Source of the DNA: Candidatus Vecturithrix granuli
GTDB taxonomy: Bacteria; Moduliflexota; Moduliflexia; Moduliflexales; Moduliflexaceae
NCBI GenBank assembly: GCA_000739535.1
Contig: DF820464.1
Coordinates: forward strand, 1 to 64,000
Direction: 5' to 3'
DNA: 64,000 bases
The notes under the pieces are model-generated. The model was not told the DNA's origin, did no database searches, and saw only the letters and a list, made by a program, of their open reading frames with translations. Below, one piece after another: positions 1-64,000 of the stretch (position 1 is the first letter of the stretch; the number at the start of each line of letters is the position of its first letter). A program made the position numbers and the translations under genes.

Positions 1-158
1 CAAAGAGCTAACACAGTTAAAAACAATGTATAATATCTGACTTTTTTATATGAGTGCGTAATGTGAGTTATTCATAGATGAATCCGGATGGAAGAAATAG
101 AAATTTTAGGATTATTCAGTGAAGTTGACAATAATTTTTAATTTTTGTGTTACGAATC

Positions 159-187
159 TTGACATTTTTATACACTATTTACATAAA
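159..187 (+). promoter_or_regulatory. Candidate sigma-70 promoter of the cobalt/nickel ECF operon
   Basis: TTGACA at 159-164 is followed after 17 nt by CATAAA at 182-187. A ribosome binding site AGAGG at 237-241 lies 8 nt before the ATG at 250. The leader is too short and lacks the conserved elements of a cobalamin or NiCo riboswitch. The rest of 1-249 is AT-rich and shows no gene. Confidence 0.4.
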
Positions 188-249
188 GGTTTTGATAATT
201 TTCGCTACGACAAATCACTATAGACTTTATAGCTCAAGAGGAAAAGACT

Positions 250-1284
250 ATGCACATGGCAGATGCGTTACTCTCACCCGCGGTTGGCGGTACGATGTGG
301 GCGGCTACCGCAACCCTGATTGGGTACAGTACGAAAAAAGTACAACAAACCCTTGACGATTCAACAACCCCTCTGATGGGGGTTTTAGGGGCGTTTATTT
401 TTGCGGCGCAAATGATTAATTTTACCATCCCGGCCACAGGTTCCAGCGGACATCTTGGCGGCGGCATGATTCTGGCGATTTTGCTTGGGCCTCCTGCCGC
501 CTTTCTGACGATGGCGTCTGTCCTGACGATTCAGTCGCTCTTTTTTGCCGATGGCGGCTTGCTTGCTCTGGGGTGTAATATCTTCAATCTGGGATTTTTT
601 CCATGCTTTCTTGTCTATCCGTTGATTTACCAGAAAATTGCCGGAAACCATCCGACCCGCGGCCGAATCGTCACAGGGAGCGTTATATCAGCAATTATTG
701 GACTGCAACTCGGCGCGTTTGGGGTGGTGCTCGAAACGATGTTTTCCGGAATTTCAGAGCTTCCTTTTACGCAATTTGTTCTGCTCATGCAGCCGATTCA
801 TCTGGCCATTGGCGTTGTCGAAGGGCTGGCAACGGCGGCTGTTATCATGTTTATCTGGCAGGCGCGGCCTGAACTGCTTGAACGAGCAACCCCGGGCGCT
901 GGGGTGAAACGTTTTGCCATCAAGCCAGTACTTGTGGGATTGATCGCTGCCACGATCTTAACGGCCGGAATCCTCTCCTGGTTTGCTTCAGCGCACCCGG
1001 ATGGGTTGGAATGGGCCATGTTCCATACAGCCGGAACAGAAGAATTGGAAACGCCTGAAAATAGCATCTATTCCTCACTTGCGACTATTCAGGAGAAAAC
1101 AGCCATATTGCCGGATTATAGTTTTAAAAAACCGGAAACTCAGACAGAGGAGAAGAGCGAAACCTGGCCTGCTGTTGATCCAGGAACCAGCGTGTCAGGA
1201 TTAGTGGGTGGAGCGGTCGTTTTCCTCATCGCTATGGGGATTGGCTTTGGGCTGAAGGGAAAAAAGAGCGGGGCAATGTCATAA
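250..1284 (+). CDS. ECF cobalt/nickel transporter S component, CbiM/NikM fused to a PDGLE (CbiN/NikN-like) domain
   Basis: Membrane substrate-binding component of an energy-coupling-factor importer for Co2+ or Ni2+. The 344-residue protein begins MHMADALLSP. The N-terminal Met-His of this family helps bind the metal, which strongly fixes the start, and the SGHLGGG motif around residues 66-72 supplies a further family histidine. About six membrane helices fill residues 10-245. A PDGLE motif at 250-254, a soluble loop and a last helix near 318-338 form the CbiN/NikN-like part, here fused rather than separate. It is first in a three-gene operon with cbiQ (9 nt away) and cbiO. No cobalamin-synthesis gene, hydrogenase, urease or NikR gene is in the window, so Co2+ and Ni2+ cannot be told apart. 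Confidence 0.9.
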   Translation: MHMADALLSPAVGGTMWAATATLIGYSTKKVQQTLDDSTTPLMGVLGAFIFAAQMINFTIPATGSSGHLGGGMILAILLGPPAAFLTMASVLTIQSLFFADGGLLALGCNIFNLGFFPCFLVYPLIYQKIAGNHPTRGRIVTGSVISAIIGLQLGAFGVVLETMFSGISELPFTQFVLLMQPIHLAIGVVEGLATAAVIMFIWQARPELLERATPGAGVKRFAIKPVLVGLIAATILTAGILSWFASAHPDGLEWAMFHTAGTEELETPENSIYSSLATIQEKTAILPDYSFKKPETQTEEKSETWPAVDPGTSVSGLVGGAVVFLIAMGIGFGLKGKKSGAMS

Positions 1285-1293
1285 TTTGATCAC

Positions 1294-2100
1294 ATGGCAA
1301 CACTTGAATCAACATTTTTTGATCTGGGGTACATTGAGACGCTTGCGCAACAGCAGACAGCCATTCATCAACTGGACCCTCGCGCCAAGCTGCTCACAAC
1401 CCTGATGTTTCTTGTAACTGTGATGTCTTTTAGACGGTATGAGCTTTCAGGGCTTATACCGTTTTTTCTCTACCCTCTTGTCATCGTCAGAGCAGGCAAT
1501 CTGCCCTCGGTTTATCTGGTCAAAAGAATTGGTGTTGTGCTCCCGTTTGTAGGGTTGATTGGTATCTTCAACCCTCTTTTTGATCAGACCATCATCATGC
1601 AACTCGGGCCAGTTGCTATTTCAGGCGGGTGGGTGTCATTTCTTTCAATTGTGCTGCGTTGTCTGCTCACGGTCTTCGCAGTCCTGATTTTGATTGCCAC
1701 GACAGGATTTTACAGGATATGCACCGCGTTAGAGCGCATCGGTGTGCCAAACATGTTTGCCGTCCAACTCCTGTTTGTTTACAGATATCTGTTTGTTCTG
1801 ATTGATGAAGCCAGCCGCATGGCGCGAGCGCGAGCGCTGCGCTCCTTTTCCAGGAAAGGGTTCGGCCTCAAAACCTGGGGATCATTAACCGGGCATCTGC
1901 TGCTGCGAACGCTCGACCGCGCACAGCGGATTCATCTGGCAATGTTAGTCCGAGGGTTTGACGGAAAAATCCGACTTGCACGTCACGAAACCCTTCAGAT
2001 ACGAGACATCGTGTTTGTGCTTGGATGGTCAAGTCTATTCATCATGCTGCGCCTGTATAATCTGTCAATGCTGATAGGAAACATGTTAACCACCATGTGA
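1294..2100 (+). CDS. cbiQ: ECF transporter transmembrane coupling protein CbiQ/EcfT
   Basis: Transmembrane scaffold of the ECF importer; it couples ATP hydrolysis by the two ATPases to toppling of the S component. At 268 residues it has the usual size, with several hydrophobic segments between residues 32 and 170. It carries both coupling-helix signatures: an Ala-Arg-Ala segment (MARAR, 176-180) and a second Arg-Gly motif (AMLVRGF, 216-222), which dock into grooves on the ATPases. It starts 9 nt after cbiM and ends 4 nt before cbiO, so the three are cotranscribed. NikQ is an equally valid name because the metal is not known. Confidence 0.88.
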   Translation: MATLESTFFDLGYIETLAQQQTAIHQLDPRAKLLTTLMFLVTVMSFRRYELSGLIPFFLYPLVIVRAGNLPSVYLVKRIGVVLPFVGLIGIFNPLFDQTIIMQLGPVAISGGWVSFLSIVLRCLLTVFAVLILIATTGFYRICTALERIGVPNMFAVQLLFVYRYLFVLIDEASRMARARALRSFSRKGFGLKTWGSLTGHLLLRTLDRAQRIHLAMLVRGFDGKIRLARHETLQIRDIVFVLGWSSLFIMLRLYNLSMLIGNMLTTM

Positions 2101-2104
2101 CGCC

Positions 2105-2854
2105 ATGAGCCATCATATTATTGAAATACACAACCTGGAATATGCCTATCCTGATGGCACACTTGCCCTGCGAGGGGCTTCGTTTCGAATTACTCACGGA
2201 GAGTCAGTGGCCTTGATCGGCGCCAATGGGGCCGGAAAATCAACGCTGCTGCTGCATTTAAACGGGTGTCTGACTCCGACAAAAGGCAGCGTGCGCATTG
2301 GGGATATTCCGGTCATGAAGAGTACTTTGCCAACCATTCGACGCACTGTGGGGATGGTGTTTCAGAATCCTGATGATCAATTGTTTATGCCCACGGTGTA
2401 TGATGACGTGGCGTTTGGCCCTTTAAATTTAGGGCTTCCGGTGGAAGAAATCGAAAAAAGAGTAAAGGATGCCCTTTCGCTCGTTGGGCTTGCACATATT
2501 AAGGAGAAATCGCCCTACCGGCTGTCAGCAGGTCAAAAACGATCAGTCGCCATTGCAACAGTGTTGTCGACGAGTCCCAATATTTTAGTAATGGACGAAC
2601 CAAGTTCAAACCTTGATCCAAAGTCCAGACGGAATTTGATCAATTTACTCAAAACCTTTACCCACACGAAAATTATTGCTACCCATGATCTTGACATGGT
2701 CTTAGACTTGTGCGAACGGACAATTATTCTACATCAAGGTCAGATTATGGCCGATGGGGCCACTGTGGAATTGTTCCAGGACGTTGGGCTTTTAGAGGAA
2801 AGTCATTTGGAACAACCGTTTCGCTTGGCAGCAATAATAGCAAAAGAGTTCTGA
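2105..2854 (+). CDS. cbiO: ECF transporter ATP-binding protein CbiO/EcfA
   Basis: Cytoplasmic ATPase that powers cobalt/nickel uptake, probably as a homodimer because only one ATPase gene is present. The 249 residues contain Walker A GANGAGKST (39-47), Q-loop Gln87, the signature LSAGQ (140-144; Ala replaces the more usual first Gly), Walker B LVMDE (161-165) and the switch His194. The sequence after the D-loop (SSNLD) fits the EcfA/CbiO branch. It starts 4 nt after cbiQ and is last in the operon; 2855-3089 contains no further gene and no clear terminator hairpin. Confidence 0.92.
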   Translation: MSHHIIEIHNLEYAYPDGTLALRGASFRITHGESVALIGANGAGKSTLLLHLNGCLTPTKGSVRIGDIPVMKSTLPTIRRTVGMVFQNPDDQLFMPTVYDDVAFGPLNLGLPVEEIEKRVKDALSLVGLAHIKEKSPYRLSAGQKRSVAIATVLSTSPNILVMDEPSSNLDPKSRRNLINLLKTFTHTKIIATHDLDMVLDLCERTIILHQGQIMADGATVELFQDVGLLEESHLEQPFRLAAIIAKEF

Positions 2855-3089
2855 TGTTCAGCGTTCCGCTTTTATTGGCAATTGTCAGGTAGAAATTCAC
2901 ATGGGAGGGTTATCCACAAGCCGGTCTCGCGCCTTCTTCCATAAAAACTCCGCCGCAGATCAGATTCACCCCGAATTTACATAATTATTTTACAATTTTC
3001 TTTGACTTTAATTGCTGAACATTTCTATAAGTCGAAAAGTATCAGAAAATTTTTGCTTATACTTCCTTGTAGTAACTGAGGAGCAAACA

Positions 3090-4226
3090 ATGAAACGTTT
3101 AGTTTTTATCGCCCTGCTCATGGCTGTGTGCGTGCTCTTCATGCTGTCTGGCTGCCGTCGTTCGCCGGAACAAGAGGTTGAAGCGCAAAAAATCGAAACA
3201 GCCGTGCCGGTGATGGTGTATGTCACCCAACCCACGTCGATCAGCCGCTATATTAAATTGACTGGCGGGCTTGAAGCGGAAAATGAAGCCCTGGTGCTGA
3301 GTAAGAGCGGCGAAAGAATTGATAAAGTGCTGGTCAAAATCGGCGATGAGGTTGCAGTGGATCAGGTGCTTATACTGCAATCCCATCAAATTCTACAGCA
3401 AGGCATTGCGCAGGCCGAAGCCGCTCTGCGGGCAGCGAACGCCCAGTACGAACAGGCGCGGCGCGATTACGCCCGCATTCAACAACTCTTCCAGGAAAAG
3501 ATCTCCAGTAAACAACAGTTTGATCAGGCGCAAACCCAGTTGAAAGCCGCCAAGTCAAGCGTTGAACAAGCCTCCGCCCTTGTAAAACAGGCTATAGAAC
3601 AATATGAGAACAGCGTCGTCAAAGCTCCGATTGCCGGAACCGTCGCCATGATTTTTTACGAAGAGGGGCAGATCGCGCCGGTCGGACAGCCGGTGATCAA
3701 AATTACCCATACCAGCGCGGTCAAGGCCAAACTGTATGTGCCTGAAATTGATCTGGCCGCAATTGAGATCGGGCAGCAGGCGATCGCGACCTTTCCGGCC
3801 TTTCCTGATCTTGAATTCGTGGGCGAGATTACACGCCTGGATGAGGCTGTTGATCCGCAGAAACGTGCGTTAGGGATTGAGGTGCGCATTGACAACTCGC
3901 ACCCTCTTTTGCGCTCAGGGTTATTCGGACAATTCCTGATTGAAACCGAACGGCATGAGAACGCGCTTACGATTACCGATACAGCGGTCATGCCCCAGAC
4001 TGAAATCAAATTGGATACGCTGGGCAAACAGACTTCGTTTACGACCTATTATGTGTATGTGGTGGAGAACGAACGCGTGCAAAAACGCGAGGTGACGCCC
4101 GGTATTTACGCGCGGGGACAAATTGAGATCATCTCTGGCTTGAGTGCGGGCGAAGCCATAGTTGTGGTCGGGCAGAATATTGTCAAGGAAGGCGATCTGG
4201 TCAAGATTGTCGAAACTACAGAATAA
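3090..4226 (+). CDS. RND efflux periplasmic adaptor lipoprotein (HlyD/AcrA family)
   Basis: Membrane-fusion protein that links an inner-membrane RND pump to an outer-membrane channel. I start it at ATG 3090, preceded by GAGGAG at 3078-3083, giving 378 residues. The open frame extends 26 codons upstream, but this start gives a clean lipoprotein signal: MKR, a hydrophobic core, then lipobox LSGC with Cys22. The mature part has a biotinyl-lipoyl half near residues 70-100, a Gln/Ala-rich alpha-hairpin (about 105-180), the second lipoyl half (KAPIAGTVA) and a beta-barrel and membrane-proximal domain. The pump gene follows 12 nt downstream. No TolC-type gene is present. Confidence 0.9.
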   Translation: MKRLVFIALLMAVCVLFMLSGCRRSPEQEVEAQKIETAVPVMVYVTQPTSISRYIKLTGGLEAENEALVLSKSGERIDKVLVKIGDEVAVDQVLILQSHQILQQGIAQAEAALRAANAQYEQARRDYARIQQLFQEKISSKQQFDQAQTQLKAAKSSVEQASALVKQAIEQYENSVVKAPIAGTVAMIFYEEGQIAPVGQPVIKITHTSAVKAKLYVPEIDLAAIEIGQQAIATFPAFPDLEFVGEITRLDEAVDPQKRALGIEVRIDNSHPLLRSGLFGQFLIETERHENALTITDTAVMPQTEIKLDTLGKQTSFTTYYVYVVENERVQKREVTPGIYARGQIEIISGLSAGEAIVVVGQNIVKEGDLVKIVETTE

Positions 4227-4238
4227 GGCAGAGCCATC

Positions 4239-7200
4239 ATGCAACTATCGAAATTTTCAATCCGGCGCAGCGTGACTACCACAATGATCTATCTGATTGT
4301 GGTGGGATTTGGGATTTTTTCTCTGACTCAGCTCAAAATTGATCTGTTTCCAGACTTATCCTTTCCGGTGATTGCCGTTATTACGAATTACCGTGGCGTA
4401 GGACCCGAAGACATCGAAAATCTGGTGACGCGCCCGTTGGAAGGTGCGGTTTCAGCCACTCAAAACATTGAAACGGTGACTTCGCAATCCCTGGAAGGCG
4501 CGTCGTTGATTATTTTGGAATTTGCCTGGGGTACGGATATGGATGTGGCCGAGACCGATGTGCGTAACCGCATTGATTTGGTGCGCGACGCTCTGCCCGA
4601 TGAGGCCGATGAACCGCTGGTGGTGGCCTTTGATCCGTCGTTAATGCCGGTTATGTATCTCTCCCTCAGTTCCCCGAACCTGGGATCGACCGAACTCCGT
4701 AATCTGGCGGAAGACAAAGTCCAACCGCTGTTAGAGCGTGTGCCCGGCGTCGCATCGCTCCAGATTATCGGCGGTCTGCAGCGCCAGATTAACATCAAAC
4801 TCAACCCTCTCCTGCTGGCGGCCTATCGCCTGTCGCCTGATGACGTGGTGACCACCCTGCGAGGCCAGGCCGGTTTGTTTCCGGCCGGGAAGATTGAAAC
4901 TTCGACCCGCAAATTCAATCTGCGGCTCTACAGCGAGTTCCGTTCGATCGAGGCTATCCGCGAAACCGTGTTGAAATTACAAGATGGTCTGCCAGTGTTG
5001 GTCAAAGATGTGGCGGAAGTGGAAGACGGATACCAGGAATTGCTGATGGACGTGCGCGTAAACGCCAAATCGGGCATTGCGCTGCTGGTGTCAAAACAAT
5101 CCGATGCCAATACAGTGCAGACGGCGACCAGAATCAAAGAGGCTTTGCCCGGCATTACTGCTCTGCTCCCCCAGGGTACGCGATTCAGCACAATTTTCGA
5201 TCAGTCCGAATTTATTCTCCTATCAGTCGGAAATCTGAGCAGCACGGCTACCATTGCCTTTGTCCTCGCAGTCCTGGTGATTTACATTTTTTTGCGGAAC
5301 TGGCGCGGCAGCTTCATTATAGGTGTGGCTATTCCGATCTCTGTCATTACGACCTTTGGCGTGCTCATGCTGGCCGACCTGACGTTGAATGTAATTTCCA
5401 TGGCCGGTCTGGCCCTGGCGATTGGTATGCTAGTAGATAACTCCATCGTGGCCCTGGAAAATATTTACCGTCACCGGGAAATGGGAAAATCTATAATTCT
5501 GGCCGCCGATGAAGGCGCGTCTGAAGTCGGGATGCCGATTATTGCTTCCACCCTGACCACCCTGGCCGTGTTTGTGCCGGTGCTCTTTGTACCGGGCATT
5601 ACCGGTCAACTCTTCCGCGATATGGTGATCACAATTTCGTTTAGCTTAAGCGTCTCGCTCCTGGTGGCACTGACGCTGGTGCCTATGCTGTCCTCAAAAA
5701 TTCTGCATGTTTACAGCGCTGCCGAAAAAGCCAGACAGGGCTGGTTCAAACGCCTGCTTGACCGGTTGTTCGACCAAGGACTTACGCGGGTCTATAGTGC
5801 GATCCTGCACTGGGCTATTCATCATAAATTGATCGTAATCGTGCTGGTTATTGCGGCGTTTATCGGGTCCCTGCTACTTATCCCATCGTTAGGCGGCGAT
5901 TTTATGCCCCGTAATGATGAGGGTATGATTGAGTTCAATGTGGACATGGCGGCGGGTACGCCGTTGACGGTCTTGCGCCAGATGGCCTTGCGGGTAGAAC
6001 AGATCATCGCTGAAGAGACCCCGGAACGCGATAGCCTATTTGTGAATTTTGGCGAGCAGGAAGGCTTTGGGGCCATGGGCGGCGGCACTAGCAGCACCAT
6101 TCATGCGGTGATCCGCTTAACGCCCCTGTCAGAGCGCGAACGCAGCCAGTTTGCGATTGAAGATCGTCTGCGGGAGCGCCTGGCTGAATTGCCGGGTGTC
6201 AGTTTTACGATTGAACAGCATCAGGGTATGGGCATGGGCGGAAAAGCCATTGAGGTCAAGATTATCGGCTATGATCTGGATCGCGCCCGCGTGATTGCGA
6301 ACCAGATCAAAATCAAAATGGAACAGGTCAAAGGGTTTGTGGACGTCGAACTGAATGTCACTGAAAGTCTGCCCCAGCTTCAGGTGCACTTAAATCAGAA
6401 CATCCTCAATGATTTTCATCTCTCCGGTCTGCAAGTCGCCAGCATCGTGTCAACTGCGATTGAAGGCAAAACCGCCGTGACCTACCGTGAAGCCGGGGAT
6501 GAATATAATGTCAATGTCCGGCTGGCGCCGCAATACCGCGAAAACCGCGAGGCCCTGGGTGAATTACTGATTCCGGTGCCCGCAGGGACTATGGTTCCGC
6601 TGCGTCAGTTAGGCGTGGTGCAAGAAGCGCTGTCGCCCCCCACAATTTTCCGTGAGAATCAGGATCGCTATATCTCTGTGGGATGTAACCTCTCAGGTAT
6701 TGATTTGAGCCACGCCACGCAAGCAGTACGCGCCATCCTGGCTGACACTCCGATCCCCTCGGATTTCACCGTTGTCATTGGCGGCAACGCTGAGGACCAG
6801 CAGGAAGCCAATATGTACCTGGGCATTGCGTTTATGGTCGCTGTGGCTCTGGTGTATATGGTGATGGCTTCACAGTTCGAATCCCTGGTTGACCCGTTTA
6901 TCATTATGTTTACCGTTCCGCTGTCAGTGATTGGCGTGCTCGGATTTTTGTTTCTGACCAACACCACGCTGAGCGTGATGGCCCTGGTGGGGATGGTAAT
7001 GCTGGTCGGGATTGTGGTCAATAACGGCATTGTGCTGGTGGATTATATTAACCAGTTACGTGCCCGCGGGGAAGAGCTTTATCAGGCCGTGGAAGACTGC
7101 GGCGCGGCGCGTTTGCGCCCGGTGTTAATGACCGCCCTGACCACAATTCTGAGCATGGTGCCCCTGGCTTTAGAAATCGGATCAGGTTCGGAAAGTTGGT

Positions 7201-7376
7201 CGCCTCTGGCGCGGGCGGTCATCGGAGGATTAAGCACCACGACTCTGTTGACTTTGATTGTCATTCCGGTAATGTATATCCTCTCCGAACATTTCGGCGA
7301 GCGTATCCGTAAACTGCTGATGCACACGAGACAAGACCACCGTTTTCAACAAGGCCCGGCCGAACAACCGGAGTGA
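4239..7376 (+). CDS. RND multidrug efflux pump, HAE1/AcrB-type inner-membrane permease
   Basis: Proton-driven exporter of 1045 residues, the normal size for the HAE1 family. It has the expected duplicated layout: an N-terminal helix (residues 12-30), a large periplasmic loop, helices 2-6, a helical spacer, helix 7, a second periplasmic loop and helices 8-12. The helix-4 motif reads GMLVDNSIVALEN, giving one membrane Asp followed by Asn rather than the Asp-Asp of E. coli AcrB; this VDN form is common in HAE1 relatives. The Gly-rich, Met-containing loop (GFGAMGGG, GMGMGG) resembles other members. Ribosome binding site AAGG is at 4225-4228. It forms an operon with the adaptor; the substrate is unknown. 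Confidence 0.92.
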   Translation: MQLSKFSIRRSVTTTMIYLIVVGFGIFSLTQLKIDLFPDLSFPVIAVITNYRGVGPEDIENLVTRPLEGAVSATQNIETVTSQSLEGASLIILEFAWGTDMDVAETDVRNRIDLVRDALPDEADEPLVVAFDPSLMPVMYLSLSSPNLGSTELRNLAEDKVQPLLERVPGVASLQIIGGLQRQINIKLNPLLLAAYRLSPDDVVTTLRGQAGLFPAGKIETSTRKFNLRLYSEFRSIEAIRETVLKLQDGLPVLVKDVAEVEDGYQELLMDVRVNAKSGIALLVSKQSDANTVQTATRIKEALPGITALLPQGTRFSTIFDQSEFILLSVGNLSSTATIAFVLAVLVIYIFLRNWRGSFIIGVAIPISVITTFGVLMLADLTLNVISMAGLALAIGMLVDNSIVALENIYRHREMGKSIILAADEGASEVGMPIIASTLTTLAVFVPVLFVPGITGQLFRDMVITISFSLSVSLLVALTLVPMLSSKILHVYSAAEKARQGWFKRLLDRLFDQGLTRVYSAILHWAIHHKLIVIVLVIAAFIGSLLLIPSLGGDFMPRNDEGMIEFNVDMAAGTPLTVLRQMALRVEQIIAEETPERDSLFVNFGEQEGFGAMGGGTSSTIHAVIRLTPLSERERSQFAIEDRLRERLAELPGVSFTIEQHQGMGMGGKAIEVKIIGYDLDRARVIANQIKIKMEQVKGFVDVELNVTESLPQLQVHLNQNILNDFHLSGLQVASIVSTAIEGKTAVTYREAGDEYNVNVRLAPQYRENREALGELLIPVPAGTMVPLRQLGVVQEALSPPTIFRENQDRYISVGCNLSGIDLSHATQAVRAILADTPIPSDFTVVIGGNAEDQQEANMYLGIAFMVAVALVYMVMASQFESLVDPFIIMFTVPLSVIGVLGFLFLTNTTLSVMALVGMVMLVGIVVNNGIVLVDYINQLRARGEELYQAVEDCGAARLRPVLMTALTTILSMVPLALEIGSGSESWSPLARAVIGGLSTTTLLTLIVIPVMYILSEHFGERIRKLLMHTRQDHRFQQGPAEQPE

Positions 7377-7671
7377 ATAAAGCACGACTTACGCACACCC
7401 CCTTTTATCTCTCCGCAAACGGCTGGCAGGGGTAGGTATAACTTGAGGTACAAAATCGTCCCCCTGGTCCCCTGGCGATCAATCACCAGTCTCAAATCGG
7501 AAGGATGCTGAAGTGCCCTCCGGAACTCAGCAGCCTGCTTCGGCTTTGAGACCGGCCATTGATGACTGGGCGAAAGATGTTTCAGCGCAAAAAACCTACC
7601 CCTGGCAGTCCGCAAGCGGGGTAAAGGGAATTTTTAGCTTGTTAACGCAATGCGCAACTTCGGATGACTAA

Positions 7672-7691
7672 CATCAGGCTTTAGCCTGATG
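7672..7691. repeat. Perfect 20-nt palindrome in the gap between pump and AIM24 genes
   Basis: CATCAGGCTTTAGCCTGATG is a perfect 9-bp inverted repeat around TT. It lies in the 377-nt gap 7377-7753, which holds no gene I can defend. A minus-strand open frame at 7346-7615 has no family resemblance and overlaps the pump gene. The hairpin has no run of T after it, so it is a poor terminator; it could be a REP-like element or an operator of the next gene. Confidence 0.5.
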
Positions 7692-7753
7692 ATGGGCTTT
7701 CTTGACGCGCCATAGATTTTTGTTGTTTCATTCAAGCAGGAGGATCATTAGGT

Positions 7754-8665
7754 ATGGCTAATGCTGATTTTTATGCGCAATCTTATGGCGAGAACTTTGG
7801 TTTGACGGGACCGACGGTTGCCAGGCAAGGGAAGGGACAAACCGGCCTGGAATACCAAATTATCGGGACCACCGTCCAAACGCTAATTTTACGGCTTGCC
7901 CCCGGGCAAACTGTCTATACGAGCACTGGCGGTATCGGCTGGATGAGCCAGAATATTCAGATGAACACCAGTACGCGCGGCGGCATGAGTACCGTGCTTA
8001 AACGCATGATTTCCGGCGGGTCGCTCTTTCTGGTAGAATATTTCACTCAGGAGGGTGAGGGACTGTTAGCTTTCACGTCGACTTTTCCGGGGCACACTGT
8101 GCCGGTGCACATCGAAGCCGATCAACCGATGATCGTCCAGCGCAATCGGCTCTTGTGCGCTGAAGCCAATATTGAACTCGGCGTTTGTTTGCAAAAAACA
8201 TTGAGCACCAGTCTGTTAGGCGGCTTAGATTTCGTCATGCAATGGCTTACCGGAACAGGAGCAGCATTTATCTGCCTCGATGGAGATAGCGTTATTTACA
8301 CGCTCGCCCCCGATCAGGTCTTGGGGGTTGATCCGGAGCTGATCGCCATGTATGACCCGACAGTGACCATTGATTTCGACGTGATCGATGGGTTTAAAAA
8401 TATCCTGTTTAGCGGTCGAAGAATCTGTCGAACTACATTGCGCGGCCCCGGACGGGTCTTTCTGCAAATGATGACCATCGAAAAACTCGTCAAAGCCATG
8501 ACTCCGTATTTCCCCAGGGCATCGAGCACGACCGATGGCGGGACCAGGGAACGCGCCCGCAGCACCGAGGAACAACGCGCCCCCAAAGAACGACGCGCCC
8601 CGGAAGAGCGGCGGCCACCCAAGAAAGATCGCCCCTCGGACGACACGTACCACATTATGGGTTGA
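7754..8665 (+). CDS. AIM24 / TIGR00266 family protein with charged C-terminal tail
   Basis: A 303-residue member of the AIM24-like beta-sandwich family, named for a mitochondrial protein; its bacterial role is not established. Family features are the Gly-rich first strand region (ARQGKGQTGLEYQI), a repeated Gly-rich triple-helix core up to about residue 235 (LFLVEYFTQEGEGLLAF, RGPGRVFLQ) and no signal peptide. The last roughly 45 residues differ: an Arg/Glu/Pro/Lys-rich low-complexity tail with near-repeats (EERRAP/KERRAPEERRPP) that is probably disordered. Start ATG 7754 has AGGAGG at 7739-7744. It seems monocistronic: the upstream pump is 377 nt away and katG is 333 nt downstream. Confidence 0.8.
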   Translation: MANADFYAQSYGENFGLTGPTVARQGKGQTGLEYQIIGTTVQTLILRLAPGQTVYTSTGGIGWMSQNIQMNTSTRGGMSTVLKRMISGGSLFLVEYFTQEGEGLLAFTSTFPGHTVPVHIEADQPMIVQRNRLLCAEANIELGVCLQKTLSTSLLGGLDFVMQWLTGTGAAFICLDGDSVIYTLAPDQVLGVDPELIAMYDPTVTIDFDVIDGFKNILFSGRRICRTTLRGPGRVFLQMMTIEKLVKAMTPYFPRASSTTDGGTRERARSTEEQRAPKERRAPEERRPPKKDRPSDDTYHIMG

Positions 8666-8700
8666 AGTGCATAAAAATTGGAGTGTTTTTCAGATAACAA

Positions 8701-8753
8701 CCGGAGTGCGAAAGCTCGACTTTCACTGTCAAAGAAGCGCTTTGACACTTCGG
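8701..8753. repeat. Dispersed palindromic repeat, AGGAGT family, copy 1 (diverged)
   Basis: CCGGAGTGCGAAAGCTC begins a 53-nt element that ends GCTTTGACACTTCGG. Two short hairpins sit between outer inverted ends. The GTGCGAAAGCTC and GTCAAAG/CTTTGAC blocks recur at 16717-16800 and 57081-57151. It lies in the 333-nt gap after the AIM24 gene, where no other gene was found. Confidence 0.6.
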
Positions 8754-8904
8754 TATCATCAACATACAAATTATTTTTACTCACATCCTTATAACAATGT
8801 TGCACAGAATGTTTCCTGTCGCCCAGGCAGATAAATATTGTAGGAACGACAAACGTTTACGGCGAAAAGATGAGTAAAATAGCCACTAAAATGAATAATT
8901 TTTC

Positions 8905-8938
8905 TTGACATAAATCAGAATAATTCTTATTCAAGAAT
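8905..8938 (+). promoter_or_regulatory. katG promoter overlapped by a PerR/Fur-like operator
   Basis: TTGACA (8905-8910) and a weak TATTCA (8928-8933), 17 nt apart, form a likely promoter. The spacer and -10 element overlap GAATAATTCTTATTC (8918-8932), an imperfect 7-1-7 inverted repeat matching 10 of 14 defined bases of the PerR box TTATAATnATTATAA. A second overlapping inverted repeat, ATTCTT-ATTC-AAGAAT, occupies 8923-8938. A repressor bound here would block RNA polymerase. PerR control of katG is well known in other bacteria; here it is inference. Confidence 0.5.
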
Positions 8939-8980
8939 GTAACATTAACACAATAGTTCGCTATACAAATTTAAATCTGA

Positions 8981-11209
<2,229 letters not shown>

Positions 11210-11277
11210 TTGTAGCATGAACGTCTTTGTGGGCTTCTGACAGGCCAACGAAAAAACAGTCAGATCATAAAATTACC

Positions 11278-11310
11278 AAAAACCGGGTTTTTTGAAAAAA
11301 CCCGGTTTTT
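11278..11310. terminator. Symmetrical hairpin, 33-nt family copy 1; likely katG terminator
   Basis: A5-CCGGG-T6-G-A6-CCCGG-T5: a 16-bp stem with a G+C core, flanked by A and T runs so that it could terminate on either strand. It lies 68 nt after katG and before the S41 peptidase gene. Two further 33-nt versions occur at 38868-38900 and 63394-63426. Confidence 0.7.
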
Positions 11311-11344
11311 AATAGAGCATTCGGCTCGAATAAAGGGAAATTCT

Positions 11345-12598
11345 ATGAAAAAAATCGTACTCATTATATTTATAAGCGTCAGCCTGATTTGCTCATGCCA
11401 TACGTATTCAATAGCATCGGAACGTGATGAGGCGTATCCGGCTCTTTTTGAAGAAATTTGTCAGATCGTAGAAGAAAATTTTTATGATGCTTCACTGATT
11501 CAAGAACAATTCCCCTCAATCAAAGCAGAATACAAGGAGCAGATCGCAACAGCATCAACGCCCGCGGAGTTCTCTGCAATGGTGAATGCGATGCTGGGGC
11601 GGCTCAATTCGTCGCACACCTATTATTTGACTCCAAGCGATTATGAGTATTACCATCTAGCGGCCGTGTTTGCATTCCTGCCTGCGATTCAAGAACTTTT
11701 TGATCATCAAGAAATCAGCTATCCAACGGTTGGAATCATGACCGAAACAATTGACAATCAAGTCTTTATCGCCTCAGTTCTTCCGGGAGGCGTCGCAGAA
11801 CAGGCGGGATTGCTCAGCGGAGATGAAATCATTGCCGTGAACGGCGCGCCCTATCAACCGATTGATTTATTCAAAGCACACGTTGGAAAACCGGTGGAAA
11901 TTGTGATTAAGAGAAGTTCCGACGGCGTCCCTCAAGCATTGACCCTGACACCAAAACGCATAAATCCCAAAGTCGAAATGCTGGAAGCTGAGCAAGCCAG
12001 TATCCGCGTGATCGAAACCCCGGAACATAGGATTGGGTATATTCATATTTACTCCTATGCGGGCCAGGAATATCATGACGAGCTTATTGCGGCGATTGCC
12101 TGGGGAGATTTGAAAGATGTTGACGCCTTGATTATTGACTTACGCTATGGGTTGGGCGGAGCCGATCCGACCTATTTGAATATCTTTAATCCACATGTCC
12201 CGGTGATTAGCTGGGTCGATCGCAGGGGAAACTCAGGCCGCTATGATCCTCAATGGCGGAAACCCGCGGTGTTTTTAGTCAATAAAACGACCAGAAGCGG
12301 CAAGGAAATCCTCGTGTTTGGCGCAAAACAATATCAATTGGCGACGGTTATAGGGGAACGAACGGCCGGAGCCGTTGTAGGGGCCACCTTGTTTCGGCTA
12401 TCGAACGGCAATCTGCTATATTTGGCAGTCAGAAGCAGTTTAATTGACGGCGTGAACTTAGAAGGCGTTGGCGTTATGCCCGATATTGAAATTCCGGTGG
12501 ATATTCGTTACTGCCAGGGACAAGATAAGCAATTGGAACGCGCGGTTGAGTATTTGCTGGAGACTTTGCGGTCTCAAGAAACAGGCGTGAAATCATAG
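11345..12598 (+). CDS. S41 family (C-terminal processing-type) serine peptidase with PDZ domain
   Basis: Secreted or membrane-tethered protease of 417 residues. An N-terminal signal (MKKIVLIIF..., 1-25) targets export; Cys residues at its end (LICSC) could be an atypical lipobox. An N-terminal cap (about 30-130) precedes a PDZ domain with SVLPGGVAEQAGLLSGDEI, then the S41 core. The probable nucleophile is Ser318 in TTRSGKE, matching the S-x-x-E pattern of S41 enzymes and followed by GERTAGAV. The family cleaves proteins from exposed C-termini. It stands alone between katG and pot genes. The substrate is unknown. Confidence 0.82.
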   Translation: MKKIVLIIFISVSLICSCHTYSIASERDEAYPALFEEICQIVEENFYDASLIQEQFPSIKAEYKEQIATASTPAEFSAMVNAMLGRLNSSHTYYLTPSDYEYYHLAAVFAFLPAIQELFDHQEISYPTVGIMTETIDNQVFIASVLPGGVAEQAGLLSGDEIIAVNGAPYQPIDLFKAHVGKPVEIVIKRSSDGVPQALTLTPKRINPKVEMLEAEQASIRVIETPEHRIGYIHIYSYAGQEYHDELIAAIAWGDLKDVDALIIDLRYGLGGADPTYLNIFNPHVPVISWVDRRGNSGRYDPQWRKPAVFLVNKTTRSGKEILVFGAKQYQLATVIGERTAGAVVGATLFRLSNGNLLYLAVRSSLIDGVNLEGVGVMPDIEIPVDIRYCQGQDKQLERAVEYLLETLRSQETGVKS

Positions 12599-12784
12599 GC
12601 ATTGCCGAATAAAAAAAGTTTTTTTCCGAATCTCTTTTTCATTGACAGGGAGAAACAGCCTTCATAGGATACCTTGAAAATCTTGACAGTAGGATAACTA
12701 CTTGTTTTATGGTGATTTATGGTGAAAGTTGTTTGGCGATTTTTCTCTGTAAACTGCTTAAAATTTTGTATGGGATTCGGATAG

Positions 12785-13873
12785 ATGGAACATAGCGTCG
12801 AGTTACGGAATGTAACCAAGGTATTTGACGATGATACGGTCGCTGTAGATAACGTATCATTTGCTATCAAACCAGGCGAATTTTTTTCCTTGCTTGGTCC
12901 GAGTGGTTGCGGCAAAACTACTCTTCTTCGCATGATTGCCGGATTTGAAAAGCCTAGCTCCGGCACAGTTCTCCTCAACGGTAAAGATATTACCGATACG
13001 CCCCCCTATAAACGCGATGTCAATATGGTCTTTCAAAGCTACGCGCTCTTTCCGCACATGACAGTGTATAATAACATTGCGTATGGCTTGAAGATGAAGC
13101 ATGTACCCAAACCGAAAATTGTCGAGGCCGTGAATGATGTGCTGCAAAAGGTCAAATTAACGGGGCTGGAAAAACGCCGAATCACGCAATTGAGCGGCGG
13201 ACAACAGCAGCGTGTGGCCCTGGCGCGGGCTTTAGTGAACCATCCGGCCGTGCTTTTGCTCGATGAGCCGTTAGGCGCGTTAGATCAAAAACTGCGGGAA
13301 CAGATGCAGATCGAACTGGTCAATCTGCAAGAACAGGTGAAAATCACGTTTGTGTTCGTAACGCACGATCAGCGGGAATCGCTCACCATTTCCGACCGGA
13401 TTGCGGTGATGAATAATGGTAATGTCGAGCAACTCGGCAGTCCGAAAGAGATTTATGAATTTCCTGCAACACGCTTTGTTGCTGACTTTATTGGCACATC
13501 CAATTTTTTGACGGGTATCTATCGCGGCGAGGAAAACGGCTTAAAACGCATTGTGATTCCTGGAGCCGAGGTATGGGTGGAATCGCCGCAGGAGATTGAG
13601 ACCGGAGAACACGTCACGGTCGTCATTCGACCGGAAAAGCTTTCAATTTCCAAAGAACCGAATGATATTGAGCTGAATTCCTTACAAGGGGTTATCGAAG
13701 AAATTATTTATGTTGGTACGGACACGCGCTATTTTGTGCGAATACTCGCGAATGACATGGTGCTCCAGGTTTTCGCGCAAAATGTACTGCACACGGCCAA
13801 ACAACGGTTTACCTGGTTCGATCAGGTGTATGTTAGTTGGGATCCAGGCAGCACATCTTTGATAAAAGAGTAA
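12785..13873 (+). CDS. potA: Spermidine/putrescine ABC transporter ATP-binding protein PotA
   Basis: ATPase of a polyamine importer, 362 residues. Walker A is GPSGCGKTT (38-46), the signature LSGGQQQRVALARAL, Walker B LLLDEPLGALD and switch His in VTHDQ. A C-terminal TOBE-type domain (about 285-360) is typical of PotA/MalK-like ATPases. The next gene starts directly after its stop codon, so all four pot genes are probably cotranscribed. A weak promoter, TTGACA at 12683-12688 with a poor -10, lies upstream in the 186-nt gap after the S41 gene. Confidence 0.92.
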   Translation: MEHSVELRNVTKVFDDDTVAVDNVSFAIKPGEFFSLLGPSGCGKTTLLRMIAGFEKPSSGTVLLNGKDITDTPPYKRDVNMVFQSYALFPHMTVYNNIAYGLKMKHVPKPKIVEAVNDVLQKVKLTGLEKRRITQLSGGQQQRVALARALVNHPAVLLLDEPLGALDQKLREQMQIELVNLQEQVKITFVFVTHDQRESLTISDRIAVMNNGNVEQLGSPKEIYEFPATRFVADFIGTSNFLTGIYRGEENGLKRIVIPGAEVWVESPQEIETGEHVTVVIRPEKLSISKEPNDIELNSLQGVIEEIIYVGTDTRYFVRILANDMVLQVFAQNVLHTAKQRFTWFDQVYVSWDPGSTSLIKE

Positions 13874-14731
13874 ATGGTGAAATCAATGAAACGAACACTC
13901 GGGTTATGGGGTTTGTTGTTCCCGGCCGGATTTTGGCTGTTGTTCTTTTTTATCCTGCCCTTAGGGTTGATTGTAGTGTATAGTTTTGCCCAACGCGGAT
14001 TGTATGGCGGAATTGATTGGGTATTTACCTGGGAAAATTATACGCGTGCGATTGATCCGCTCTATTTCATCATTTTCTGGCGATCTTTAGGTATAGCGTT
14101 GTTTACGACTGTTTTCTGTCTGTTGTGTGGCTATCCTCTGGCCTATTTTATTGCCTTTGCTGCGCCGCGCCTAAAAAACATTCTCCTGATCTTGCTGATC
14201 ATTCCTTTCTGGACGAATTTTCTCATTCGAACCTACGCCTGGATTGTGATTTTACAAGATCAGGGCGTAATTAACGCATCGCTCTTGCACTTTGGGATTA
14301 TTCGCGAACCTTTGAGTTTACTGTATAATACCAAAGCCGTGATGATTGGGATGTTGTATGGCTATCTGCCTTTTATGGTTTTGCCGATCTATGCCAGTCT
14401 GGAAAAACTCCATCCGCCGCTCTTAGAGGCCTCGATGGATTTGGGGGCCAATCGTCTGAAAACATTTTTTCATATCACAGTTCCTTTGACCCTACCTGGC
14501 ATTGTCGCAGGAATTATTCTGGTATTTGTGCCGACGATCGGCGAATTCATCATTCCCGATATTCTTGGAGGCGCAAAAACCATTCTGATTGGCAACATCG
14601 TCACGAATCAATTTCTGACCGCGCGCGACTGGCCCTTTGGTTCAGCGATGACGATGATTTTAGTCGCTTTTGTTCTGATCGGATTAAGTATCTTTTTCCG
14701 CTTTAGCAATAATGGGGAATTTTTAGGGTAG
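13874..14731 (+). CDS. potB: Polyamine ABC transporter permease PotB
   Basis: Inner-membrane permease, 285 residues, with six predicted helices. The conserved cytoplasmic EAA loop reads EASMDLGANRLKTFFHITVPLTLPG, ending in the usual Gly, and docks on PotA. Start ATG 13874 abuts the potA stop; Met5 (13886) is a possible alternative. It pairs with potC, which begins 2 nt after its stop. Order and family membership match E. coli potABCD. Confidence 0.92.
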   Translation: MVKSMKRTLGLWGLLFPAGFWLLFFFILPLGLIVVYSFAQRGLYGGIDWVFTWENYTRAIDPLYFIIFWRSLGIALFTTVFCLLCGYPLAYFIAFAAPRLKNILLILLIIPFWTNFLIRTYAWIVILQDQGVINASLLHFGIIREPLSLLYNTKAVMIGMLYGYLPFMVLPIYASLEKLHPPLLEASMDLGANRLKTFFHITVPLTLPGIVAGIILVFVPTIGEFIIPDILGGAKTILIGNIVTNQFLTARDWPFGSAMTMILVAFVLIGLSIFFRFSNNGEFLG

Positions 14732-14733
14732 CC

Positions 14734-15537
14734 ATGAAACAGATTGCTCAATCTCCGGCCATTCAATCGAAGTTTCAGAAACGCACGTTAACCACCTGGG
14801 CGATTCTGATGTATGCTTTTCTCTATCTGCCCATCTTCACGCTGATCGTGTTTTCCTTTAATAATTCCCGTTCAGGCGTGGTGTGGAAAGGGTTCACGCT
14901 CGATTGGTATCGGAAACTGCTCAGCGACGCTTCAATCGCGATTGCGTTGGAAAATAGTTTGATTATCGCGGTAGTGACGACAGTGATTTCCACAGTCATC
15001 GGCACGATGGCGGCCCTGGCTATGCACAAATACCGCTTTCGCTGGAAAATCGTCTGGAATGGGATTGTATATATGCCAGTGATTATCCCTGAAATTGTGG
15101 TGGGCGTCTCGCTGCTTTCCTTTTTCGCGCTCTTAAAAATCGGATTAGGGTTGACCACGATTACCATCGCGCATATTGCCTTTTGCGTATCCTATGTGAT
15201 TATTGTGGTTCAAGCCAGATTGCATGGGTTTGACCGCAGAATGGAAGAAGCTTCGATGGATTTGGGCGCAAACCGGTATAAAACCTTCTTTTATGTCACC
15301 TTGCCGATTATTGCGCCCGGCATTATCAGCGCAGCCTTACTTTGTTTTACCTTATCCATTGATGATTTTGTGATTACGTTTTTTACGCAGGGGCCGAATT
15401 CGACCACCTTGCCTGTTAAAATTTATTCGATGGTGAAATTTGGCGTGACCCCGGTGGTCAATGCGATTTCGACGCTCTTTCTGGTGGTTACCACAGCCGC
15501 CGTTATTCTGATTACCAGACTTGAAAAGGGGGGATGA
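14734..15537 (+). CDS. potC: Polyamine ABC transporter permease PotC
   Basis: Second permease of the polyamine importer, 267 residues and about six helices. Its EAA loop (EEASMDLGANRYKTFF, then LPIIAPGI) is nearly the same as in potB, as expected for a heterodimer on the PotA dimer. The end of the frame is RLEKGG. A 116-nt gap to potD contains no obvious gene. Confidence 0.92.
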   Translation: MKQIAQSPAIQSKFQKRTLTTWAILMYAFLYLPIFTLIVFSFNNSRSGVVWKGFTLDWYRKLLSDASIAIALENSLIIAVVTTVISTVIGTMAALAMHKYRFRWKIVWNGIVYMPVIIPEIVVGVSLLSFFALLKIGLGLTTITIAHIAFCVSYVIIVVQARLHGFDRRMEEASMDLGANRYKTFFYVTLPIIAPGIISAALLCFTLSIDDFVITFFTQGPNSTTLPVKIYSMVKFGVTPVVNAISTLFLVVTTAAVILITRLEKGG

Positions 15538-15653
15538 TCGGTTTTGAGATGTAGGGTGAAGCCGAAAAAACGTGGAATAAACAGCAAGAGACTAGCATTT
15601 ATGGATGAGGATGGCGTATTGCGCTGTGTTCATGCGTGAATTGCTGATTGACA

Positions 15654-16697
15654 ATGATGAAACAATTTTTGCGAGTACTGGCGTTAATTGTTTTCATAGT
15701 GAGCATGGCGAGTGTTCTTTCTACCTCGTATGCTCAGGACAACGTGTTGAATGTTTATAATTGGGATGATTATATTGATGACAGCACAATTCCTGAATTC
15801 GAAGAAAAATTCGGAGTCAAAGTCCACTATGATGTGTACGATAGCAATGAAACTTTGTTGGCCAAACTTCAGGCCGGGGCCACAGGATTTGACGTGATTT
15901 TCCCTTCGGATTACATGATAAAAATCATGGTTCAGTTAGACTTATTAGAACCTCTCAATAAGAGCAAAATTCCTAATATCAAAAATGTCGATCCTTTGTT
16001 TCTTGATCAACCTTTTGATCCGGGCAACCAGTATTCGCTGCCCTATACCTGGGGAACAGCAGGCATCGGCTATCTGGCAGATCAAATTACCGAGTCGGTT
16101 GATAGTTGGAGCGTCATGTTTGATCCCAAATACAGCGGACGGATTGTGATGCTCGATGATGTGCGTGAGGCTCTTGGGGCCGCGTTAAAATATCTGGGTT
16201 ATTCCCTGAATTCTACGAATCCTGATGAATTACAGCAGGCCAAAGAGTTATTAATTCGCCAGAAACCGCTCGTCAAAGCTTATGCCTCTGCTCAGGCAGA
16301 ATATATGCTCCTTTCCGGCGATGCCTGGCTTATTCATAACTGGAGCGGCGATGTGCACAGAGCTACATTAGAAAATTCGAACATCACCTACGTTGTTCCT
16401 AAAGAAGGCAGCTCAAAATTTATTGATAATTGCGCCATTCCGAAAACCGCACAAAACAAAGAGTTGGCGCATGCGTTCATTAATTTTCTGCTGGAGCCTG
16501 AAGTGGATGCCCGCATTCATAATCACATTCGCTATATGTCGCCGAATACAGCAGCTTTACCGTATTTGGATGAAGCTCTGCGGAACACTATGCAGAAGAT
16601 GTCGCCGGAGATTGCTGCAAAGCTGGAATATATTGAAGACCTTGGACAGGCAACGCGGTTGTGGGATAAAATCTGGACCGAGATTAAAGCTCAATAA
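15654..16697 (+). CDS. potD: Periplasmic spermidine/putrescine-binding protein PotD
   Basis: Substrate-binding protein that delivers polyamines to PotB/PotC. I start at ATG 15654 (347 residues); the open frame begins at a TTG two codons earlier. The first 29 residues form a classic signal peptide with probable cleavage after SYA. The mature protein begins with the typical LNVYNWDDYIDDSTIPEFEEK segment of this family, where Trp and the acidic residues help hold the polyamine, and includes FPSDYM, PYTWGTAGIGY and NWSGDV blocks. Full length and last in the operon; a palindromic repeat follows its stop. Confidence 0.93.
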   Translation: MMKQFLRVLALIVFIVSMASVLSTSYAQDNVLNVYNWDDYIDDSTIPEFEEKFGVKVHYDVYDSNETLLAKLQAGATGFDVIFPSDYMIKIMVQLDLLEPLNKSKIPNIKNVDPLFLDQPFDPGNQYSLPYTWGTAGIGYLADQITESVDSWSVMFDPKYSGRIVMLDDVREALGAALKYLGYSLNSTNPDELQQAKELLIRQKPLVKAYASAQAEYMLLSGDAWLIHNWSGDVHRATLENSNITYVVPKEGSSKFIDNCAIPKTAQNKELAHAFINFLLEPEVDARIHNHIRYMSPNTAALPYLDEALRNTMQKMSPEIAAKLEYIEDLGQATRLWDKIWTEIKAQ

Positions 16698-16716
16698 AGG
16701 AAATATTTTCACCATA

Positions 16717-16800
16717 CAGGTGCGAAAGCTCTGCTTTCGCCTGTCAAACAGGAGTGTCAAAGCTCTGCTTTCGTTGTCAAAGCAGAGCTTTGACACTCCT
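16717..16800. repeat. Dispersed palindromic repeat, AGGAGT family, copy 2 (best copy)
   Basis: A small hairpin GCGAAAGC-TCT-GCTTTCGC is followed by a long one with perfect 22-nt arms at 16750-16771 and 16779-16800, beginning AGGAGTGTC and ending GACACTCCT. It fills the gap between convergent potD and the TPR/HEAT gene, so it may act as a bidirectional transcription or mRNA-end structure. Confidence 0.75.
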
Positions 16801-16804
16801 GGCT

Positions 16805-19180
16805 CTAATCAGGCGTCACAATCCGATCTAACGCCTGTTCAGCAGCCAGACGAAGCTCTTGAGATTCTGAGGCGTCGTGCAAAAAGTTTTGCAAAAGCGG
16901 CATAGCCAATTGCGATCCGATCTGGCCGAGCGCCTGAATCGCGGCGAGTCGAATCGCGGGCGAGCGATCAGAGACCGCTATGGTGTTCAGGCTATACATG
17001 CCCTGTTCTAAGTGTAATTGACCGATAGCTTGAATAAGTGTGAGCAGCAGCGTGGTTTCTTCCGGCTTTTCGGTCTGGCCTATCAATTGTTTCAGACGCG
17101 TGTACATTTTCCCCGCGCCAGAGCTTCCTTCTTGATAGCGTTTCGCGGTCAAATCGTTCAACAAATGCGCTAAATAGAGCCGTTCTTCAGGTTCTTGCGT
17201 CTGTTCAAACAGCCTGATAATTTCTGTTTTGACCAGCGGATGCCGTTCTGTAAACAAAACATCGTGCAACAGCTTGACCTGCACATCCCGCCCCTGGAGC
17301 GATTGCGCCACATAGAGCCGGATGTTAGCGTCTTCATCGTGCAGCATGTTCATCAAATGATAGGTCGCTTGTTCGGTTTCTTGCTGGGCGTAATACCCCG
17401 CCAGTTCCAGTCGAATATCTGGATATGGATTTTCGTTCGCCACCTCCGTCAGACATTGTTGCGCCAGAGGCTGTGTCATTTGAAAAAGGAGGTGCAAGGT
17501 CGCCATCCGAATGTGTTCGTTTGCATGTCCCAGCAGTTCACGTAATAATTGAATGGCAAGCCGTGATCCGTTATTGCCCAATATCGGAAGGATTTGCGGG
17601 TAAATTTCCGGAAAGGTTTCCCAGGTGAAAATTTGACGCAATTCAAACAACAAATCGTCAATTTCATAGAGTTCTTGAAGTACCCATAACACGCCTTCCC
17701 AATCTTCGCGGTCTGGCAGACGAAAGGTTTGGAGCAATCCATCGAGAATATCTTTTGTGACAATGCGGTGATGGGCTAAAATGACAAGCACCGCGGGATA
17801 TTGCCAGATGGAACGATCATGGCGGACCAGAATATCTTCAACCTCGTGCTCATCTAAATCCGCGTACATGGCTGCACGAAATGCTAATTTAGCCTCTTCA
17901 GCCCGCTCAATTTTATGATACAGAAGACCCAGATAGAGATACAAATGTGGATTTTGCACTTGAAAGGTCGCTAATTTTTCCAGCAATTCGATCAATTTGT
18001 ACAGCATCGTGCGCTCAAGCGGCAATTCCAGGAGAGTCCGGTAATAAATCAACGCCTTATGAAAGTGTCCAATCGCTTCGTAGAGTTTCGCGGTAATCAG
18101 ATACAGAGCAATATCGTCCGGCGCGCGCCGGATCGCCCGTTCATATTCGGAGATCATGTCGTGCAGCGTTGCACGATATTCACGATGCGAACTGCCGTAT
18201 TGGTCGTAAAGACCGGTCACAATTTGCTCGCTTTCCGCAATGGCTTCATCCACTTGAAGTTTACGCAGATAAGAACGAAATAGGGCCTGCCGGATAAAGA
18301 GATCCTGAGGAACGCATTGCAAAGCCTGACAATAGTATTTGGTTGCTTCATTGGTCGTGAGAGCATTGCGGGCATACACTGTCGCCAACAACACCAGAAC
18401 GTCAGTCCGTCCCGGATGTTTTGTCAAGACATCCCGACAGTAGGTCACAACCCGGCCATATTCCCCGCTGGTATAATGTACTTTCGCTAAAGTCGCCAGA
18501 ATATCAGAATGATGTTTCTCATACTCAAAACCGGCTTCCCCTACCGCAATTGCCTGTTCATATTTGCCCTGGCGATAGTAACATTCACAGAGCGCACTTC
18601 GCACCGTAAGATTCTGTGGTTCCTGTTCGAGAATCTGGGCATACACGGTTGGGGCAAAGGGGGAATACTTATATTTTTCCGTAAGCAGGTATTGGGAAAA
18701 CATAAACTGCACAACAGTTCGATCCTGCGGATATTCTTTCAAGCAGCGCTGCAACAGCAAATTACTGAGATCATCGAAGGGTCGGTGGTGGAAACAGGCG
18801 AATTTCAGTTGTTGATAGGTTTCTGCATCAAGAGCTTTTAACGTAAGTAAACGGTCGTACATTTTTAAGGCATTCTGATAGCGCGCCGCAGCAAATTCGC
18901 CCTTTGCCAGCAGGGAAAGTACACCCACATCGGAAAAACGGCGATGGCAGGCCGCTTCGATCAACTCATCGAAAGCCTGAATATGTTTCCGGGCTTGCCA
19001 GGCAGTATAGAGCAACCGATAGGCTTCAATCAGCGCATCCCTTACCTGTTCCGGCGCATAAGGGGTAGTTGATTGGGTTTCTGTTTGAATAAACTCCCAA
19101 TACAGCGACAACGCCTCGTCGTCCTGCTGTTGAGTCTCTATCGCGCTTTTGATCCGTTCGATGTTCGCTTCAGCCATCAT
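16805..19180 (-). CDS. TPR and HEAT-repeat scaffold protein, function unknown
   Basis: A 791-residue protein without signal peptide or clear membrane helix. Residues about 50-440 are TPR-like helical hairpins (for example YRQGKYEQAIAVGEAGFEYEKHHSDIL, ALIYYRTLLELPLE); residues about 550-790 are HEAT/PBS-type repeats (NNGSRLAIQLLRELLGHANEHIRMATLHLL, SPAIRLAAIQALGQIGSQLAMPLLQNFL). Both are protein-binding scaffolds; no catalytic motif is seen. It starts 20 nt after the stop of the OmpA-domain gene and is surely cotranscribed, so I infer that the two act together at the envelope. The exact partner is unknown. Confidence 0.75.
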   Translation of the reverse strand: MMAEANIERIKSAIETQQQDDEALSLYWEFIQTETQSTTPYAPEQVRDALIEAYRLLYTAWQARKHIQAFDELIEAACHRRFSDVGVLSLLAKGEFAAARYQNALKMYDRLLTLKALDAETYQQLKFACFHHRPFDDLSNLLLQRCLKEYPQDRTVVQFMFSQYLLTEKYKYSPFAPTVYAQILEQEPQNLTVRSALCECYYRQGKYEQAIAVGEAGFEYEKHHSDILATLAKVHYTSGEYGRVVTYCRDVLTKHPGRTDVLVLLATVYARNALTTNEATKYYCQALQCVPQDLFIRQALFRSYLRKLQVDEAIAESEQIVTGLYDQYGSSHREYRATLHDMISEYERAIRRAPDDIALYLITAKLYEAIGHFHKALIYYRTLLELPLERTMLYKLIELLEKLATFQVQNPHLYLYLGLLYHKIERAEEAKLAFRAAMYADLDEHEVEDILVRHDRSIWQYPAVLVILAHHRIVTKDILDGLLQTFRLPDREDWEGVLWVLQELYEIDDLLFELRQIFTWETFPEIYPQILPILGNNGSRLAIQLLRELLGHANEHIRMATLHLLFQMTQPLAQQCLTEVANENPYPDIRLELAGYYAQQETEQATYHLMNMLHDEDANIRLYVAQSLQGRDVQVKLLHDVLFTERHPLVKTEIIRLFEQTQEPEERLYLAHLLNDLTAKRYQEGSSGAGKMYTRLKQLIGQTEKPEETTLLLTLIQAIGQLHLEQGMYSLNTIAVSDRSPAIRLAAIQALGQIGSQLAMPLLQNFLHDASESQELRLAAEQALDRIVTPD

Positions 19181-19200
19181 GGTGCGACAACCTCGTGTAA

Positions 19201-20295
19201 TTATTCGTCAAGACCTAAATTCAGTAAGGAGCTATTGAGAAAGACAATCTCGATGCGCCGGTTCTGTGCCAGGGCCTCGGCACTCTCGCCAGGGGATTTA
19301 GGTTTATATTCAGAATGTCCGACTACTGCGAGATGTTGGGGCGGAATCCCGCGTTCGATAAAATATTGGGCGACGGCATGGGCCCGGGCGGCTGAAAGTT
19401 CCCAATTGTCTTTGTAGAGTGGATTATCCGAGCGTACCGGCACGGTATCGGTATGCCCTTCGATTTGAATCAGATCGTATGCGCCGCTTATAATCGCCGC
19501 CCGCGCTTCTTCGATGTGCTGATCCAGCATCTGTTTAAATTCATCTCGAATTTGCACCTGACCGGAACCAAAATAAATACTGCCCTGCGCGACCGGGATG
19601 ACTACTTTCTTTTTGAGCGATTCTAAACTTTTTAATTTTCTGAGTACCGATTCCGGCTCGTTGGTTTCTACCTTAAACACTCGTTTCATTTCCAGGATGA
19701 TTTTATTCCACTGTTCGAGAAAGCTGTAAAGGGTATCAATATTTCCATGAAATCCGACGTCTTCAAGCAGATTTTGGTAGGATTTAAGGCGAACCTGGTT
19801 CAGTTCCCATTCTTGTTTGGGCGGAATTTCGGCAATATCAGCATAACCGGCTTTGGATAAGACTTCAGCATGGCGATCCAGGGTATTTTGAATTTCCGCT
19901 AAGTGTAGTTCTGTTTCTGTTAAGTTCCGTAAGACTTCGGGAGAATATTGTTTGAAGTGCTTCCAATCTTCGTACATCGGCAATTCTGCCACGCGTTCGG
20001 CCCATCCGGTATTTTCAAGGACTTGCTTGGTCAGCTCGGCGTCTCGCCATTCAAGACGATGCGGGATTTCCTGAAAATGCTGGTATCCGGCCGCGTGTAA
20101 ACGCTCTTCAGATTGTTGGAGTTGCGCTCGAAGTTCTTGCACTTCCTGTTGCGCCTGAACCATAGCTTGCTTATTCAGGGTAAACGTGATCGCCGTAAAC
20201 GTCGTGATTACCACAAATACCAGGACAATCACGGAGAGGGCGTCAATATACCCAATAAACGGCACGCTTTCAATTCCTTCGCGTTGGTATGTCAT
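19201..20295 (-). CDS. Membrane-anchored coiled-coil protein with C-terminal OmpA/MotB domain
   Basis: A 364-residue envelope protein. One membrane helix (about 13-36) is followed by a long coiled coil rich in Gln and Glu (about 40-130), a helical middle part and an OmpA/MotB peptidoglycan-binding domain (about 230-355). The signature is IQIEGHTDTVP...NWELSAARAHAVAQYFIERG, with the Asp and Arg that bind diaminopimelate. MotB-like proteins share the layout, but no MotA-like gene is adjacent and no conserved MotB proton-carrying Asp is obvious in the helix (an Asp occurs in YIDALSV). It starts an operon with the TPR/HEAT gene. It could tether that scaffold to the cell wall. Confidence 0.78.
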   Translation of the reverse strand: MTYQREGIESVPFIGYIDALSVIVLVFVVITTFTAITFTLNKQAMVQAQQEVQELRAQLQQSEERLHAAGYQHFQEIPHRLEWRDAELTKQVLENTGWAERVAELPMYEDWKHFKQYSPEVLRNLTETELHLAEIQNTLDRHAEVLSKAGYADIAEIPPKQEWELNQVRLKSYQNLLEDVGFHGNIDTLYSFLEQWNKIILEMKRVFKVETNEPESVLRKLKSLESLKKKVVIPVAQGSIYFGSGQVQIRDEFKQMLDQHIEEARAAIISGAYDLIQIEGHTDTVPVRSDNPLYKDNWELSAARAHAVAQYFIERGIPPQHLAVVGHSEYKPKSPGESAEALAQNRRIEIVFLNSSLLNLGLDE

Positions 20296-20476
20296 AAGCT
20301 TCGTTGTTGAGTGTTTCAGGAGCGATACTTTAATTGCAAGCGATAGCGCCTCTGAAAAAAGTTAAATTGTCGATTTTCTCTTATTTGTATGTAGTATAGG
20401 ATGAAAGAGGGTTGGCAAGAAATTTTTTCTCGAAAACACAGAAAGTTTTGAATCTCTCTCTGCAACAGGCGGCACA

Positions 20477-20632
20477 TCACCGCGCCGCCTGTTCCTGCGC
20501 GACAAATTCGCTGATAATGTGCTTTAACACTCTCAAAATCCGAAAAATATCGAACACGTCAGTGCGGGTGGCCACATACGCTCGCTGATCGTGTACTGCC
20601 GCTCTTGCAATACCATAAAATTCCAAAACCGT
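20477..20632 (-). other. Short unrecognised open stretch next to the IS1595 relic
   Basis: About 51 codons open in one minus-strand frame, bounded by a stop at each end (TVLEFYGIARAAV... to ...VAQEQAAR). It lacks a start codon. It looks like the tail of a disrupted gene and lies directly downstream of the transposase fragment, but I cannot assign it. The remainder of 20296-20476 has no feature. Confidence 0.3.
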
Positions 20633-20647
20633 CTAAACACATAGCAG

Positions 20648-20896
20648 TCATAGACCGGATGATGGTGATGATTCAGTTCTTGCCGACTCAAAGATGATCC
20701 CTGTCACCTCCGTGAAACTCTTGCGGCACACCGCACACCGAGACCGGGAGACCTCTTGATCATGTTGATCATCCATTCTGCCCACCTGAGAGGCATGACA
20801 ATACGGACATTGTACCCCGTCCTTCCACCGATATTCCCGTAATAGGTGGGCACAACTCACCGACGTGACCTGCTTCAATAACCATTGGCTGAACAT
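20648..20896 (-). pseudogene. IS1595-family transposase fragment (zinc-ribbon N-terminus)
   Basis: The 82-codon frame matches the start of IS1595-type transposases: LLREYRWKDGVQCPYCHAS, then a second Cys pair in CAVCRKSFTEVTGIIFESART. The two CxxC knuckles form the zinc ribbon and TG-I-F follows as in the family. The frame stops shortly after, with no DDE catalytic domain, so the element is truncated and inactive. Terminal inverted repeats were not found. It sits immediately upstream of an AT-rich glycosyltransferase gene. Confidence 0.65.
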
Positions 20897-21104
20897 CCTC
20901 TTTTCCTCCTTGACTTTTTTTCCAGGTTACTCACACTGGTTCTGTTTTGGCAAGAAAAATATATTTGTCAAAACTTTCTATAAGAGCGTCCCTATATTTC
21001 CATGTTTTAACTCATGTTACGCACTCTCCCGGCAAGTTCGTGGAAGTGCGTTCGCAAAAAAATTGGCATACTTGAGTATATCACGATTACGTAAAAGATT
21101 GTTT

Positions 21105-22679
21105 ATGATGTTGTCTCGTTCTTATGCTTTACATATAGGACTCCTATTATGCGGATGTCTCTTGATTTTGTATCATCCTCTCGAAAAAATGGATTTCCCA
21201 GGCGGATTAGGAGATGAAGGGGCTCATACCCGGGTTGCAAACCAGATCGCGAATACAGGAGTATGGTGGAAGTTAGAATATCAGGGAGAACCGTATATGA
21301 ATAAACCCCCTTTAAAATTATGGCTCAGCGCATTGACCTTTCGTTTCATCGGGAAAAGTCTCTTTTGGGTTCGTTTTTGGGATGCCACGTTTGCGGTCGC
21401 CACAATTCTGGTTGTGTATCTTTGGGGACGGATAGTTATTCATCCGCTTACCGGTTTAGTCGGAAGTATGATTTTATTATTATCATATAATTATGTGTAT
21501 GTGCATTGCGCTACAACCGGGGTGCAGGATAGCGCAATGATTTTCTTTTTTACGCTGGCATTGACGTGTTTTTATCAATCTTCACGGTTTCCCTGGCTGC
21601 AATATATAGCGGGTTGTGCGATGGGCTGTTGTTCTTTAACAAAGGGATGGATGGGAATTGGGGCATTGATTATCATTATGGGATTTCTGGTGATTTCCAG
21701 GCAGCGATTCGTTTGGAACACGAAAGTATTTTACTTGATGGTTGGCATCTCTTTCTGCATTCCATTGCTCTGGTTTCTCCCAAATCTGTTTTTCCTTTCG
21801 GGTTTTTTCCAGAATGCGTTTGTTTTTAATTATCTAAGCAGAATCACAGGAAAGGAAGTACCCAGGCATATCAAGCCATGGTATTATTACTTTACCGTAC
21901 TTTATAAGAATTTCTCGCCATGGGTATGGTTATTGCCATTGGCGACCATTTTCGGATGTTTGAAAGCTTTTGCTAAAAAAGACAAGCTCTCATTATTTCT
22001 ATTAATTTGGATGATCACGATTTTTGTAGGATTTTCTGCTGCAAGTGGCAAACAAGCCTGGTATATTAATCCAGCATTTCCGGCGATGAGCCTGTTGATA
22101 GGGTATTTTCTCTATGAAACAGGTCTCATGATGTATCAACCTAAATTGTCTCGTTATGCCCCATTATTCGTGTTGATGTTATCCATCGGCATGATCTTAC
22201 TCATTATAAATACTGCGGTCGCATTGTATCGCATCCCGAATAATCAAAAGACAAAAGCCCGTCCTCTTGAGAGCTTTGTCTCGTATATTGAGAAGAAATT
22301 TCATAATGATCCATATCAAATTATTTTATGTGATCTGAATATGAATTCGAAAGTGGTTAGTAATCGAGAACACTATTATTTCAATCGAATTGGAAAACAG
22401 CTTATCCAAATTGATGATGATCTTGTTCAGTTTAATGCGATCATTCACCACGCTACCATTCCAATCTTTGCGATCATGCCGGAAAAGACATTTCTGGAAT
22501 TCCTGGGATATGATGATTTTCAATTAGGTGATGGCGTCTATATTCTCTCTAATGATAAAGGCGAAATAGTAAAATTGGTCATGCCATATCGCCTGCCAAA
22601 AGATCGAAAGCTGCCTCTTCGTAAATACCGTACCTCCGTCAAACGTGAGAAAGAAGTTGTAAATAATGGAAAGCGTTGA
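21105..22679 (+). CDS. GT-C membrane glycosyltransferase (ArnT / GT39-like)
   Basis: A 524-residue polytopic protein with about 11-12 hydrophobic helices. The first periplasmic loop carries the acidic pair typical of ArnT/GT39 enzymes in GDEGAHTRVANQIANTG, followed by MNKPPLKLW. Such enzymes move a sugar from a polyprenyl-phosphate donor to lipid A, protein or a polysaccharide. I start at ATG 21105 since the upstream 80 codons of the frame run over the IS1595 relic; no strong ribosome binding site is visible there, and ATG 21108 is also possible. The gene is visibly more AT-rich than its neighbours and beside an IS fragment, both signs of transfer. Confidence 0.75.
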   Translation: MMLSRSYALHIGLLLCGCLLILYHPLEKMDFPGGLGDEGAHTRVANQIANTGVWWKLEYQGEPYMNKPPLKLWLSALTFRFIGKSLFWVRFWDATFAVATILVVYLWGRIVIHPLTGLVGSMILLLSYNYVYVHCATTGVQDSAMIFFFTLALTCFYQSSRFPWLQYIAGCAMGCCSLTKGWMGIGALIIIMGFLVISRQRFVWNTKVFYLMVGISFCIPLLWFLPNLFFLSGFFQNAFVFNYLSRITGKEVPRHIKPWYYYFTVLYKNFSPWVWLLPLATIFGCLKAFAKKDKLSLFLLIWMITIFVGFSAASGKQAWYINPAFPAMSLLIGYFLYETGLMMYQPKLSRYAPLFVLMLSIGMILLIINTAVALYRIPNNQKTKARPLESFVSYIEKKFHNDPYQIILCDLNMNSKVVSNREHYYFNRIGKQLIQIDDDLVQFNAIIHHATIPIFAIMPEKTFLEFLGYDDFQLGDGVYILSNDKGEIVKLVMPYRLPKDRKLPLRKYRTSVKREKEVVNNGKR

Positions 22680-22748
22680 TCATTACATTCCAGCCGAGAA
22701 AATGGAATTTCGGCAGGCATGAGACCTCTGTTGGAACGCGTTGGGGGG

Positions 22749-24626
22749 TCAGGCGTGCAGAACGTTTTCTTGTTTGGGGGTGAGGAGATGAGGTTTCAGC
22801 GCTTTTTCCAAATTAGACGAATGGAACAGCGCGCTTTTCAGGTGAAGTTCTCGGTTGGCATCGCGTAAAACATAGGTATCAGACAATTTTCCTCGTTTCA
22901 ATTCCACAACAAAATCTTTCTGAAATTCCAGGAGGTGATCATAGAGTACCTGGTCAACCATCACAGCAGCAAGCGTAAATACGCGAGTTGTCGTGACGCA
23001 CACCCAATACGGGGCTTCTTTTTTCTTCGATTTTTCCCCGGAAATCATAAATTGATACATGCTCGCGGATTCTAACAGAGCAAGAAGTTGCTCTTCCTGA
23101 GTCATTGCCCGAAAAAGAGCTTTTAATACTTCAACAGGTGGTTTCTCAATTAGTTTCCCCACAGGCAGCAATCGTTCGAAACGTTGCAAAAGAAATTTAT
23201 CGCGTTGCTTTTTGAGATCAAGCGCGGAGATGATCTGGGTATAAAATTCTTCTTTTTTGCGAGTAAAAGGAAGGTACCAGAAAAGCGCATCAAGCACCTC
23301 AGATATTGTCCGTTCTTTCTCAGACTTCGTGGTGATGAGATTCGTCAGCGCATCAGGGCTACTCGGCATGATACATTCCCTGAGAATACGCGCCTGTTCG
23401 TCTTCATCAAAGGGTAAGGGGTAGCTTTCAGCGCGTTGAATGATGTATTCCTGCAGCGAGTCAGGAAAGGGCTCGTTCAACGCGCCGGCCTGTACCATGA
23501 GACGCAGCAGGGCTTCTTCACGCCGCCGGTGCTGTTGCATAATTTCCCAACTGTGCACTTCTTCGTGAGGCGCGAGTTCCAGTTGCGTCCGATATTCCGA
23601 GGTCAGTTGTAACGCTTCTTCTAATGTTCTGAGTGCTTCTCGTTTTTTGAGAATGCCAAATTTATCCGCCTTTGCCACGCGCTCGACTTCAGTTAAGATG
23701 CGTTTGCGCTCTTTCTCATCATGGACCTCTAACGAAATTTCCGATTTCACCAGGCGTTTCCGCAATAGTGCTTTTAAGAGCGTCACTTTCAGTTGGCTGC
23801 TAAAGCGCGGATTATTGAGCACAAATTCTAAAATTACTTCGTATTCTTCCTGAGACACAATGTTATCGGCAATCGCCATATTGATCATTTCAAAGGCAAT
23901 CTGCTTTTCAACGGCTGTGGCTTTGGTTCGGATATGGCGTTTGCTATAGACTAGCACGGCTTCTTCCCCGACAATCGTGATAATCATCGTGAGTAAATAG
24001 CGCAGCGCCCCTTCTTTTCCAGCCGTTAGGATGACTTTTTTGCCCCAATACCAGGGGTTTAAGGCATTGTAACCCATCCAGGCATAGCGCCCGAGGGTAT
24101 AAAGATAGGTATGCTTTTGAGCAAGCTTGACCATTTTAAATTGCGTGAACGCATCGTAATAACTTTTATATTTGAGAACTTCCTGAATTTTGAGATCCTT
24201 AATGGTATTCAGCGGGAAATCTTCGAGGTGCTCATGAATGCGGGTGACAATGCGTTCATTCAATTCAACCAGATCGGCAAGCGACACTTGAAATACGGGA
24301 TTTTCAGTTTCAGGAAAATAAATAACTGCAATATTTTTGATTAATTCAAGCGACATCTGGGAAAGTTTATGAGGCGCAAGAGAGGTTCCGGTTGAAAGGC
24401 TTTTCCAGACTTTGAGGCGTTCCGTTTCAATCAAATGATAGGCTTGAAGATCCTTTTGACTAGGGTTTTGCACGCGAATGAGTTCAATCTGCTGCAGGGT
24501 TTCCTGGTCAAGATCCGCTTCTCTCAGGGCGTCTTGCTGTTGCTTGTTATGACGATGAACTAACATCAAGGCAGTGACTAATATGGCAGCAGCAGAGAGC
24601 AATACGATTAGGGAATACGTTTCCAT
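22749..24626 (-). CDS. Membrane-anchored protein of unknown function with a TerB-like helical region
   Basis: A 625-residue protein that I do not recognise. Residues 5-23 are a membrane anchor (YSLIVLLSAAAILVTALML). A mostly helical cytoplasmic part follows, with a weakly hydrophobic stretch near 210-235 (YLLTMIITIVGEEAVLVY). Around residues 240-280, EKQIAFEMINMAIADNIVSQEEYEVILEF resembles TerB-type acidic helical domains; this is only a resemblance. Long charged helices continue to about 400. The end (FVVELKRGKLSDTYVLRDANRELHLKS) may be a PH-like fold. It follows dnaK in the same direction but behind a terminator, so it is probably a separate unit. Confidence 0.6.
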   Translation of the reverse strand: METYSLIVLLSAAAILVTALMLVHRHNKQQQDALREADLDQETLQQIELIRVQNPSQKDLQAYHLIETERLKVWKSLSTGTSLAPHKLSQMSLELIKNIAVIYFPETENPVFQVSLADLVELNERIVTRIHEHLEDFPLNTIKDLKIQEVLKYKSYYDAFTQFKMVKLAQKHTYLYTLGRYAWMGYNALNPWYWGKKVILTAGKEGALRYLLTMIITIVGEEAVLVYSKRHIRTKATAVEKQIAFEMINMAIADNIVSQEEYEVILEFVLNNPRFSSQLKVTLLKALLRKRLVKSEISLEVHDEKERKRILTEVERVAKADKFGILKKREALRTLEEALQLTSEYRTQLELAPHEEVHSWEIMQQHRRREEALLRLMVQAGALNEPFPDSLQEYIIQRAESYPLPFDEDEQARILRECIMPSSPDALTNLITTKSEKERTISEVLDALFWYLPFTRKKEEFYTQIISALDLKKQRDKFLLQRFERLLPVGKLIEKPPVEVLKALFRAMTQEEQLLALLESASMYQFMISGEKSKKKEAPYWVCVTTTRVFTLAAVMVDQVLYDHLLEFQKDFVVELKRGKLSDTYVLRDANRELHLKSALFHSSNLEKALKPHLLTPKQENVLHA

Positions 24627-24652
24627 AACTATCTCGGGATGGTCATGTCATA

Positions 24653-24688
24653 AAAAAACAGGAGTCAGAAGACTGACCCCTGTTTTTT
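24653..24688. terminator. Rho-independent terminator downstream of dnaK
   Basis: A stem formed by CAGG-A-GTCAG and CTGAC-C-CCTG around AAGA, flanked by A6 and T6, lies between dnaK (ends 24705) and the next minus-strand gene (starts 24626). It is symmetrical enough to work on both strands; on the minus strand it closes the dnaK transcript. Confidence 0.8.
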
Positions 24689-24704
24689 CATAGATCAGAG
24701 ATGG

Positions 24705-26618
24705 TTAATTGACATCTTCAAATTCAGCATCAACCACGTCGTCATCTCGTTTTCCGGAACCTGGCTGTGGGCCAGCGCCGGGGCCAGGCTGCGAACTGCC
24801 AGCCTGTTGTTGGGTTTGCTGCCGGTACATGGCTTCAGCCATTTTGTGCGAGGCTTTGGTCAGATCATCTATGGCGGTTTTGATTCTGGCCGTGTCGTTC
24901 GCTTCAATCGCTTCTTTGGTCTGTTTTACCGCGTTTTCAATCGCACTGATGTCGCTTGCCGGGATCTTTTCGCGATTTTCATTCAAAAGTTTTTCCGTCT
25001 GATAAACTAGTGAATCGGCCTGATTCCTTAAATCAATCGCTTCCCGTTTCTTGCGATCTTCATCCGAGTGCACCTCAGCGTCTTTAACCATCTGGTTAAT
25101 TTCATTTTCGGAGAGACCACTCGAAGCAGTAATCGTAATTTGCTGTTCTTTACCGGTACCCAAATCTTTGGCCGAAACATTCACAATCCCGTTGGCGTCG
25201 ATGTCAAAGGTCACTTCAATCTGCGGTACGCCGCGCGGGGCTGGTGGAATCCCAACCAGATGGAATTTGCCGAGGGTACGGTTATCGCGCGCCATTTCGC
25301 GTTCGCCTTGCAATACATGAATTTCCACGCTAGTCTGATTATCGGCCGCAGTGGTAAAAATTTCACTCTTGCGCGTCGGAATAGTGGTGTTGCGCTCGAT
25401 CAGTTTTGTGGTGACACCGCCCAGGGTTTCAATTCCCAAAGACAACGGCGTGACATCAAGCAACAACAGATCTTTCACTTCCCCGCCAAGCACGCCGGCC
25501 TGAATTGCCGCACCAACAGCCACGACTTCATCCGGGTTAACGCCTTTGTGCGGCTCTTTATTAAACATGCGTCGCACCAATTCCTGAACCTTTGGAATAC
25601 GCGTTGACCCGCCGACCAGCACAACTTCATCAATGTCCGATGGCTGCATCCCGGCATCTTTCAGCGCCTTGCGGCAAGGTTCAAGGGTACGCTCAAGCAG
25701 ATCATCAACTAGCTGTTCGAATTTCGCCCGGGTCAACTTCATATTCAAATGTTTTGGCCCGCTTTGATCTGCGGTCACAAAAGGCAGATTAATATCGGTT
25801 TCCGTCAGCGTCGAGAGTTCCATTTTCGCTTTTTCCGCTGCTTCTTTCAAGCGTTGTAACGCCATCCGATCTTTGCTGAGGTCAATACCCTGATCTTTCT
25901 TAAATTCGGCTACCATCCATTCAATAATGCGCTGATCCAGGTTATCTCCGCCGAGATGAGTATCGCCGTTAGTGGATTTCACTTCGACCACGCCTTCGCC
26001 AACTTCCAGAATCGAAATATCAAAGGTACCCCCGCCAAAATCAAACACCGCAATGGTTTCATCTTTTTTCTTATCAAGGCCATAGGCTAAGGCGGCGGCC
26101 GTCGGCTCGTTCACAATCCGTAAGACTTCCAATCCCGCGATTTTTCCGGCGTCTTTCGTCGCCTGACGCTGGCTGTCATTAAAATATGCGGGCACGGTCA
26201 CGACCGCTTTATTGATTTTCTGCCCTAAATATTGTTCGGCGGCATCTCGCATTTTTTGGAGAATCATCGCGGAAATTTCTGGCGGCGAATATTGCTTGCC
26301 TCGCACGTCAACACGCGCATCTCCATTGGGCGCTCGTACCACTTTATAAGGCACGATTTTGATTTCTTCTGCTACTTCATCATGCCGTCGTCCCATAAAC
26401 CGTTTAATCGAAAAGATGGTATTTTCCGGGTTCGTGACGGCCTGGCGTTTTGCGACCTGTCCCACTAAGCGTTCATCGTCTTTGGTAAACGCCACAACCG
26501 AGGGGGTTGTGCGACTGCCTTCAGGGTTCGTGATCACAACAGGATCGCCGCCTTCAATTACGGAAACAACCGAATTTGTCGTTCCAAGATCGATCCCAAT
26601 AATTTTTTCTGCTGCCAT
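24705..26618 (-). CDS. dnaK: Molecular chaperone DnaK (Hsp70)
   Basis: Hsp70 chaperone of 637 residues, full length. It begins with [14 protein letters not shown] (phosphate loop), has the ATPase signatures [10 protein letters not shown] and [12 protein letters not shown], the linker [16 protein letters not shown] and ends with a charged tail ([12 protein letters not shown]) like the family's C-terminal motif. It uses ATP to bind and release unfolded peptides, normally with DnaJ and GrpE; neither gene is nearby. Start ATG 26618 follows a strong AGGAGGG about 12 nt upstream. A good promoter lies about 230 nt upstream. No CIRCE element was found. Confidence 0.98.
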
Positions 26619-26753
26619 GTATTTTGCCCTCCTGCTACAAGTTTTTGCTGCGATATCCAGGTACTTACGTCATAAACCATCGGAGATGATATTTTCTTTT
26701 CCTCCTGAGCGTCCGCAGCCTCTTGTCTTGATGGTGTTTATCTACTCCCTTAT

Positions 26754-26769
26754 GCGTCACTTGTGACGC
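26754..26769. promoter_or_regulatory. Perfect 16-nt palindrome in the dnaK leader
   Basis: GCGTCACTTGTGACGC is a 7-bp perfect inverted repeat around TT, about 135 nt upstream of the dnaK start and downstream of its predicted promoter. It could be an operator for a stress regulator or a hairpin in the leader RNA. It is not the CIRCE sequence recognised by HrcA. Confidence 0.4.
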
Positions 26770-26851
26770 GTTCTTCTTAATTTGCGTATATCTTTTTTTC
26801 TCATTGAAATTTTGTCAATATTTTTTGTTCATTTAATATGATTACGATGTG

Positions 26852-26880
26852 AATATAATTCTTGAGTATGTTATTGTCAA
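26852..26880 (-). promoter_or_regulatory. Predicted dnaK promoter
   Basis: On the minus strand TTGACA (26880-26875) and TATATT (26857-26852) are 17 nt apart, an almost ideal vegetative promoter. The implied 5' leader of roughly 225 nt is long. The region 26619-27252 is otherwise AT-rich and has no gene. Confidence 0.6.
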
Positions 26881-26994
26881 GTCTATTTCGTAATTTTTTA
26901 CAAAAAATCACACCGAATTTTACTTTTCATGTTTCATAATAGCAGACATGTTCGATCCAAAACGGATTTTCATAGGGCAAAGTAAAATTAGTTA

Positions 26995-27023
26995 TTGACG
27001 AGTTTTGAGAACTTCACTATTAT
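26995..27023 (+). promoter_or_regulatory. Predicted promoter of the chemoreceptor-like gene
   Basis: TTGACG (26995-27000) and TATTAT (27018-27023) are 17 nt apart on the plus strand, divergent from the dnaK promoter about 115 nt away. The leader would be about 220 nt. Confidence 0.5.
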
Positions 27024-27252
27024 GTAAAAAAAATGATGTATCATTAATGATATGAGTAGTGTCTTTAAGTCACGACAAGAAAAGAAAGAATAAGAATTTT
27101 CGAGTTTTTGCTGATGAATATCAACGATCGTCGTCCTTTAATACGGTAGTACATAACCAATGTCATTTTGACAGGTTCGTCGTACTCATTTAAGCGATTT
27201 TTCCACCTGAAGGCGGGACAACGAACATATCAAATTCATTGTGGTTACGTCT

Positions 27253-29877
27253 ATGAGAAAATTCACCATTGGTTGGAGTATATTCTGGATTAATATCATC
27301 AGTGGAACCGTGAGCGCCCTCGGGATTTTCGGAGGAATCAAGCTTTTTCACATCGCAACATTTACGCTGGCTCACCTTTTTGCAGCGCTGTTATTTTTTA
27401 CTGGAGTGACGAGTATTGCCCATACGCTCTTTAACGTTCTTGGCATACGTCCGTCATTGCGCAGGCTCTTGTGGATGGCAGACCTGCAACGCCCGGAACC
27501 GACCGCATATACCAGACCACATCTCCACACGCGTGAACTTCATGAACTCGCTAATCTTCTAGAATCAAATAAGAGCTATGTCCGTGAAGTGACCAGTGCA
27601 GGCATTCAGATTCTTGAGCAGGGCGGAGTCCAGACGATTTCTCCGAAATCAGCGACTGATCCACTTGGGATCATGCTCCAACGCTACATCCAGGTCATAA
27701 ATATTTTTGAAGATACCCTTCAACAGGTCATACATGGAAATTTGAGAATTCTATTTCCAAGAGAGGAGGAACTCAAGGTCATCCAATCACTTCGAATGAT
27801 GGTCCTTGAAATCCGACGGGTTATCAAGGATGTCAGGTGTGAAGTGGGGCATATTGTTGGCGTCAGTTCCCAGGTGGCAGCAATGGCTCAACAAGGCTCG
27901 CGTAATGCTGATTTAGAAGACCAGGCGATCGAACATATCGCGCATTCTATTCACGCGGTGGCAGAAAATCTGCGCAAGGTAATGGAAAATATAAGTTTCC
28001 AGATTCGTTCTTTAGATGACACCTTTACTGCGATCGAAGGGATGTTAGCCTCAATTGACGATGTGAGCCACACGGTTCATCAGCTTTCATCAGCCTCGCA
28101 AGAAATGGCGAATTCTGTTGAAGAAATTCACACCTTCACGCAAGAAATTGAACATCATGCGCAATCAGCGGCTGAAATTTCTGGAAATGTCTCTGAACAG
28201 GCTAAAGAAGGATTACATGCTGTGGCTGTTGTCATTGAAGGGATTCAGACCATTAAATCTACCGTTCAAGATGCGGCCGCAACGATTCAGCGTCTGGGGA
28301 AAGAATCGGGTCGAATTGGCGAGGTTCTGGAAGTGATTAATGATGTGGCTGAACAAACGAATTTACTGGCCTTAAATGCCACGATTATTGCTGCTCAGGC
28401 AGGCGAACAAGGTCGAGGGTTTTCGGTCGTGGCGGAAGAAATTAAAGGGTTAGCCGAACGGACAAGATCATCTACCAAAGAGATCGCTGAGATTATTGCA
28501 TCTGTCCAAAACGAGGTCAAGGCGGGGATGAAAGCGATGGAGATCTGTCTTCTTGCTGTGGATGAAGGGGTAGAATTAGCGAATCAGTCAGGCGATGTAC
28601 TCAAGACGATTGTGAGGGGCATTCAAGCTTCACGAAAAATGATTGCGACGATGGCCAGCGCCACCATCACACAAACTGAGAATAGCCAGCAACTCAAGGT
28701 TGTTGTGGAAGAGATGAATAAGCAATTGCTCGATCTTCATACGACCATCAACAAACAAGGCGAAGAAAATTCCCACATGGCTGATCTGACTCGTTCTTTG
28801 CGTCAAATCACTCAGCAAATTGAACAATCTGCCGTGGTACAATCGCAAGAAACTGATGCGATTGTCCAGGCCATTGAACACATCCAACCATTGGTGGCTG
28901 GGAGTTCCAAAATGACGCACCTTTTAGCCCAATCATCCTTTGAACTGGGGAAATTTGAAAGTCATTTAGTGGAAAGCCTCGGACAAATTTTCATATCGCC
29001 TCAATTGCTTCCTCCCGATTTTGATCCTCAGCGTCCGACAGTGGCGTTTCTTCGTCAGGGAACTTTTGCATTTTATGATCTGCTCTCGCAGGGCGTGACA
29101 GAGGCCTTAGCGTCTGAAAATATGCAAGTACTTAGCCTCAGTTCTCAGAATGATATTATCCGTCAGGCCGAAAATGTGAATTGGCTGCTCCGGCAACCCT
29201 GGTTGAAAGCCATCATTATTGGAGGCGTTGATGATCTGACAACCAGCCGTTTGCTACTGCGAGTGCGCGAACGCCATATTCCTTTGGTTGTCGTTGATAC
29301 GCGCATTACAAACGCGGCGATCTCCGTGATCTCAGATAATGAGCGTGGAGGCGAATATGCTGCTGAAGGGCTTGGAGTATGCGTCCCTCCGGGAAGTCCT
29401 GTGCTTGTCTGCGGTTCACGGCATTTAAATTCGTTAAACGAACGCATTACCGGGTTTTTGAGAAAAGCCGAAGCCTATCAGTGGAATGTGATGGAAATTT
29501 TTGTCTCCGTCTATGACAGAGCAATGGCCAAAACAAACATTCTGGATGGCCTCCGGATTGTGTCGAATGTCCGGGGAATGTTTTTGTCAAATGAATCCAT
29601 GATGTTAGCATATCTTGAACTCGTTAAAGAAGGTCGCATTGATCCACGCTCGTTGTACGTCGTAGGATTTGATATGACGCCTGAAATCGCTGAGGCTATT
29701 CTTGAAGAGCACCTCTTGTTTTCTATTGTTCAAGCTCCGCTTGAAATTGGAAGCGCAGCTGTGCGAGAAATTTTGTTCCTGCTTGAGCATCCTGAACAAG
29801 AAAATGAGGAACCCAGAGTAAAGTTGATCCCGGTGATGAAAATGGGGAAACAAGAAATTCTGGCAATGCAAGAATAA
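27253..29877 (+). CDS. Methyl-accepting chemotaxis-like protein fused to a C-terminal LacI/periplasmic-binding-protein domain
   Basis: An 874-residue signalling protein from ATG 27253 (a GTG four codons earlier is possible; no clear ribosome binding site for either). Two membrane helices lie close together (about 8-28 and 34-58), leaving almost no periplasmic domain. A long helical region leads to an MCP signalling core with the hairpin tip INDVAEQTNLLALNATIIAAQAGEQGRGFSVVAEEIKGLAERT, in which Ile and Gln replace the usual Glu and Arg. From about residue 592 a type I binding-protein/LacI-like sensor follows (RPTVAFLRQGTFAFYDLLSQG ... AIIIGGVDDL ... PLVVVDT ... VVGFDMTPEIAEAI). This sensor would be in the cytoplasm, the reverse of usual receptors. 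No che genes are adjacent. Confidence 0.85.
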   Translation: MRKFTIGWSIFWINIISGTVSALGIFGGIKLFHIATFTLAHLFAALLFFTGVTSIAHTLFNVLGIRPSLRRLLWMADLQRPEPTAYTRPHLHTRELHELANLLESNKSYVREVTSAGIQILEQGGVQTISPKSATDPLGIMLQRYIQVINIFEDTLQQVIHGNLRILFPREEELKVIQSLRMMVLEIRRVIKDVRCEVGHIVGVSSQVAAMAQQGSRNADLEDQAIEHIAHSIHAVAENLRKVMENISFQIRSLDDTFTAIEGMLASIDDVSHTVHQLSSASQEMANSVEEIHTFTQEIEHHAQSAAEISGNVSEQAKEGLHAVAVVIEGIQTIKSTVQDAAATIQRLGKESGRIGEVLEVINDVAEQTNLLALNATIIAAQAGEQGRGFSVVAEEIKGLAERTRSSTKEIAEIIASVQNEVKAGMKAMEICLLAVDEGVELANQSGDVLKTIVRGIQASRKMIATMASATITQTENSQQLKVVVEEMNKQLLDLHTTINKQGEENSHMADLTRSLRQITQQIEQSAVVQSQETDAIVQAIEHIQPLVAGSSKMTHLLAQSSFELGKFESHLVESLGQIFISPQLLPPDFDPQRPTVAFLRQGTFAFYDLLSQGVTEALASENMQVLSLSSQNDIIRQAENVNWLLRQPWLKAIIIGGVDDLTTSRLLLRVRERHIPLVVVDTRITNAAISVISDNERGGEYAAEGLGVCVPPGSPVLVCGSRHLNSLNERITGFLRKAEAYQWNVMEIFVSVYDRAMAKTNILDGLRIVSNVRGMFLSNESMMLAYLELVKEGRIDPRSLYVVGFDMTPEIAEAILEEHLLFSIVQAPLEIGSAAVREILFLLEHPEQENEEPRVKLIPVMKMGKQEILAMQE

Positions 29878-29907
29878 GCAAATAAAGGAGAAGCGTTGCT
29901 TTTTTGC

Positions 29908-29936
29908 TTGACAAGGGAAGAAAAGAACTTTATAGA
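29908..29936 (+). promoter_or_regulatory. Predicted promoter for the coiled-coil/TPR gene pair
   Basis: TTGACA (29908-29913) and TATAGA (29931-29936) are 17 nt apart, 31-84 nt beyond the stop of the preceding receptor gene. It allows the next two genes to be transcribed alone. Confidence 0.5.
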
Positions 29937-29991
29937 CAAAAGATAGTAACGTGTAGAATCATGCAGTACTTATTCAGGAGGGAAGAATATT

Positions 29992-30507
29992 ATGAGTGAA
30001 ATGACAGATAATCAGATTCAAGGGGGAACATCTCAACAAGGATTTTCCGGGGAGGTTGATTCCGATCTTCTCATTGATGATTTGTCCTATCAGGAAGCCA
30101 AAACCTATGTCATGCAGTTTTTAACTGCAGAGAAAAAAACAGAACGGCTTCTTCAGGAGAAGCAGCAAGCCTTCAATAAGTGGAATGAACGCTTAGCCTA
30201 TGCAGAACAACGCGGGACCCCTGAACAGGTCGAACGTGTCAAACAAGAATTGCACGCCTTGATTCGCGAACGCGATCAATTAATTGCCGAACGAGACGCG
30301 CTGCATCGCAAAAATATCATTTTGAAGGAAAAACTTCAATTAAAAGCCAAAGAAGTAGAGGCTTCCGCGGGTGCTCGTGCAGAACGCCTGCTGACCGACT
30401 TTGAACAACTGGTGAATGTTGACGAATATAAATTACAGGAAGCGACGAAAAATCAGGAAGCCGAAGATGAACTGGCAAAATTGAAAGCCAAACTCAACCA
30501 TCCATAA
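29992..30507 (+). CDS. Coiled-coil protein of unknown function
   Basis: A 171-residue, highly charged protein with no signal peptide or membrane helix. Nearly all of residues 35-165 is heptad-like coiled coil (for example RVKQELHALIRERDQLIAERDALHRKN). PspA-like proteins share this look, but the lengths and motifs do not match well. ATG 29992 has AGGAGGG about 10 nt upstream. The TPR gene begins 11 nt after its stop, so the two are an operon. No function can be assigned. Confidence 0.7.
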   Translation: MSEMTDNQIQGGTSQQGFSGEVDSDLLIDDLSYQEAKTYVMQFLTAEKKTERLLQEKQQAFNKWNERLAYAEQRGTPEQVERVKQELHALIRERDQLIAERDALHRKNIILKEKLQLKAKEVEASAGARAERLLTDFEQLVNVDEYKLQEATKNQEAEDELAKLKAKLNHP

Positions 30508-30518
30508 ACGTATATCCC

Positions 30519-31727
30519 GTGAAAACAGCCCAACAATCGTATAAGTTAAAGGCATATTTTGGTCCTGGCCCCAGCAATAGCGTTCAATGGTTTCGGATGA
30601 TCGGTCTGTTGCTGGCAAGTGTCCTCATCGCAGGAATGTGCATGGCGAATGCCGATGATGGGACGCAACAGGCCATTCTGATGGCTCAGCAAGCCCTGTA
30701 TGAAGGAAATTTTGATCAGGCTTTGACGCGTTTTTTGGCCATCATCCAGAATTATCCTGACGACCCCAAGGGCTATCTCTTTCTGGCATTGACCTATCGT
30801 TGGCTCACGCGGATCGATCCGGGGTCAACTGAATATCAAGAACAATTCGAACGGGCTGTCAGTCGGTCAATCAGAAAAAATCTTTCCTTGATTGAAGAGA
30901 ATCCGAATAATACTGAAGCGACTCTCTATCTGGCAGCCTCGTATGGGTATCGCGCGGAATATTATAATTTTCTGAAGCAGAGTTGGAGCAAAGCCTACGA
31001 TGATGGCGTAAAAATGCAGGAATATTTGGAGAAAGCCAAAAAATTTCCTCATACCACTATTGATATACAATTGGGATATGGGTTGTACAATTATTATGCC
31101 TATCTGTATCGAGAAAAGATTGGGTGGTGGCGTTTTTTGCTGTCATTGCCGAAAGGCGATAAAAAGAAAGGTTTGGAATTGCTGGAAAAGGTCAGGGAAG
31201 AGGGAATCTATGCGAACATTGAAGCCTGGTATTTTTTGATCGAGATTTATAAGGAGGAAAAAGATCCAACATTGCGAGCGCGAGCGCGGACTTTAAGCGA
31301 AGAGCTGCGCCAAAAATATCCTCATAACCCATTTTTCCATACTCTTCTAGCAGGAATTTACCATAAGCAGCACGATTGGCAGCGTTCGATTCAGACGGCG
31401 CGAGAGATCCTCGTTCAGGCGAACACTCAGCGCTATTACAGCGCTTATCTCATCTATCAGGCGAAATATCTGATTGGCGAAAGTTCATTTTTTCTGGGGC
31501 AAAACGATCAGGCCTTGCAGGCTTTTGACGAAATTATTGCATTTCAACCCAGGCAGCCAGCGTATCTGTTGCCCTGGACGCATCTTCGACGCGGCACGAT
31601 TTACAGCTTGAAAGGTCAACAAGAACAGGCAACGGCAGAGTTTCAACTAGTTTTGAAAATGGAAGATGTTCTCCATGTACACGAATTGGCGCGGGGATTA
31701 CTTGAACGACAACAACATCAGAACTAA
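30519..31727 (+). CDS. Exported or membrane-anchored TPR-repeat protein
   Basis: A 402-residue protein starting at GTG 30519; ATG 30597 is an alternative that would begin directly at a signal-like helix (MIGLLLASVLIAGMCMANA). The rest consists of TPR-like hairpins from about residue 50 (LYEGNFDQALTRFLAIIQNYPDDPKGYLFLALTYRW) to the end (FFLGQNDQALQAFDEIIAF, YSLKGQQEQATAEFQLVLKM). It probably binds other envelope proteins. It resembles several TPR proteins in the window and follows the coiled-coil gene by 11 nt. Confidence 0.72.
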   Translation: MKTAQQSYKLKAYFGPGPSNSVQWFRMIGLLLASVLIAGMCMANADDGTQQAILMAQQALYEGNFDQALTRFLAIIQNYPDDPKGYLFLALTYRWLTRIDPGSTEYQEQFERAVSRSIRKNLSLIEENPNNTEATLYLAASYGYRAEYYNFLKQSWSKAYDDGVKMQEYLEKAKKFPHTTIDIQLGYGLYNYYAYLYREKIGWWRFLLSLPKGDKKKGLELLEKVREEGIYANIEAWYFLIEIYKEEKDPTLRARARTLSEELRQKYPHNPFFHTLLAGIYHKQHDWQRSIQTAREILVQANTQRYYSAYLIYQAKYLIGESSFFLGQNDQALQAFDEIIAFQPRQPAYLLPWTHLRRGTIYSLKGQQEQATAEFQLVLKMEDVLHVHELARGLLERQQHQN

Positions 31728-31764
31728 TCTTTTTTTGTTTCGATGCCTCTGCTTTGCCCGAGTT

Positions 31765-32232
31765 TTATAAGAAGAGAAACATGATCGAGATAAACAGCCA
31801 GAGGGTTGCCAGATACGACCGGCAATGCGTGAGGAGTTCATGTTGTCCGGTACGAATTCGATCTTTCCAGCGATGGTAATCTTGCCAGATCGCAAACGAC
31901 CATAAATACAGACACAGAAGGCTTTTGATTGTCAGCTCTCGGGCAGACCAGTCTGGAAAATACGCAACAGTGAATGCCTGAATGAGCGTGTTGGCATATT
32001 CCAGGGTGATGGCAAAGATCACCAACCAGAGAAATTCATTATAAATGGTCGCTTTACGTTCGTCATAAAATAGGCCGGCCTGGTGTTTCGTCATGTTTTT
32101 CAGGTCAATTCTGCGAAACATGATCACCTGTAAGAATATTTGCTGCGCAAGAAGAACTAAAAAATAGACGCAGGGCAGAAGAATAAGGATCAGGATTCCT
32201 AAGTAAAAAAAACGACTGAGAGAAAACATCAC
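31765..32232 (-). CDS. Small integral membrane protein, function unknown
   Basis: A 155-residue protein with four probable helices (about 7-32, 62-85, 100-118, 135-153) and positively charged cytoplasmic loops. I see no motif of a known family. ATG 32232 (the next codon is also ATG) follows AGAAGG about 13 nt upstream. It is divergent from an XRE regulator, and one of two identical-type palindromes (32245-32260) lies only 13 nt before its start, so it is probably controlled by that regulator. Confidence 0.6.
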   Translation of the reverse strand: MMFSLSRFFYLGILILILLPCVYFLVLLAQQIFLQVIMFRRIDLKNMTKHQAGLFYDERKATIYNEFLWLVIFAITLEYANTLIQAFTVAYFPDWSARELTIKSLLCLYLWSFAIWQDYHRWKDRIRTGQHELLTHCRSYLATLWLFISIMFLFL

Positions 32233-32244
32233 TATGCACCTTCT

Positions 32245-32260
32245 ATAACTTTTGAGTTAT
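32245..32260. promoter_or_regulatory. Operator-like palindrome 1 of the XRE regulator
   Basis: ATAACT-TTTG-AGTTAT, a perfect 6-4-6 inverted repeat just upstream of the membrane-protein gene. The same arms and spacing recur at 32285-32300, with centres exactly 40 nt apart. Confidence 0.55.
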
Positions 32261-32284
32261 TAATTTGAATAATTTTTATTTTTA

Positions 32285-32303
32285 ATAACTATATAGTTAT
32301 AAT
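32285..32303. promoter_or_regulatory. Operator-like palindrome 2, overlapping a -10 element
   Basis: ATAACT-ATAT-AGTTAT (32285-32300) repeats the arms of palindrome 1. Its right end overlaps a consensus TATAAT at 32298-32303 directed at the XRE gene, so binding would block that promoter. Self-repression is the usual pattern for XRE regulators. Confidence 0.55.
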
Positions 32304-32394
32304 TTGTCAAGTATTTTTATAAATTTTTCAAAAAATATTGGCCAAAAAATGTGCCTGGCGCTTTGAAGATACCAGACATATTGGCAGGTTCGGA

Positions 32395-32901
32395 ATGGAA
32401 TTTACGGAATTCATTAAAAAACGACGTGATCTACTCGATCTGACCCAGGAAGATCTGGCAAAGCGGCTGGGAACAGCAACGGCGTATGTTGGTTTAATAG
32501 AACTTGGGAAACGGCGTCCGAAAAAAGTGACCTCCCTTGAAAAACTCCGAACTGCTCTGGAAATCGAGGAACAGGACAGTGGCTGGTTTTTCCGATTTGT
32601 CACCTATGGGGAACAATCGGAATATTGCCAGAAATATCTCGATGCCTCCCGTTTCTACCGAACGCCGTTAGCACAAGGGATTGTACTCTCTGAGGATTCT
32701 CCGGTCTATCAGGCATTTTCCTCGGCAATCGAACACCCCAACGTGAACCCTGAACATTTACGTCAAGTGTTGATTTTGCTGCAAACCCCAGAGCATCCCT
32801 TGTCTCGCATGATTGATCTCTTGTTGGAAAAGCCCACTGAAATTCTGGAAACCCTGTTGGAACGTCTGCGCTTTGAATTGCAACTGCTCGAAAAAAAATA
32901 A
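32395..32901 (+). CDS. XRE-family helix-turn-helix transcriptional regulator
   Basis: A 168-residue DNA-binding protein from ATG 32395; the frame extends 19 codons upstream, but those residues lie outside the domain. The Cro/CI-type helix-turn-helix is at residues 2-62 (FIKKRRDLLDLTQEDLAKRLGTATAYVGLIELGKRRP). The C-terminal part is helical (ILLQTPEHPLSRMIDLLLEKPTEILETLLERLRFELQLLEKK) and probably dimerises. It has no peptidase motif such as LexA/CI-type Ser-Lys. The two 6-4-6 palindromes upstream are likely its sites. Toxin-antitoxin partnership with the divergent membrane protein is possible but unsupported. Confidence 0.8.
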   Translation: MEFTEFIKKRRDLLDLTQEDLAKRLGTATAYVGLIELGKRRPKKVTSLEKLRTALEIEEQDSGWFFRFVTYGEQSEYCQKYLDASRFYRTPLAQGIVLSEDSPVYQAFSSAIEHPNVNPEHLRQVLILLQTPEHPLSRMIDLLLEKPTEILETLLERLRFELQLLEKK

Positions 32902-32985
32902 TAAGAAGCACGAAAAATTTATTGACAAAATTTTGTAATGGCAGAATGTGTTACTTATCATAAAGAAATTGAATAATTCAGGTAA

Positions 32986-33058
32986 GCGGGTGTAACTCAG
33001 TTGGCAGAGTGCAAGCTTCCCAAGCTTGGAGTCGCGGGTTCGACCCCCGTCACCCGCT
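32986..33058 (+). tRNA. tRNA-Gly(CCC)
   Basis: The cloverleaf folds fully: acceptor stem GCGGGTG/CACCCGC, D stem ACTC/GAGT, anticodon stem CAAGC/GCTTG with loop TTCCCAA (anticodon CCC), T stem GCGGG/CCCGT with TTCGACC loop, discriminator T. CCA is not encoded. A TTGACA at 32922-32927 may be its -35 element. Confidence 0.93.
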
Positions 33059-33083
33059 TTAAACTTGATGATGGAAGAGATTC

Positions 33084-33126
33084 AAAGGGCAAGTACCTCG
33101 AAAAAGAGGACTTGCCTTTTGTTTTG
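33084..33126 (+). terminator. Rho-independent terminator of the tRNA
   Basis: GGCAAGT-A-CCTC and GAGG-ACTTGCC form a stem with a one-base bulge around GAAAAA, followed by TTTTGTTTTG. It begins 26 nt after tRNA-Gly. Confidence 0.75.
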
Positions 33127-33141
33127 CAAAATAATTGAATA

Positions 33142-33462
33142 ATGAAACAGAATACCTGGTACGCAAAAATAAAACGAACCTTTGGAGCATTTTTCCCGGT
33201 CGCAAAAAATCGTCAGGGGCAATGCCAACGCTGCGGCGCATGCTGTCATCTGCCTATACGTTGTTGGTTTTTGAAACAGCGGCCTGACGGCACCCAATAT
33301 TGCGTCATTTATCCTTTTCGGCCGTTAAATTGCCGCAAATATCCCCGGACAGCATCGGAACATATCACGCAATCCACCTGTGGATTTTCTTTTGATTCCG
33401 CGAAACCGGATGCAAAAACTATACCTTCACACTCCAATAGCAAGGTACCTGCGCCGAAATAG
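33142..33462 (+). CDS. YkgJ-type zinc/iron-chelating cysteine cluster protein
   Basis: A 106-residue protein with the family pattern CQRCGACCHLP ... CVIYPFRPLNCRKYP, eight-cysteine-type clusters thought to bind a metal or an Fe-S group. The tail after residue 85 is Ser/Pro/Lys-rich. The biochemical function of the family is not established. It stands alone after the tRNA; its end converges on the HEAT-repeat gene. Confidence 0.75.
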   Translation: MKQNTWYAKIKRTFGAFFPVAKNRQGQCQRCGACCHLPIRCWFLKQRPDGTQYCVIYPFRPLNCRKYPRTASEHITQSTCGFSFDSAKPDAKTIPSHSNSKVPAPK

Positions 33463-33562
33463 GAAAACAAGGACTCTTCTGCTGGCGACTTCATCGTCAT
33501 GCTTGAGTAGAGAGGAGGAGGCATTGAACGCTCAAAGACTTCAACATCGAGTTTCAAAGAAT

Positions 33563-34588
33563 TCATTGAGATTCTTGATGCCATGTTTTCCATTGTCCAG
33601 TGTTTTCTCCGAAATCCTGACCTGAAAGATGAACAAGAGCTTCATGTGCATGATAGCGCACCAGAGACGACTCATCGGACAGCGCATTGATCAAAAGTCT
33701 CATGGCGTGTTTATCATTCAACCACCCAATAGATTGCACGGCTGCGATGCGAACAAGTTCTTCAGGATCGGTCAGGGCATGCGCTAACGTCTCTATCGCT
33801 TGTTGGAGTTCCTGTTCTGTGATTATATTCTGACTTGCCTGTCCTAACGAGAAGATGGCGGCCTCTCTGATATTCCTGTCCTGCTCACGCGATGCCGCAA
33901 TGAGGGCCTGGATAATCCGAGATTCGCCGCCCTGATTTCCCAAAGTCCAGGCTGCGGCCGAACGTAAATAAAACGGTTCATCAGGATTGTGCAACAGCGC
34001 GATTATTGGCTCAATAATTCTAGCATCCTTCAGATCTCTCAGTAGATGAATTGTCTCAAGCTGTTTGGCGGCATCAGCACTTTTCAAAGTCTGAAGCAGA
34101 CGCTCAATATCAGGCGGCCTGTTTATCATGTAGGTGAATCCGAATAATCCGGCCACAATCACCATAAATGCAGCGATAATCGGAATTCTGTCAGGAGAGT
34201 GGAATTGGAGCAATCGTATCAAAGAGACACTTCCGGCAAGCAGAGAGGCTATTGCAGCCGCTGGCACTGCTATTGATTGACATAAGAAAGCAACTATCCA
34301 CCCGTAAGATCCCATTGAGCTGCCCCAAAGCTGGTCTGCGATGTGCACTATGATGAATGCGCAGATCAACATGACGCTGCTGATGATTCCGATTATGCGC
34401 AGATGCGTGGCAAACACGGCAATCAGCACACTTCCGATGATCACACCGAAGGGCACGGAATTCAGCAGCAGCGGATACCAGGAGCCGAGGTGAAAACGGG
34501 CGTTTTCCGGCCTGAAATACAGCAGATACCCGGCGCACGTTATCAGGCCAAGCCATAAGGCAAGTAAAATTCCTCGTAAATGCATCAT
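33563..34588 (-). CDS. Membrane protein with C-terminal HEAT/PBS-lyase-type repeats
   Basis: A 341-residue protein. The N-terminal 155 residues hold about five hydrophobic helices; residues 160-335 are HEAT-like repeats in the cytoplasm (KSADAAKQLETIHLLRDLKDARIIEPIIALLH, EELVRIAAVQSIGWLNDKHAMRLLINAL, ESSLVRYHAHEALVHLSG). Such repeats bind proteins. There is no catalytic motif. The layout recalls other HEAT/TPR proteins in this window. ATG 34588 or the adjacent 34585 is the start. Confidence 0.72.
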   Translation of the reverse strand: MMHLRGILLALWLGLITCAGYLLYFRPENARFHLGSWYPLLLNSVPFGVIIGSVLIAVFATHLRIIGIISSVMLICAFIIVHIADQLWGSSMGSYGWIVAFLCQSIAVPAAAIASLLAGSVSLIRLLQFHSPDRIPIIAAFMVIVAGLFGFTYMINRPPDIERLLQTLKSADAAKQLETIHLLRDLKDARIIEPIIALLHNPDEPFYLRSAAAWTLGNQGGESRIIQALIAASREQDRNIREAAIFSLGQASQNIITEQELQQAIETLAHALTDPEELVRIAAVQSIGWLNDKHAMRLLINALSDESSLVRYHAHEALVHLSGQDFGENTGQWKTWHQESQ

Positions 34589-34592
34589 AACC

Positions 34593-34643
34593 AGGAGTAC
34601 AAACGTGAGTTTGTCCTTTTGGCAAATTCAAATTTGCACTCCT
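34593..34643. repeat. Dispersed palindromic repeat, AGGAGT family, copy 3 (variant)
   Basis: The outer ends are AGGAGT and ACTCCT; inside are two hairpins, ACAAAC-GTGA-GTTTGT and GCAAAT-TCAA-ATTTGC. The plan is that of the copies at 16717 and 57081 although the stem sequences differ. It lies in the 83-nt gap between PHP and HEAT-repeat genes. Confidence 0.55.
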
Positions 34644-34671
34644 GAACACCGCTCGTCAATTACAATTTGAC

Positions 34672-35280
34672 TTAACACCATTCCGGGGCAACACAGCGAA
34701 AGTCTCCGGATTTGAGGATAGCGATCAATTCGTGCTCATCTGCCGGAATTCGGGAGAGCAGATTGTAATAGCGGCCTAAACCGGACCTATGATGCGCATC
34801 GGAATTACTCAGAATAGGAACGCCAAGCGTCTCTGCCAGATGAACAATCCGACGTTGCAATGTGATCATGATATTATTTGAAAACGCTTCCACAGCGTGG
34901 GGTGGAAATTGGTCGTGTTCGATTTCGATGGCCGGATTAAAGCGAAACGGGTGATTCAACGCGAGAAACCCGCCTTGCTCACGGATAAACGCATACAGTT
35001 CAGGATAACGCCATCGGCGGCGTTCCAGAACGTCATCGTGCACTCCCAAGACCAGAAGGTGCTCTCCGCCAATGACGCTCATTTCAATGCCGCTAAAAAT
35101 CCGAAATGGTGCATATTGGCGGTTGAATTTGCGTATACGAGTCAAGGGAAAGAGGGTATCATGATCAGCAAAGACAATCGCGTCAAGTCCGGCCGCAATA
35201 GCGGCTTCAATTTGTTCTGCAGCAGTTGACCGTCCACAAGCAGAGTAGTCGCGCGTATGCACATGTAAATCAATTTTCAT
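34672..35280 (-). CDS. PHP-domain metal-dependent phosphoesterase
   Basis: A 202-residue PHP-family hydrolase. Metal ligands are in IDLHVHTRDYSACG (His-x-His), FADHD, the Glu of GIEMS, LNHP and NSDAHH at the end. I start it at ATG 35280, whose ATGA overlaps the stop of the upstream acetyltransferase gene, rather than 6 codons earlier; this overlap implies coupled translation. Related PHP proteins include RNase AM and phosphatases of nucleotides or 5'-phosphates; the substrate here is unknown. Confidence 0.82.
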   Translation of the reverse strand: MKIDLHVHTRDYSACGRSTAAEQIEAAIAAGLDAIVFADHDTLFPLTRIRKFNRQYAPFRIFSGIEMSVIGGEHLLVLGVHDDVLERRRWRYPELYAFIREQGGFLALNHPFRFNPAIEIEHDQFPPHAVEAFSNNIMITLQRRIVHLAETLGVPILSNSDAHHRSGLGRYYNLLSRIPADEHELIAILKSGDFRCVAPEWC

Positions 35281-35813
35281 GAATTTCGTTGTTCCCATTC
35301 ATGGCGTAAAATCCCATATATCAGTAAATCCTGAAGCTTTTCATCTTTCCACACATGTTTGCGTAAACGGCCTTCATAACAAAATCCGTTTTTTTCTAAT
35401 ACGCGAACCGATCCGGGATTCGATTCAAAGATGCACGCCTGAATTCTCACGATATTATGATGGGTAAACATATACTCCGTCATGGCGCGAGCGGCTTCAG
35501 TCATGATGCCTTGCCCCCAATAAGGCTCCCCGAGCCAATAACCTAATTCTGCGGTTTTACAATGGACCCCTTCAAAGAGTTTGAAGCCGATGGTGCCGAT
35601 CAGTTCATCTGCCGTGCTAATCGCAAAGTTCGTCTCTACCATCTGATGTTTCACGATGTCGAGCCAGGAACGTGCATCCTCTTCAGTATAAGGGTGCGGG
35701 AAAAGGTGCGTGAGCATCAACCAGATTTTGCGATTATTGGCATATTTAACCAGAGCAGCGACATCGGCGTCTTCATAACTGCGAATATACCATTTTCCAA
35801 CAGCCAGTTTCAT
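35277..35813 (-). CDS. GNAT-family N-acetyltransferase (RimJ/RimL-like)
   Basis: A 178-residue acetyl-CoA-dependent transferase. Family features are the start MKLAVGKWYIRSYEDADVAALVKYANN, ELGYWLGEPYWGQGIMTEAARAMTEYMF (acetyl-CoA site with WGQGIMTEA) and RIQACIFESNPGSVRVLEKNGFCYEGRLRKHVW. I prefer ATG 35813, which follows AAAGGAAAC, over the ATG 6 codons upstream. RimJ/RimL relatives acetylate ribosomal proteins, antibiotics or small amines; this one cannot be specified. It overlaps the PHP gene by 4 nt. Confidence 0.85.
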   Translation of the reverse strand: MKLAVGKWYIRSYEDADVAALVKYANNRKIWLMLTHLFPHPYTEEDARSWLDIVKHQMVETNFAISTADELIGTIGFKLFEGVHCKTAELGYWLGEPYWGQGIMTEAARAMTEYMFTHHNIVRIQACIFESNPGSVRVLEKNGFCYEGRLRKHVWKDEKLQDLLIYGILRHEWEQRNS

Positions 35814-35865
35814 GGTCTTGTTTCCTTTCATGTCTCTGAGATTTCGGGAATTTCAAAGGGGAAGT

Positions 35866-36774
35866 TCAGCGATCCATGTCAATAGTGGTCTGAAATACAA
35901 TAACCGCTTGCCCTCCAATTTTTACCTTCATCGGTCTTCCATGTTCCATGTCAACAATCACGGCAATACGCCCGGTTCGCCCCATCGCTTCTCCTTGTTG
36001 GGCAATAAATCGGAACTGCGTATAATTATGGTGAACTAATCCATGCTGAATCAGATAGGCTCCTAACGGGCCATTGGCATTGCCAGTCACCGGATCTTCC
36101 GGGACCCCGGAAATCGGGGCAAACATGCGACCATGGACGAGTATATCAGGAATATCGGAATCGAGAGTAAACACAAAATACCCATTGCAGGAAATCTGCC
36201 TGCTGATCTCGCACAAGGCCATGAAATCGGGTGCAAGCGCATTCAATGTCGCTTTGCGGCGAATTCCGATCATGACCTTTCCATATCCGGTTGAGGCGAT
36301 CTGGATAGGGCAGCGTGGATCAAGTTCATCCTGCGAAAGATGCAGTGCAGCAATAATTTGCTCTTGAACACGCTCTTCAAAAGGTTCCGCAATGTTAATT
36401 TCTCCCTGAGTCATCAGGATGCTGTACCCTGCGGCATCGTTGATGACTTCTACGGGAAGAATTCCCGCGCCGGTTTTTTGCAGCACAGTACAAGAAGGAA
36501 GCTGCATTTCTCTCGCCCTGACCATATGTGCCGCAATCGTGGCATGGCCACAGATAGGCACTTCGGATCGGGGAGTAAAAAACCGTACCCAAACATCATG
36601 ATCCGGTCCGGTAGGCGAGAACACAAAGGCGGTTTCCGAATTGTTCAACTCCCGCGCAATCGCCAACATTTCGGATGCTGATAAACCATCTGCGTTGATA
36701 ACCACGCCCGCCGGATTGCCGCGAAAGCGTTCTGAGGTAAACGCATCAACCTGATATAGGCGATATGTTTTCAT
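35866..36774 (-). CDS. PhzF-family isomerase/epimerase
   Basis: A 302-residue protein of the PhzF/diaminopimelate-epimerase fold. Both halves are present: YRLYQVDAFTSERFRGNPAGVV at the N-terminus, catalytic Glu47 in NNSETAFV, PICGHATIAAH near residue 76 and the second-half motif PEDPVTGNANGPLG. Length and motifs are normal for the family. PhzF makes an intermediate of phenazine synthesis, but most members lie outside phenazine clusters and have unknown substrates; no phz genes are here. Confidence 0.88.
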   Translation of the reverse strand: MKTYRLYQVDAFTSERFRGNPAGVVINADGLSASEMLAIARELNNSETAFVFSPTGPDHDVWVRFFTPRSEVPICGHATIAAHMVRAREMQLPSCTVLQKTGAGILPVEVINDAAGYSILMTQGEINIAEPFEERVQEQIIAALHLSQDELDPRCPIQIASTGYGKVMIGIRRKATLNALAPDFMALCEISRQISCNGYFVFTLDSDIPDILVHGRMFAPISGVPEDPVTGNANGPLGAYLIQHGLVHHNYTQFRFIAQQGEAMGRTGRIAVIVDMEHGRPMKVKIGGQAVIVFQTTIDMDR

Positions 36775-36802
36775 ACATTAACCTGCTAATCTCTATACCT
36801 TT

Positions 36803-37318
36803 TCATACCTTTTCAAGTCGAAATCGCCATTTGCAGTACATATCGGCCGGATGCGGATCGGGCGGCGCAAACAGGCATTCAACGCGAATGCGAGCATCTA
36901 TGGCCTGAGCGAAACTTGTAAATTCACCACGATGCATCTCTTTACACACATATTCGCCCAATCCGCGTTTAAGCCGCGCTTCTTGCGTCGGGCAGGAGGG
37001 GACGGAAATCAGGACTTCATCTTCAGATTCCTGAATGTGATACCCCACAAGAATGCACCAGGGAAACAGGCGCAAGGCTTTCACGAATCCTTGTAATCCG
37101 CTTTCCTGAATGTGAAAACGAGCGACAAGATCTTTGGCCCCCATTCCGCCAACGCGTTCCCACACCCGTTCATTGAGGCGTTCAGCAGTAGGCTGGTCAA
37201 AGTGTTCTGCAATGTAAAGAAACCAGAAAGCATCCATCACGCGATAATGCCACAGCAGAAACTCGATATAGTTTCTGAGTTCCGGAGCTTCCATCTGTTG
37301 AAATATTGTCAGATCCAT
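36803..37318 (-). CDS. Hypothetical protein resembling the DUF6125 family
   Basis: A 171-residue soluble protein. The opening ([27 protein letters not shown]... AERLNERVW) recalls DUF6125-type proteins found beside anaerobic metabolic genes; this is from memory of the pattern only. It contains [23 protein letters not shown] with two Cys residues that could bind a metal or ligand. It is 35 nt upstream of the PhzF start side on the same strand gap, so cotranscription is possible. Function unknown. Confidence 0.55.
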
Positions 37319-37353
37319 ACATGAACCTCAGATGAGAATGAGTTAAAAGAGGA

Positions 37354-38097
37354 CTAACTTCTGTTGCATTCATAACGCGTAAAGGTGAATCGCATCACTT
37401 GTGCCGGACAAGCGTTTGAACACTCGGCGCACAAGATACATTCTGAGTGTTCCATTTTCCCTGACTTTACCAGGCTGCTCACATCAATGCCCATTGGACA
37501 GACTTTATTACACGTCTGGCAATCGGTACACTTCAGTTGGTCAGCTTTCAGTCTGAGTCCGGGAAGTCTCAGGGTGTTCCCCAATTTCCTGCCGAAGATC
37601 ATGAACGGAGCTATCCAGCACCCATAATGGCAGAGCGCTCTTTTTCCCAGCCCCATACATAATGAAAAAAGGATGATGAGAACCAAATAATAGGGGATGT
37701 AATAAAGAGGTTGAGATACGGAAATTCCGTGATCAAGGGCAAACCACAAATCTATATGCAACTTCCCTATTTGAGACAACAGGATGACAAGAAGCGCAGT
37801 GAACCATAAGGCCCAGATTACATACTTGATTCTGTCCTTCTTTCCGGCAAAAATTTTCTTATCATTGATATAAAAACACGTTTCCTGAAAACCACCACAG
37901 GGCATTATCCATCCACACGGTGCTCTGCCAAAGAATATTCCAACAACAAAAAGACTCAGAAAGACAAAGATACTGATCGCAATTCCCCCGACTAACGCAG
38001 CTTTTATAGGGATATACGGAGAAATGTAAAACTGAAGAATCGGTGTGAGTAGAAAAAACCAAAATAATACACCTCTCCTTATCCTGACAATCTTCAT
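37354..38097 (-). CDS. NapH/YccM-type membrane polyferredoxin
   Basis: A 247-residue electron-transfer protein. Four to five membrane helices are interrupted by cysteine motifs typical of the family (APCGWIMPCGG near residue 60; CHYGCWIAPF near 162), and two classic 4Fe-4S motifs, CTDCQTCNKVCP and CILCAECSNACP, lie at the C-terminus on the cytoplasmic side. Such proteins pass electrons between quinols and a partner oxidoreductase. No reductase gene is beside it, so the partner is unknown. Confidence 0.82.
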   Translation of the reverse strand: MKIVRIRRGVLFWFFLLTPILQFYISPYIPIKAALVGGIAISIFVFLSLFVVGIFFGRAPCGWIMPCGGFQETCFYINDKKIFAGKKDRIKYVIWALWFTALLVILLSQIGKLHIDLWFALDHGISVSQPLYYIPYYLVLIILFSLCMGLGKRALCHYGCWIAPFMIFGRKLGNTLRLPGLRLKADQLKCTDCQTCNKVCPMGIDVSSLVKSGKMEHSECILCAECSNACPAQVMRFTFTRYECNRS

Positions 38098-38172
38098 AAC
38101 ACACCTCCCAAATTTATACTGACAGATTCAAGACAATCCACCTCAGTGATTTCCTGGAAAACGAGAAAATCA

Positions 38173-38847
38173 TCAGAAGAGGGGCAGTGTCAAGTTTTTG
38201 TTTTTATGAAATTGAAGAGATGGCAGGGCAAGAAAATCCGGAATAACGGTGGAAGCCCCGGCCTGACGAAGCGCAGATGCCTTTTCAGGCTTACCAATCC
38301 CGATGCAAGAGGCTCCGGTCGCGATTGCCGCCTTGACGCCGCTTACGGCGTCTTCAAACACCAGGCAATGCTCCGGGGATTTCTCCAATTTCTCAGCAGC
38401 CAGCAGGTAACAATCGGGATATGGTTTCCCGCGCCGAATATCGTTGACCGTCACCTGCACGCTGAACATCCCTTCAATGCCAAGCTGCTGGCAGACTGTT
38501 TGCACTTTCCAGCGATCACCGCTGGTGACAATCGCGGTCGGAATCGCATGTTGCTTGAGGATTGTCAAAAACGACACAACTCCTCGTACGGCGGTATAGG
38601 TTAAATTTATTTCGTAGGTTTCCATGTCCGCCATGATCTTCTGGCGTTCGTCCGCGCTCAACTGCGGAAAGAGCATGTCAAACGTATGAATTGCCGGACA
38701 GCCGTAAATATGCTGCTGAAAATCCGCCGGGGTGAGTTCGACCTGATATGTTTGCGCGATTTTTTGCCAGAAGGCTGTCACCGAATTTTCTGTATCAATA
38801 ATCACCCCATCCATGTCGAAGAGCACGGCTTCATAACATGATGTCAT
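38173..38847 (-). CDS. HAD-superfamily phosphatase/beta-phosphoglucomutase-like
   Basis: A 224-residue HAD enzyme of subfamily IA. Motif I is LFDMDGV with Asp11 nucleophile and Asp13; motif II is the Thr/Ser of AIVTSGD; motif III the Lys of RRGKPYPDCYLLA and motif IV VFEDAVSGVKAA. A helical cap lies between residues 18 and 85. These motifs match sugar-phosphate phosphatases and beta-phosphoglucomutases. The substrate is unknown. Confidence 0.87.
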   Translation of the reverse strand: MTSCYEAVLFDMDGVIIDTENSVTAFWQKIAQTYQVELTPADFQQHIYGCPAIHTFDMLFPQLSADERQKIMADMETYEINLTYTAVRGVVSFLTILKQHAIPTAIVTSGDRWKVQTVCQQLGIEGMFSVQVTVNDIRRGKPYPDCYLLAAEKLEKSPEHCLVFEDAVSGVKAAIATGASCIGIGKPEKASALRQAGASTVIPDFLALPSLQFHKNKNLTLPLF

Positions 38848-38867
38848 ATTCGTTCTCTATCTTTTTC

Positions 38868-38900
38868 AAAAACCGAGTTTTTTGAAAAAACTCGGTTTTT
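38868..38900. terminator. Symmetrical hairpin, 33-nt family copy 2
   Basis: A5-CCGAG-T6-G-A6-CTCGG-T5, the same 33-nt plan as at 11278-11310 with a compensated base pair (A-T for G-C). It is 28 nt past the aminotransferase stop on the minus strand and could end that transcript before the HAD gene. Confidence 0.7.
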
Positions 38901-38928
38901 TTATAGTTACATAAAACTATCTACTACT

Positions 38929-40116
38929 CTATCTCAGTTCCTTGACGATAACTTCACTGAGGGTTTTGATCGCTCGATCAATCGTGGCTTCATCGCTCAT
39001 GGTGTAATTCAAGCGCATAGTCGCCAACCCCTCGCCAGGTTGGGTATAGAAATATTTGCCAGGGACAAAGGCGACTTTTTTCTCGATCGCCTTCCAGTAT
39101 AATTCTTCAGCGTCAATCCCTTGCGGTCCTTCAGCCCAGATAAACATCCCTCCTTCGGGCTTTGACCACATAAAATTATTGGGAAAATACTTATCTAAGG
39201 CGGTCAACATCGCCTCTTGTTTGGGGCGATACAGGTTCACAATTTTAGGAAGCTGCTGATCTAAATAGCTGCCGGCAAGATATTCTGCCGCTAAGGCCTG
39301 GCTAAACGTGTTTGTGTGTAAATCCACACCTTGCTTGACAATCACCATCCAGCGGCTGATCGCCGGCGGGCCCACGTAGAATCCGATTCTGAGTCCTGGC
39401 GCAAACACTTTGGAGAGCGTGCTGATATAAAGCACATGTTCTGGGGCAAAGGTTCGAATCGGCGGTAAGTTTTCGCCGCGATAGCGTAACGCGCTATACG
39501 GATCATCTTCGATCAGCAAAGCCTCATATTGTTGAACGATTTCGGCAATGCGTTTTCTACGGGCTACGGGAATCGTTCTGCCGGTCGGATTTTGAAAGGT
39601 CGGTACTAAGTAGATAAACTTGACCTTGTGCGTTTGTACGACTTGCTCCAGCGACTCCGGAATCAGGCCGTCATCATCGGTATCCATCCGAACATATTCC
39701 GGCTCATACGGATTAAACGCCTGAAGTGCGCCAAGATAGGTCGGCGCTTCCACCGCGATTTTGTCGCCTTTGGCAATCAGGACTTTGGCGACGGCATCCA
39801 ACACGCCCTGAGATCCGCTGGCAATCATAATTTCATCGGCGGTCGCCTGAATGCCTTTTTGAGCTAAATAAGTAACCAGGGCTGTGCGTAAAGGTGGAAA
39901 GCCTTCGGTCAGATCGTATTGAAACGCGCCTGAGGCATATTTATCGATCACTTTCGCGGTCAGTTCCCCCATAATCTCCATCGGAAAACTTTCCGGCGCC
40001 GGAATACCTCCGGCCAAGGATACCATTCCTGGCTGCGACACCACTTTAAGAATTTCACGAATCGCGCTTGCGCCCATTGTTTTCGTACGGTCTGCCAGTA
40101 AATGTGTAAAATCCAT
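38929..40116 (-). CDS. PLP-dependent aminotransferase, class I/II (2-aminoadipate/LysN-like)
   Basis: Aminotransferase of 395 residues from ATG 40116, preceded by AGGAGGA; the frame extends 16 codons upstream only through a palindromic repeat. The PLP lysine is Lys236 in ISTLSKVFAPGLRIGF; NPTG (177-180) and the Asp of EDDPYSALRY bind the cofactor. The N-terminal SLAGGIPAPESFP is typical of 2-aminoadipate and aromatic/branched aminotransferases of the LysN/MocR-C type. No DNA-binding domain is attached. It follows the thioesterase and DUF362 genes on the same strand. Confidence 0.88.
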   Translation of the reverse strand: MDFTHLLADRTKTMGASAIREILKVVSQPGMVSLAGGIPAPESFPMEIMGELTAKVIDKYASGAFQYDLTEGFPPLRTALVTYLAQKGIQATADEIMIASGSQGVLDAVAKVLIAKGDKIAVEAPTYLGALQAFNPYEPEYVRMDTDDDGLIPESLEQVVQTHKVKFIYLVPTFQNPTGRTIPVARRKRIAEIVQQYEALLIEDDPYSALRYRGENLPPIRTFAPEHVLYISTLSKVFAPGLRIGFYVGPPAISRWMVIVKQGVDLHTNTFSQALAAEYLAGSYLDQQLPKIVNLYRPKQEAMLTALDKYFPNNFMWSKPEGGMFIWAEGPQGIDAEELYWKAIEKKVAFVPGKYFYTQPGEGLATMRLNYTMSDEATIDRAIKTLSEVIVKELR

Positions 40117-40135
40117 GTAAATTCCTCCTATGAAA

Positions 40136-40200
40136 ATGTAGCGCGAAACTCCAGTTTCGCGCATTATTGATAGCCGCGAAACTGGAGTTTCGCGCTACAT
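40136..40200. repeat. 65-nt inverted repeat A, in the leader of the aminotransferase gene
   Basis: Perfect 26-nt arms at 40136-40161 and 40175-40200 enclose a 13-nt loop. Each arm is itself almost palindromic (CGCGAAACT-CC-AGTTTCGCG). It ends 6 nt before the ribosome binding site of the aminotransferase. The copy at 41386-41450 differs only by two bases in the loop. Confidence 0.85.
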
Positions 40201-40207
40201 CGTCTGT

Positions 40208-40594
40208 TCATTCTTTTTTTCTATAGACCATGCCCTGAAAAATCGCAATGAGTTCCCCCTGTTCATTGCTGACATGCACTGTGTAGGTTGCCAGTTTCGA
40301 ATTCAGGGATGTCTCTTTGGCTTCAGCGACTAATAGCCCTTCAGTAACGGCCTTGACGTATGAAATATGCGCATTAATCGCCACCGCCACCGGCCCATGG
40401 GCATTTGACGCCACCGCAAACGCAAAATCAGCCAATGTAAAAATCACGCCGCCATGCACGGTACGAACCGCATTCAAGTGCTTTTCAGTAATGCTCAATT
40501 GCACTTTGGCGTATCCTGCTGAGGCTTCCAGCAGTTCAATGCCTACGTGCTGGGCAAAAATATCTTGTTGTGCAAATTGTTGCATCGTCTGCAT
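40208..40594 (-). CDS. Hotdog-fold thioesterase, PaaI/YdiI-like
   Basis: A 128-residue acyl-CoA thioesterase. The hotdog core reads HLNAVRTVHGGVIFTLADFAFAVASNAHG, which holds the catalytic HGG and Asp of the PaaI family. Start ATG 40594 lies 4 nt after the stop of the DUF362 gene; Met4 is an alternative. PaaI-like enzymes hydrolyse aryl- or acyl-CoA that would otherwise trap CoA. The true substrate is unknown. Confidence 0.85.
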   Translation of the reverse strand: MQTMQQFAQQDIFAQHVGIELLEASAGYAKVQLSITEKHLNAVRTVHGGVIFTLADFAFAVASNAHGPVAVAINAHISYVKAVTEGLLVAEAKETSLNSKLATYTVHVSNEQGELIAIFQGMVYRKKE

Positions 40595-40598
40595 AGTT

Positions 40599-41369
40599 CT
40601 ACGCTTTCCGATTCACGGCCAGATGAGCAATTTTTTGCCAATTCAGCCCCAGAAGTTTTGCGGCTTCGCGGTCAACCTCAACCGGATTATACCCGGCCAC
40701 AATTTTTTTCACCGGCGGCGAACAATGCGCGCCGCCCAGATGAAAATCGGCCAACCCCACACTGGCATCCATAATTGACAAATCGGGCGTGCGATATGTG
40801 TTTAAATCAATGATGGCTTGCTGCATTTTATGATGAAATACCGCTTTTTTCCAACTGCCAAAACGACCGGCGTAATGTTCAGGCGGCGCAAACCCGATCA
40901 TATTTTTCAGCGTGCCGGTCATGGTCGCCAGAGAATGGGCTTTTAACACCGGGACGGAAATAAGATAGTGCGTAAAGGCAATCTCCGGCAGATATATTTC
41001 CGGGAAAACCTGACAATTCGAGTTTTCCAGGCGTCGCAGCGGCGCGGTATTCAGATCAATCAATTTGATCCCATAGCGTTTAGATAATTCGGTGTAGCCA
41101 AGTCGCTGGAATACTTCAGGGGTATCCAGCGAGGCATCGCCAACGCCTTCGGCAATAACAATCTCTGCTTGCGAGCACCTCCGTACATATTTCACGATCG
41201 CCTCGCAACAGGCGACGGCAGTGGTCACCGGATGGGGCGAGGCATTCACCAGGTTCAGTTTAATCAATACGGCTGCTTGCTGAACCACTACCTCCTTGGC
41301 TCCCAACAAATCAAGAGCCTGGGTGATGGATACATCATAAGATTCAAAATCAACGATAACAAGACTCAT
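40599..41369 (-). CDS. DUF362-domain protein
   Basis: A 256-residue protein of the DUF362 family, from ATG 41369 preceded by GGGGAGGAAAT; upstream codons in the frame belong to a palindromic repeat. Family features are VLIKLNLVNASPHPVTT, IVIAEGVGDAS, PVLKAHSLATMTGTLKNMIGFAPP and LSIMDASVGLADFHLGG. DUF362 proteins are often tied to Fe-S or cofactor chemistry, but the reaction is not known. No ferredoxin domain is fused here. It opens an operon with the thioesterase and perhaps the aminotransferase. Confidence 0.82.
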   Translation of the reverse strand: MSLVIVDFESYDVSITQALDLLGAKEVVVQQAAVLIKLNLVNASPHPVTTAVACCEAIVKYVRRCSQAEIVIAEGVGDASLDTPEVFQRLGYTELSKRYGIKLIDLNTAPLRRLENSNCQVFPEIYLPEIAFTHYLISVPVLKAHSLATMTGTLKNMIGFAPPEHYAGRFGSWKKAVFHHKMQQAIIDLNTYRTPDLSIMDASVGLADFHLGGAHCSPPVKKIVAGYNPVEVDREAAKLLGLNWQKIAHLAVNRKA

Positions 41370-41385
41370 ATTTCCTCCCCTGAAA

Positions 41386-41450
41386 ATGTAGCGCGAAACT
41401 CCAGTTTCGCGCATCGTTGATAGCCGCGAAACTGGAGTTTCGCGCTACAT
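41386..41450. repeat. 65-nt inverted repeat B, in the leader of the DUF362 gene
   Basis: The 26-nt arms at 41386-41411 and 41425-41450 are identical to those of repeat A; two bases differ in the 13-nt loop. As in copy A, the repeat ends about 6 nt before the ribosome binding site of a minus-strand gene. Confidence 0.85.
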
Positions 41451-41523
41451 CCATCTCCCCTGACCATAAAATTTTTATTCGCCGTGGTGCGCTCGCCACA
41501 ACACATGAATAACTCCATAAAAA

Positions 41524-42684
41524 TTATCGTGTCGAGGAACTCTGGATTCGCAGTCCCGTTGTTTTGTCAAATACATGATAGGCTTTAAAGCGGATACCTA
41601 ATTCATCACGGGGGGTAATACGGGTATTGAACGGGAGACTGGCATACATTTCATCATTACCTGCCTTAACGCACAGAATGGTCACGTTTTTAATCGGATT
41701 ATGGCGAACATCAATCACACGCGCTCTTAGGGACGTTTCGGATATTTGCCCTTGATCACAAACTTCAATATCTTCCGAACGCACGCCGATAACCATTCCG
41801 TTCAATTCCTGCGCAATGAATGCTCCATCGAGAAAATTTATCGCTGGCGTTTCGCTGTCGAAATTGAGAAATCCGGCCACAAACATGCTATGCGGCTGCG
41901 CATAGATTTCTTCCGGCGTTCCGACCTGTTCGATTCGACCGATATTCATAATCGCCAGGAGATCCGCCAGGATCATCGCTTCTTGCTGATCATGAGTCAC
42001 ATAGACGGTCGTGATGTGAAAATGGCGCAAAAGTTTTTTCAAGTGCAAGCGATACTTTTCGCGCAACGGCTGGTCAAGATTGGAAAACGGCTCATCCAAT
42101 AAAAACAATTTCGGCTCCCGGGTGATACATCGTCCGATTGCCACACGCTGCTTTTCGCCGCCGGAGAGGTGCGCCGGTTTTTTATCCAATAAATAGTCAA
42201 TATCAACTCCCAGGAGTTCACTGGTCTTCTGATATTTTTCCTGCGCGACCAGATCAAGCTCCGGCGTATGTTTCTGAAAACGAAAATAGGATAGTATATT
42301 GTTTTTCGCGGTAAAGTGCGGATACAAGGCATAATTCTGAAACACCATGCCAATTTGTCGTTCCCCGGGCGGAATGTCTTTGACATCAACGCCGTCATAC
42401 AGCACGTTGCCGCTTTCCGGACGCATGAGTCCGGCAATAATCCGCAGCAACGTCGTTTTGCCGCATCCGCTTGGCCCCAGAATGACCATAGTTTTGCCAT
42501 CTGGGATCGTCAGATTCAAATTGTCTATGGCAAACGCCCCTTTCGGGACATTGCTCGTCATCTCGGTCTGCATATTTTTTACCAGGCGCGCGACCATTGC
42601 AAACGGGTTGACGACTTCTTCAACATGCGCTTTGGCGTTATGACCAAAATGCTGGCAGATATTTTGTAATTCAATGGTGGCCAT
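41524..42684 (-). CDS. Orphan ABC transporter ATPase of the MalK/UgpC type with an N-terminal insertion
   Basis: A 386-residue ATPase. Walker A GPSGCGKTT, signature LSGGEKQRVAIGRC, Walker B LFLLDEPFSNLD and VTHDQQ are intact, and a C-terminal TOBE-type regulatory domain follows (about 290-380). Unusual are about 35 extra residues between the first strand and the Walker A strand (residues 17-50, HVEEVVNPFAMVARLVKNMQTE) and a longer helical region after the Q-loop. MalK-like ATPases normally serve sugar or glycerol-phosphate importers; no permease or binding protein is next to it, so it may be shared among several importers. Confidence 0.82.
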   Translation of the reverse strand: MATIELQNICQHFGHNAKAHVEEVVNPFAMVARLVKNMQTEMTSNVPKGAFAIDNLNLTIPDGKTMVILGPSGCGKTTLLRIIAGLMRPESGNVLYDGVDVKDIPPGERQIGMVFQNYALYPHFTAKNNILSYFRFQKHTPELDLVAQEKYQKTSELLGVDIDYLLDKKPAHLSGGEKQRVAIGRCITREPKLFLLDEPFSNLDQPLREKYRLHLKKLLRHFHITTVYVTHDQQEAMILADLLAIMNIGRIEQVGTPEEIYAQPHSMFVAGFLNFDSETPAINFLDGAFIAQELNGMVIGVRSEDIEVCDQGQISETSLRARVIDVRHNPIKNVTILCVKAGNDEMYASLPFNTRITPRDELGIRFKAYHVFDKTTGLRIQSSSTR

Positions 42685-42852
42685 TCTCTGACTCCTTCAA
42701 AACCATCCGACAAATACTTACACGCCTGAAACCGGCAAATTCATTTCTGGGAAGCTATGGAATGTTGCGTGCAGAAGGTTGTCAAGGAAACTCGCTCATG
42801 ATTTACGGGAGATTGGCAAGCATATATCCAGCAACCATCTGAAACAAAGTCA

Positions 42853-43626
42853 TTACACGGTATCCCAGATATTTTCAATGCTCACCTCTTGAACCGCAAT
42901 GTTCTGTTGTACAATCGTGATTTCACGAGCAATAGCCTTGCCAGGAGAATTATCGCAGGCGAGGATATAGGGAATGCCCAACGTATTCACCCACATTTTG
43001 GAAACGTGATGATGACCAAACAGCACCAGATGGACACGTTTATAGAGAATCCGCATCAATTCCTTTGCATCAAGCAGCTTTCGCAGTGGATCCGTATGTA
43101 AAAACGGATGATGATGAAAGAAGACGACCACGATCATATCGGAGATCTCGGGATCGGAAAGCAAAGAATTGAGCGCGGTAAGCTGGGTTGCGCCAACCTG
43201 CCCGCAGGCAAAGTCAAAGGGCGAGAGGGTTTCCAGATTCGTATCCAGCGCAATGAGAAGAATCTGTTGTTCTTCTTCCTGAAGCAGGTGTAACACCGGT
43301 AAATTATCGCCGCTAAATGTTCCTCTTTGCTGCAAAGGAATGGCTAACATCCGGTCAAAGCGCTCTGCGCGTTCGCGGCTGAACAAGTTGCCTTTAGCCC
43401 CGAAATCATGGTTCCCCGGGCAGATAAAAATCCGCCCTACAAACGGAGCTAAGGCTTGATAGGCTTGTTCGTACTGAATTTCATGTCCATCATCGGTAAT
43501 ATCACCGGTGATAATCAAGTAATGAAAGGGATAGTGTTCACGTATCATGTCAAGAGTTGTGAGGATATCTCGGTTATATTCCGGATGGCTGCGAAAATGG
43601 AGATCGCTGAGGTGCAGAAATTTCAT
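42853..43626 (-). CDS. Calcineurin-like metallophosphoesterase
   Basis: A 257-residue hydrolase from ATG 43626 (MKFLHLSDLHFRSH); 13 upstream codons of the frame belong to a nested palindrome. Metal-binding motifs are DLH, the Asp of ITGDITDDG, CPGNHD, FFHHHP and FGHHH. The family includes cyclic-nucleotide and other phosphodiesterases and DNA repair nucleases; the substrate cannot be judged here. No operon partner is seen. Confidence 0.85.
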   Translation of the reverse strand: MKFLHLSDLHFRSHPEYNRDILTTLDMIREHYPFHYLIITGDITDDGHEIQYEQAYQALAPFVGRIFICPGNHDFGAKGNLFSRERAERFDRMLAIPLQQRGTFSGDNLPVLHLLQEEEQQILLIALDTNLETLSPFDFACGQVGATQLTALNSLLSDPEISDMIVVVFFHHHPFLHTDPLRKLLDAKELMRILYKRVHLVLFGHHHVSKMWVNTLGIPYILACDNSPGKAIAREITIVQQNIAVQEVSIENIWDTV

Positions 43627-43639
43627 CGAAAGTTTTTTG

Positions 43640-43826
43640 GCCCGCGAAACACGCGAAATACGCAAATTTTTTTATGGGGGACTACACAGAAAAGAGATAA
43701 GGAGAAGGATAGAGTTTTTTTGATGCTTGATGCCCTCAGAACCTTCTTTTCTTATCTCTTTTCCGTGTAGTCCCCCAATTTTCCCAGAAGAGCGTTTTTT
43801 TCGCGTATTTCGCGTGTTTCGCGGGC
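43640..43826. repeat. Nested 187-nt inverted repeat between metallophosphoesterase and glycosyltransferase genes
   Basis: Outer perfect 24-nt arms lie at 43640-43663 and 43803-43826 (GCCCGCGAAACACGCG... and its complement). Inner, slightly imperfect arms of about 32-35 nt lie at 43676-43709 and 43742-43776 (GGGGGACTACAC... and ...GTGTAGTCCCCC). A central loop of about 30 nt separates them. No coding sequence; it could fold into one very long cruciform or RNA hairpin. Confidence 0.8.
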
Positions 43827-43834
43827 TAAATCAG

Positions 43835-44923
43835 CTATTCATCGAGAAGATACTGCATTTTATGTCGAAACACGGCGATGTCGAATTGCTGGGCATAATG
43901 TTGAATATTCGCGCTCTCAAAGCGGCTGGCGTCAAATTGGCGAACTGCTTGTACTAAAGCCGCTGCGGTTTTCGGAAAGAAAAATTGTCCGGTCTGTTTC
44001 GTGACGGTTTCCAAAGCACCGCCGCCGCGATAGGCGATGATCGGACGACCTGAAGCCTGAGCTTCAACAGGCGTAATGCCAAAATCCTCTTCTCCGGGGA
44101 AAATCAACGCCTGGCATTGGGAAAGGTGTTCACGCACTACCTCGTCAGGTTGGCGGCCTAGAAATATGATGTTGGGTTTTGCCAGTTCTTGTAATTTCCT
44201 GCGTTCCGTTCCATCGCCAATCACGATAAGCGGTAAACCTAACTTGTTGAACGCCTGCACCGCCAGATCAATGCGTTTATACGGTTCCAGGCGTGAAACG
44301 ACCAGAAAATACGGTTCCAGTGTATCTGAAATCCTAAAAACGGAGGTATCAACCGGCGGATAAATCACTACTGATTCGCGTCGGTAATATTTCCAAATCC
44401 GTTGTGCAACATAGCGGGAAATCGCAATGAACGTGTCCACGCGCTCGCTGCTCAGGGTATCCCACACACGCATATAGGTCAACAGAGGCGGAATGCAGAA
44501 GCGTGCCAGGCGACTCTGCCAACTGGTTTCCAGATAGTCATGATATATGTCCCAGGCGTAACGCAAGGGGGTATAACAATAACAGAGGTGGCGCGTCTCC
44601 GGCGATGTAAGTATGCCTTTCGCTACAGAATGGCTGCAACTCAACACGACATCGTAATCGCGCAAATCAAGCTGTTCGACCGCGGTCGGCATAAATGGCA
44701 GATAGGCTTTATATTTTGTTTTGCCCCAGGGAAAGCGTTGGACGAATGATGTCTGAATGTCAAACTCACGAAAATACTCTGGCATCCGGTCTTTATTATA
44801 TACCGTCGTATAAATCGGCGATTGCGGGAACATCTCATGAAGTACCGTGAGCACCCATTCAGCCCCCCCACGCCCGCCATACGTGGCTAACCCATCATGC
44901 ACAATCGCAAGCTTCATGTTCAT
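43835..44923 (-). CDS. GT4-family glycosyltransferase
   Basis: A 362-residue GT-B glycosyltransferase. Start MNMKLAIVHDGLATYGGRGGAEWVL; the donor-binding C-terminal half has VVSRLEPYKRIDLAVQAFNKL and the catalytic-region FPGEEDFGITPVEAQASGRPIIAYRGGGALETV (E-x7-E type). Its ATG overlaps the stop of the radical SAM gene as ATGA, showing coupled translation. It is the last gene of the polysaccharide cluster. Donor and acceptor unknown; related enzymes add mannose or other hexoses. Confidence 0.9.
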   Translation of the reverse strand: MNMKLAIVHDGLATYGGRGGAEWVLTVLHEMFPQSPIYTTVYNKDRMPEYFREFDIQTSFVQRFPWGKTKYKAYLPFMPTAVEQLDLRDYDVVLSCSHSVAKGILTSPETRHLCYCYTPLRYAWDIYHDYLETSWQSRLARFCIPPLLTYMRVWDTLSSERVDTFIAISRYVAQRIWKYYRRESVVIYPPVDTSVFRISDTLEPYFLVVSRLEPYKRIDLAVQAFNKLGLPLIVIGDGTERRKLQELAKPNIIFLGRQPDEVVREHLSQCQALIFPGEEDFGITPVEAQASGRPIIAYRGGGALETVTKQTGQFFFPKTAAALVQAVRQFDASRFESANIQHYAQQFDIAVFRHKMQYLLDE

Positions 44924-46353
44924 TTCATAATATACCTGAAAGTAGTTTCCGCTGTTCTCCGAATCAGTCTATTATGCAGCAATAGCTCCTGTAACCAATC
45001 ATGCACAAAAAGAGAGGCGGCGAGGCTGCCTGCTACCCCAAAGCGTTTGAGTTTACGCTGCATGGCTGCTTTGCGGATGTGTTTGCGGATGCGGTGCGCT
45101 TTGTGTAAAATCTGGATACGCGCTTCACGCGGAAACTCAGGCGTTTCAAATAATGGAATCGTATCCCAATGTGAGGCATTATTCAAATATTCTTCAGGAG
45201 AGACAAGCAAATACTGCTGGGTTGTCAGCCATTCATAGATTGCCGTGTTGGGAAAGGGGATCAGGTTGTAAAATTTGGCGTCGAATACCGGATATTTTTG
45301 GGCAAAGCGTAAAGAATTTTCAACCTCTTGCGGCCCTTCTCCCGGAAGGCCCAGAATAAAAAACAGAGTCACGTCATAACCGATGACGCAGGCGTCTTTA
45401 ACCGCCTGTTCGATCTGTTCCAGATGTTCCCCTTTTTTAATTGTTTGTAAAATGTGCTCATTCGCACTTTCCACGCCAAAGGACACAAAGCGAAAACCGA
45501 CCTCATACATGCGGCTAAGTAGGGCGTAATCCACGTGATCGGCGCGGATGCCGTTGCCGCAGCGAAAGCGGAAACCGTGTAATCCCCGTTGCTCAATCGC
45601 ATCGCAGATCGCATATACTCGTTCCGACCGCATGGCAAAATTGTCGTCCAGAATCAAAATATCGCGATACCCCTTTTCATGCCAATAGGCTAATTCCGCA
45701 ATCACATGTTCTGCGCTGCGAAAACGCATGGTACGGCCAATGGTGGTTTTTACCGGACAAAACTTGCAAGAGTAAGGACAGCCGCGCGACGTGATAATCC
45801 CAATTTCTCGCGCCACATATTTCTGTAATTCAAATTGCTTGTATCTGGGAAACGGGATGCGATCAAGATCAAGAATAAATTCTCGGTCCCCGGTATAGAC
45901 AATCTCATGCGACGCTGTCCGATAGAGCACGCCCTTGATCTGTTCCGGCGGCTTTCCCTGGCACAATTCAATGATGGTTTCATCACCCTCAAGGGTAACG
46001 CCGTAATCAATCGCCCGGCATTCCGCCAACGCCTGTGCGCGCATGGTGGAAATATGCGGACCGCCAGCGACAATCGGCATGTTGGGGAAATGCTGTTTGA
46101 TGGTCTGCATGATGTTATACACGGATTGGTGGAACAAAGAGGTCATGCTGACGCCGATCAAATCGGGCTGAAATGCTGCGATCTTTGCCAATACCTGTTT
46201 CAGCGAGTAACCAAGACTCATATCAAGGATTTGATGCTCAATCCCTTGCTGTTGCAGCATTTCCGAAAGATAGCCCAGGCCGATAGGTGGGCGAATCGCG
46301 CCCCATGCGCTGTCGTAGGTCGGTGGATAAATCAATGAAATTCGTTGAGCCAT
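44920..46353 (-). CDS. B12-binding radical SAM protein
   Basis: A 477-residue enzyme. The N-terminal cobalamin-binding-like domain (1-135) includes SLIYPPTYDSAWGAIRPPIGLGYLSEML and PIVAGGPH. The radical SAM motif is Cys192, Cys196, Cys199 (GCPYSCKFC) and binds the 4Fe-4S cluster that cleaves S-adenosylmethionine. The His of the classic D-x-H-x-x-G cobalamin motif is not obvious, so B12 may not be bound. Such enzymes in polysaccharide clusters may methylate or rearrange sugars or lipids. It overlaps the downstream GT4 gene by 4 nt and follows the FkbM gene by 24 nt. Confidence 0.88.
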   Translation of the reverse strand: MAQRISLIYPPTYDSAWGAIRPPIGLGYLSEMLQQQGIEHQILDMSLGYSLKQVLAKIAAFQPDLIGVSMTSLFHQSVYNIMQTIKQHFPNMPIVAGGPHISTMRAQALAECRAIDYGVTLEGDETIIELCQGKPPEQIKGVLYRTASHEIVYTGDREFILDLDRIPFPRYKQFELQKYVAREIGIITSRGCPYSCKFCPVKTTIGRTMRFRSAEHVIAELAYWHEKGYRDILILDDNFAMRSERVYAICDAIEQRGLHGFRFRCGNGIRADHVDYALLSRMYEVGFRFVSFGVESANEHILQTIKKGEHLEQIEQAVKDACVIGYDVTLFFILGLPGEGPQEVENSLRFAQKYPVFDAKFYNLIPFPNTAIYEWLTTQQYLLVSPEEYLNNASHWDTIPLFETPEFPREARIQILHKAHRIRKHIRKAAMQRKLKRFGVAGSLAASLFVHDWLQELLLHNRLIRRTAETTFRYIMK

Positions 46354-46377
46354 AAGAAAAATCTCTGCCAGGATGAT

Positions 46378-47262
46378 TTATGAATGATAACGACACAAAC
46401 AATCTAAGGATTGGCGCTCTCGCACTTCTCGAATAAGCTGCGGAATATCCAGGACGCGCCTGGTATGTACAGGTTGAAAGGTATATCCAAGATACTGCAA
46501 AGCTGCCAGAAGTTCCTCTAAGGTATCACCGATATAGTGTAACATACATTCTGAGAGTTCGATAATGATCACTGGCGTATATCGTGAAATTGTCTGTGTT
46601 CCGCCTTTGATAATTTTGAGTTCATAACCGTCAACATCAATTTTTAACAAATCTATTCGGGTGATTTTGTGTTCCTGGACATAACCGTCAAGAGTTTGAA
46701 AGAAAATATGCTGTTCAGTAGCATTTTTACTACGGCCGTTTTTAATATCCCAACTTGCTGTAAAGGCCATCGTATCCAAAGAGCCTGTCGGTGTGAGGAT
46801 TTGAGAACCTGCTTGATCTGACAACGCAATCTTTTCAAAAAACATGTTGCGAAAATTATTCAGGCTGTGATTGTGCAGTAACTTGTTAAAAGCATAATCC
46901 GTTGGTTCAAAGCAATAGACTTTTCCTGCTCCTGTGTGCAATAATTTGGCAATCTCAAACGAGTGCGCACCGATATTTGCGCCAATTTCAAACACGATCA
47001 TGTCGGGCCGGATGCACTGTTGCAGGCATTTCAAAGTCTCAAATTCATAAACTCCTGAATAATACAAACTGGCTTCGATAGCTTCGGAAAGGTCTAATTC
47101 ATAGGTAATTCCATCAATTTCTTTGGTTATAATTTTGCCGTAATTGCGCTGCATGAATCGTTTCATCCCCTGCTGATAGATAAACGCTCTCAGGCCATGA
47201 AATGCGCGTGTTTCCTTGAGAGGAAGGTGATAGGCAAGAATTTTAAGCAGTTTCAGCAGCAT
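46378..47262 (-). CDS. FkbM-family SAM-dependent methyltransferase
   Basis: A 294-residue methyltransferase from ATG 47262, which overlaps the end of the upstream GT4 gene by 20 nt and has AAGG just upstream. The SAM-binding site is MIVFEIGANIGAHSFEIAKLL and VYCFEPTDYAFNKLLHNHSLNN; the FkbM C-terminal motif is IDLLKIDVDGYELKIIKGG. FkbM enzymes O-methylate sugars or polyketides; within this cluster it probably methylates a sugar of the surface polymer. Confidence 0.88.
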   Translation of the reverse strand: MLLKLLKILAYHLPLKETRAFHGLRAFIYQQGMKRFMQRNYGKIITKEIDGITYELDLSEAIEASLYYSGVYEFETLKCLQQCIRPDMIVFEIGANIGAHSFEIAKLLHTGAGKVYCFEPTDYAFNKLLHNHSLNNFRNMFFEKIALSDQAGSQILTPTGSLDTMAFTASWDIKNGRSKNATEQHIFFQTLDGYVQEHKITRIDLLKIDVDGYELKIIKGGTQTISRYTPVIIIELSECMLHYIGDTLEELLAALQYLGYTFQPVHTRRVLDIPQLIREVRERQSLDCLCRYHS

Positions 47263-48346
47263 CTTGATAAACCTTGAGCAGTTGTCGTGCGGAGGTTTCC
47301 CAGGAAAATTGCTGCGCACGAGTGAGTCCTTTGTTTTTAAGCGTCTGCCACAAATTCTCGTTGGTCAAGACGGAACAGATGGCATCAGCAAGGGCTGAGA
47401 TATTTTCAGGCTGCACCTGAATCGCTGCGTCGCCAACGACTTCGGGTAACGACGCGGCGTTTGAACAGATCACCGGAACGCCGCAGGCCATGGCTTCGAG
47501 CGGCGGCAACCCAAATCCTTCGTAGCGTGAAGGAAAGGCAAACAGACGCGCCCCGCGATACAAGTCGAATAAGTCCTCATCAGGCACAAAATCTGTAAAA
47601 AGAATACGCTTGCCGCAATCAAATTGCTCTGCGGCGTCATACAGGGCTTTTTGGCGTGGATCTTTTTTTCCGGCAATCACAAGCTGAAAGTTCTGATGTA
47701 TCTCGCGTTGAGCCATGTACGCTCGCATGAGGATCATCACATTTTTATAGGCATGGTGCTTGCCAACATACAAAATATAGGGTTGGATAATGTCATATTG
47801 AGCAAGAAGCGCGGGATTGGGTTCGCCCGGAAATGCCCGTTCATCTGCGGCCGGCAAAATGACACGGATTTTTTCCGCCGGCAGTCGAAAATAGTATTGC
47901 AAATCCTGTTTGGAATATTCCGAATCTGTCACTACGACTCTGGCACGTTTTGTGCTGTGGGCAAGCATCGCCCGGGCATAATAATGCGCAAGCCGCGAAG
48001 GACATTGTTCTGGATATAAAAAATAGATGAGGTCGTGAACCGTCACGATATAGGGCGCAGGCGAACATACAGGCAAATCGAAATTCGGATAGTGCATGAT
48101 ATCAGACTGACAACGTCTGATTTCCAGGGGCAGCCAATATTGTTCCCTCAGCGAGTATAAGGGTACGGATATTTTCAAGGAAACGGCTGTAAAATTTTCT
48201 TGCGTCAATGCAAAACGCTCTCCCTTGTTCAGAAACAGGAAATATTCATTCTGTCGGTCAAGACGCGCAAGCTGTCGCAGCAGATTGCGTAAATACCGTC
48301 CGATTCCCGTATTATTGACCATTCTGGCGTCAATTCCGATGCGCAT
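47243..48346 (-). CDS. GT4-family glycosyltransferase (mannosyltransferase-like)
   Basis: A 367-residue GT-B enzyme from ATG 48346 ([23 protein letters not shown]), preceded by AAGGGGA. The C-terminal half has [18 protein letters not shown], the turn [39 protein letters not shown] with E-x7-E, typical of WbaZ/WbdB-type mannosyltransferases. It overlaps the FkbM gene (20 nt) and starts inside the end of the upstream GT-C gene. Confidence 0.9.
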
Positions 48347-48356
48347 ACATGTCCCC

Positions 48357-49598
48357 TTATTCAATTCTCAATTCTTGCCCCCTTATGGCTTTCCAGATTT
48401 GTACGCCTCCAAAAGCAGCATAAATCATGAGAAACGGTATAAGCGGCGCTCGAAATCTTGGCATTGAGGTAAACATGATCGGAATGCTCATCGAAGACAG
48501 CAGCAAGATATAGATCAACAGGTGATGACGCCATTGAACCAAGGCATATCCGAGACCGATCAGACTGAATATGGCGAGGGGATACCAGGTGATTTTATCG
48601 AGCACATGCTGATAAGGACTCCAAAAGATTTTCAATTTTCGCAACGCAAAATTGAGAAATGTGCCCGGATGCTGCTTGATAAATTGCCAGCCTAACTGAA
48701 TGGATCGAGCTTCATAGCCCCTGGTATCGCCGAATTTCAAATCTTGAAAAGGAAGATACACTTCTTGCGATGGAATCCAGCCGTTGCTTGCGCCGCGTTC
48801 CAGAGCCGTCAGATTTTTTTCGGTGTGCGGATTATTGCCGAGATAAAATGTCCAACCGCCGTTGGAATTAATCGGGATACATGTTCCGGTTACCGTCAGA
48901 TTACGCAGAGTCCAGGGGAGAATGATTACTGCGGCCGTGATAGCAATGAATCCTATTTTCATTCCCTGTATGACATAGGAACCGGAAAGCCGTCCAAAAC
49001 CCCACACAAGCAGACAGGAGACAACGACAATATTGGCAGCTTTATTCAACAAGAGCAATCCAAAAACCACACCGATAAGGAGGATATGCCTCATCCGATC
49101 TGCCTGCTCGTCATAGAATAAATTCATCAACGCCAGGGTCAAAAAAATGGAAAGTCCTTCTGTCAAAGGTAAAAGAACGAATAACAGCAACAACGGATAA
49201 CCACAGATCAGAACACCAGCCAATATTCCGATCGTCGGTTCGAACAGTTTTGCACCGAGCCGGTAGGTCAGACCGCAGGTGAAAGCGCTGATCACAGCTA
49301 AGCCTATCTGTCCCCATAAGAGATTGACGCCTGCTATGGCATAGATTGCGGCCAGAAAAAACGGCGTGAGCGGCGGCCGAAAGGTTCCGGGCTGATCAGG
49401 GCGATAAGGAGGATCAAAAGGGCTGTTAAATATCTGATGCTCAACGAGATTGTGGGCAATTGCATGATAGGACATGGCATCGAGCGATAAATTTCGTTCT
49501 AACACGTCTCCTGCCAGCAGAATGGCTGCAACTCGAACTCCAAAAGCCAGTCCGACAATTAGCCAAAACATTTTCTTCGACGATTGTCCTGTCTTCAC
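48357..49598 (-). CDS. GT-C membrane glycosyltransferase (GT39/ArnT-like)
   Basis: A 413-residue polytopic protein with about ten helices. The first extracytoplasmic loop SLDAMSYHAIAHNLVEHQIF and PGTFRPPLTPFFLAAIY match the GT39-type superfamily, with Asp in place of the usual Asp-Glu pair. It presumably uses a polyprenyl-phosphate sugar on the outer face of the inner membrane. It lies 6 nt after the O-antigen ligase-like gene and runs into the next GT4 gene. Confidence 0.75.
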   Translation of the reverse strand: MKTGQSSKKMFWLIVGLAFGVRVAAILLAGDVLERNLSLDAMSYHAIAHNLVEHQIFNSPFDPPYRPDQPGTFRPPLTPFFLAAIYAIAGVNLLWGQIGLAVISAFTCGLTYRLGAKLFEPTIGILAGVLICGYPLLLLFVLLPLTEGLSIFLTLALMNLFYDEQADRMRHILLIGVVFGLLLLNKAANIVVVSCLLVWGFGRLSGSYVIQGMKIGFIAITAAVIILPWTLRNLTVTGTCIPINSNGGWTFYLGNNPHTEKNLTALERGASNGWIPSQEVYLPFQDLKFGDTRGYEARSIQLGWQFIKQHPGTFLNFALRKLKIFWSPYQHVLDKITWYPLAIFSLIGLGYALVQWRHHLLIYILLLSSMSIPIMFTSMPRFRAPLIPFLMIYAAFGGVQIWKAIRGQELRIE

Positions 49599-49604
49599 CT
49601 CTCT

Positions 49605-51203
49605 CTACCTCATCCTGCGGATTCTGGTTTTTTGCGGTGTCCTGAGCCTGTCGAAGGGAGGTGTTTCAGCCTTTTGCTGCGCCGATTCCTGCCGGGCTGC
49701 GATCATCCCAATGCAGATCGAAATTCCGGCCAGAAACCAGAAATTTGCCGCAAGCGGAGGGAAAAGCCACAGAGCGTCGGCCAGGTTGTGCACCATTGCG
49801 GCAACGAGGCCAGCAATACTGCCATAAAGAAGCCCATGTATGACTGGATCGGTCGTGGAACGACAGTAGTGTAACAATTTCAGAAGAAGTTGGGTTAATA
49901 TAGTTATAAAGATGAGAGTACCAACAATGCCTAATTTAAACAAAAAAGTGAGATACAGATTATCAACATAAAGAAATCGCCAATATTTGGGGGAGATCAG
50001 TTCCCCTCCCCATCCTAAACCAAAGATTTTATCTATCATCGGAAGGTTGGCAAAACCTTTCAAGACTTCTTGTGCCCGCTCCAATCGTCCCGCGCTAAAG
50101 CTATTCGGATCTTCACTGACTTTACGAACGTCATAGCGTTCCATCCCTGGTTGATCAGCATAATACCAGAGCAGACCGAGTAAAAGAAAAAACGCCGCAA
50201 CGATTGCGATAAAGGCTTTCAAGCGAATTTTTTTAGAAATAAGCGCCAACGTCATAAACCCACAGATTGTGCCTGCAAGTGCACCGCGAGAATAGGTTAA
50301 GATTAAAATATAGCAGCAAAAGAGAAAAATTCCGAATAACACGGTTTTTTTGCGAGTGGATCGGATTCCCAGGAAGAAACCTCCGATAAACGGCAGAAAT
50401 GTCGCTAAATGATGTCCGAAAATATTTCCATTCTGAAACGTGGAATACAGTTTTTGTCCCCCTCCTGCGATAATGTTCCAGCGCCCTCCGAAATGGGCGT
50501 ATAAAATTAAATCGTACTGCTCTGTGATGCCAGGAATCGCAATCCGTTCAGGTCCAAATCGTTTTTGAAGCATCCCATAGGCGCAGACAAGAATAAGAGC
50601 AATCACAACGGTCCACACAATTTTTGTTATCTGAGATGGCTTACGCAGCACGCTGCACACCAGAAAATAGACCGGAATAAATCCGATAAAGGCTACAAAA
50701 TCCAAAATAACAATCTTCGTGGGGTTTTCATGCGCCAATCCAACCATAAGAGCAAAACAGCCATAGAGCATAAACACAAGTAAAGGTTTGGCTAATGGCA
50801 GGGAAAAGAGAGTTTCTTGGGAGAAAGCTAGCCGTAAAGCCCAGAATACCAGAGCGCATAAAATCACAATATTCGCAGTCGTGATCGGGATATTTGCAAA
50901 CGTTCTGCCGGATTTCGGGATAGTGATCGAAAGAAAAAACGCCAGATAAAACAGATAAAACAAGAGAGGATTCTTTTGTTTTTCAAGCATCACGGGATGC
51001 TCTTCTGTCGCCCAGCCTCGAGATGACAGCACGTATAAACTCATACACAACAAAGTGAACAGGGCTGTTCCGATCGCGACATACGTCGGAGAATAGATGT
51101 TAGCTAATATACCAATGCCAGTTCCTAAAAGCAGGATACTGGCGGATTTGAGAAATGGTAAAAAATTTCGTTCAGAAAACGTCCATGTCATTGGTCTATT
51201 CAT
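49605..51203 (-). CDS. O-antigen ligase/polymerase-like membrane protein (Wzy/WaaL family)
   Basis: A 532-residue protein with about 12-14 helices. A large periplasmic loop around residues 345-400 (YYADQPGMERYDVRKVSEDPNSFSAGRLERAQEVLKGF) has the SxGRL-like pattern of the O-antigen ligase family. Either polymerisation of repeat units or attachment to a lipid or protein fits. Its ATG overlaps the stop of the upstream methyltransferase gene (ATGA). The last ten or so codons (PPFDRLRTP) run through a CCTGAGCCTGTCGAAGG-type repeat, so its C-terminus is partly repeat-derived. Confidence 0.85.
   Translation of the reverse strand: MNRPMTWTFSERNFLPFLKSASILLLGTGIGILANIYSPTYVAIGTALFTLLCMSLYVLSSRGWATEEHPVMLEKQKNPLLFYLFYLAFFLSITIPKSGRTFANIPITTANIVILCALVFWALRLAFSQETLFSLPLAKPLLVFMLYGCFALMVGLAHENPTKIVILDFVAFIGFIPVYFLVCSVLRKPSQITKIVWTVVIALILVCAYGMLQKRFGPERIAIPGITEQYDLILYAHFGGRWNIIAGGGQKLYSTFQNGNIFGHHLATFLPFIGGFFLGIRSTRKKTVLFGIFLFCCYILILTYSRGALAGTICGFMTLALISKKIRLKAFIAIVAAFFLLLGLLWYYADQPGMERYDVRKVSEDPNSFSAGRLERAQEVLKGFANLPMIDKIFGLGWGGELISPKYWRFLYVDNLYLTFLFKLGIVGTLIFITILTQLLLKLLHYCRSTTDPVIHGLLYGSIAGLVAAMVHNLADALWLFPPLAANFWFLAGISICIGMIAARQESAQQKAETPPFDRLRTPQKTRIRRMR
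49641..49657. repeat. CCTGAGCCTGTCGAAGG repeat inside the O-antigen ligase C-terminus
   Basis: This 17-nt sequence is known from many bacterial genomes as a widely dispersed short repeat. Here it codes for the C-terminal tail of the ligase-like gene. Only one copy is in this window. Confidence 0.5.
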
Positions 51204-51739
51204 TTTATCACCTGTAATTCAACATTCAAAATATGCGCCGGGAAAATATAGGCAAAAAACGCTTCATAAATCTTTAAAAACCGGTTTGCGAAAAACTCAA
51301 TACCGAGTAGTTTATGCGGCGAAAGTCCTCCGAATTGTTTTAGTTTGAGAAATGTCACGTGCATGTCAAGCATGGCAAATCGGGCTGTTGTGTAATAATG
51401 ATAGACAAAATCTTCACGAAAATAATCAAAAGAGCGTGACGTAAAAAAATGGATGTGCGTGGGATCGGTAAACGCATCAAAACTGGTATAATACGGCACC
51501 TTAATGTGAATAATTCCGCCGGGAACCGTAATGCGATGAATTTCTTCCATAACGCGGAAAAAATTCTCCAAATGTTCAAGAATGGAATCGCAATGTACTT
51601 CGTCGAACTCATTCTCAGCAAAGGGATATGGGAACACATTCAAATCGTGAATGACATCAGCATCTGACGATAGATTCAGATCAATACCAATAGCACCGGA
51701 TATTTTCTGCCTGCCGCAGCCGACATCAAGAATTTTCAT
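51200..51739 (-). CDS. Class I SAM-dependent methyltransferase
   Basis: A 179-residue methyltransferase. Motif I is MKILDVGCGRQKISGAIGIDL at the very N-terminus; motif FDEVHCDSILEHLENFFRVMEEIHRITVPGGIIHIKVP is typical of Methyltransf_11 enzymes. The target is probably a sugar or lipid precursor in the cluster. It is first in the stretch 51739-43835, and a promoter-like sequence is just upstream; its stop overlaps the ligase start. Confidence 0.82.
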   Translation of the reverse strand: MKILDVGCGRQKISGAIGIDLNLSSDADVIHDLNVFPYPFAENEFDEVHCDSILEHLENFFRVMEEIHRITVPGGIIHIKVPYYTSFDAFTDPTHIHFFTSRSFDYFREDFVYHYYTTARFAMLDMHVTFLKLKQFGGLSPHKLLGIEFFANRFLKIYEAFFAYIFPAHILNVELQVIK

Positions 51740-51787
51740 AGCAACAACAACACATTCAAATATCTATCACAAATAACTCTTTTCATC

Positions 51788-51817
51788 AATAGAGAAGGAA
51801 AAATAGAATAATGTCAA
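51788..51817 (-). promoter_or_regulatory. Candidate promoter for the lower half of the polysaccharide cluster
   Basis: On the minus strand TTGACA (51817-51812) and TCTATT (51793-51788) are 18 nt apart. The 84-nt gap 51740-51823 separates two otherwise densely packed gene groups. Confidence 0.4.
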
Positions 51818-51823
51818 GTTATT

Positions 51824-52948
51824 TCACCCATCTGTGAAGAGAAGAGCATTATGCGATAATCTTTGATACATATTTATCACCTGCTCACACATAATATCCT
51901 GTGAATAGCATTTTATAACTCTCTTTCTGCTTAACTTTCCAAGTTCTTCTGTTTTTGCGGGTTGTTGCATGAGAAAGTGTATCATGCGAATCAATCCCTG
52001 TAAAGAATTCTCCTGAAAAATATATCCGACATCCCCAATCACTTCAGGAATTGATCCTGAATTCGAACCGATCACAGGCACTTCGCAACTCATAAATTCC
52101 ACAAGTACTCTGCCAAACTGTTCTTTCCAGTAGGGTGTTGTTTGCGAAGGCACAACGCCAATATCCATACAATTGATGTAGCGCGGCAATTCCTTGTATG
52201 GAATCGAACCCACAAAATGAATGCGATGATCAACGTGCAATACAGCCGCCTTATGGCGTAATTGGAATTCTTCCGGGCCTGATCCGACCATTAAGAGATG
52301 AGCATTCTCCGGAAGGTGCTGCATCATCTCGATTAAAAGAAACACACCTTTGATCGCTAATAAACGACCAACATACCCTAGTACAAATTTTTCGTCAAGT
52401 TTCAATTGTGTTTTGAGAGATTCAACCGGAAATTTATAAAATCTCGATGTATCAACTCCGAGCGGAAAGACTTCAATCGGTTTGGCATAGCCTTCGGCTT
52501 GCAAAATGGGTTTTACCCCATGACTGCACACCAAAGCGGCGTCTGAGCGGTTTATGACATAGCACATCGTCAGGCGAAACAAGGCATGCATATTGCGAGG
52601 AAGATTCTCCGCAGAGTACAGCAAGACCTGACTTTTTCGTTCTAATATTCTGTTGAATAACAACGATTGAAAAGCAATCAACCCGCTGAATTCTTCAAAA
52701 AGGTGAAGAATATCAGGTCGAAAGGCGAGAATATCTTTGAAAAGAGAGGGACCGTAGCAGGCTGCTCTCATACGATGTGCAAAATAGATTTTTCGTTGAG
52801 ACACATTGTTGCCCCCGGGATAGTCTAATTCTGTTCCTTCCGGTATGATCACAAAGAACTTTGCTGGAAAATTGACATGAGCGGCATAGTCAAGCAAAGA
52901 GTTGACCTCTCGCACAAAACTTCTTGTCACAATGAGGACGTTCATCAT
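51824..52948 (-). CDS. GT4-family glycosyltransferase
   Basis: A 374-residue GT-B enzyme beginning MMNVLIVTRSFVREVNSLLDY. The donor site has VLGYVGRLLAIKGVFLLIEMM and the catalytic-region sequence TTPYWKEQFGRVLVEFMSCEVPVIGSNSGSIPEVIGDVG, with Glu residues in the expected E-x7-E spacing. It follows the GT2 gene by 19 nt and is the last gene before the internal promoter. Confidence 0.88.
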   Translation of the reverse strand: MMNVLIVTRSFVREVNSLLDYAAHVNFPAKFFVIIPEGTELDYPGGNNVSQRKIYFAHRMRAACYGPSLFKDILAFRPDILHLFEEFSGLIAFQSLLFNRILERKSQVLLYSAENLPRNMHALFRLTMCYVINRSDAALVCSHGVKPILQAEGYAKPIEVFPLGVDTSRFYKFPVESLKTQLKLDEKFVLGYVGRLLAIKGVFLLIEMMQHLPENAHLLMVGSGPEEFQLRHKAAVLHVDHRIHFVGSIPYKELPRYINCMDIGVVPSQTTPYWKEQFGRVLVEFMSCEVPVIGSNSGSIPEVIGDVGYIFQENSLQGLIRMIHFLMQQPAKTEELGKLSRKRVIKCYSQDIMCEQVINMYQRLSHNALLFTDG

Positions 52949-52967
52949 ACAATTCCTTCGAGTTTTC

Positions 52968-53807
52968 CTATGAAACTTTCAAAGCAAAGATGATTCGACA
53001 GGCGAGACACGACAAGAAGCCATAATGCTTTCGGTAAAATTGGAGCAGGCTTTTTCTGCGTAATGCTTGCAGGCGTGTGGAAAGTTTGGCTGACTTGTCG
53101 CTGCTGCCGCGATTGTAATGGTAGATGCTGACGGTTCCCAAATAATACGTCTGCCAGCCTTTGAGATGGGCGCGATAGCACCAGTCAATATCTTCGGCGT
53201 ACATAAAAAAGTGTTCATCCAGTAAACCAATCTGTTCCAGGGTCTCACGCCGGATGAGCAACACAGCGCCAATCAGGTAATCCACGGCAAAATTGCGGTC
53301 AAAATCCCAGGCTGCCATACGATTTTGCCACGAGTTTTCAGGATGACGCTGCACAGTGTCTCGGATTTTATCTCGTAACATCACATAAGGCGTTCTGGGA
53401 AACAGATCGCAGGAATATTGGCGCGTGCCATCCGCATTCAGGAGTTTTGCGCCGCATATCCCGGCCGACGGGTGGGCGTCCATAAAATGAACCATGGCGG
53501 TGAGCGCATCACTGTTGAGTTCGGTGTCGCTGTTCAAGAGCAAAATATACCGGCCCGTACTGACCGCTATTGCCTGATTATTGGCTTTGGCAAACCCCAG
53601 ATTGTTCTGATTGCGAATGAGAGCGACAGCAGGAAAGTGCTGTTCGATCATCTCAGGGCTGCCATCGGTCGAACCATTATCCACAACGATAATTTCATAG
53701 GTCGTTTTGGAGGAGGTATAAGCGATAAGGGCTTTTAGACAATTTTCTAAAAGCTCACACGTATTCCAATTCACAATCACGACAGAGACATCAATCAATT
53801 TATGCAT
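52968..53807 (-). CDS. GT2-family glycosyltransferase (rhamnosyltransferase WbbL-like)
   Basis: A 279-residue GT-A enzyme from ATG 53807, which overlaps the end of the upstream GT4 gene. Motifs are VSVVIVNWNTCELLENCL, EIIVVDNGSTDGSPEMI (nucleotide site), LNSDTELNSDAL (D-x-D type metal ligand) and FMYAEDIDWCYRAHLKGW (catalytic ED). This pattern is shared by WbbL-like rhamnosyltransferases and mycobacterial galactofuranosyl relatives. Confidence 0.9.
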   Translation of the reverse strand: MHKLIDVSVVIVNWNTCELLENCLKALIAYTSSKTTYEIIVVDNGSTDGSPEMIEQHFPAVALIRNQNNLGFAKANNQAIAVSTGRYILLLNSDTELNSDALTAMVHFMDAHPSAGICGAKLLNADGTRQYSCDLFPRTPYVMLRDKIRDTVQRHPENSWQNRMAAWDFDRNFAVDYLIGAVLLIRRETLEQIGLLDEHFFMYAEDIDWCYRAHLKGWQTYYLGTVSIYHYNRGSSDKSAKLSTRLQALRRKSLLQFYRKHYGFLSCLACRIIFALKVS

Positions 53808-54939
53808 GACCGACAAATTCCAGGACTTCTAATGTTTTGCGGGCGCAGGTATTCCACGAGAAGGATGTGATTCTCGACAATCCTTTGGCACGTAATTCAC
53901 TGCGTAAAGCTTGATCTTCTAACAACTGATACAACGTATCCACAATATTTTCCACGCAGTATGGATCGAACAGGATTCCAGCATCTCCAACTACTTCTGG
54001 CAGTGATGAAATATTTGAGCACGCAACGGGCGTTCCACAGGCCATGGCTTCCAGCAACGGCATACCGAACCCTTCATACAAAGAGGGTAACACAAAAATA
54101 TCTGCCCCATTCATCAAAGCGGGCAAATCCTGAGCCGGTACATATCCTGTCCAAATGACTTCTTCGTCAAGGAATAACCGTTCAATCGTTGCAAAAATTT
54201 CATCTTCCGGCAGGTCAACATACTTCTGACCAATTAACACAAGTTTATGAGGCAGATGATACTTTTGTTTGAGCAGATAAAAGGCCTGAATGAGGCGCGG
54301 GATATTTTTACGCCGCTGCAAGGTGCCAACGCAGAGAATATACGGACGTTCAAGGCGATATTTTTGTTGCAAAGGGGCAATGACATGCGGCTCAAGCGGG
54401 TGAAACACCTCATGCACGCCATGATGAATGGCGACGACTTTTTTCGGATCAATGCCATAATACGCGAGCAGATCTTGTCGCGTCGCTTCTGAAACAGCGA
54501 TAATTTTACGAGCTTTTTGAATGCCTTGTTCAGTGGCGAGCATGAGCCAACGCCGAAGAGAGGAAGAAAAACACTCCGGGAAAAACAGAAATGCGACATC
54601 ATGAATGGTCATAACGCTCTTTTCCGGCACATAGCTGAGTGGGATTAGGGACGCCGGGAAAAAATACACATCTTGCAGGTGATGCCAAAGTTCGAAAGGC
54701 AGTCGCATTTGTGTCCAGAGATATGGAAACTTGAGGACTTTTGGAAAAAGACATGCGGCCGTGCTGGTATTGACGTCGAAGAGGCGCGGCACATCTGAAA
54801 TGGCATGACGAAGATATAACGTATAGACATGGGAAGTCTGGCATAACTGCGCCATAGAACGAATCAGATGATAGGTATAATACCCGACGCCGGCTTTTTG
54901 AGAAACAACGGCGCTTGTCGCTTCAATCCCGATCTTCAT
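53800..54939 (-). CDS. GT4-family glycosyltransferase (mannosyltransferase-like)
   Basis: A 379-residue GT-B enzyme beginning MKIGIEATSAVVSQKAGVGYYTYHL. Donor-binding half: VGTLQRRKNIPRLIQAFYLL and [39 protein letters not shown] with E-x7-E. It resembles the GT4 gene at 47243-48346. Its ATG overlaps the stop of the histidine kinase gene (ATGA), which links the kinase to this operon. Confidence 0.9.
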   Translation of the reverse strand: MKIGIEATSAVVSQKAGVGYYTYHLIRSMAQLCQTSHVYTLYLRHAISDVPRLFDVNTSTAACLFPKVLKFPYLWTQMRLPFELWHHLQDVYFFPASLIPLSYVPEKSVMTIHDVAFLFFPECFSSSLRRWLMLATEQGIQKARKIIAVSEATRQDLLAYYGIDPKKVVAIHHGVHEVFHPLEPHVIAPLQQKYRLERPYILCVGTLQRRKNIPRLIQAFYLLKQKYHLPHKLVLIGQKYVDLPEDEIFATIERLFLDEEVIWTGYVPAQDLPALMNGADIFVLPSLYEGFGMPLLEAMACGTPVACSNISSLPEVVGDAGILFDPYCVENIVDTLYQLLEDQALRSELRAKGLSRITSFSWNTCARKTLEVLEFVGHA

Positions 54940-57038
54940 GATGCCAAATACTCCTCTTGCAGCCCCCGAAGCGGTAATAGTACTTCAAAACTGGTTGCAC
55001 CGGGGCGTGAGGTCACGCGAATCTCGCCACGGTGGCGTTCAACAATTTGCCGGGCAATCCCCAAACCCAAACCCGATCCTTGTCCCTGGTCTTTGGTCGT
55101 AAAGTACGGATCAAAAATCTTCGTTTGAATATCGACAGGAATTCCGGGCCCATTATCGGTTATTTTCACGCCGATTCTCGGTTCATGATTTGTGATATCG
55201 CCTGACGACAAGGGGTTTTCTGACGTTTCTTCCTGCGATTTCCTATAGGTCTCAATTTTTAAGAGACCAGAGCCGTTCATCGCCTGAATCGCGTTATGAA
55301 TGATATTGGTCCACACCTGGTTCAGTTCATTGGCATGACAGGGAATCTTCGGAATATCTCCGAAATGCCGTTCGACCTCTACCCCATGTTTGATTTGACT
55401 TTGTAAAATAATAAGCGTGGTTTCGATCCCTTCATGAATATCAACTTCCTCAACCTTTGCCTGATCAAGGCGGGAATACATTTTTAAGGCATTCACAATA
55501 CGCGTCACAATGTCAATGCTCATTTTAATATCTTTTGACGCATTGACAATTTTGCTGCACATTTCAAGAAACTCCAGGAGGGGCTCTGGTGGATAGATAT
55601 TCAACAGGCGAAGCAGCAATTGAACATTCTCCTGGTGCAATTGTAATCTGGCAAGTTGTTTTGCCAGGCGTCGTGAATTCTCGCCATATCCGCCAGTTGC
55701 CAGAAGGGCTTCCATCTGTTTCATCTCATTTCGAATAACGACGGTACTCTTGCGTTCTTCGGTCAAGGTCCAGATCAATTGCGTGAGAATTGTGAGCAAG
55801 ATTTCTTGATCCTCCGCGGCGAGATGAAGTTGCTTGACGCGATGAAACCGCTCCACAATTGAACAGAGAAAATTCATCAGATTGACAGTGGCAGCGTTAA
55901 TCGCGCCGGCCGGCGTATTAATTTCATGCGCGACTCCGGCAACTAATTGGCCTAAGGAGGCCATTTTTTCCGATTGCACCAGTTGCGCCTGCGTACTGGT
56001 GAGTTCATTAATCGTGGTTTCCAAATCCAGGTTTTTTTGTTCTAATTGCTTGAATAACACCGCATTATCCAGCACAATGGAGGCTTCATTCGCAAAGACC
56101 TGGAGCGTTTCGAGCACTTCCGGCGTGAACGCGCATTCTCTGGAACTGCTTAAGGCCAGAATCCCAATGACGCTATTTCGCACTTTCAGAGGAAACGCAA
56201 AAAATGACGTGACCTGGAGTTCCGGAGAGTCGTATTGTTCGCGCTTTGCTTGCTCCGTATCTTTGAGAATCGTGACGTCAATCTTTTTTACCGGATCTAA
56301 GGGATGATGCTCTTGATAGGTTTTGACGACGCGTTCTTTGACCGTTTCCAGAAATTGGCGACAAACAGGGGGAACCAGATACAAAAAATGGTGGAACGCC
56401 CGATCTTCTTTGAGAAAAATTGAGGCCACCTGAAACTCACAGACTTTGCTGAGCAATGTAAAAATTGATTGAATCGTGGTGAAAAACGAAGACATATTGA
56501 TCGCCAGGTACCCGAGTTCATTCACAATCGTGGCCTGGAACAACTGTCGATCAAGAATATGATTCACCTGCTCGAGAACAGAGACTTCTGTGATAGATGG
56601 GTGAGTGCTCGCGGATTGTTCTTCATGAGCTCCGAATAGGCGGGAAGTATCTCGATGATTTTTTGAAGAAGATTTGCGCTGAAGAACGCTCTCAATCAGC
56701 ACAAAAAGATCTTCTTCCGACTCAAAATCCTTGGTTATGAATTCATCGGCGCCGGTTGATAGTCCCCAGAACCGGTCGCTTTTTTGATCACGAGAAGTGA
56801 GGATAATAATGGGAATATTTCTGGTATATACATCGCTTTTGAGCAAGCGGCACACCTGATAGCCGTTCATCTTGGGCATTTCAATATCGAGCAATACCAA
56901 ATCCGGATGCGTTTGATAGATTTGGGAGATTGCCTCGATCCCATCAGCGGCGGTCACCACTTCATACCCTTGCGATTGGAGTAAGAACCGGATCACATCA
57001 ACAATTGTTGGGCTATCGTCTGCAATCAAAATTTTCAT
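54936..57038 (-). CDS. REC-GAF-histidine kinase (hybrid sensor), head of the glycosyltransferase operon
   Basis: A 700-residue soluble two-component protein. The N-terminal receiver (1-120) has Asp51 in LLDIEMPKMNGY; a GAF domain lies at about 170-325; a coiled coil leads to a HisKA-like H-box with His371 (LGQLVAGVAHEINTPAGA), and the ATPase has N-type and G-type boxes (DNGPGIP, FDPYFTTKDQGQGSGLGLGIARQI) at 600-690. The catalytic domain follows an unusually long insertion (about 395-510). It has no membrane helix, so it senses inside the cell or is driven by its receiver. Its stop overlaps the start of a GT4 gene. Confidence 0.9.
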   Translation of the reverse strand: MKILIADDSPTIVDVIRFLLQSQGYEVVTAADGIEAISQIYQTHPDLVLLDIEMPKMNGYQVCRLLKSDVYTRNIPIIILTSRDQKSDRFWGLSTGADEFITKDFESEEDLFVLIESVLQRKSSSKNHRDTSRLFGAHEEQSASTHPSITEVSVLEQVNHILDRQLFQATIVNELGYLAINMSSFFTTIQSIFTLLSKVCEFQVASIFLKEDRAFHHFLYLVPPVCRQFLETVKERVVKTYQEHHPLDPVKKIDVTILKDTEQAKREQYDSPELQVTSFFAFPLKVRNSVIGILALSSSRECAFTPEVLETLQVFANEASIVLDNAVLFKQLEQKNLDLETTINELTSTQAQLVQSEKMASLGQLVAGVAHEINTPAGAINAATVNLMNFLCSIVERFHRVKQLHLAAEDQEILLTILTQLIWTLTEERKSTVVIRNEMKQMEALLATGGYGENSRRLAKQLARLQLHQENVQLLLRLLNIYPPEPLLEFLEMCSKIVNASKDIKMSIDIVTRIVNALKMYSRLDQAKVEEVDIHEGIETTLIILQSQIKHGVEVERHFGDIPKIPCHANELNQVWTNIIHNAIQAMNGSGLLKIETYRKSQEETSENPLSSGDITNHEPRIGVKITDNGPGIPVDIQTKIFDPYFTTKDQGQGSGLGLGIARQIVERHRGEIRVTSRPGATSFEVLLPLRGLQEEYLAS

Positions 57039-57080
57039 AAAAATTTTCCAGAACGCTCGTAGATTGATTCAGAAATTTTT

Positions 57081-57151
57081 AGGAGTGCGAGAGCTCTGCT
57101 ATCGTGGTCAAAGCAGAGCTTTGACCACTCCGGTAGAGCTTTAATACTCCT
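57081..57151. repeat. Dispersed palindromic repeat, AGGAGT family, copy 4
   Basis: AGGAGTGCGAGAGCTC... to ...AGCTTTAATACTCCT, 71 nt, with an inner hairpin formed by GGTCAAAGC/AGCTTTGACC. It lies between the CheA-REC gene and the REC-GAF kinase gene and resembles the copy at 16717-16800. Confidence 0.65.
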
Positions 57152-57171
57152 GAATTCAGTATCATGCGTCA

Positions 57172-59418
57172 TTATGGAACAAGACTTTTTATTGTGTCAA
57201 TGAAACTTTTTTGCTCAAAATCCCCTTTCGTGATATAGGCCTTCGCTCCGACCCGCATTCCGCGCATTTTATCAGATTCTCGCTCTAATGACGTAACGAT
57301 CACAACGGGAATATCAGCATAATGAGGAAGTTCTCGTATCTGCTCTACGAATGTAAATCCATCCATACGCGGCATCTCAATGTCAGTGACGATCAGATCA
57401 TAAGATCGGCGTTCAAGCTGTTCAAGAGCTTGGATGCCATCATGAACGACATCGACCTGATAGCCATAGGCCTGTAAAATCTGTTTTTCAATGTCACCGG
57501 TATTGGCTGAATCATCTACAATAAGAATGTTCGAGGGAAGGGGTGTTTGAACGGTTGTTTGAGATTTTTGAGCGTCCACAGTGGCATGTTTAACCAGCTC
57601 AACAATTTCAGGAACGTGTAAAATCAAAATAATCGTGTTATCACTTGAAATCGTTGCTCCGGCAATGGTTTTCGCATGTTGGAGATGAGGGGGCAATTGT
57701 TTCACCACAACATCTTGTTCATCAAGGATTTCATCAACAATCAGCCCAACTCGTTTTCCATTGGCGTGAACAATGACGATAAAAGATTGTTTACCCTCCT
57801 TCATAGCGCCGTGTTTTAGACCAAGCACATTTCCAAGCGCAACAATATATATAATCTGATTACGTAAACGGATGGCCTCATGTCCTACCACCTGAATGAT
57901 TTCGTGTGCGGCGACTTGCAGCGTTTCCTGGATCGCGTTCATTGGAATGGCAAACAATTTTTGTCCTGAAGAAATGATCAGACTGCGAATCGTGGTAAGC
58001 GTGGCGGGAAGGGTCAAAATACAAGATGTGCCTTTTCCTGCTTGAGATATGAGATCTATCCCTCCCTTTAATTGCTCAAGACTGACTTTGACGATATCCA
58101 TGCCCATGCCTCGTCCTGAAATATCGGTGATCATGTCGCTCGTGCTCAAACGTGGTAAAAATACCAGATCGATCAATTCCTCAGGCTTGAGAGTTTGCAC
58201 TTTCTCTTCAGAAAGCATTCCGCGCTGAATCGCACGTTGTTTCAATTTTTCTACCTGGATACCTCTCCCATCATCGGTAATTTCAATTTTGATGCGGCCG
58301 CTGCGCTGAGAAGCGGCAATGCTGATGAGTCCTGTCTGGGATTTACCCAGAGCGATCCGTTCGTCAGGAGTCTCGATGCCATGATCAATGCAGTTACGGA
58401 GAATATGGATGAAGGGTGCGTTTAAACATTCAATGATTTTTTTGTCGAGCATGGTGTCTTCCCCGGAAATTCGCAGATCAACGCTTTTTTGGAAATACCT
58501 GGCCATATCGCGTATTGCGCGAGGGAATGTATCAAAAAGGACTGAAAGGGGCAGCATGCGCATGGTGAGTACATCTTCGTACAATTCATTGATGAGGATA
58601 TTCATCATGGCCAGTTCATCACGGTTCTCTCTAAATGCCTGCTCAATACCTTTTAATACAAGAAGGCTTTGTTGAAGCATTTCCTGCTTTCGATCATCAG
58701 AAATCGCATGTCCCTGAAACCATTGATGTAAATGATTCACATGTTTTCGAGCTAGACGTTGCAGGTCTCTCAGGGCTGTCAGCGTACGCTCTGAACGTTT
58801 ATGACTTACCGCCATTTCTCCGACAAGGCGCACGGCATTATCCAGATGTTGAACATCAACGCGGATGGTTTCTTGAATTTTGGGCTTTAGTCCCGGTTTC
58901 TCGGCATACATTTCTTGATGGGGAAGCGCCTCGCCTTCAGACAAAATTTTTCTCGCATACGTTTCTTGATGAAACGGAGCTTCATCCTCAACGTGGGGGC
59001 GATTCAATTGGGTGATCCTGAAAGCAATCTTTTCCCCATGAAGTGCTGCATCGAAAACCTCGTTCATGTTTTGGATTTCTATCCTATCCTCAGCATGGTG
59101 AAGGATGGCATCAATGCCCTGACTGATCAAATCTACCCCTTGAAAAAGCAGTTCAAGCAGATCATCGTTGAATTTGAGATGTCCGTCTTGCAAGGAAATT
59201 AGCAGATCTTCCATTTTATGCGCGAGTTGGCTGACATTCTGAAAACGCATAATTTTTGAAGACCCTTTCAACGTATGCGTCACCCGCAGAATATCTTTCA
59301 GGATTTCATGGTTTTGCGGGTCTTTTTCCAGGCGAACCAGTCCATCGTTGAGTTTTTGTACCAATTCAGCGGCTTCCTGTGCAAATTTTCCGATAAATTG
59401 CGAACGATCAAAATTCAT
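57172..59418 (-). CDS. CheA-type hybrid kinase with C-terminal receiver (Hpt-HATPase-CheW-REC)
   Basis: A 748-residue chemotaxis-type kinase. The Hpt domain carries His48 (VTHTLKGSSKIM), a dimerisation helical region spans about 185-300, HATPase motifs follow (FIHILRNCIDHGIETPDERIALGK; TDDGRGI; GRGMGMDIVK), then a CheW-like domain (about 470-600) and a receiver with Asp679 in VTDIEMPRMDGF. A CheA carrying its own receiver is typical of non-flagellar chemosensory systems such as type IV pilus or exopolysaccharide control. No CheY, CheR, CheB or separate CheW gene is adjacent. Confidence 0.93.
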   Translation of the reverse strand: MNFDRSQFIGKFAQEAAELVQKLNDGLVRLEKDPQNHEILKDILRVTHTLKGSSKIMRFQNVSQLAHKMEDLLISLQDGHLKFNDDLLELLFQGVDLISQGIDAILHHAEDRIEIQNMNEVFDAALHGEKIAFRITQLNRPHVEDEAPFHQETYARKILSEGEALPHQEMYAEKPGLKPKIQETIRVDVQHLDNAVRLVGEMAVSHKRSERTLTALRDLQRLARKHVNHLHQWFQGHAISDDRKQEMLQQSLLVLKGIEQAFRENRDELAMMNILINELYEDVLTMRMLPLSVLFDTFPRAIRDMARYFQKSVDLRISGEDTMLDKKIIECLNAPFIHILRNCIDHGIETPDERIALGKSQTGLISIAASQRSGRIKIEITDDGRGIQVEKLKQRAIQRGMLSEEKVQTLKPEELIDLVFLPRLSTSDMITDISGRGMGMDIVKVSLEQLKGGIDLISQAGKGTSCILTLPATLTTIRSLIISSGQKLFAIPMNAIQETLQVAAHEIIQVVGHEAIRLRNQIIYIVALGNVLGLKHGAMKEGKQSFIVIVHANGKRVGLIVDEILDEQDVVVKQLPPHLQHAKTIAGATISSDNTIILILHVPEIVELVKHATVDAQKSQTTVQTPLPSNILIVDDSANTGDIEKQILQAYGYQVDVVHDGIQALEQLERRSYDLIVTDIEMPRMDGFTFVEQIRELPHYADIPVVIVTSLERESDKMRGMRVGAKAYITKGDFEQKSFIDTIKSLVP

Positions 59419-59551
59419 GTTGCTGGGGCGTCATTTCTGAAGCATACGCCGAGAAATAACGCATTGATTCTCTTGTTTGACACAAAATTATCTTCCCTGT
59501 AATCTCATCCTATTATGAAAAAGATGTCAAAAGAAAAATGGTCATGGTATT

Positions 59552-59608
59552 CTGTAAATGATAGCACGCTGAAGTTTATACACCAGAACCACCTGTAAAT
59601 GATGGCAC
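59552..59608 (+). repeat. Two direct repeats CTGTAAATGATRGCAC, 41 nt apart
   Basis: CTGTAAATGATAGCAC (59552-59567) and CTGTAAATGATGGCAC (59593-59608) differ at one base. They recall repeated terminal sites of IS21-like elements, and may be a solo relic of one; no transposase is near. The gap 59419-59670 has no gene. Confidence 0.35.
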
Positions 59609-59670
59609 ATAAGACAACCAAATGCAACCTATTTCTGGTCATCACTTTTCGTGTAGTTTCACGCGTTTTT

Positions 59671-60090
59671 TTATGAAAGGATGCCTCCGACAAGACCCAG
59701 GACAAGAGTTGCAGCGCAGACCCACATCAATGTCACACGTCTTTTTCGCAACCGCTCGCCTGCGGCGCGGCGTGTGAAATAACCTTCATAGCTATACCAC
59801 GCAACCCAAAGCCACAAAAACCACCCCAGAGTGTATTTGACAAAAAGGGCATTGATGGGAAGCAGTTGTCCGGTTTTTGTTGAGAATAAATAGAGGTAAT
59901 TGACAAAATCTGCCACAAGCGCCAAAAGAATCATGACGGTGAAGATATCCTTGATGCCAAATTGTTTTGGCAACAGCCGTTTTGTGGCAATGACATGAAA
60001 CACGATGATCATGCAATACGTAATTGGAACCAGATACAATATATACACTCCTTCATGCACAGTAAATAGATGATAAAGTTGTCGCCACAT
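59671..60090 (-). CDS. Small integral membrane protein, function unknown
   Basis: A 139-residue protein with four likely helices (about 15-35, 48-68, 85-105, 118-138), no recognised motif and Arg-rich loop TRRAAGERLRKRR that fits a cytoplasmic position. ATG 60090 follows a strong AAAGGAGGT. It stands alone between the two large kinases and may work with them, but there is no direct evidence. The gap to the next gene holds its promoter and nothing else. Confidence 0.6.
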   Translation of the reverse strand: MWRQLYHLFTVHEGVYILYLVPITYCMIIVFHVIATKRLLPKQFGIKDIFTVMILLALVADFVNYLYLFSTKTGQLLPINALFVKYTLGWFLWLWVAWYSYEGYFTRRAAGERLRKRRVTLMWVCAATLVLGLVGGILS

Positions 60091-60222
60091 ATCCCCCTAC
60101 CTCCTTTCTGAATAAAAAATATTTTGTGTGAACGCTTTGAAAAATAAAGGCGTATGTTATTCATATTCCCATCATTCAACATACATTTATTCTTTAATTG
60201 CCTATAAATGCTCTTTTGAATG

Positions 60223-60251
60223 ACAATAAATATCCTCCAAACAATTGTCAA
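60223..60251 (-). promoter_or_regulatory. Candidate promoter of the small membrane-protein gene
   Basis: On the minus strand TTGACA (60251-60246) and TATTGT (60228-60223) are 17 nt apart; the gene starts about 130 nt downstream. Confidence 0.45.
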
Positions 60252-60329
60252 GCATGAAAAAGGGCAGGGCAAGAAAAGTTTTGCGATTCATCAGCGAAAT
60301 ATCACTGTACATTTCAGAAGGCTGCACAG

Positions 60330-63197
60330 CTATTCAACAAACGACCTGAGCAGAAAGATCATTTTTTCAAAATCAAATTTTCTGGCCAACCGATCAATTT
60401 TTACAACAAATGCCCTGAATTCCGAGTTTTGCTGCGTCAGATTTTCAAGCATCTCTTGAATGCCAGTAATGTTCCCTAAATCCGCAAATCTTAAAAGGGT
60501 TTGCAAATCTTCTCGGGAGGGGAGAACCATGGGGTCAGGATCCTGTGACTCCTCTTCGAAATTGCCAAGTGCGAGTGGCTCATAGAGCCATTCCAGCCCC
60601 AGATGCACTTGCAAACGGTCCAGCACTTCATCAAAATGGAGGGGTTTGGTCAGGAAATCGTCGCAGCCGGCAAGAAAACTTTCTTCGCAAGTTTTGGGGA
60701 AGGCACTGGCCGAAATCGCCAGAATCTTTGCCTTTTCAAGTTTTGGATTCTGCCGTATTCGACGCATCACTTCAAACCCATCCATTTCAGGCATGACTAA
60801 ATCCATAATAATCAGGTCCGGGATAGTGTGGTCAGCCTGTCTGATCGCCTCAGAACCATTCATCGCTTCAATGATGGTGAATCCTAAGGGGATCAGCATC
60901 TCCTTCAATTTTTTCCGACTATATTCATCATCATCAACGACAAGCAGTGTTTTCTTTTCTCCGCGAAATCCAATAAGATAGCGAGGATTGTTCTCGGTTA
61001 ACGGCTGGAATGGGCCTGTGATAACCGGCAGTTTTAAATCGCACCAGAAGATTGAACCTTGCCCTGCGATGCTTTCCACATAGAGGTCTCCATTCATCAT
61101 ACGGGCAAGTTTCCGGCTGATGGCCAATCCTAACCCGGTGCCAGCTTTGGGAACCCACCGATGAGGAATCTGGTAAAACGGCAAAAATACTCTGTTCCAT
61201 TGGCTTTTATCAATCCCGACCCCGGTATCTTCAATTTGAAAACGAATCAGATGAACGTTATCATCAGGCATAAGTTTGGAAGGATCATTCTGCACAATTT
61301 TTCCTCCAGGGATTTCAGGATTGCCCAAAATCTCTCCGACCCGAAAGATCACAGAGCCTTGCTGAGTAAATTTGATGGCATTGTCGAGTAAATTTTGCAA
61401 TAATTGACGTAATCGCTGTTCATCAGCATAAATTCCTTCAGGCAGCGGAGACATCGCTTCATAATGAAAAGTCAATTGTTTTTGTTGAGCTTTCCGGCGG
61501 ATATGGTGAACAATCTGATCTAAAAAAGTAGGGAAATGAATATTAGTCAACCGCAGCTTGATCTTTTGGAGATCAAAGCGGGAGAAGTCTAAAATATCAT
61601 CGACCAATTTTAAAAGATGATCGCCGCTCTGCTGAATCGTTTCAATAGCGTACAATTGTTTCTCCGTTAAACCAGACTTTTTGAGAAGTTGTGTGTAGCC
61701 TAAGATGATATTCAACGGAGTACGAAGTTCATGACTAATGTTAGTAAGGAACTCACTTTTCGCTTTATTTGCACCATCCGCCGTTTCTTTGGTTTCTTGC
61801 AGGTTCATCTCCATCTGTTTCCGTTCTGTAATATCTGATACTGCAAGACATACGCCGATAACCTGACCATCGGCCGTCATGACCGGATTATAATGAAACA
61901 CAAACCAATAGGGAAGCTTATCTTTGCCTTGCACTTTGTGTTCAACACTGACAAATTCTCCGCGCAAGGCTTGTTCAAAATGTCGCAGAATACTCTCCGG
62001 ATCTCCATAAAACATGGCGGGATCGATACGGCTGCCTTCGGCGATCTCTTGCCCATACACATTTCTGGCGTCTTTCCTGGCAGTTTGATTAAGGGCCTGA
62101 ATGATACCATCGCGATCCAGAAGCATAAAAGATTGACGACTACTGTCTAAAATCGTGCGTAAATTGGCTTCTGACGATTTTAAGGCCATTTCTACTATGG
62201 TATGGTGCTCAATTTCTTGCTGTAACCGCAGATTCATCTCTTTGAGTTCAACAGTACGCCTATCCACAACCTCTTCGAGCAGACTCCGAGAGGTTACTAA
62301 CTCTTCCTCTGTCTGTTTGCGCGCCGTCACATCGCGACCAATGCCAAGCACATATTTCACCTGACCTCTTTCATTAGTAATCGGACTCAGATTGGTGCTA
62401 AACCATTTCTTGCCTTGCGGGGTATCGATCTGAACATCTGGAAGCCAATGCGGCTCGGGGGTATGAAAAATTTTTTTCAGGATGGCGATTCGGCTTTCTG
62501 CCACCGGTTCTGGAAAGAAATCACGCAGATTTTTTCCCACCAATTCTTCCGCAGGGATGCCAAAGTTTTGTGCGGTTTTCGGATTGGCAGAACAATAATT
62601 CCCCTGGTCATCCAGGGTAAAAATCAGGTCTGAGGCCGATTCAAACAAAATGCGATAGCGTTCTTCAGAGTCATATAATGATTGTCTAGCCTGGGTATGT
62701 TTGTGTACTTCTCTTTGCAGGGCAAGATTGGTCTGTTTTAATTCTGCCGTTCGTTTTTCGACCAGGTCTTCAAGTTGTTCACGATAACGTAATAATTCTT
62801 CCTGAACTTGGCGACGTTGTAGCCGGTGCATGTAACGTTGTTGGATAATGGTCACTCGGATTTTCAAGGTTTCGATATCAACCGGTTTTACTAGATAGTC
62901 GTCGGCGCCTGCGCCAAGCGCCTCGTGCAGAACATGGGGGGCATCCTGTCCGGTAATCACCAGGATCATACTCAACGCGCCCTGGGGAAGCGAACGAATG
63001 CGCCGACACAATTCTAATCCATCCATGCCAGGCAAGCCCAAATCTACGACCAGGATGGCATAAAAGGTCTTTTGGTAGATTGTCAGGGCCTTTTCAGCAT
63101 CCGCACAGGCCATGACTTCGTATCCCAAGATGCTTAATTGGGCGCATAGCAATTCTCGCGTCTCAGGCATGTCTTCAACGATCAAAATATTTATCAT
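60330..63197 (-). CDS. Hybrid histidine kinase REC-PAS-PAS-HisKA-HATPase-REC
   Basis: A 955-residue soluble signalling protein from ATG 63197 (MINILIVEDMPETREL). Domain order: receiver with Asp52 (VDLGLPGMDG); coiled coil; PAS about 200-320 with PAC motif (GIGRDVTARKQTEEEL); coiled coil; second PAS about 355-470; HisKA with His489 (NISHELRTPLN); HATPase with DTGVGID and KAGTGLGLAISRKL; second receiver with Asp799 (MDLVMPEMDGF). The last about 90 residues are helical without an Hpt-type His. No membrane helix, so it senses internal cues. The frame extends 17 codons upstream. Confidence 0.92.
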   Translation of the reverse strand: MINILIVEDMPETRELLCAQLSILGYEVMACADAEKALTIYQKTFYAILVVDLGLPGMDGLELCRRIRSLPQGALSMILVITGQDAPHVLHEALGAGADDYLVKPVDIETLKIRVTIIQQRYMHRLQRRQVQEELLRYREQLEDLVEKRTAELKQTNLALQREVHKHTQARQSLYDSEERYRILFESASDLIFTLDDQGNYCSANPKTAQNFGIPAEELVGKNLRDFFPEPVAESRIAILKKIFHTPEPHWLPDVQIDTPQGKKWFSTNLSPITNERGQVKYVLGIGRDVTARKQTEEELVTSRSLLEEVVDRRTVELKEMNLRLQQEIEHHTIVEMALKSSEANLRTILDSSRQSFMLLDRDGIIQALNQTARKDARNVYGQEIAEGSRIDPAMFYGDPESILRHFEQALRGEFVSVEHKVQGKDKLPYWFVFHYNPVMTADGQVIGVCLAVSDITERKQMEMNLQETKETADGANKAKSEFLTNISHELRTPLNIILGYTQLLKKSGLTEKQLYAIETIQQSGDHLLKLVDDILDFSRFDLQKIKLRLTNIHFPTFLDQIVHHIRRKAQQKQLTFHYEAMSPLPEGIYADEQRLRQLLQNLLDNAIKFTQQGSVIFRVGEILGNPEIPGGKIVQNDPSKLMPDDNVHLIRFQIEDTGVGIDKSQWNRVFLPFYQIPHRWVPKAGTGLGLAISRKLARMMNGDLYVESIAGQGSIFWCDLKLPVITGPFQPLTENNPRYLIGFRGEKKTLLVVDDDEYSRKKLKEMLIPLGFTIIEAMNGSEAIRQADHTIPDLIIMDLVMPEMDGFEVMRRIRQNPKLEKAKILAISASAFPKTCEESFLAGCDDFLTKPLHFDEVLDRLQVHLGLEWLYEPLALGNFEEESQDPDPMVLPSREDLQTLLRFADLGNITGIQEMLENLTQQNSEFRAFVVKIDRLARKFDFEKMIFLLRSFVE

Positions 63198-63264
63198 GAG
63201 CACACCCCGAATAGCTCGAGGGTTGAATTTCTTTTGATAATCGAACACGATTCATACTCAGCAT

Positions 63265-63293
63265 ACTATAAAAACCTGCCCTGTTTTTGTCAT
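63265..63293 (-). promoter_or_regulatory. Predicted promoter of the hybrid kinase gene
   Basis: On the minus strand ATGACA (63293-63288) and TATAGT (63270-63265) are 17 nt apart, each one base from consensus, about 70 nt before the kinase start. Confidence 0.5.
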
Positions 63294-63393
63294 GTTATTT
63301 CGACGCCAAAATAACCTCAACCTAATTTTTCAGAGTAAATTTCCCCCAACAGCCAGAAATTTGATTGACAGAAAGGTGAGACACCACGAGGTT

Positions 63394-63426
63394 AAAAACC
63401 GGGTTTTTTCAAAAAATCCGGTTTTT
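63394..63426. repeat. Symmetrical hairpin, 33-nt family copy 3
   Basis: A5-CCGGG-T6-C-A6-TCCGG-T5, with one G-T pair. The 33-nt plan matches copies at 11278 and 38868, but this copy lies between two divergent genes, where no transcript should end. It may be a mobile palindrome or a control element. Confidence 0.6.
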
Positions 63427-63515
63427 GTCATTTTTATGAGATCAATGAGCATACACAATGTTGTAAGTTCTTGATTAGTTAACGTTGTGTCGGAGAAAAG
63501 GGAAAAACTTCACGT

Positions 63516-64000
63516 ATGCGACTGTTAGGTTCACATGTCTCGATTGCAGGCGGATTACACAAAGCTTTTGTGATTGGCGGGAAAATTGGGTGCACGGCTA
63601 TCCAAATTTTTACCAAAAACGCCAGTCGTTGGGAGGCAATACCTCTTGACGATGAAAAAATATCACAGTTTCAGGACGCCTGGAACACGTCTGGCATCCA
63701 AACGGTGATCGCGCACGATTCCTATCTCATCAATCTCGGATCGCCGCAAGATGAATTGTGGCAGAAGTCGCAGTACGCGCTGTTTGCGGAAGCGCTGCGC
63801 TGCGAACAATTAGGCATCCCGTATCTTGTGATCCACCCTGGTTCGCATGTGGGATCAGGCCAAGCCCAGGGGCTGCGACGAGTCGCCCGCGCATTAAACC
63901 GGATACATCAGCAAACACCAGGCCATTCTACTCAAATTTTACTTGAAACGACTGCCGGCCAGGGCACAAACCTGGGTTATCAGTTTGAGCACCTTACCGC
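63516..64000 (+). CDS. nfo: Deoxyribonuclease IV / endonuclease IV (partial, runs off the window)
   Basis: The first 161 codons of an AP endonuclease that cuts abasic sites in DNA repair. Start ATG 63516 follows GGAGAAAAGGG. Diagnostic segments are LLGSHVSIAGGLHKAF, AIQIFTKNASRW, VIAHDSYLINLGSPQDELW, YLVIHPGSHVGSG and ILLETTAGQGTNLGYQFEHL, which hold the His and Glu ligands of the trinuclear zinc site (family total about 280 residues). The 3' part is outside the window, so there is no stop. Confidence 0.92.
   Translation, partial: MRLLGSHVSIAGGLHKAFVIGGKIGCTAIQIFTKNASRWEAIPLDDEKISQFQDAWNTSGIQTVIAHDSYLINLGSPQDELWQKSQYALFAEALRCEQLGIPYLVIHPGSHVGSGQAQGLRRVARALNRIHQQTPGHSTQILLETTAGQGTNLGYQFEHLT

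Follow-up and report, generated by a model that had tools for sequence, protein, structure and literature searches.

A gene of Candidatus Vecturithrix granuli joins an MCP to a ribose-type binding-protein domain placed after the signalling hairpin, and its product is likely to be a membrane-anchored chemoreceptor sensing a sugar or sugar metabolite inside the cell. The gene lies in a window of 64,000 nucleotides, the whole stretch of DNA that was analysed. The source genome (8.38 Mb, 21 contigs, about 67 MCP frames) belongs to the KSB3/Candidatus Moduliflexota lineage, a phylum group with four genomes in the collection. The receptor comprises the following parts:

27253..29877 (+): MCP-PBP fusion receptor, 874 aa in a single frame, with collinear homologues
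27268..27432 (+): membrane hairpin, TM1 at about residues 6-29 and TM2 at about 36-60, with about six residues between
27433..27912 (+): HAMP-like linker, residues 61-220, recognised by eye without a Pfam HAMP match and fast-evolving
27913..28989 (+): antiparallel coiled-coil MCP hairpin, residues 221-579, with the best Pfam MCPsignal stretch at 28255-28722
28348..28428 (+): hairpin tip, residues 366-392, AEQTNLLALNATIIAAQAGEQGRGFSV, carrying I379 and Q382
29038..29802 (+): type I periplasmic-binding-protein-like domain, residues 596-850, from Pfam and the alignment to RbsB

A search of the receptor frame for stops or frameshifts found none; translation might begin slightly earlier, at the in-frame GTG at position 27241. 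Pfam placed MCPsignal (PF00015) at residues 335-490 (138.8 bits, E = 2.1e-40) and Peripla_BP_4 at residues 606-843 (83.7 bits, E = 2e-23). Each score exceeds its curated cut-off, which for MCPsignal is 34.6 bits. The C-terminal domain is assigned to Peripla_BP_4, and no Pfam match to a CZB domain or a LacI-type helix-turn-helix was obtained in the receptor. After TM2 a stretch looks HAMP-like by eye, a Pfam HAMP match being absent in the fusions and present in eight of the nine unfused siblings tested. The methylation-site consensus had no strict match and two relaxed ones, at residues 279 and 416.

The same build recurs in two paralogues, G000:C14:334576-337179 (40% identity over residues 1-863) and G000:C19:351737-354052 (32% identity), and in two relatives of 879 and 908 aa from G001, a genome that shares the family but belongs to a different genus. 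All five fusions are collinear end to end, with MCPsignal and Peripla_BP_4 detected by Pfam in each, and their C-terminal alignment of 321 columns contains 36 invariant positions. The order of two membrane helices, MCP core and binding-protein domain, proposed in a first-pass annotation of the window, was borne out by Pfam, by hydropathy and by the same order in relatives from two genera.

The hydropathy profile of the receptor peaks at residues 10-28 and 31-49, within the first 65 residues. Past the hairpin no peak reaches 1.4, the highest later one (1.37) being a core strand of the binding domain. The ligand domain that a canonical MCP carries outside the cell between TM1 and TM2 is missing, and only about six residues lie there, in agreement with the earlier reading of two close helices with almost no outside domain. 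Since soluble and loop-less MCPs exist, the fusion stays within the MCP family at large as a non-canonical member. The positive N-terminus and R66, R70 and R71 after TM2, a charge pattern read from the sequence, suggest that both termini lie inside. An MCP hairpin functions only in the cytoplasm, the site of CheA and CheW. Because the hairpin needs these partners and no membrane segment intervenes between residues 61 and 874, the C-terminal binding domain must be cytoplasmic, a placement that combines established knowledge with the sequence. Export to the periplasm, a feature of ABC-transporter solute-binding proteins (SBPs), is accordingly not seen in a domain that follows a cytoplasmic hairpin without a later membrane segment. 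The cytoplasmic side assumed in the first pass is thus supported by hydropathy.

Two explanations would undo this reading of the protein. The first-pass annotation had itself named a frameshift or assembly join at about position 29000 as an objection; none was found, and it is excluded because all five fusions align end to end with both domains present by Pfam. A contamination estimate of 10.75% for the source genome speaks for a fusion created by frameshift, chimeric assembly or a contaminant, but the join recurs without stops in four full-length collinear homologues, including one in the independent KSB3 assembly L069 (PDSJ01000018.1; estimated contamination 3%), and the chance of such an artefact appears negligible. 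An unusual receptor topology with the binding domain outside the cell is very improbable as well. It would suit a Peripla_BP_4 family that is normally periplasmic, and permease-SBP fusions with an exported C-terminal SBP do occur (L080, L141). Against it stand the contact that the hairpin must make with cytoplasmic CheA and CheW, the lack of a membrane segment in residues 61-874 and the agreement of four of the five other fusions, which by the same hydropathy test are likewise without a membrane segment after the hairpin. The fusion on C14 showed a single marginal peak (1.93), which falls not between the domains but in the binding domain's first strand.

The fusion tip reads QTNLLALNA..IAAQAGEQGRGF, and its CheA/CheW-contacting core is invariant across the five homologues. 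I379 and Q382 of the window receptor correspond to E385 and R388 of Tsr. Tips were read for 29 of the roughly 67 MCPs of the genome: 17 carry Ile with Gln, His or Lys at these two positions and 12 carry Glu with Arg or Lys. The Ile and Gln noticed in the first pass are therefore real but a mark of a class of MCPs and not peculiar to this receptor; a special meaning was ruled out, as the trait is common to that class.

The binding domain may have replaced an outside sensor more than once. A tree of MCP cores grouped the five fusions as a single clade within the Ile/Gln class (SH-aLRT 81), and in a tree of binding domains the five fused domains again formed one clade (SH-aLRT 99), apart from the SBPs sampled in the source and other genomes. 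A sixth fusion, designated type C, was found elsewhere in the genome:

G000:C19:711692-713854 (L068:7693-9858): type C fusion, 721 aa, with a Glu/Arg tip

It shares the order TM-TM-MCP-Peripla_BP_4 with the window fusion and differs from it in MCP class, in binding-protein branch and, as it appears, in origin. In its MCP half it shares 58% identity with an unfused MCP, and in its binding half 34% with a free-standing SBP that the same genome encodes; it falls outside the five-fusion clade in both trees, with its MCP core in the Glu/Arg class. Given this different class, different branch and off-clade position, the MCP-PBP fusion appears to have at least two origins in this genome. The clade supports come from quick trees in which the type C branch is long, and the class split is also backed by the tip residues.

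Where the frame of an unfused Ile/Gln-class MCP is complete, the protein stops 206-244 aa past the tip. Most of these MCPs have an outside stretch of about 70-320 aa between the helices and, behind it, a HAMP that Pfam recognises; a few gave just one helix in a simple hydropathy test. The five fusions extend about 500 aa beyond the tip and have no outside stretch, which argues that the sensor was exchanged and not merely added. In the type C fusion 457 aa follow the tip, compared with 145 in most of its siblings. The hairpin arms measure about 190 residues on each side of the tip, and by this arithmetic arms of equal length would return the C-terminal domain to the hairpin base, beside the membrane.

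Of the solved structures, Escherichia coli RbsB gave the best match to the family profile of the binding domain (E = 3.6e-28, over residues 3-252), and the solved structures nearest to the domain are ribose-binding proteins. The earlier description of the domain as LacI- or PBP-like was thus right as to the PBP-like assignment by Pfam, while the nearer relatives are binding proteins of the ribose type and not LacI repressors. In RbsB we take F15, D89, R141, D215, Q235, N190, N13, F164 and R90 to be the ligand contacts. The equivalents of F15, D89, R141, D215 and Q235 are invariant in the five fusions and that of N190 is present in four; N13 and F164 are lost in all, and R90 is kept in two of the five only. 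In the aligned positions the window copy retains F607, D682, R731, N780, D807 and Q827. Between genera, the type B fusions are 56% identical in the binding domain and 37% in the MCP part, and this better conservation of the binding domain argues for a kept sensor function. In a published census, Peripla_BP_4 was assigned to xylose, rhamnose and ribose (PMC9602780).

The structure prediction suggested in the first pass was run for the domain alone and for the whole protein, each with an input alignment of two sequences. The domain model (pLDDT 68) ordered its strands and helices correctly, and its single lobes gave good binding-protein matches (7qsq, Z 12.5, rmsd 2.9 over 119 residues). Against RbsB, however, the two lobes were misplaced (TM about 0.27, rmsd 16-18), and Foldseek returned strong E-values at a TM of about 0.27. 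The model agrees with a binding protein in strand order and single lobes, but not in the placement of the two lobes, and was set aside as proof of the fold. The whole-protein AF2 model (pLDDT 47) was too weak to place the domain and gives only a run of secondary structure, at low confidence: helices span residues 2-27 and 35-64, the coiled coil reaches residue 579, and beta and alpha elements alternate from 596 onwards.

The neighbours of the fusion gene within the window are:

24705..26618 (-): dnaK, divergent, 635 bp away, identified by translation
29992..31727 (+): a coiled-coil protein (29992-30507) and then a TPR protein (30519-31727), downstream of the fusion
57172..59418 (-): CheA-like hybrid kinase, Hpt - HATPase_c - CheW - receiver, 27 kb downstream

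Coordinates and translations confirmed the divergent dnaK and the downstream coiled-coil/TPR pair. The statement that chemotaxis genes are lacking beside the receptor holds for the adjoining genes, but not for the surroundings at large, given the CheA-like kinase in the window and 22 CheW-domain hits genome-wide, many of them in long CheA-like frames and one in the window. The CheA-like kinase is flanked on both sides by kinases with PAS or GAF and receiver domains.

Sugar genes are found beside other fusions. The C14 paralogue is preceded by SBP - permease - permease - fucose/arabinose-type isomerase - araD. In G001 its relative likewise lies behind araD, and two FGGY sugar kinases are close by. 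The type C fusion lies 22 bp behind SBP - permease - permease, and an FGGY kinase is divergent to it. No sugar genes adjoin the window copy, which counts against a sugar-reading receptor, as does the Thr that it carries at the position of RbsB R90. The family-wide loss of the N13 and F164 contacts, the relaxed methylation-site matches, the missing Pfam HAMP match and the poor structure models weigh on the same side. The type B fusion has an FHA-sigma54 activator directly upstream in both genera (L067:9360-10682, L065:7897-9234), and the two are a possible regulatory pair. A separate family of ABC_tran - PAS_4 - HisKA - HATPase_c fusions, with a sugar-type ABC ATPase, has six members in the source genome and three in G001, several of them near Peripla_BP_4 genes:

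L064:8911-10764 (-): ABC_tran - PAS_4 - HisKA - HATPase_c fusion
G000:C19:815455-817275, C21:1035529-1037334, C8:170285-172111, C10:81002-82804, C8:164134-165912, C8:37870-39642: ABC_tran-PAS-kinase copies

A working scheme can be proposed for the receptor. The two membrane helices would anchor the MCP hairpin by its base to the inner membrane, and the C-terminal arm would return to this base, where the ribose-type binding domain would hang in the cytoplasm. An imported sugar or its metabolite would close the two lobes, and the closure would shift or twist the last helices of the hairpin. The altered hairpin would change the activity of CheA bound at the tip and thereby gliding or another process governed by CheA. 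We infer that a sugar is bound, that the C-terminal helix carries the signal and that the output is coupled to gliding; on this scheme the receptors would probably guide the cell by the sugar it has already imported.

The binding domain might instead have lost small-molecule binding and serve as a docking or oligomerisation module, for a protein partner such as a sugar kinase or a transporter ATPase or for array spacing. The contacts lost relative to RbsB (N13 and F164 in all fusions, R90 in three of the five) would fit such a role, and the AF2 model leaves the pocket unsettled. The invariance of D89, R141, D215 and Q235 among domains that are only 27-56% identical would be unexpected if binding had been lost, though, and two fused genes lie within clusters for sugar uptake or catabolism, so that we regard a docking module as improbable. 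A somewhat more serious, though still doubtful, alternative concerns the output: through one of many CheA systems, the receptor could act on pili, filament growth or gene expression and not on taxis. The 22 CheW-domain hits with their many long CheA-like frames would leave room for this, the type B fusion adjoins the FHA-sigma54 regulator in both genera, and KSB3 genomes are without flagella (PMC4312070). On the other side, KSB3 filaments were seen gliding when a sugar gradient was applied (PMC4312070). A taxis receptor for internal sugar remains the reading that we prefer.

The family profile was searched against 385 genomes across the domain, scoring the best four candidates per genome, and full-length matches came from two KSB3 genomes only; distant fusions may be missed because of this restriction to four candidates. 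A type A profile search gave the KSB3 relative L069 (PDSJ01000018.1) as sole match among the genome contigs, and a search of these contigs with the whole protein gave none. No MCP-PBP fusion was detected in 146 sampled genomes of one other phylum, and viral contigs yielded no match to the fusion. Among 72,556 plasmids none of the best matches was taken as a true fusion. In a Vibrio plasmid (L108:4903-7671) MCP and rbsB are separate genes, rbsB following 15 bp later; the match was rejected, and the arrangement is a possible pre-fusion state. The match in an Aeromonas caviae plasmid (L109) was a frame running by chance through a HEPN-like start, a piece of an MCP and a lipoprotein SBP, and a two-piece unannotated match in a Rhizobium plasmid (L110) was not counted. 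Long frames from other phyla with a matching C-terminal domain were permease-SBP fusions in the cases opened (L080, L141), and a frame of 607 aa in G360 was left out. In the parts of the literature that were seen, including papers naming both Pfam families, no MCP with a C-terminal binding-protein domain was found. The order TM-TM-MCP-PBP is thus present in relatives of two KSB3 genera, with no case accepted beyond KSB3. The novelty claimed in the first pass survives these genome, plasmid and literature searches, within which the order is new, although this is no global proof and C-terminal cytoplasmic sensors of chemoreceptors are already known.

Separate binding proteins work with several classical receptors, Trg with RbsB or MglB and Tar with MalE. 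In these systems, as is proposed for the fusion, a binding-protein fold recognises the sugar and is coupled to an MCP, but it is free in the periplasm and docks on an outside domain, whereas in the window fusion it is cytoplasmic, covalently attached and located behind the hairpin. Binding-protein-like sensors of the cytoplasm are also known in LacI/GalR repressors and E. coli XylR. They sense sugar inside the cell with a type I fold, as the fusion is proposed to do, but their output is DNA binding, whereas the fusion has no helix-turn-helix and is closer to the ribose SBPs (Peripla_BP_4). As in the fusion, the ligand domain of Helicobacter pylori TlpD follows the hairpin and is cytoplasmic, and it packs at the base of the coiled coil and acts back on the hairpin, as is proposed for the fusion; unlike the fusion with its membrane hairpin and two-lobed sugar-binding fold, TlpD is soluble and carries a zinc-binding helical CZB domain (PMC12871147).

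We lean, with little more than even confidence, towards a class of chemoreceptors that read internal sugar with a transport-type binding protein at the cytoplasmic end of the hairpin, arose at least twice in one lineage, occur in sugar clusters and let taxis follow import. Chemoreceptors are usually pictured as readers of the outside, while metabolic state is held to be the business of sensors for redox or energy. If the proposal is true, a nutrient-specific binding fold on the inside would let the cell compare uptake with its surroundings, a direct and testable case of taxis towards an imported nutrient. With two apparently independent fusions and relatives that keep the outside sensor, the exchange of the sensor side would be open to study. 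The receptors may also offer a starting point for understanding how sugar sets KSB3 filaments gliding; these filaments cause bulking in anaerobic reactors.
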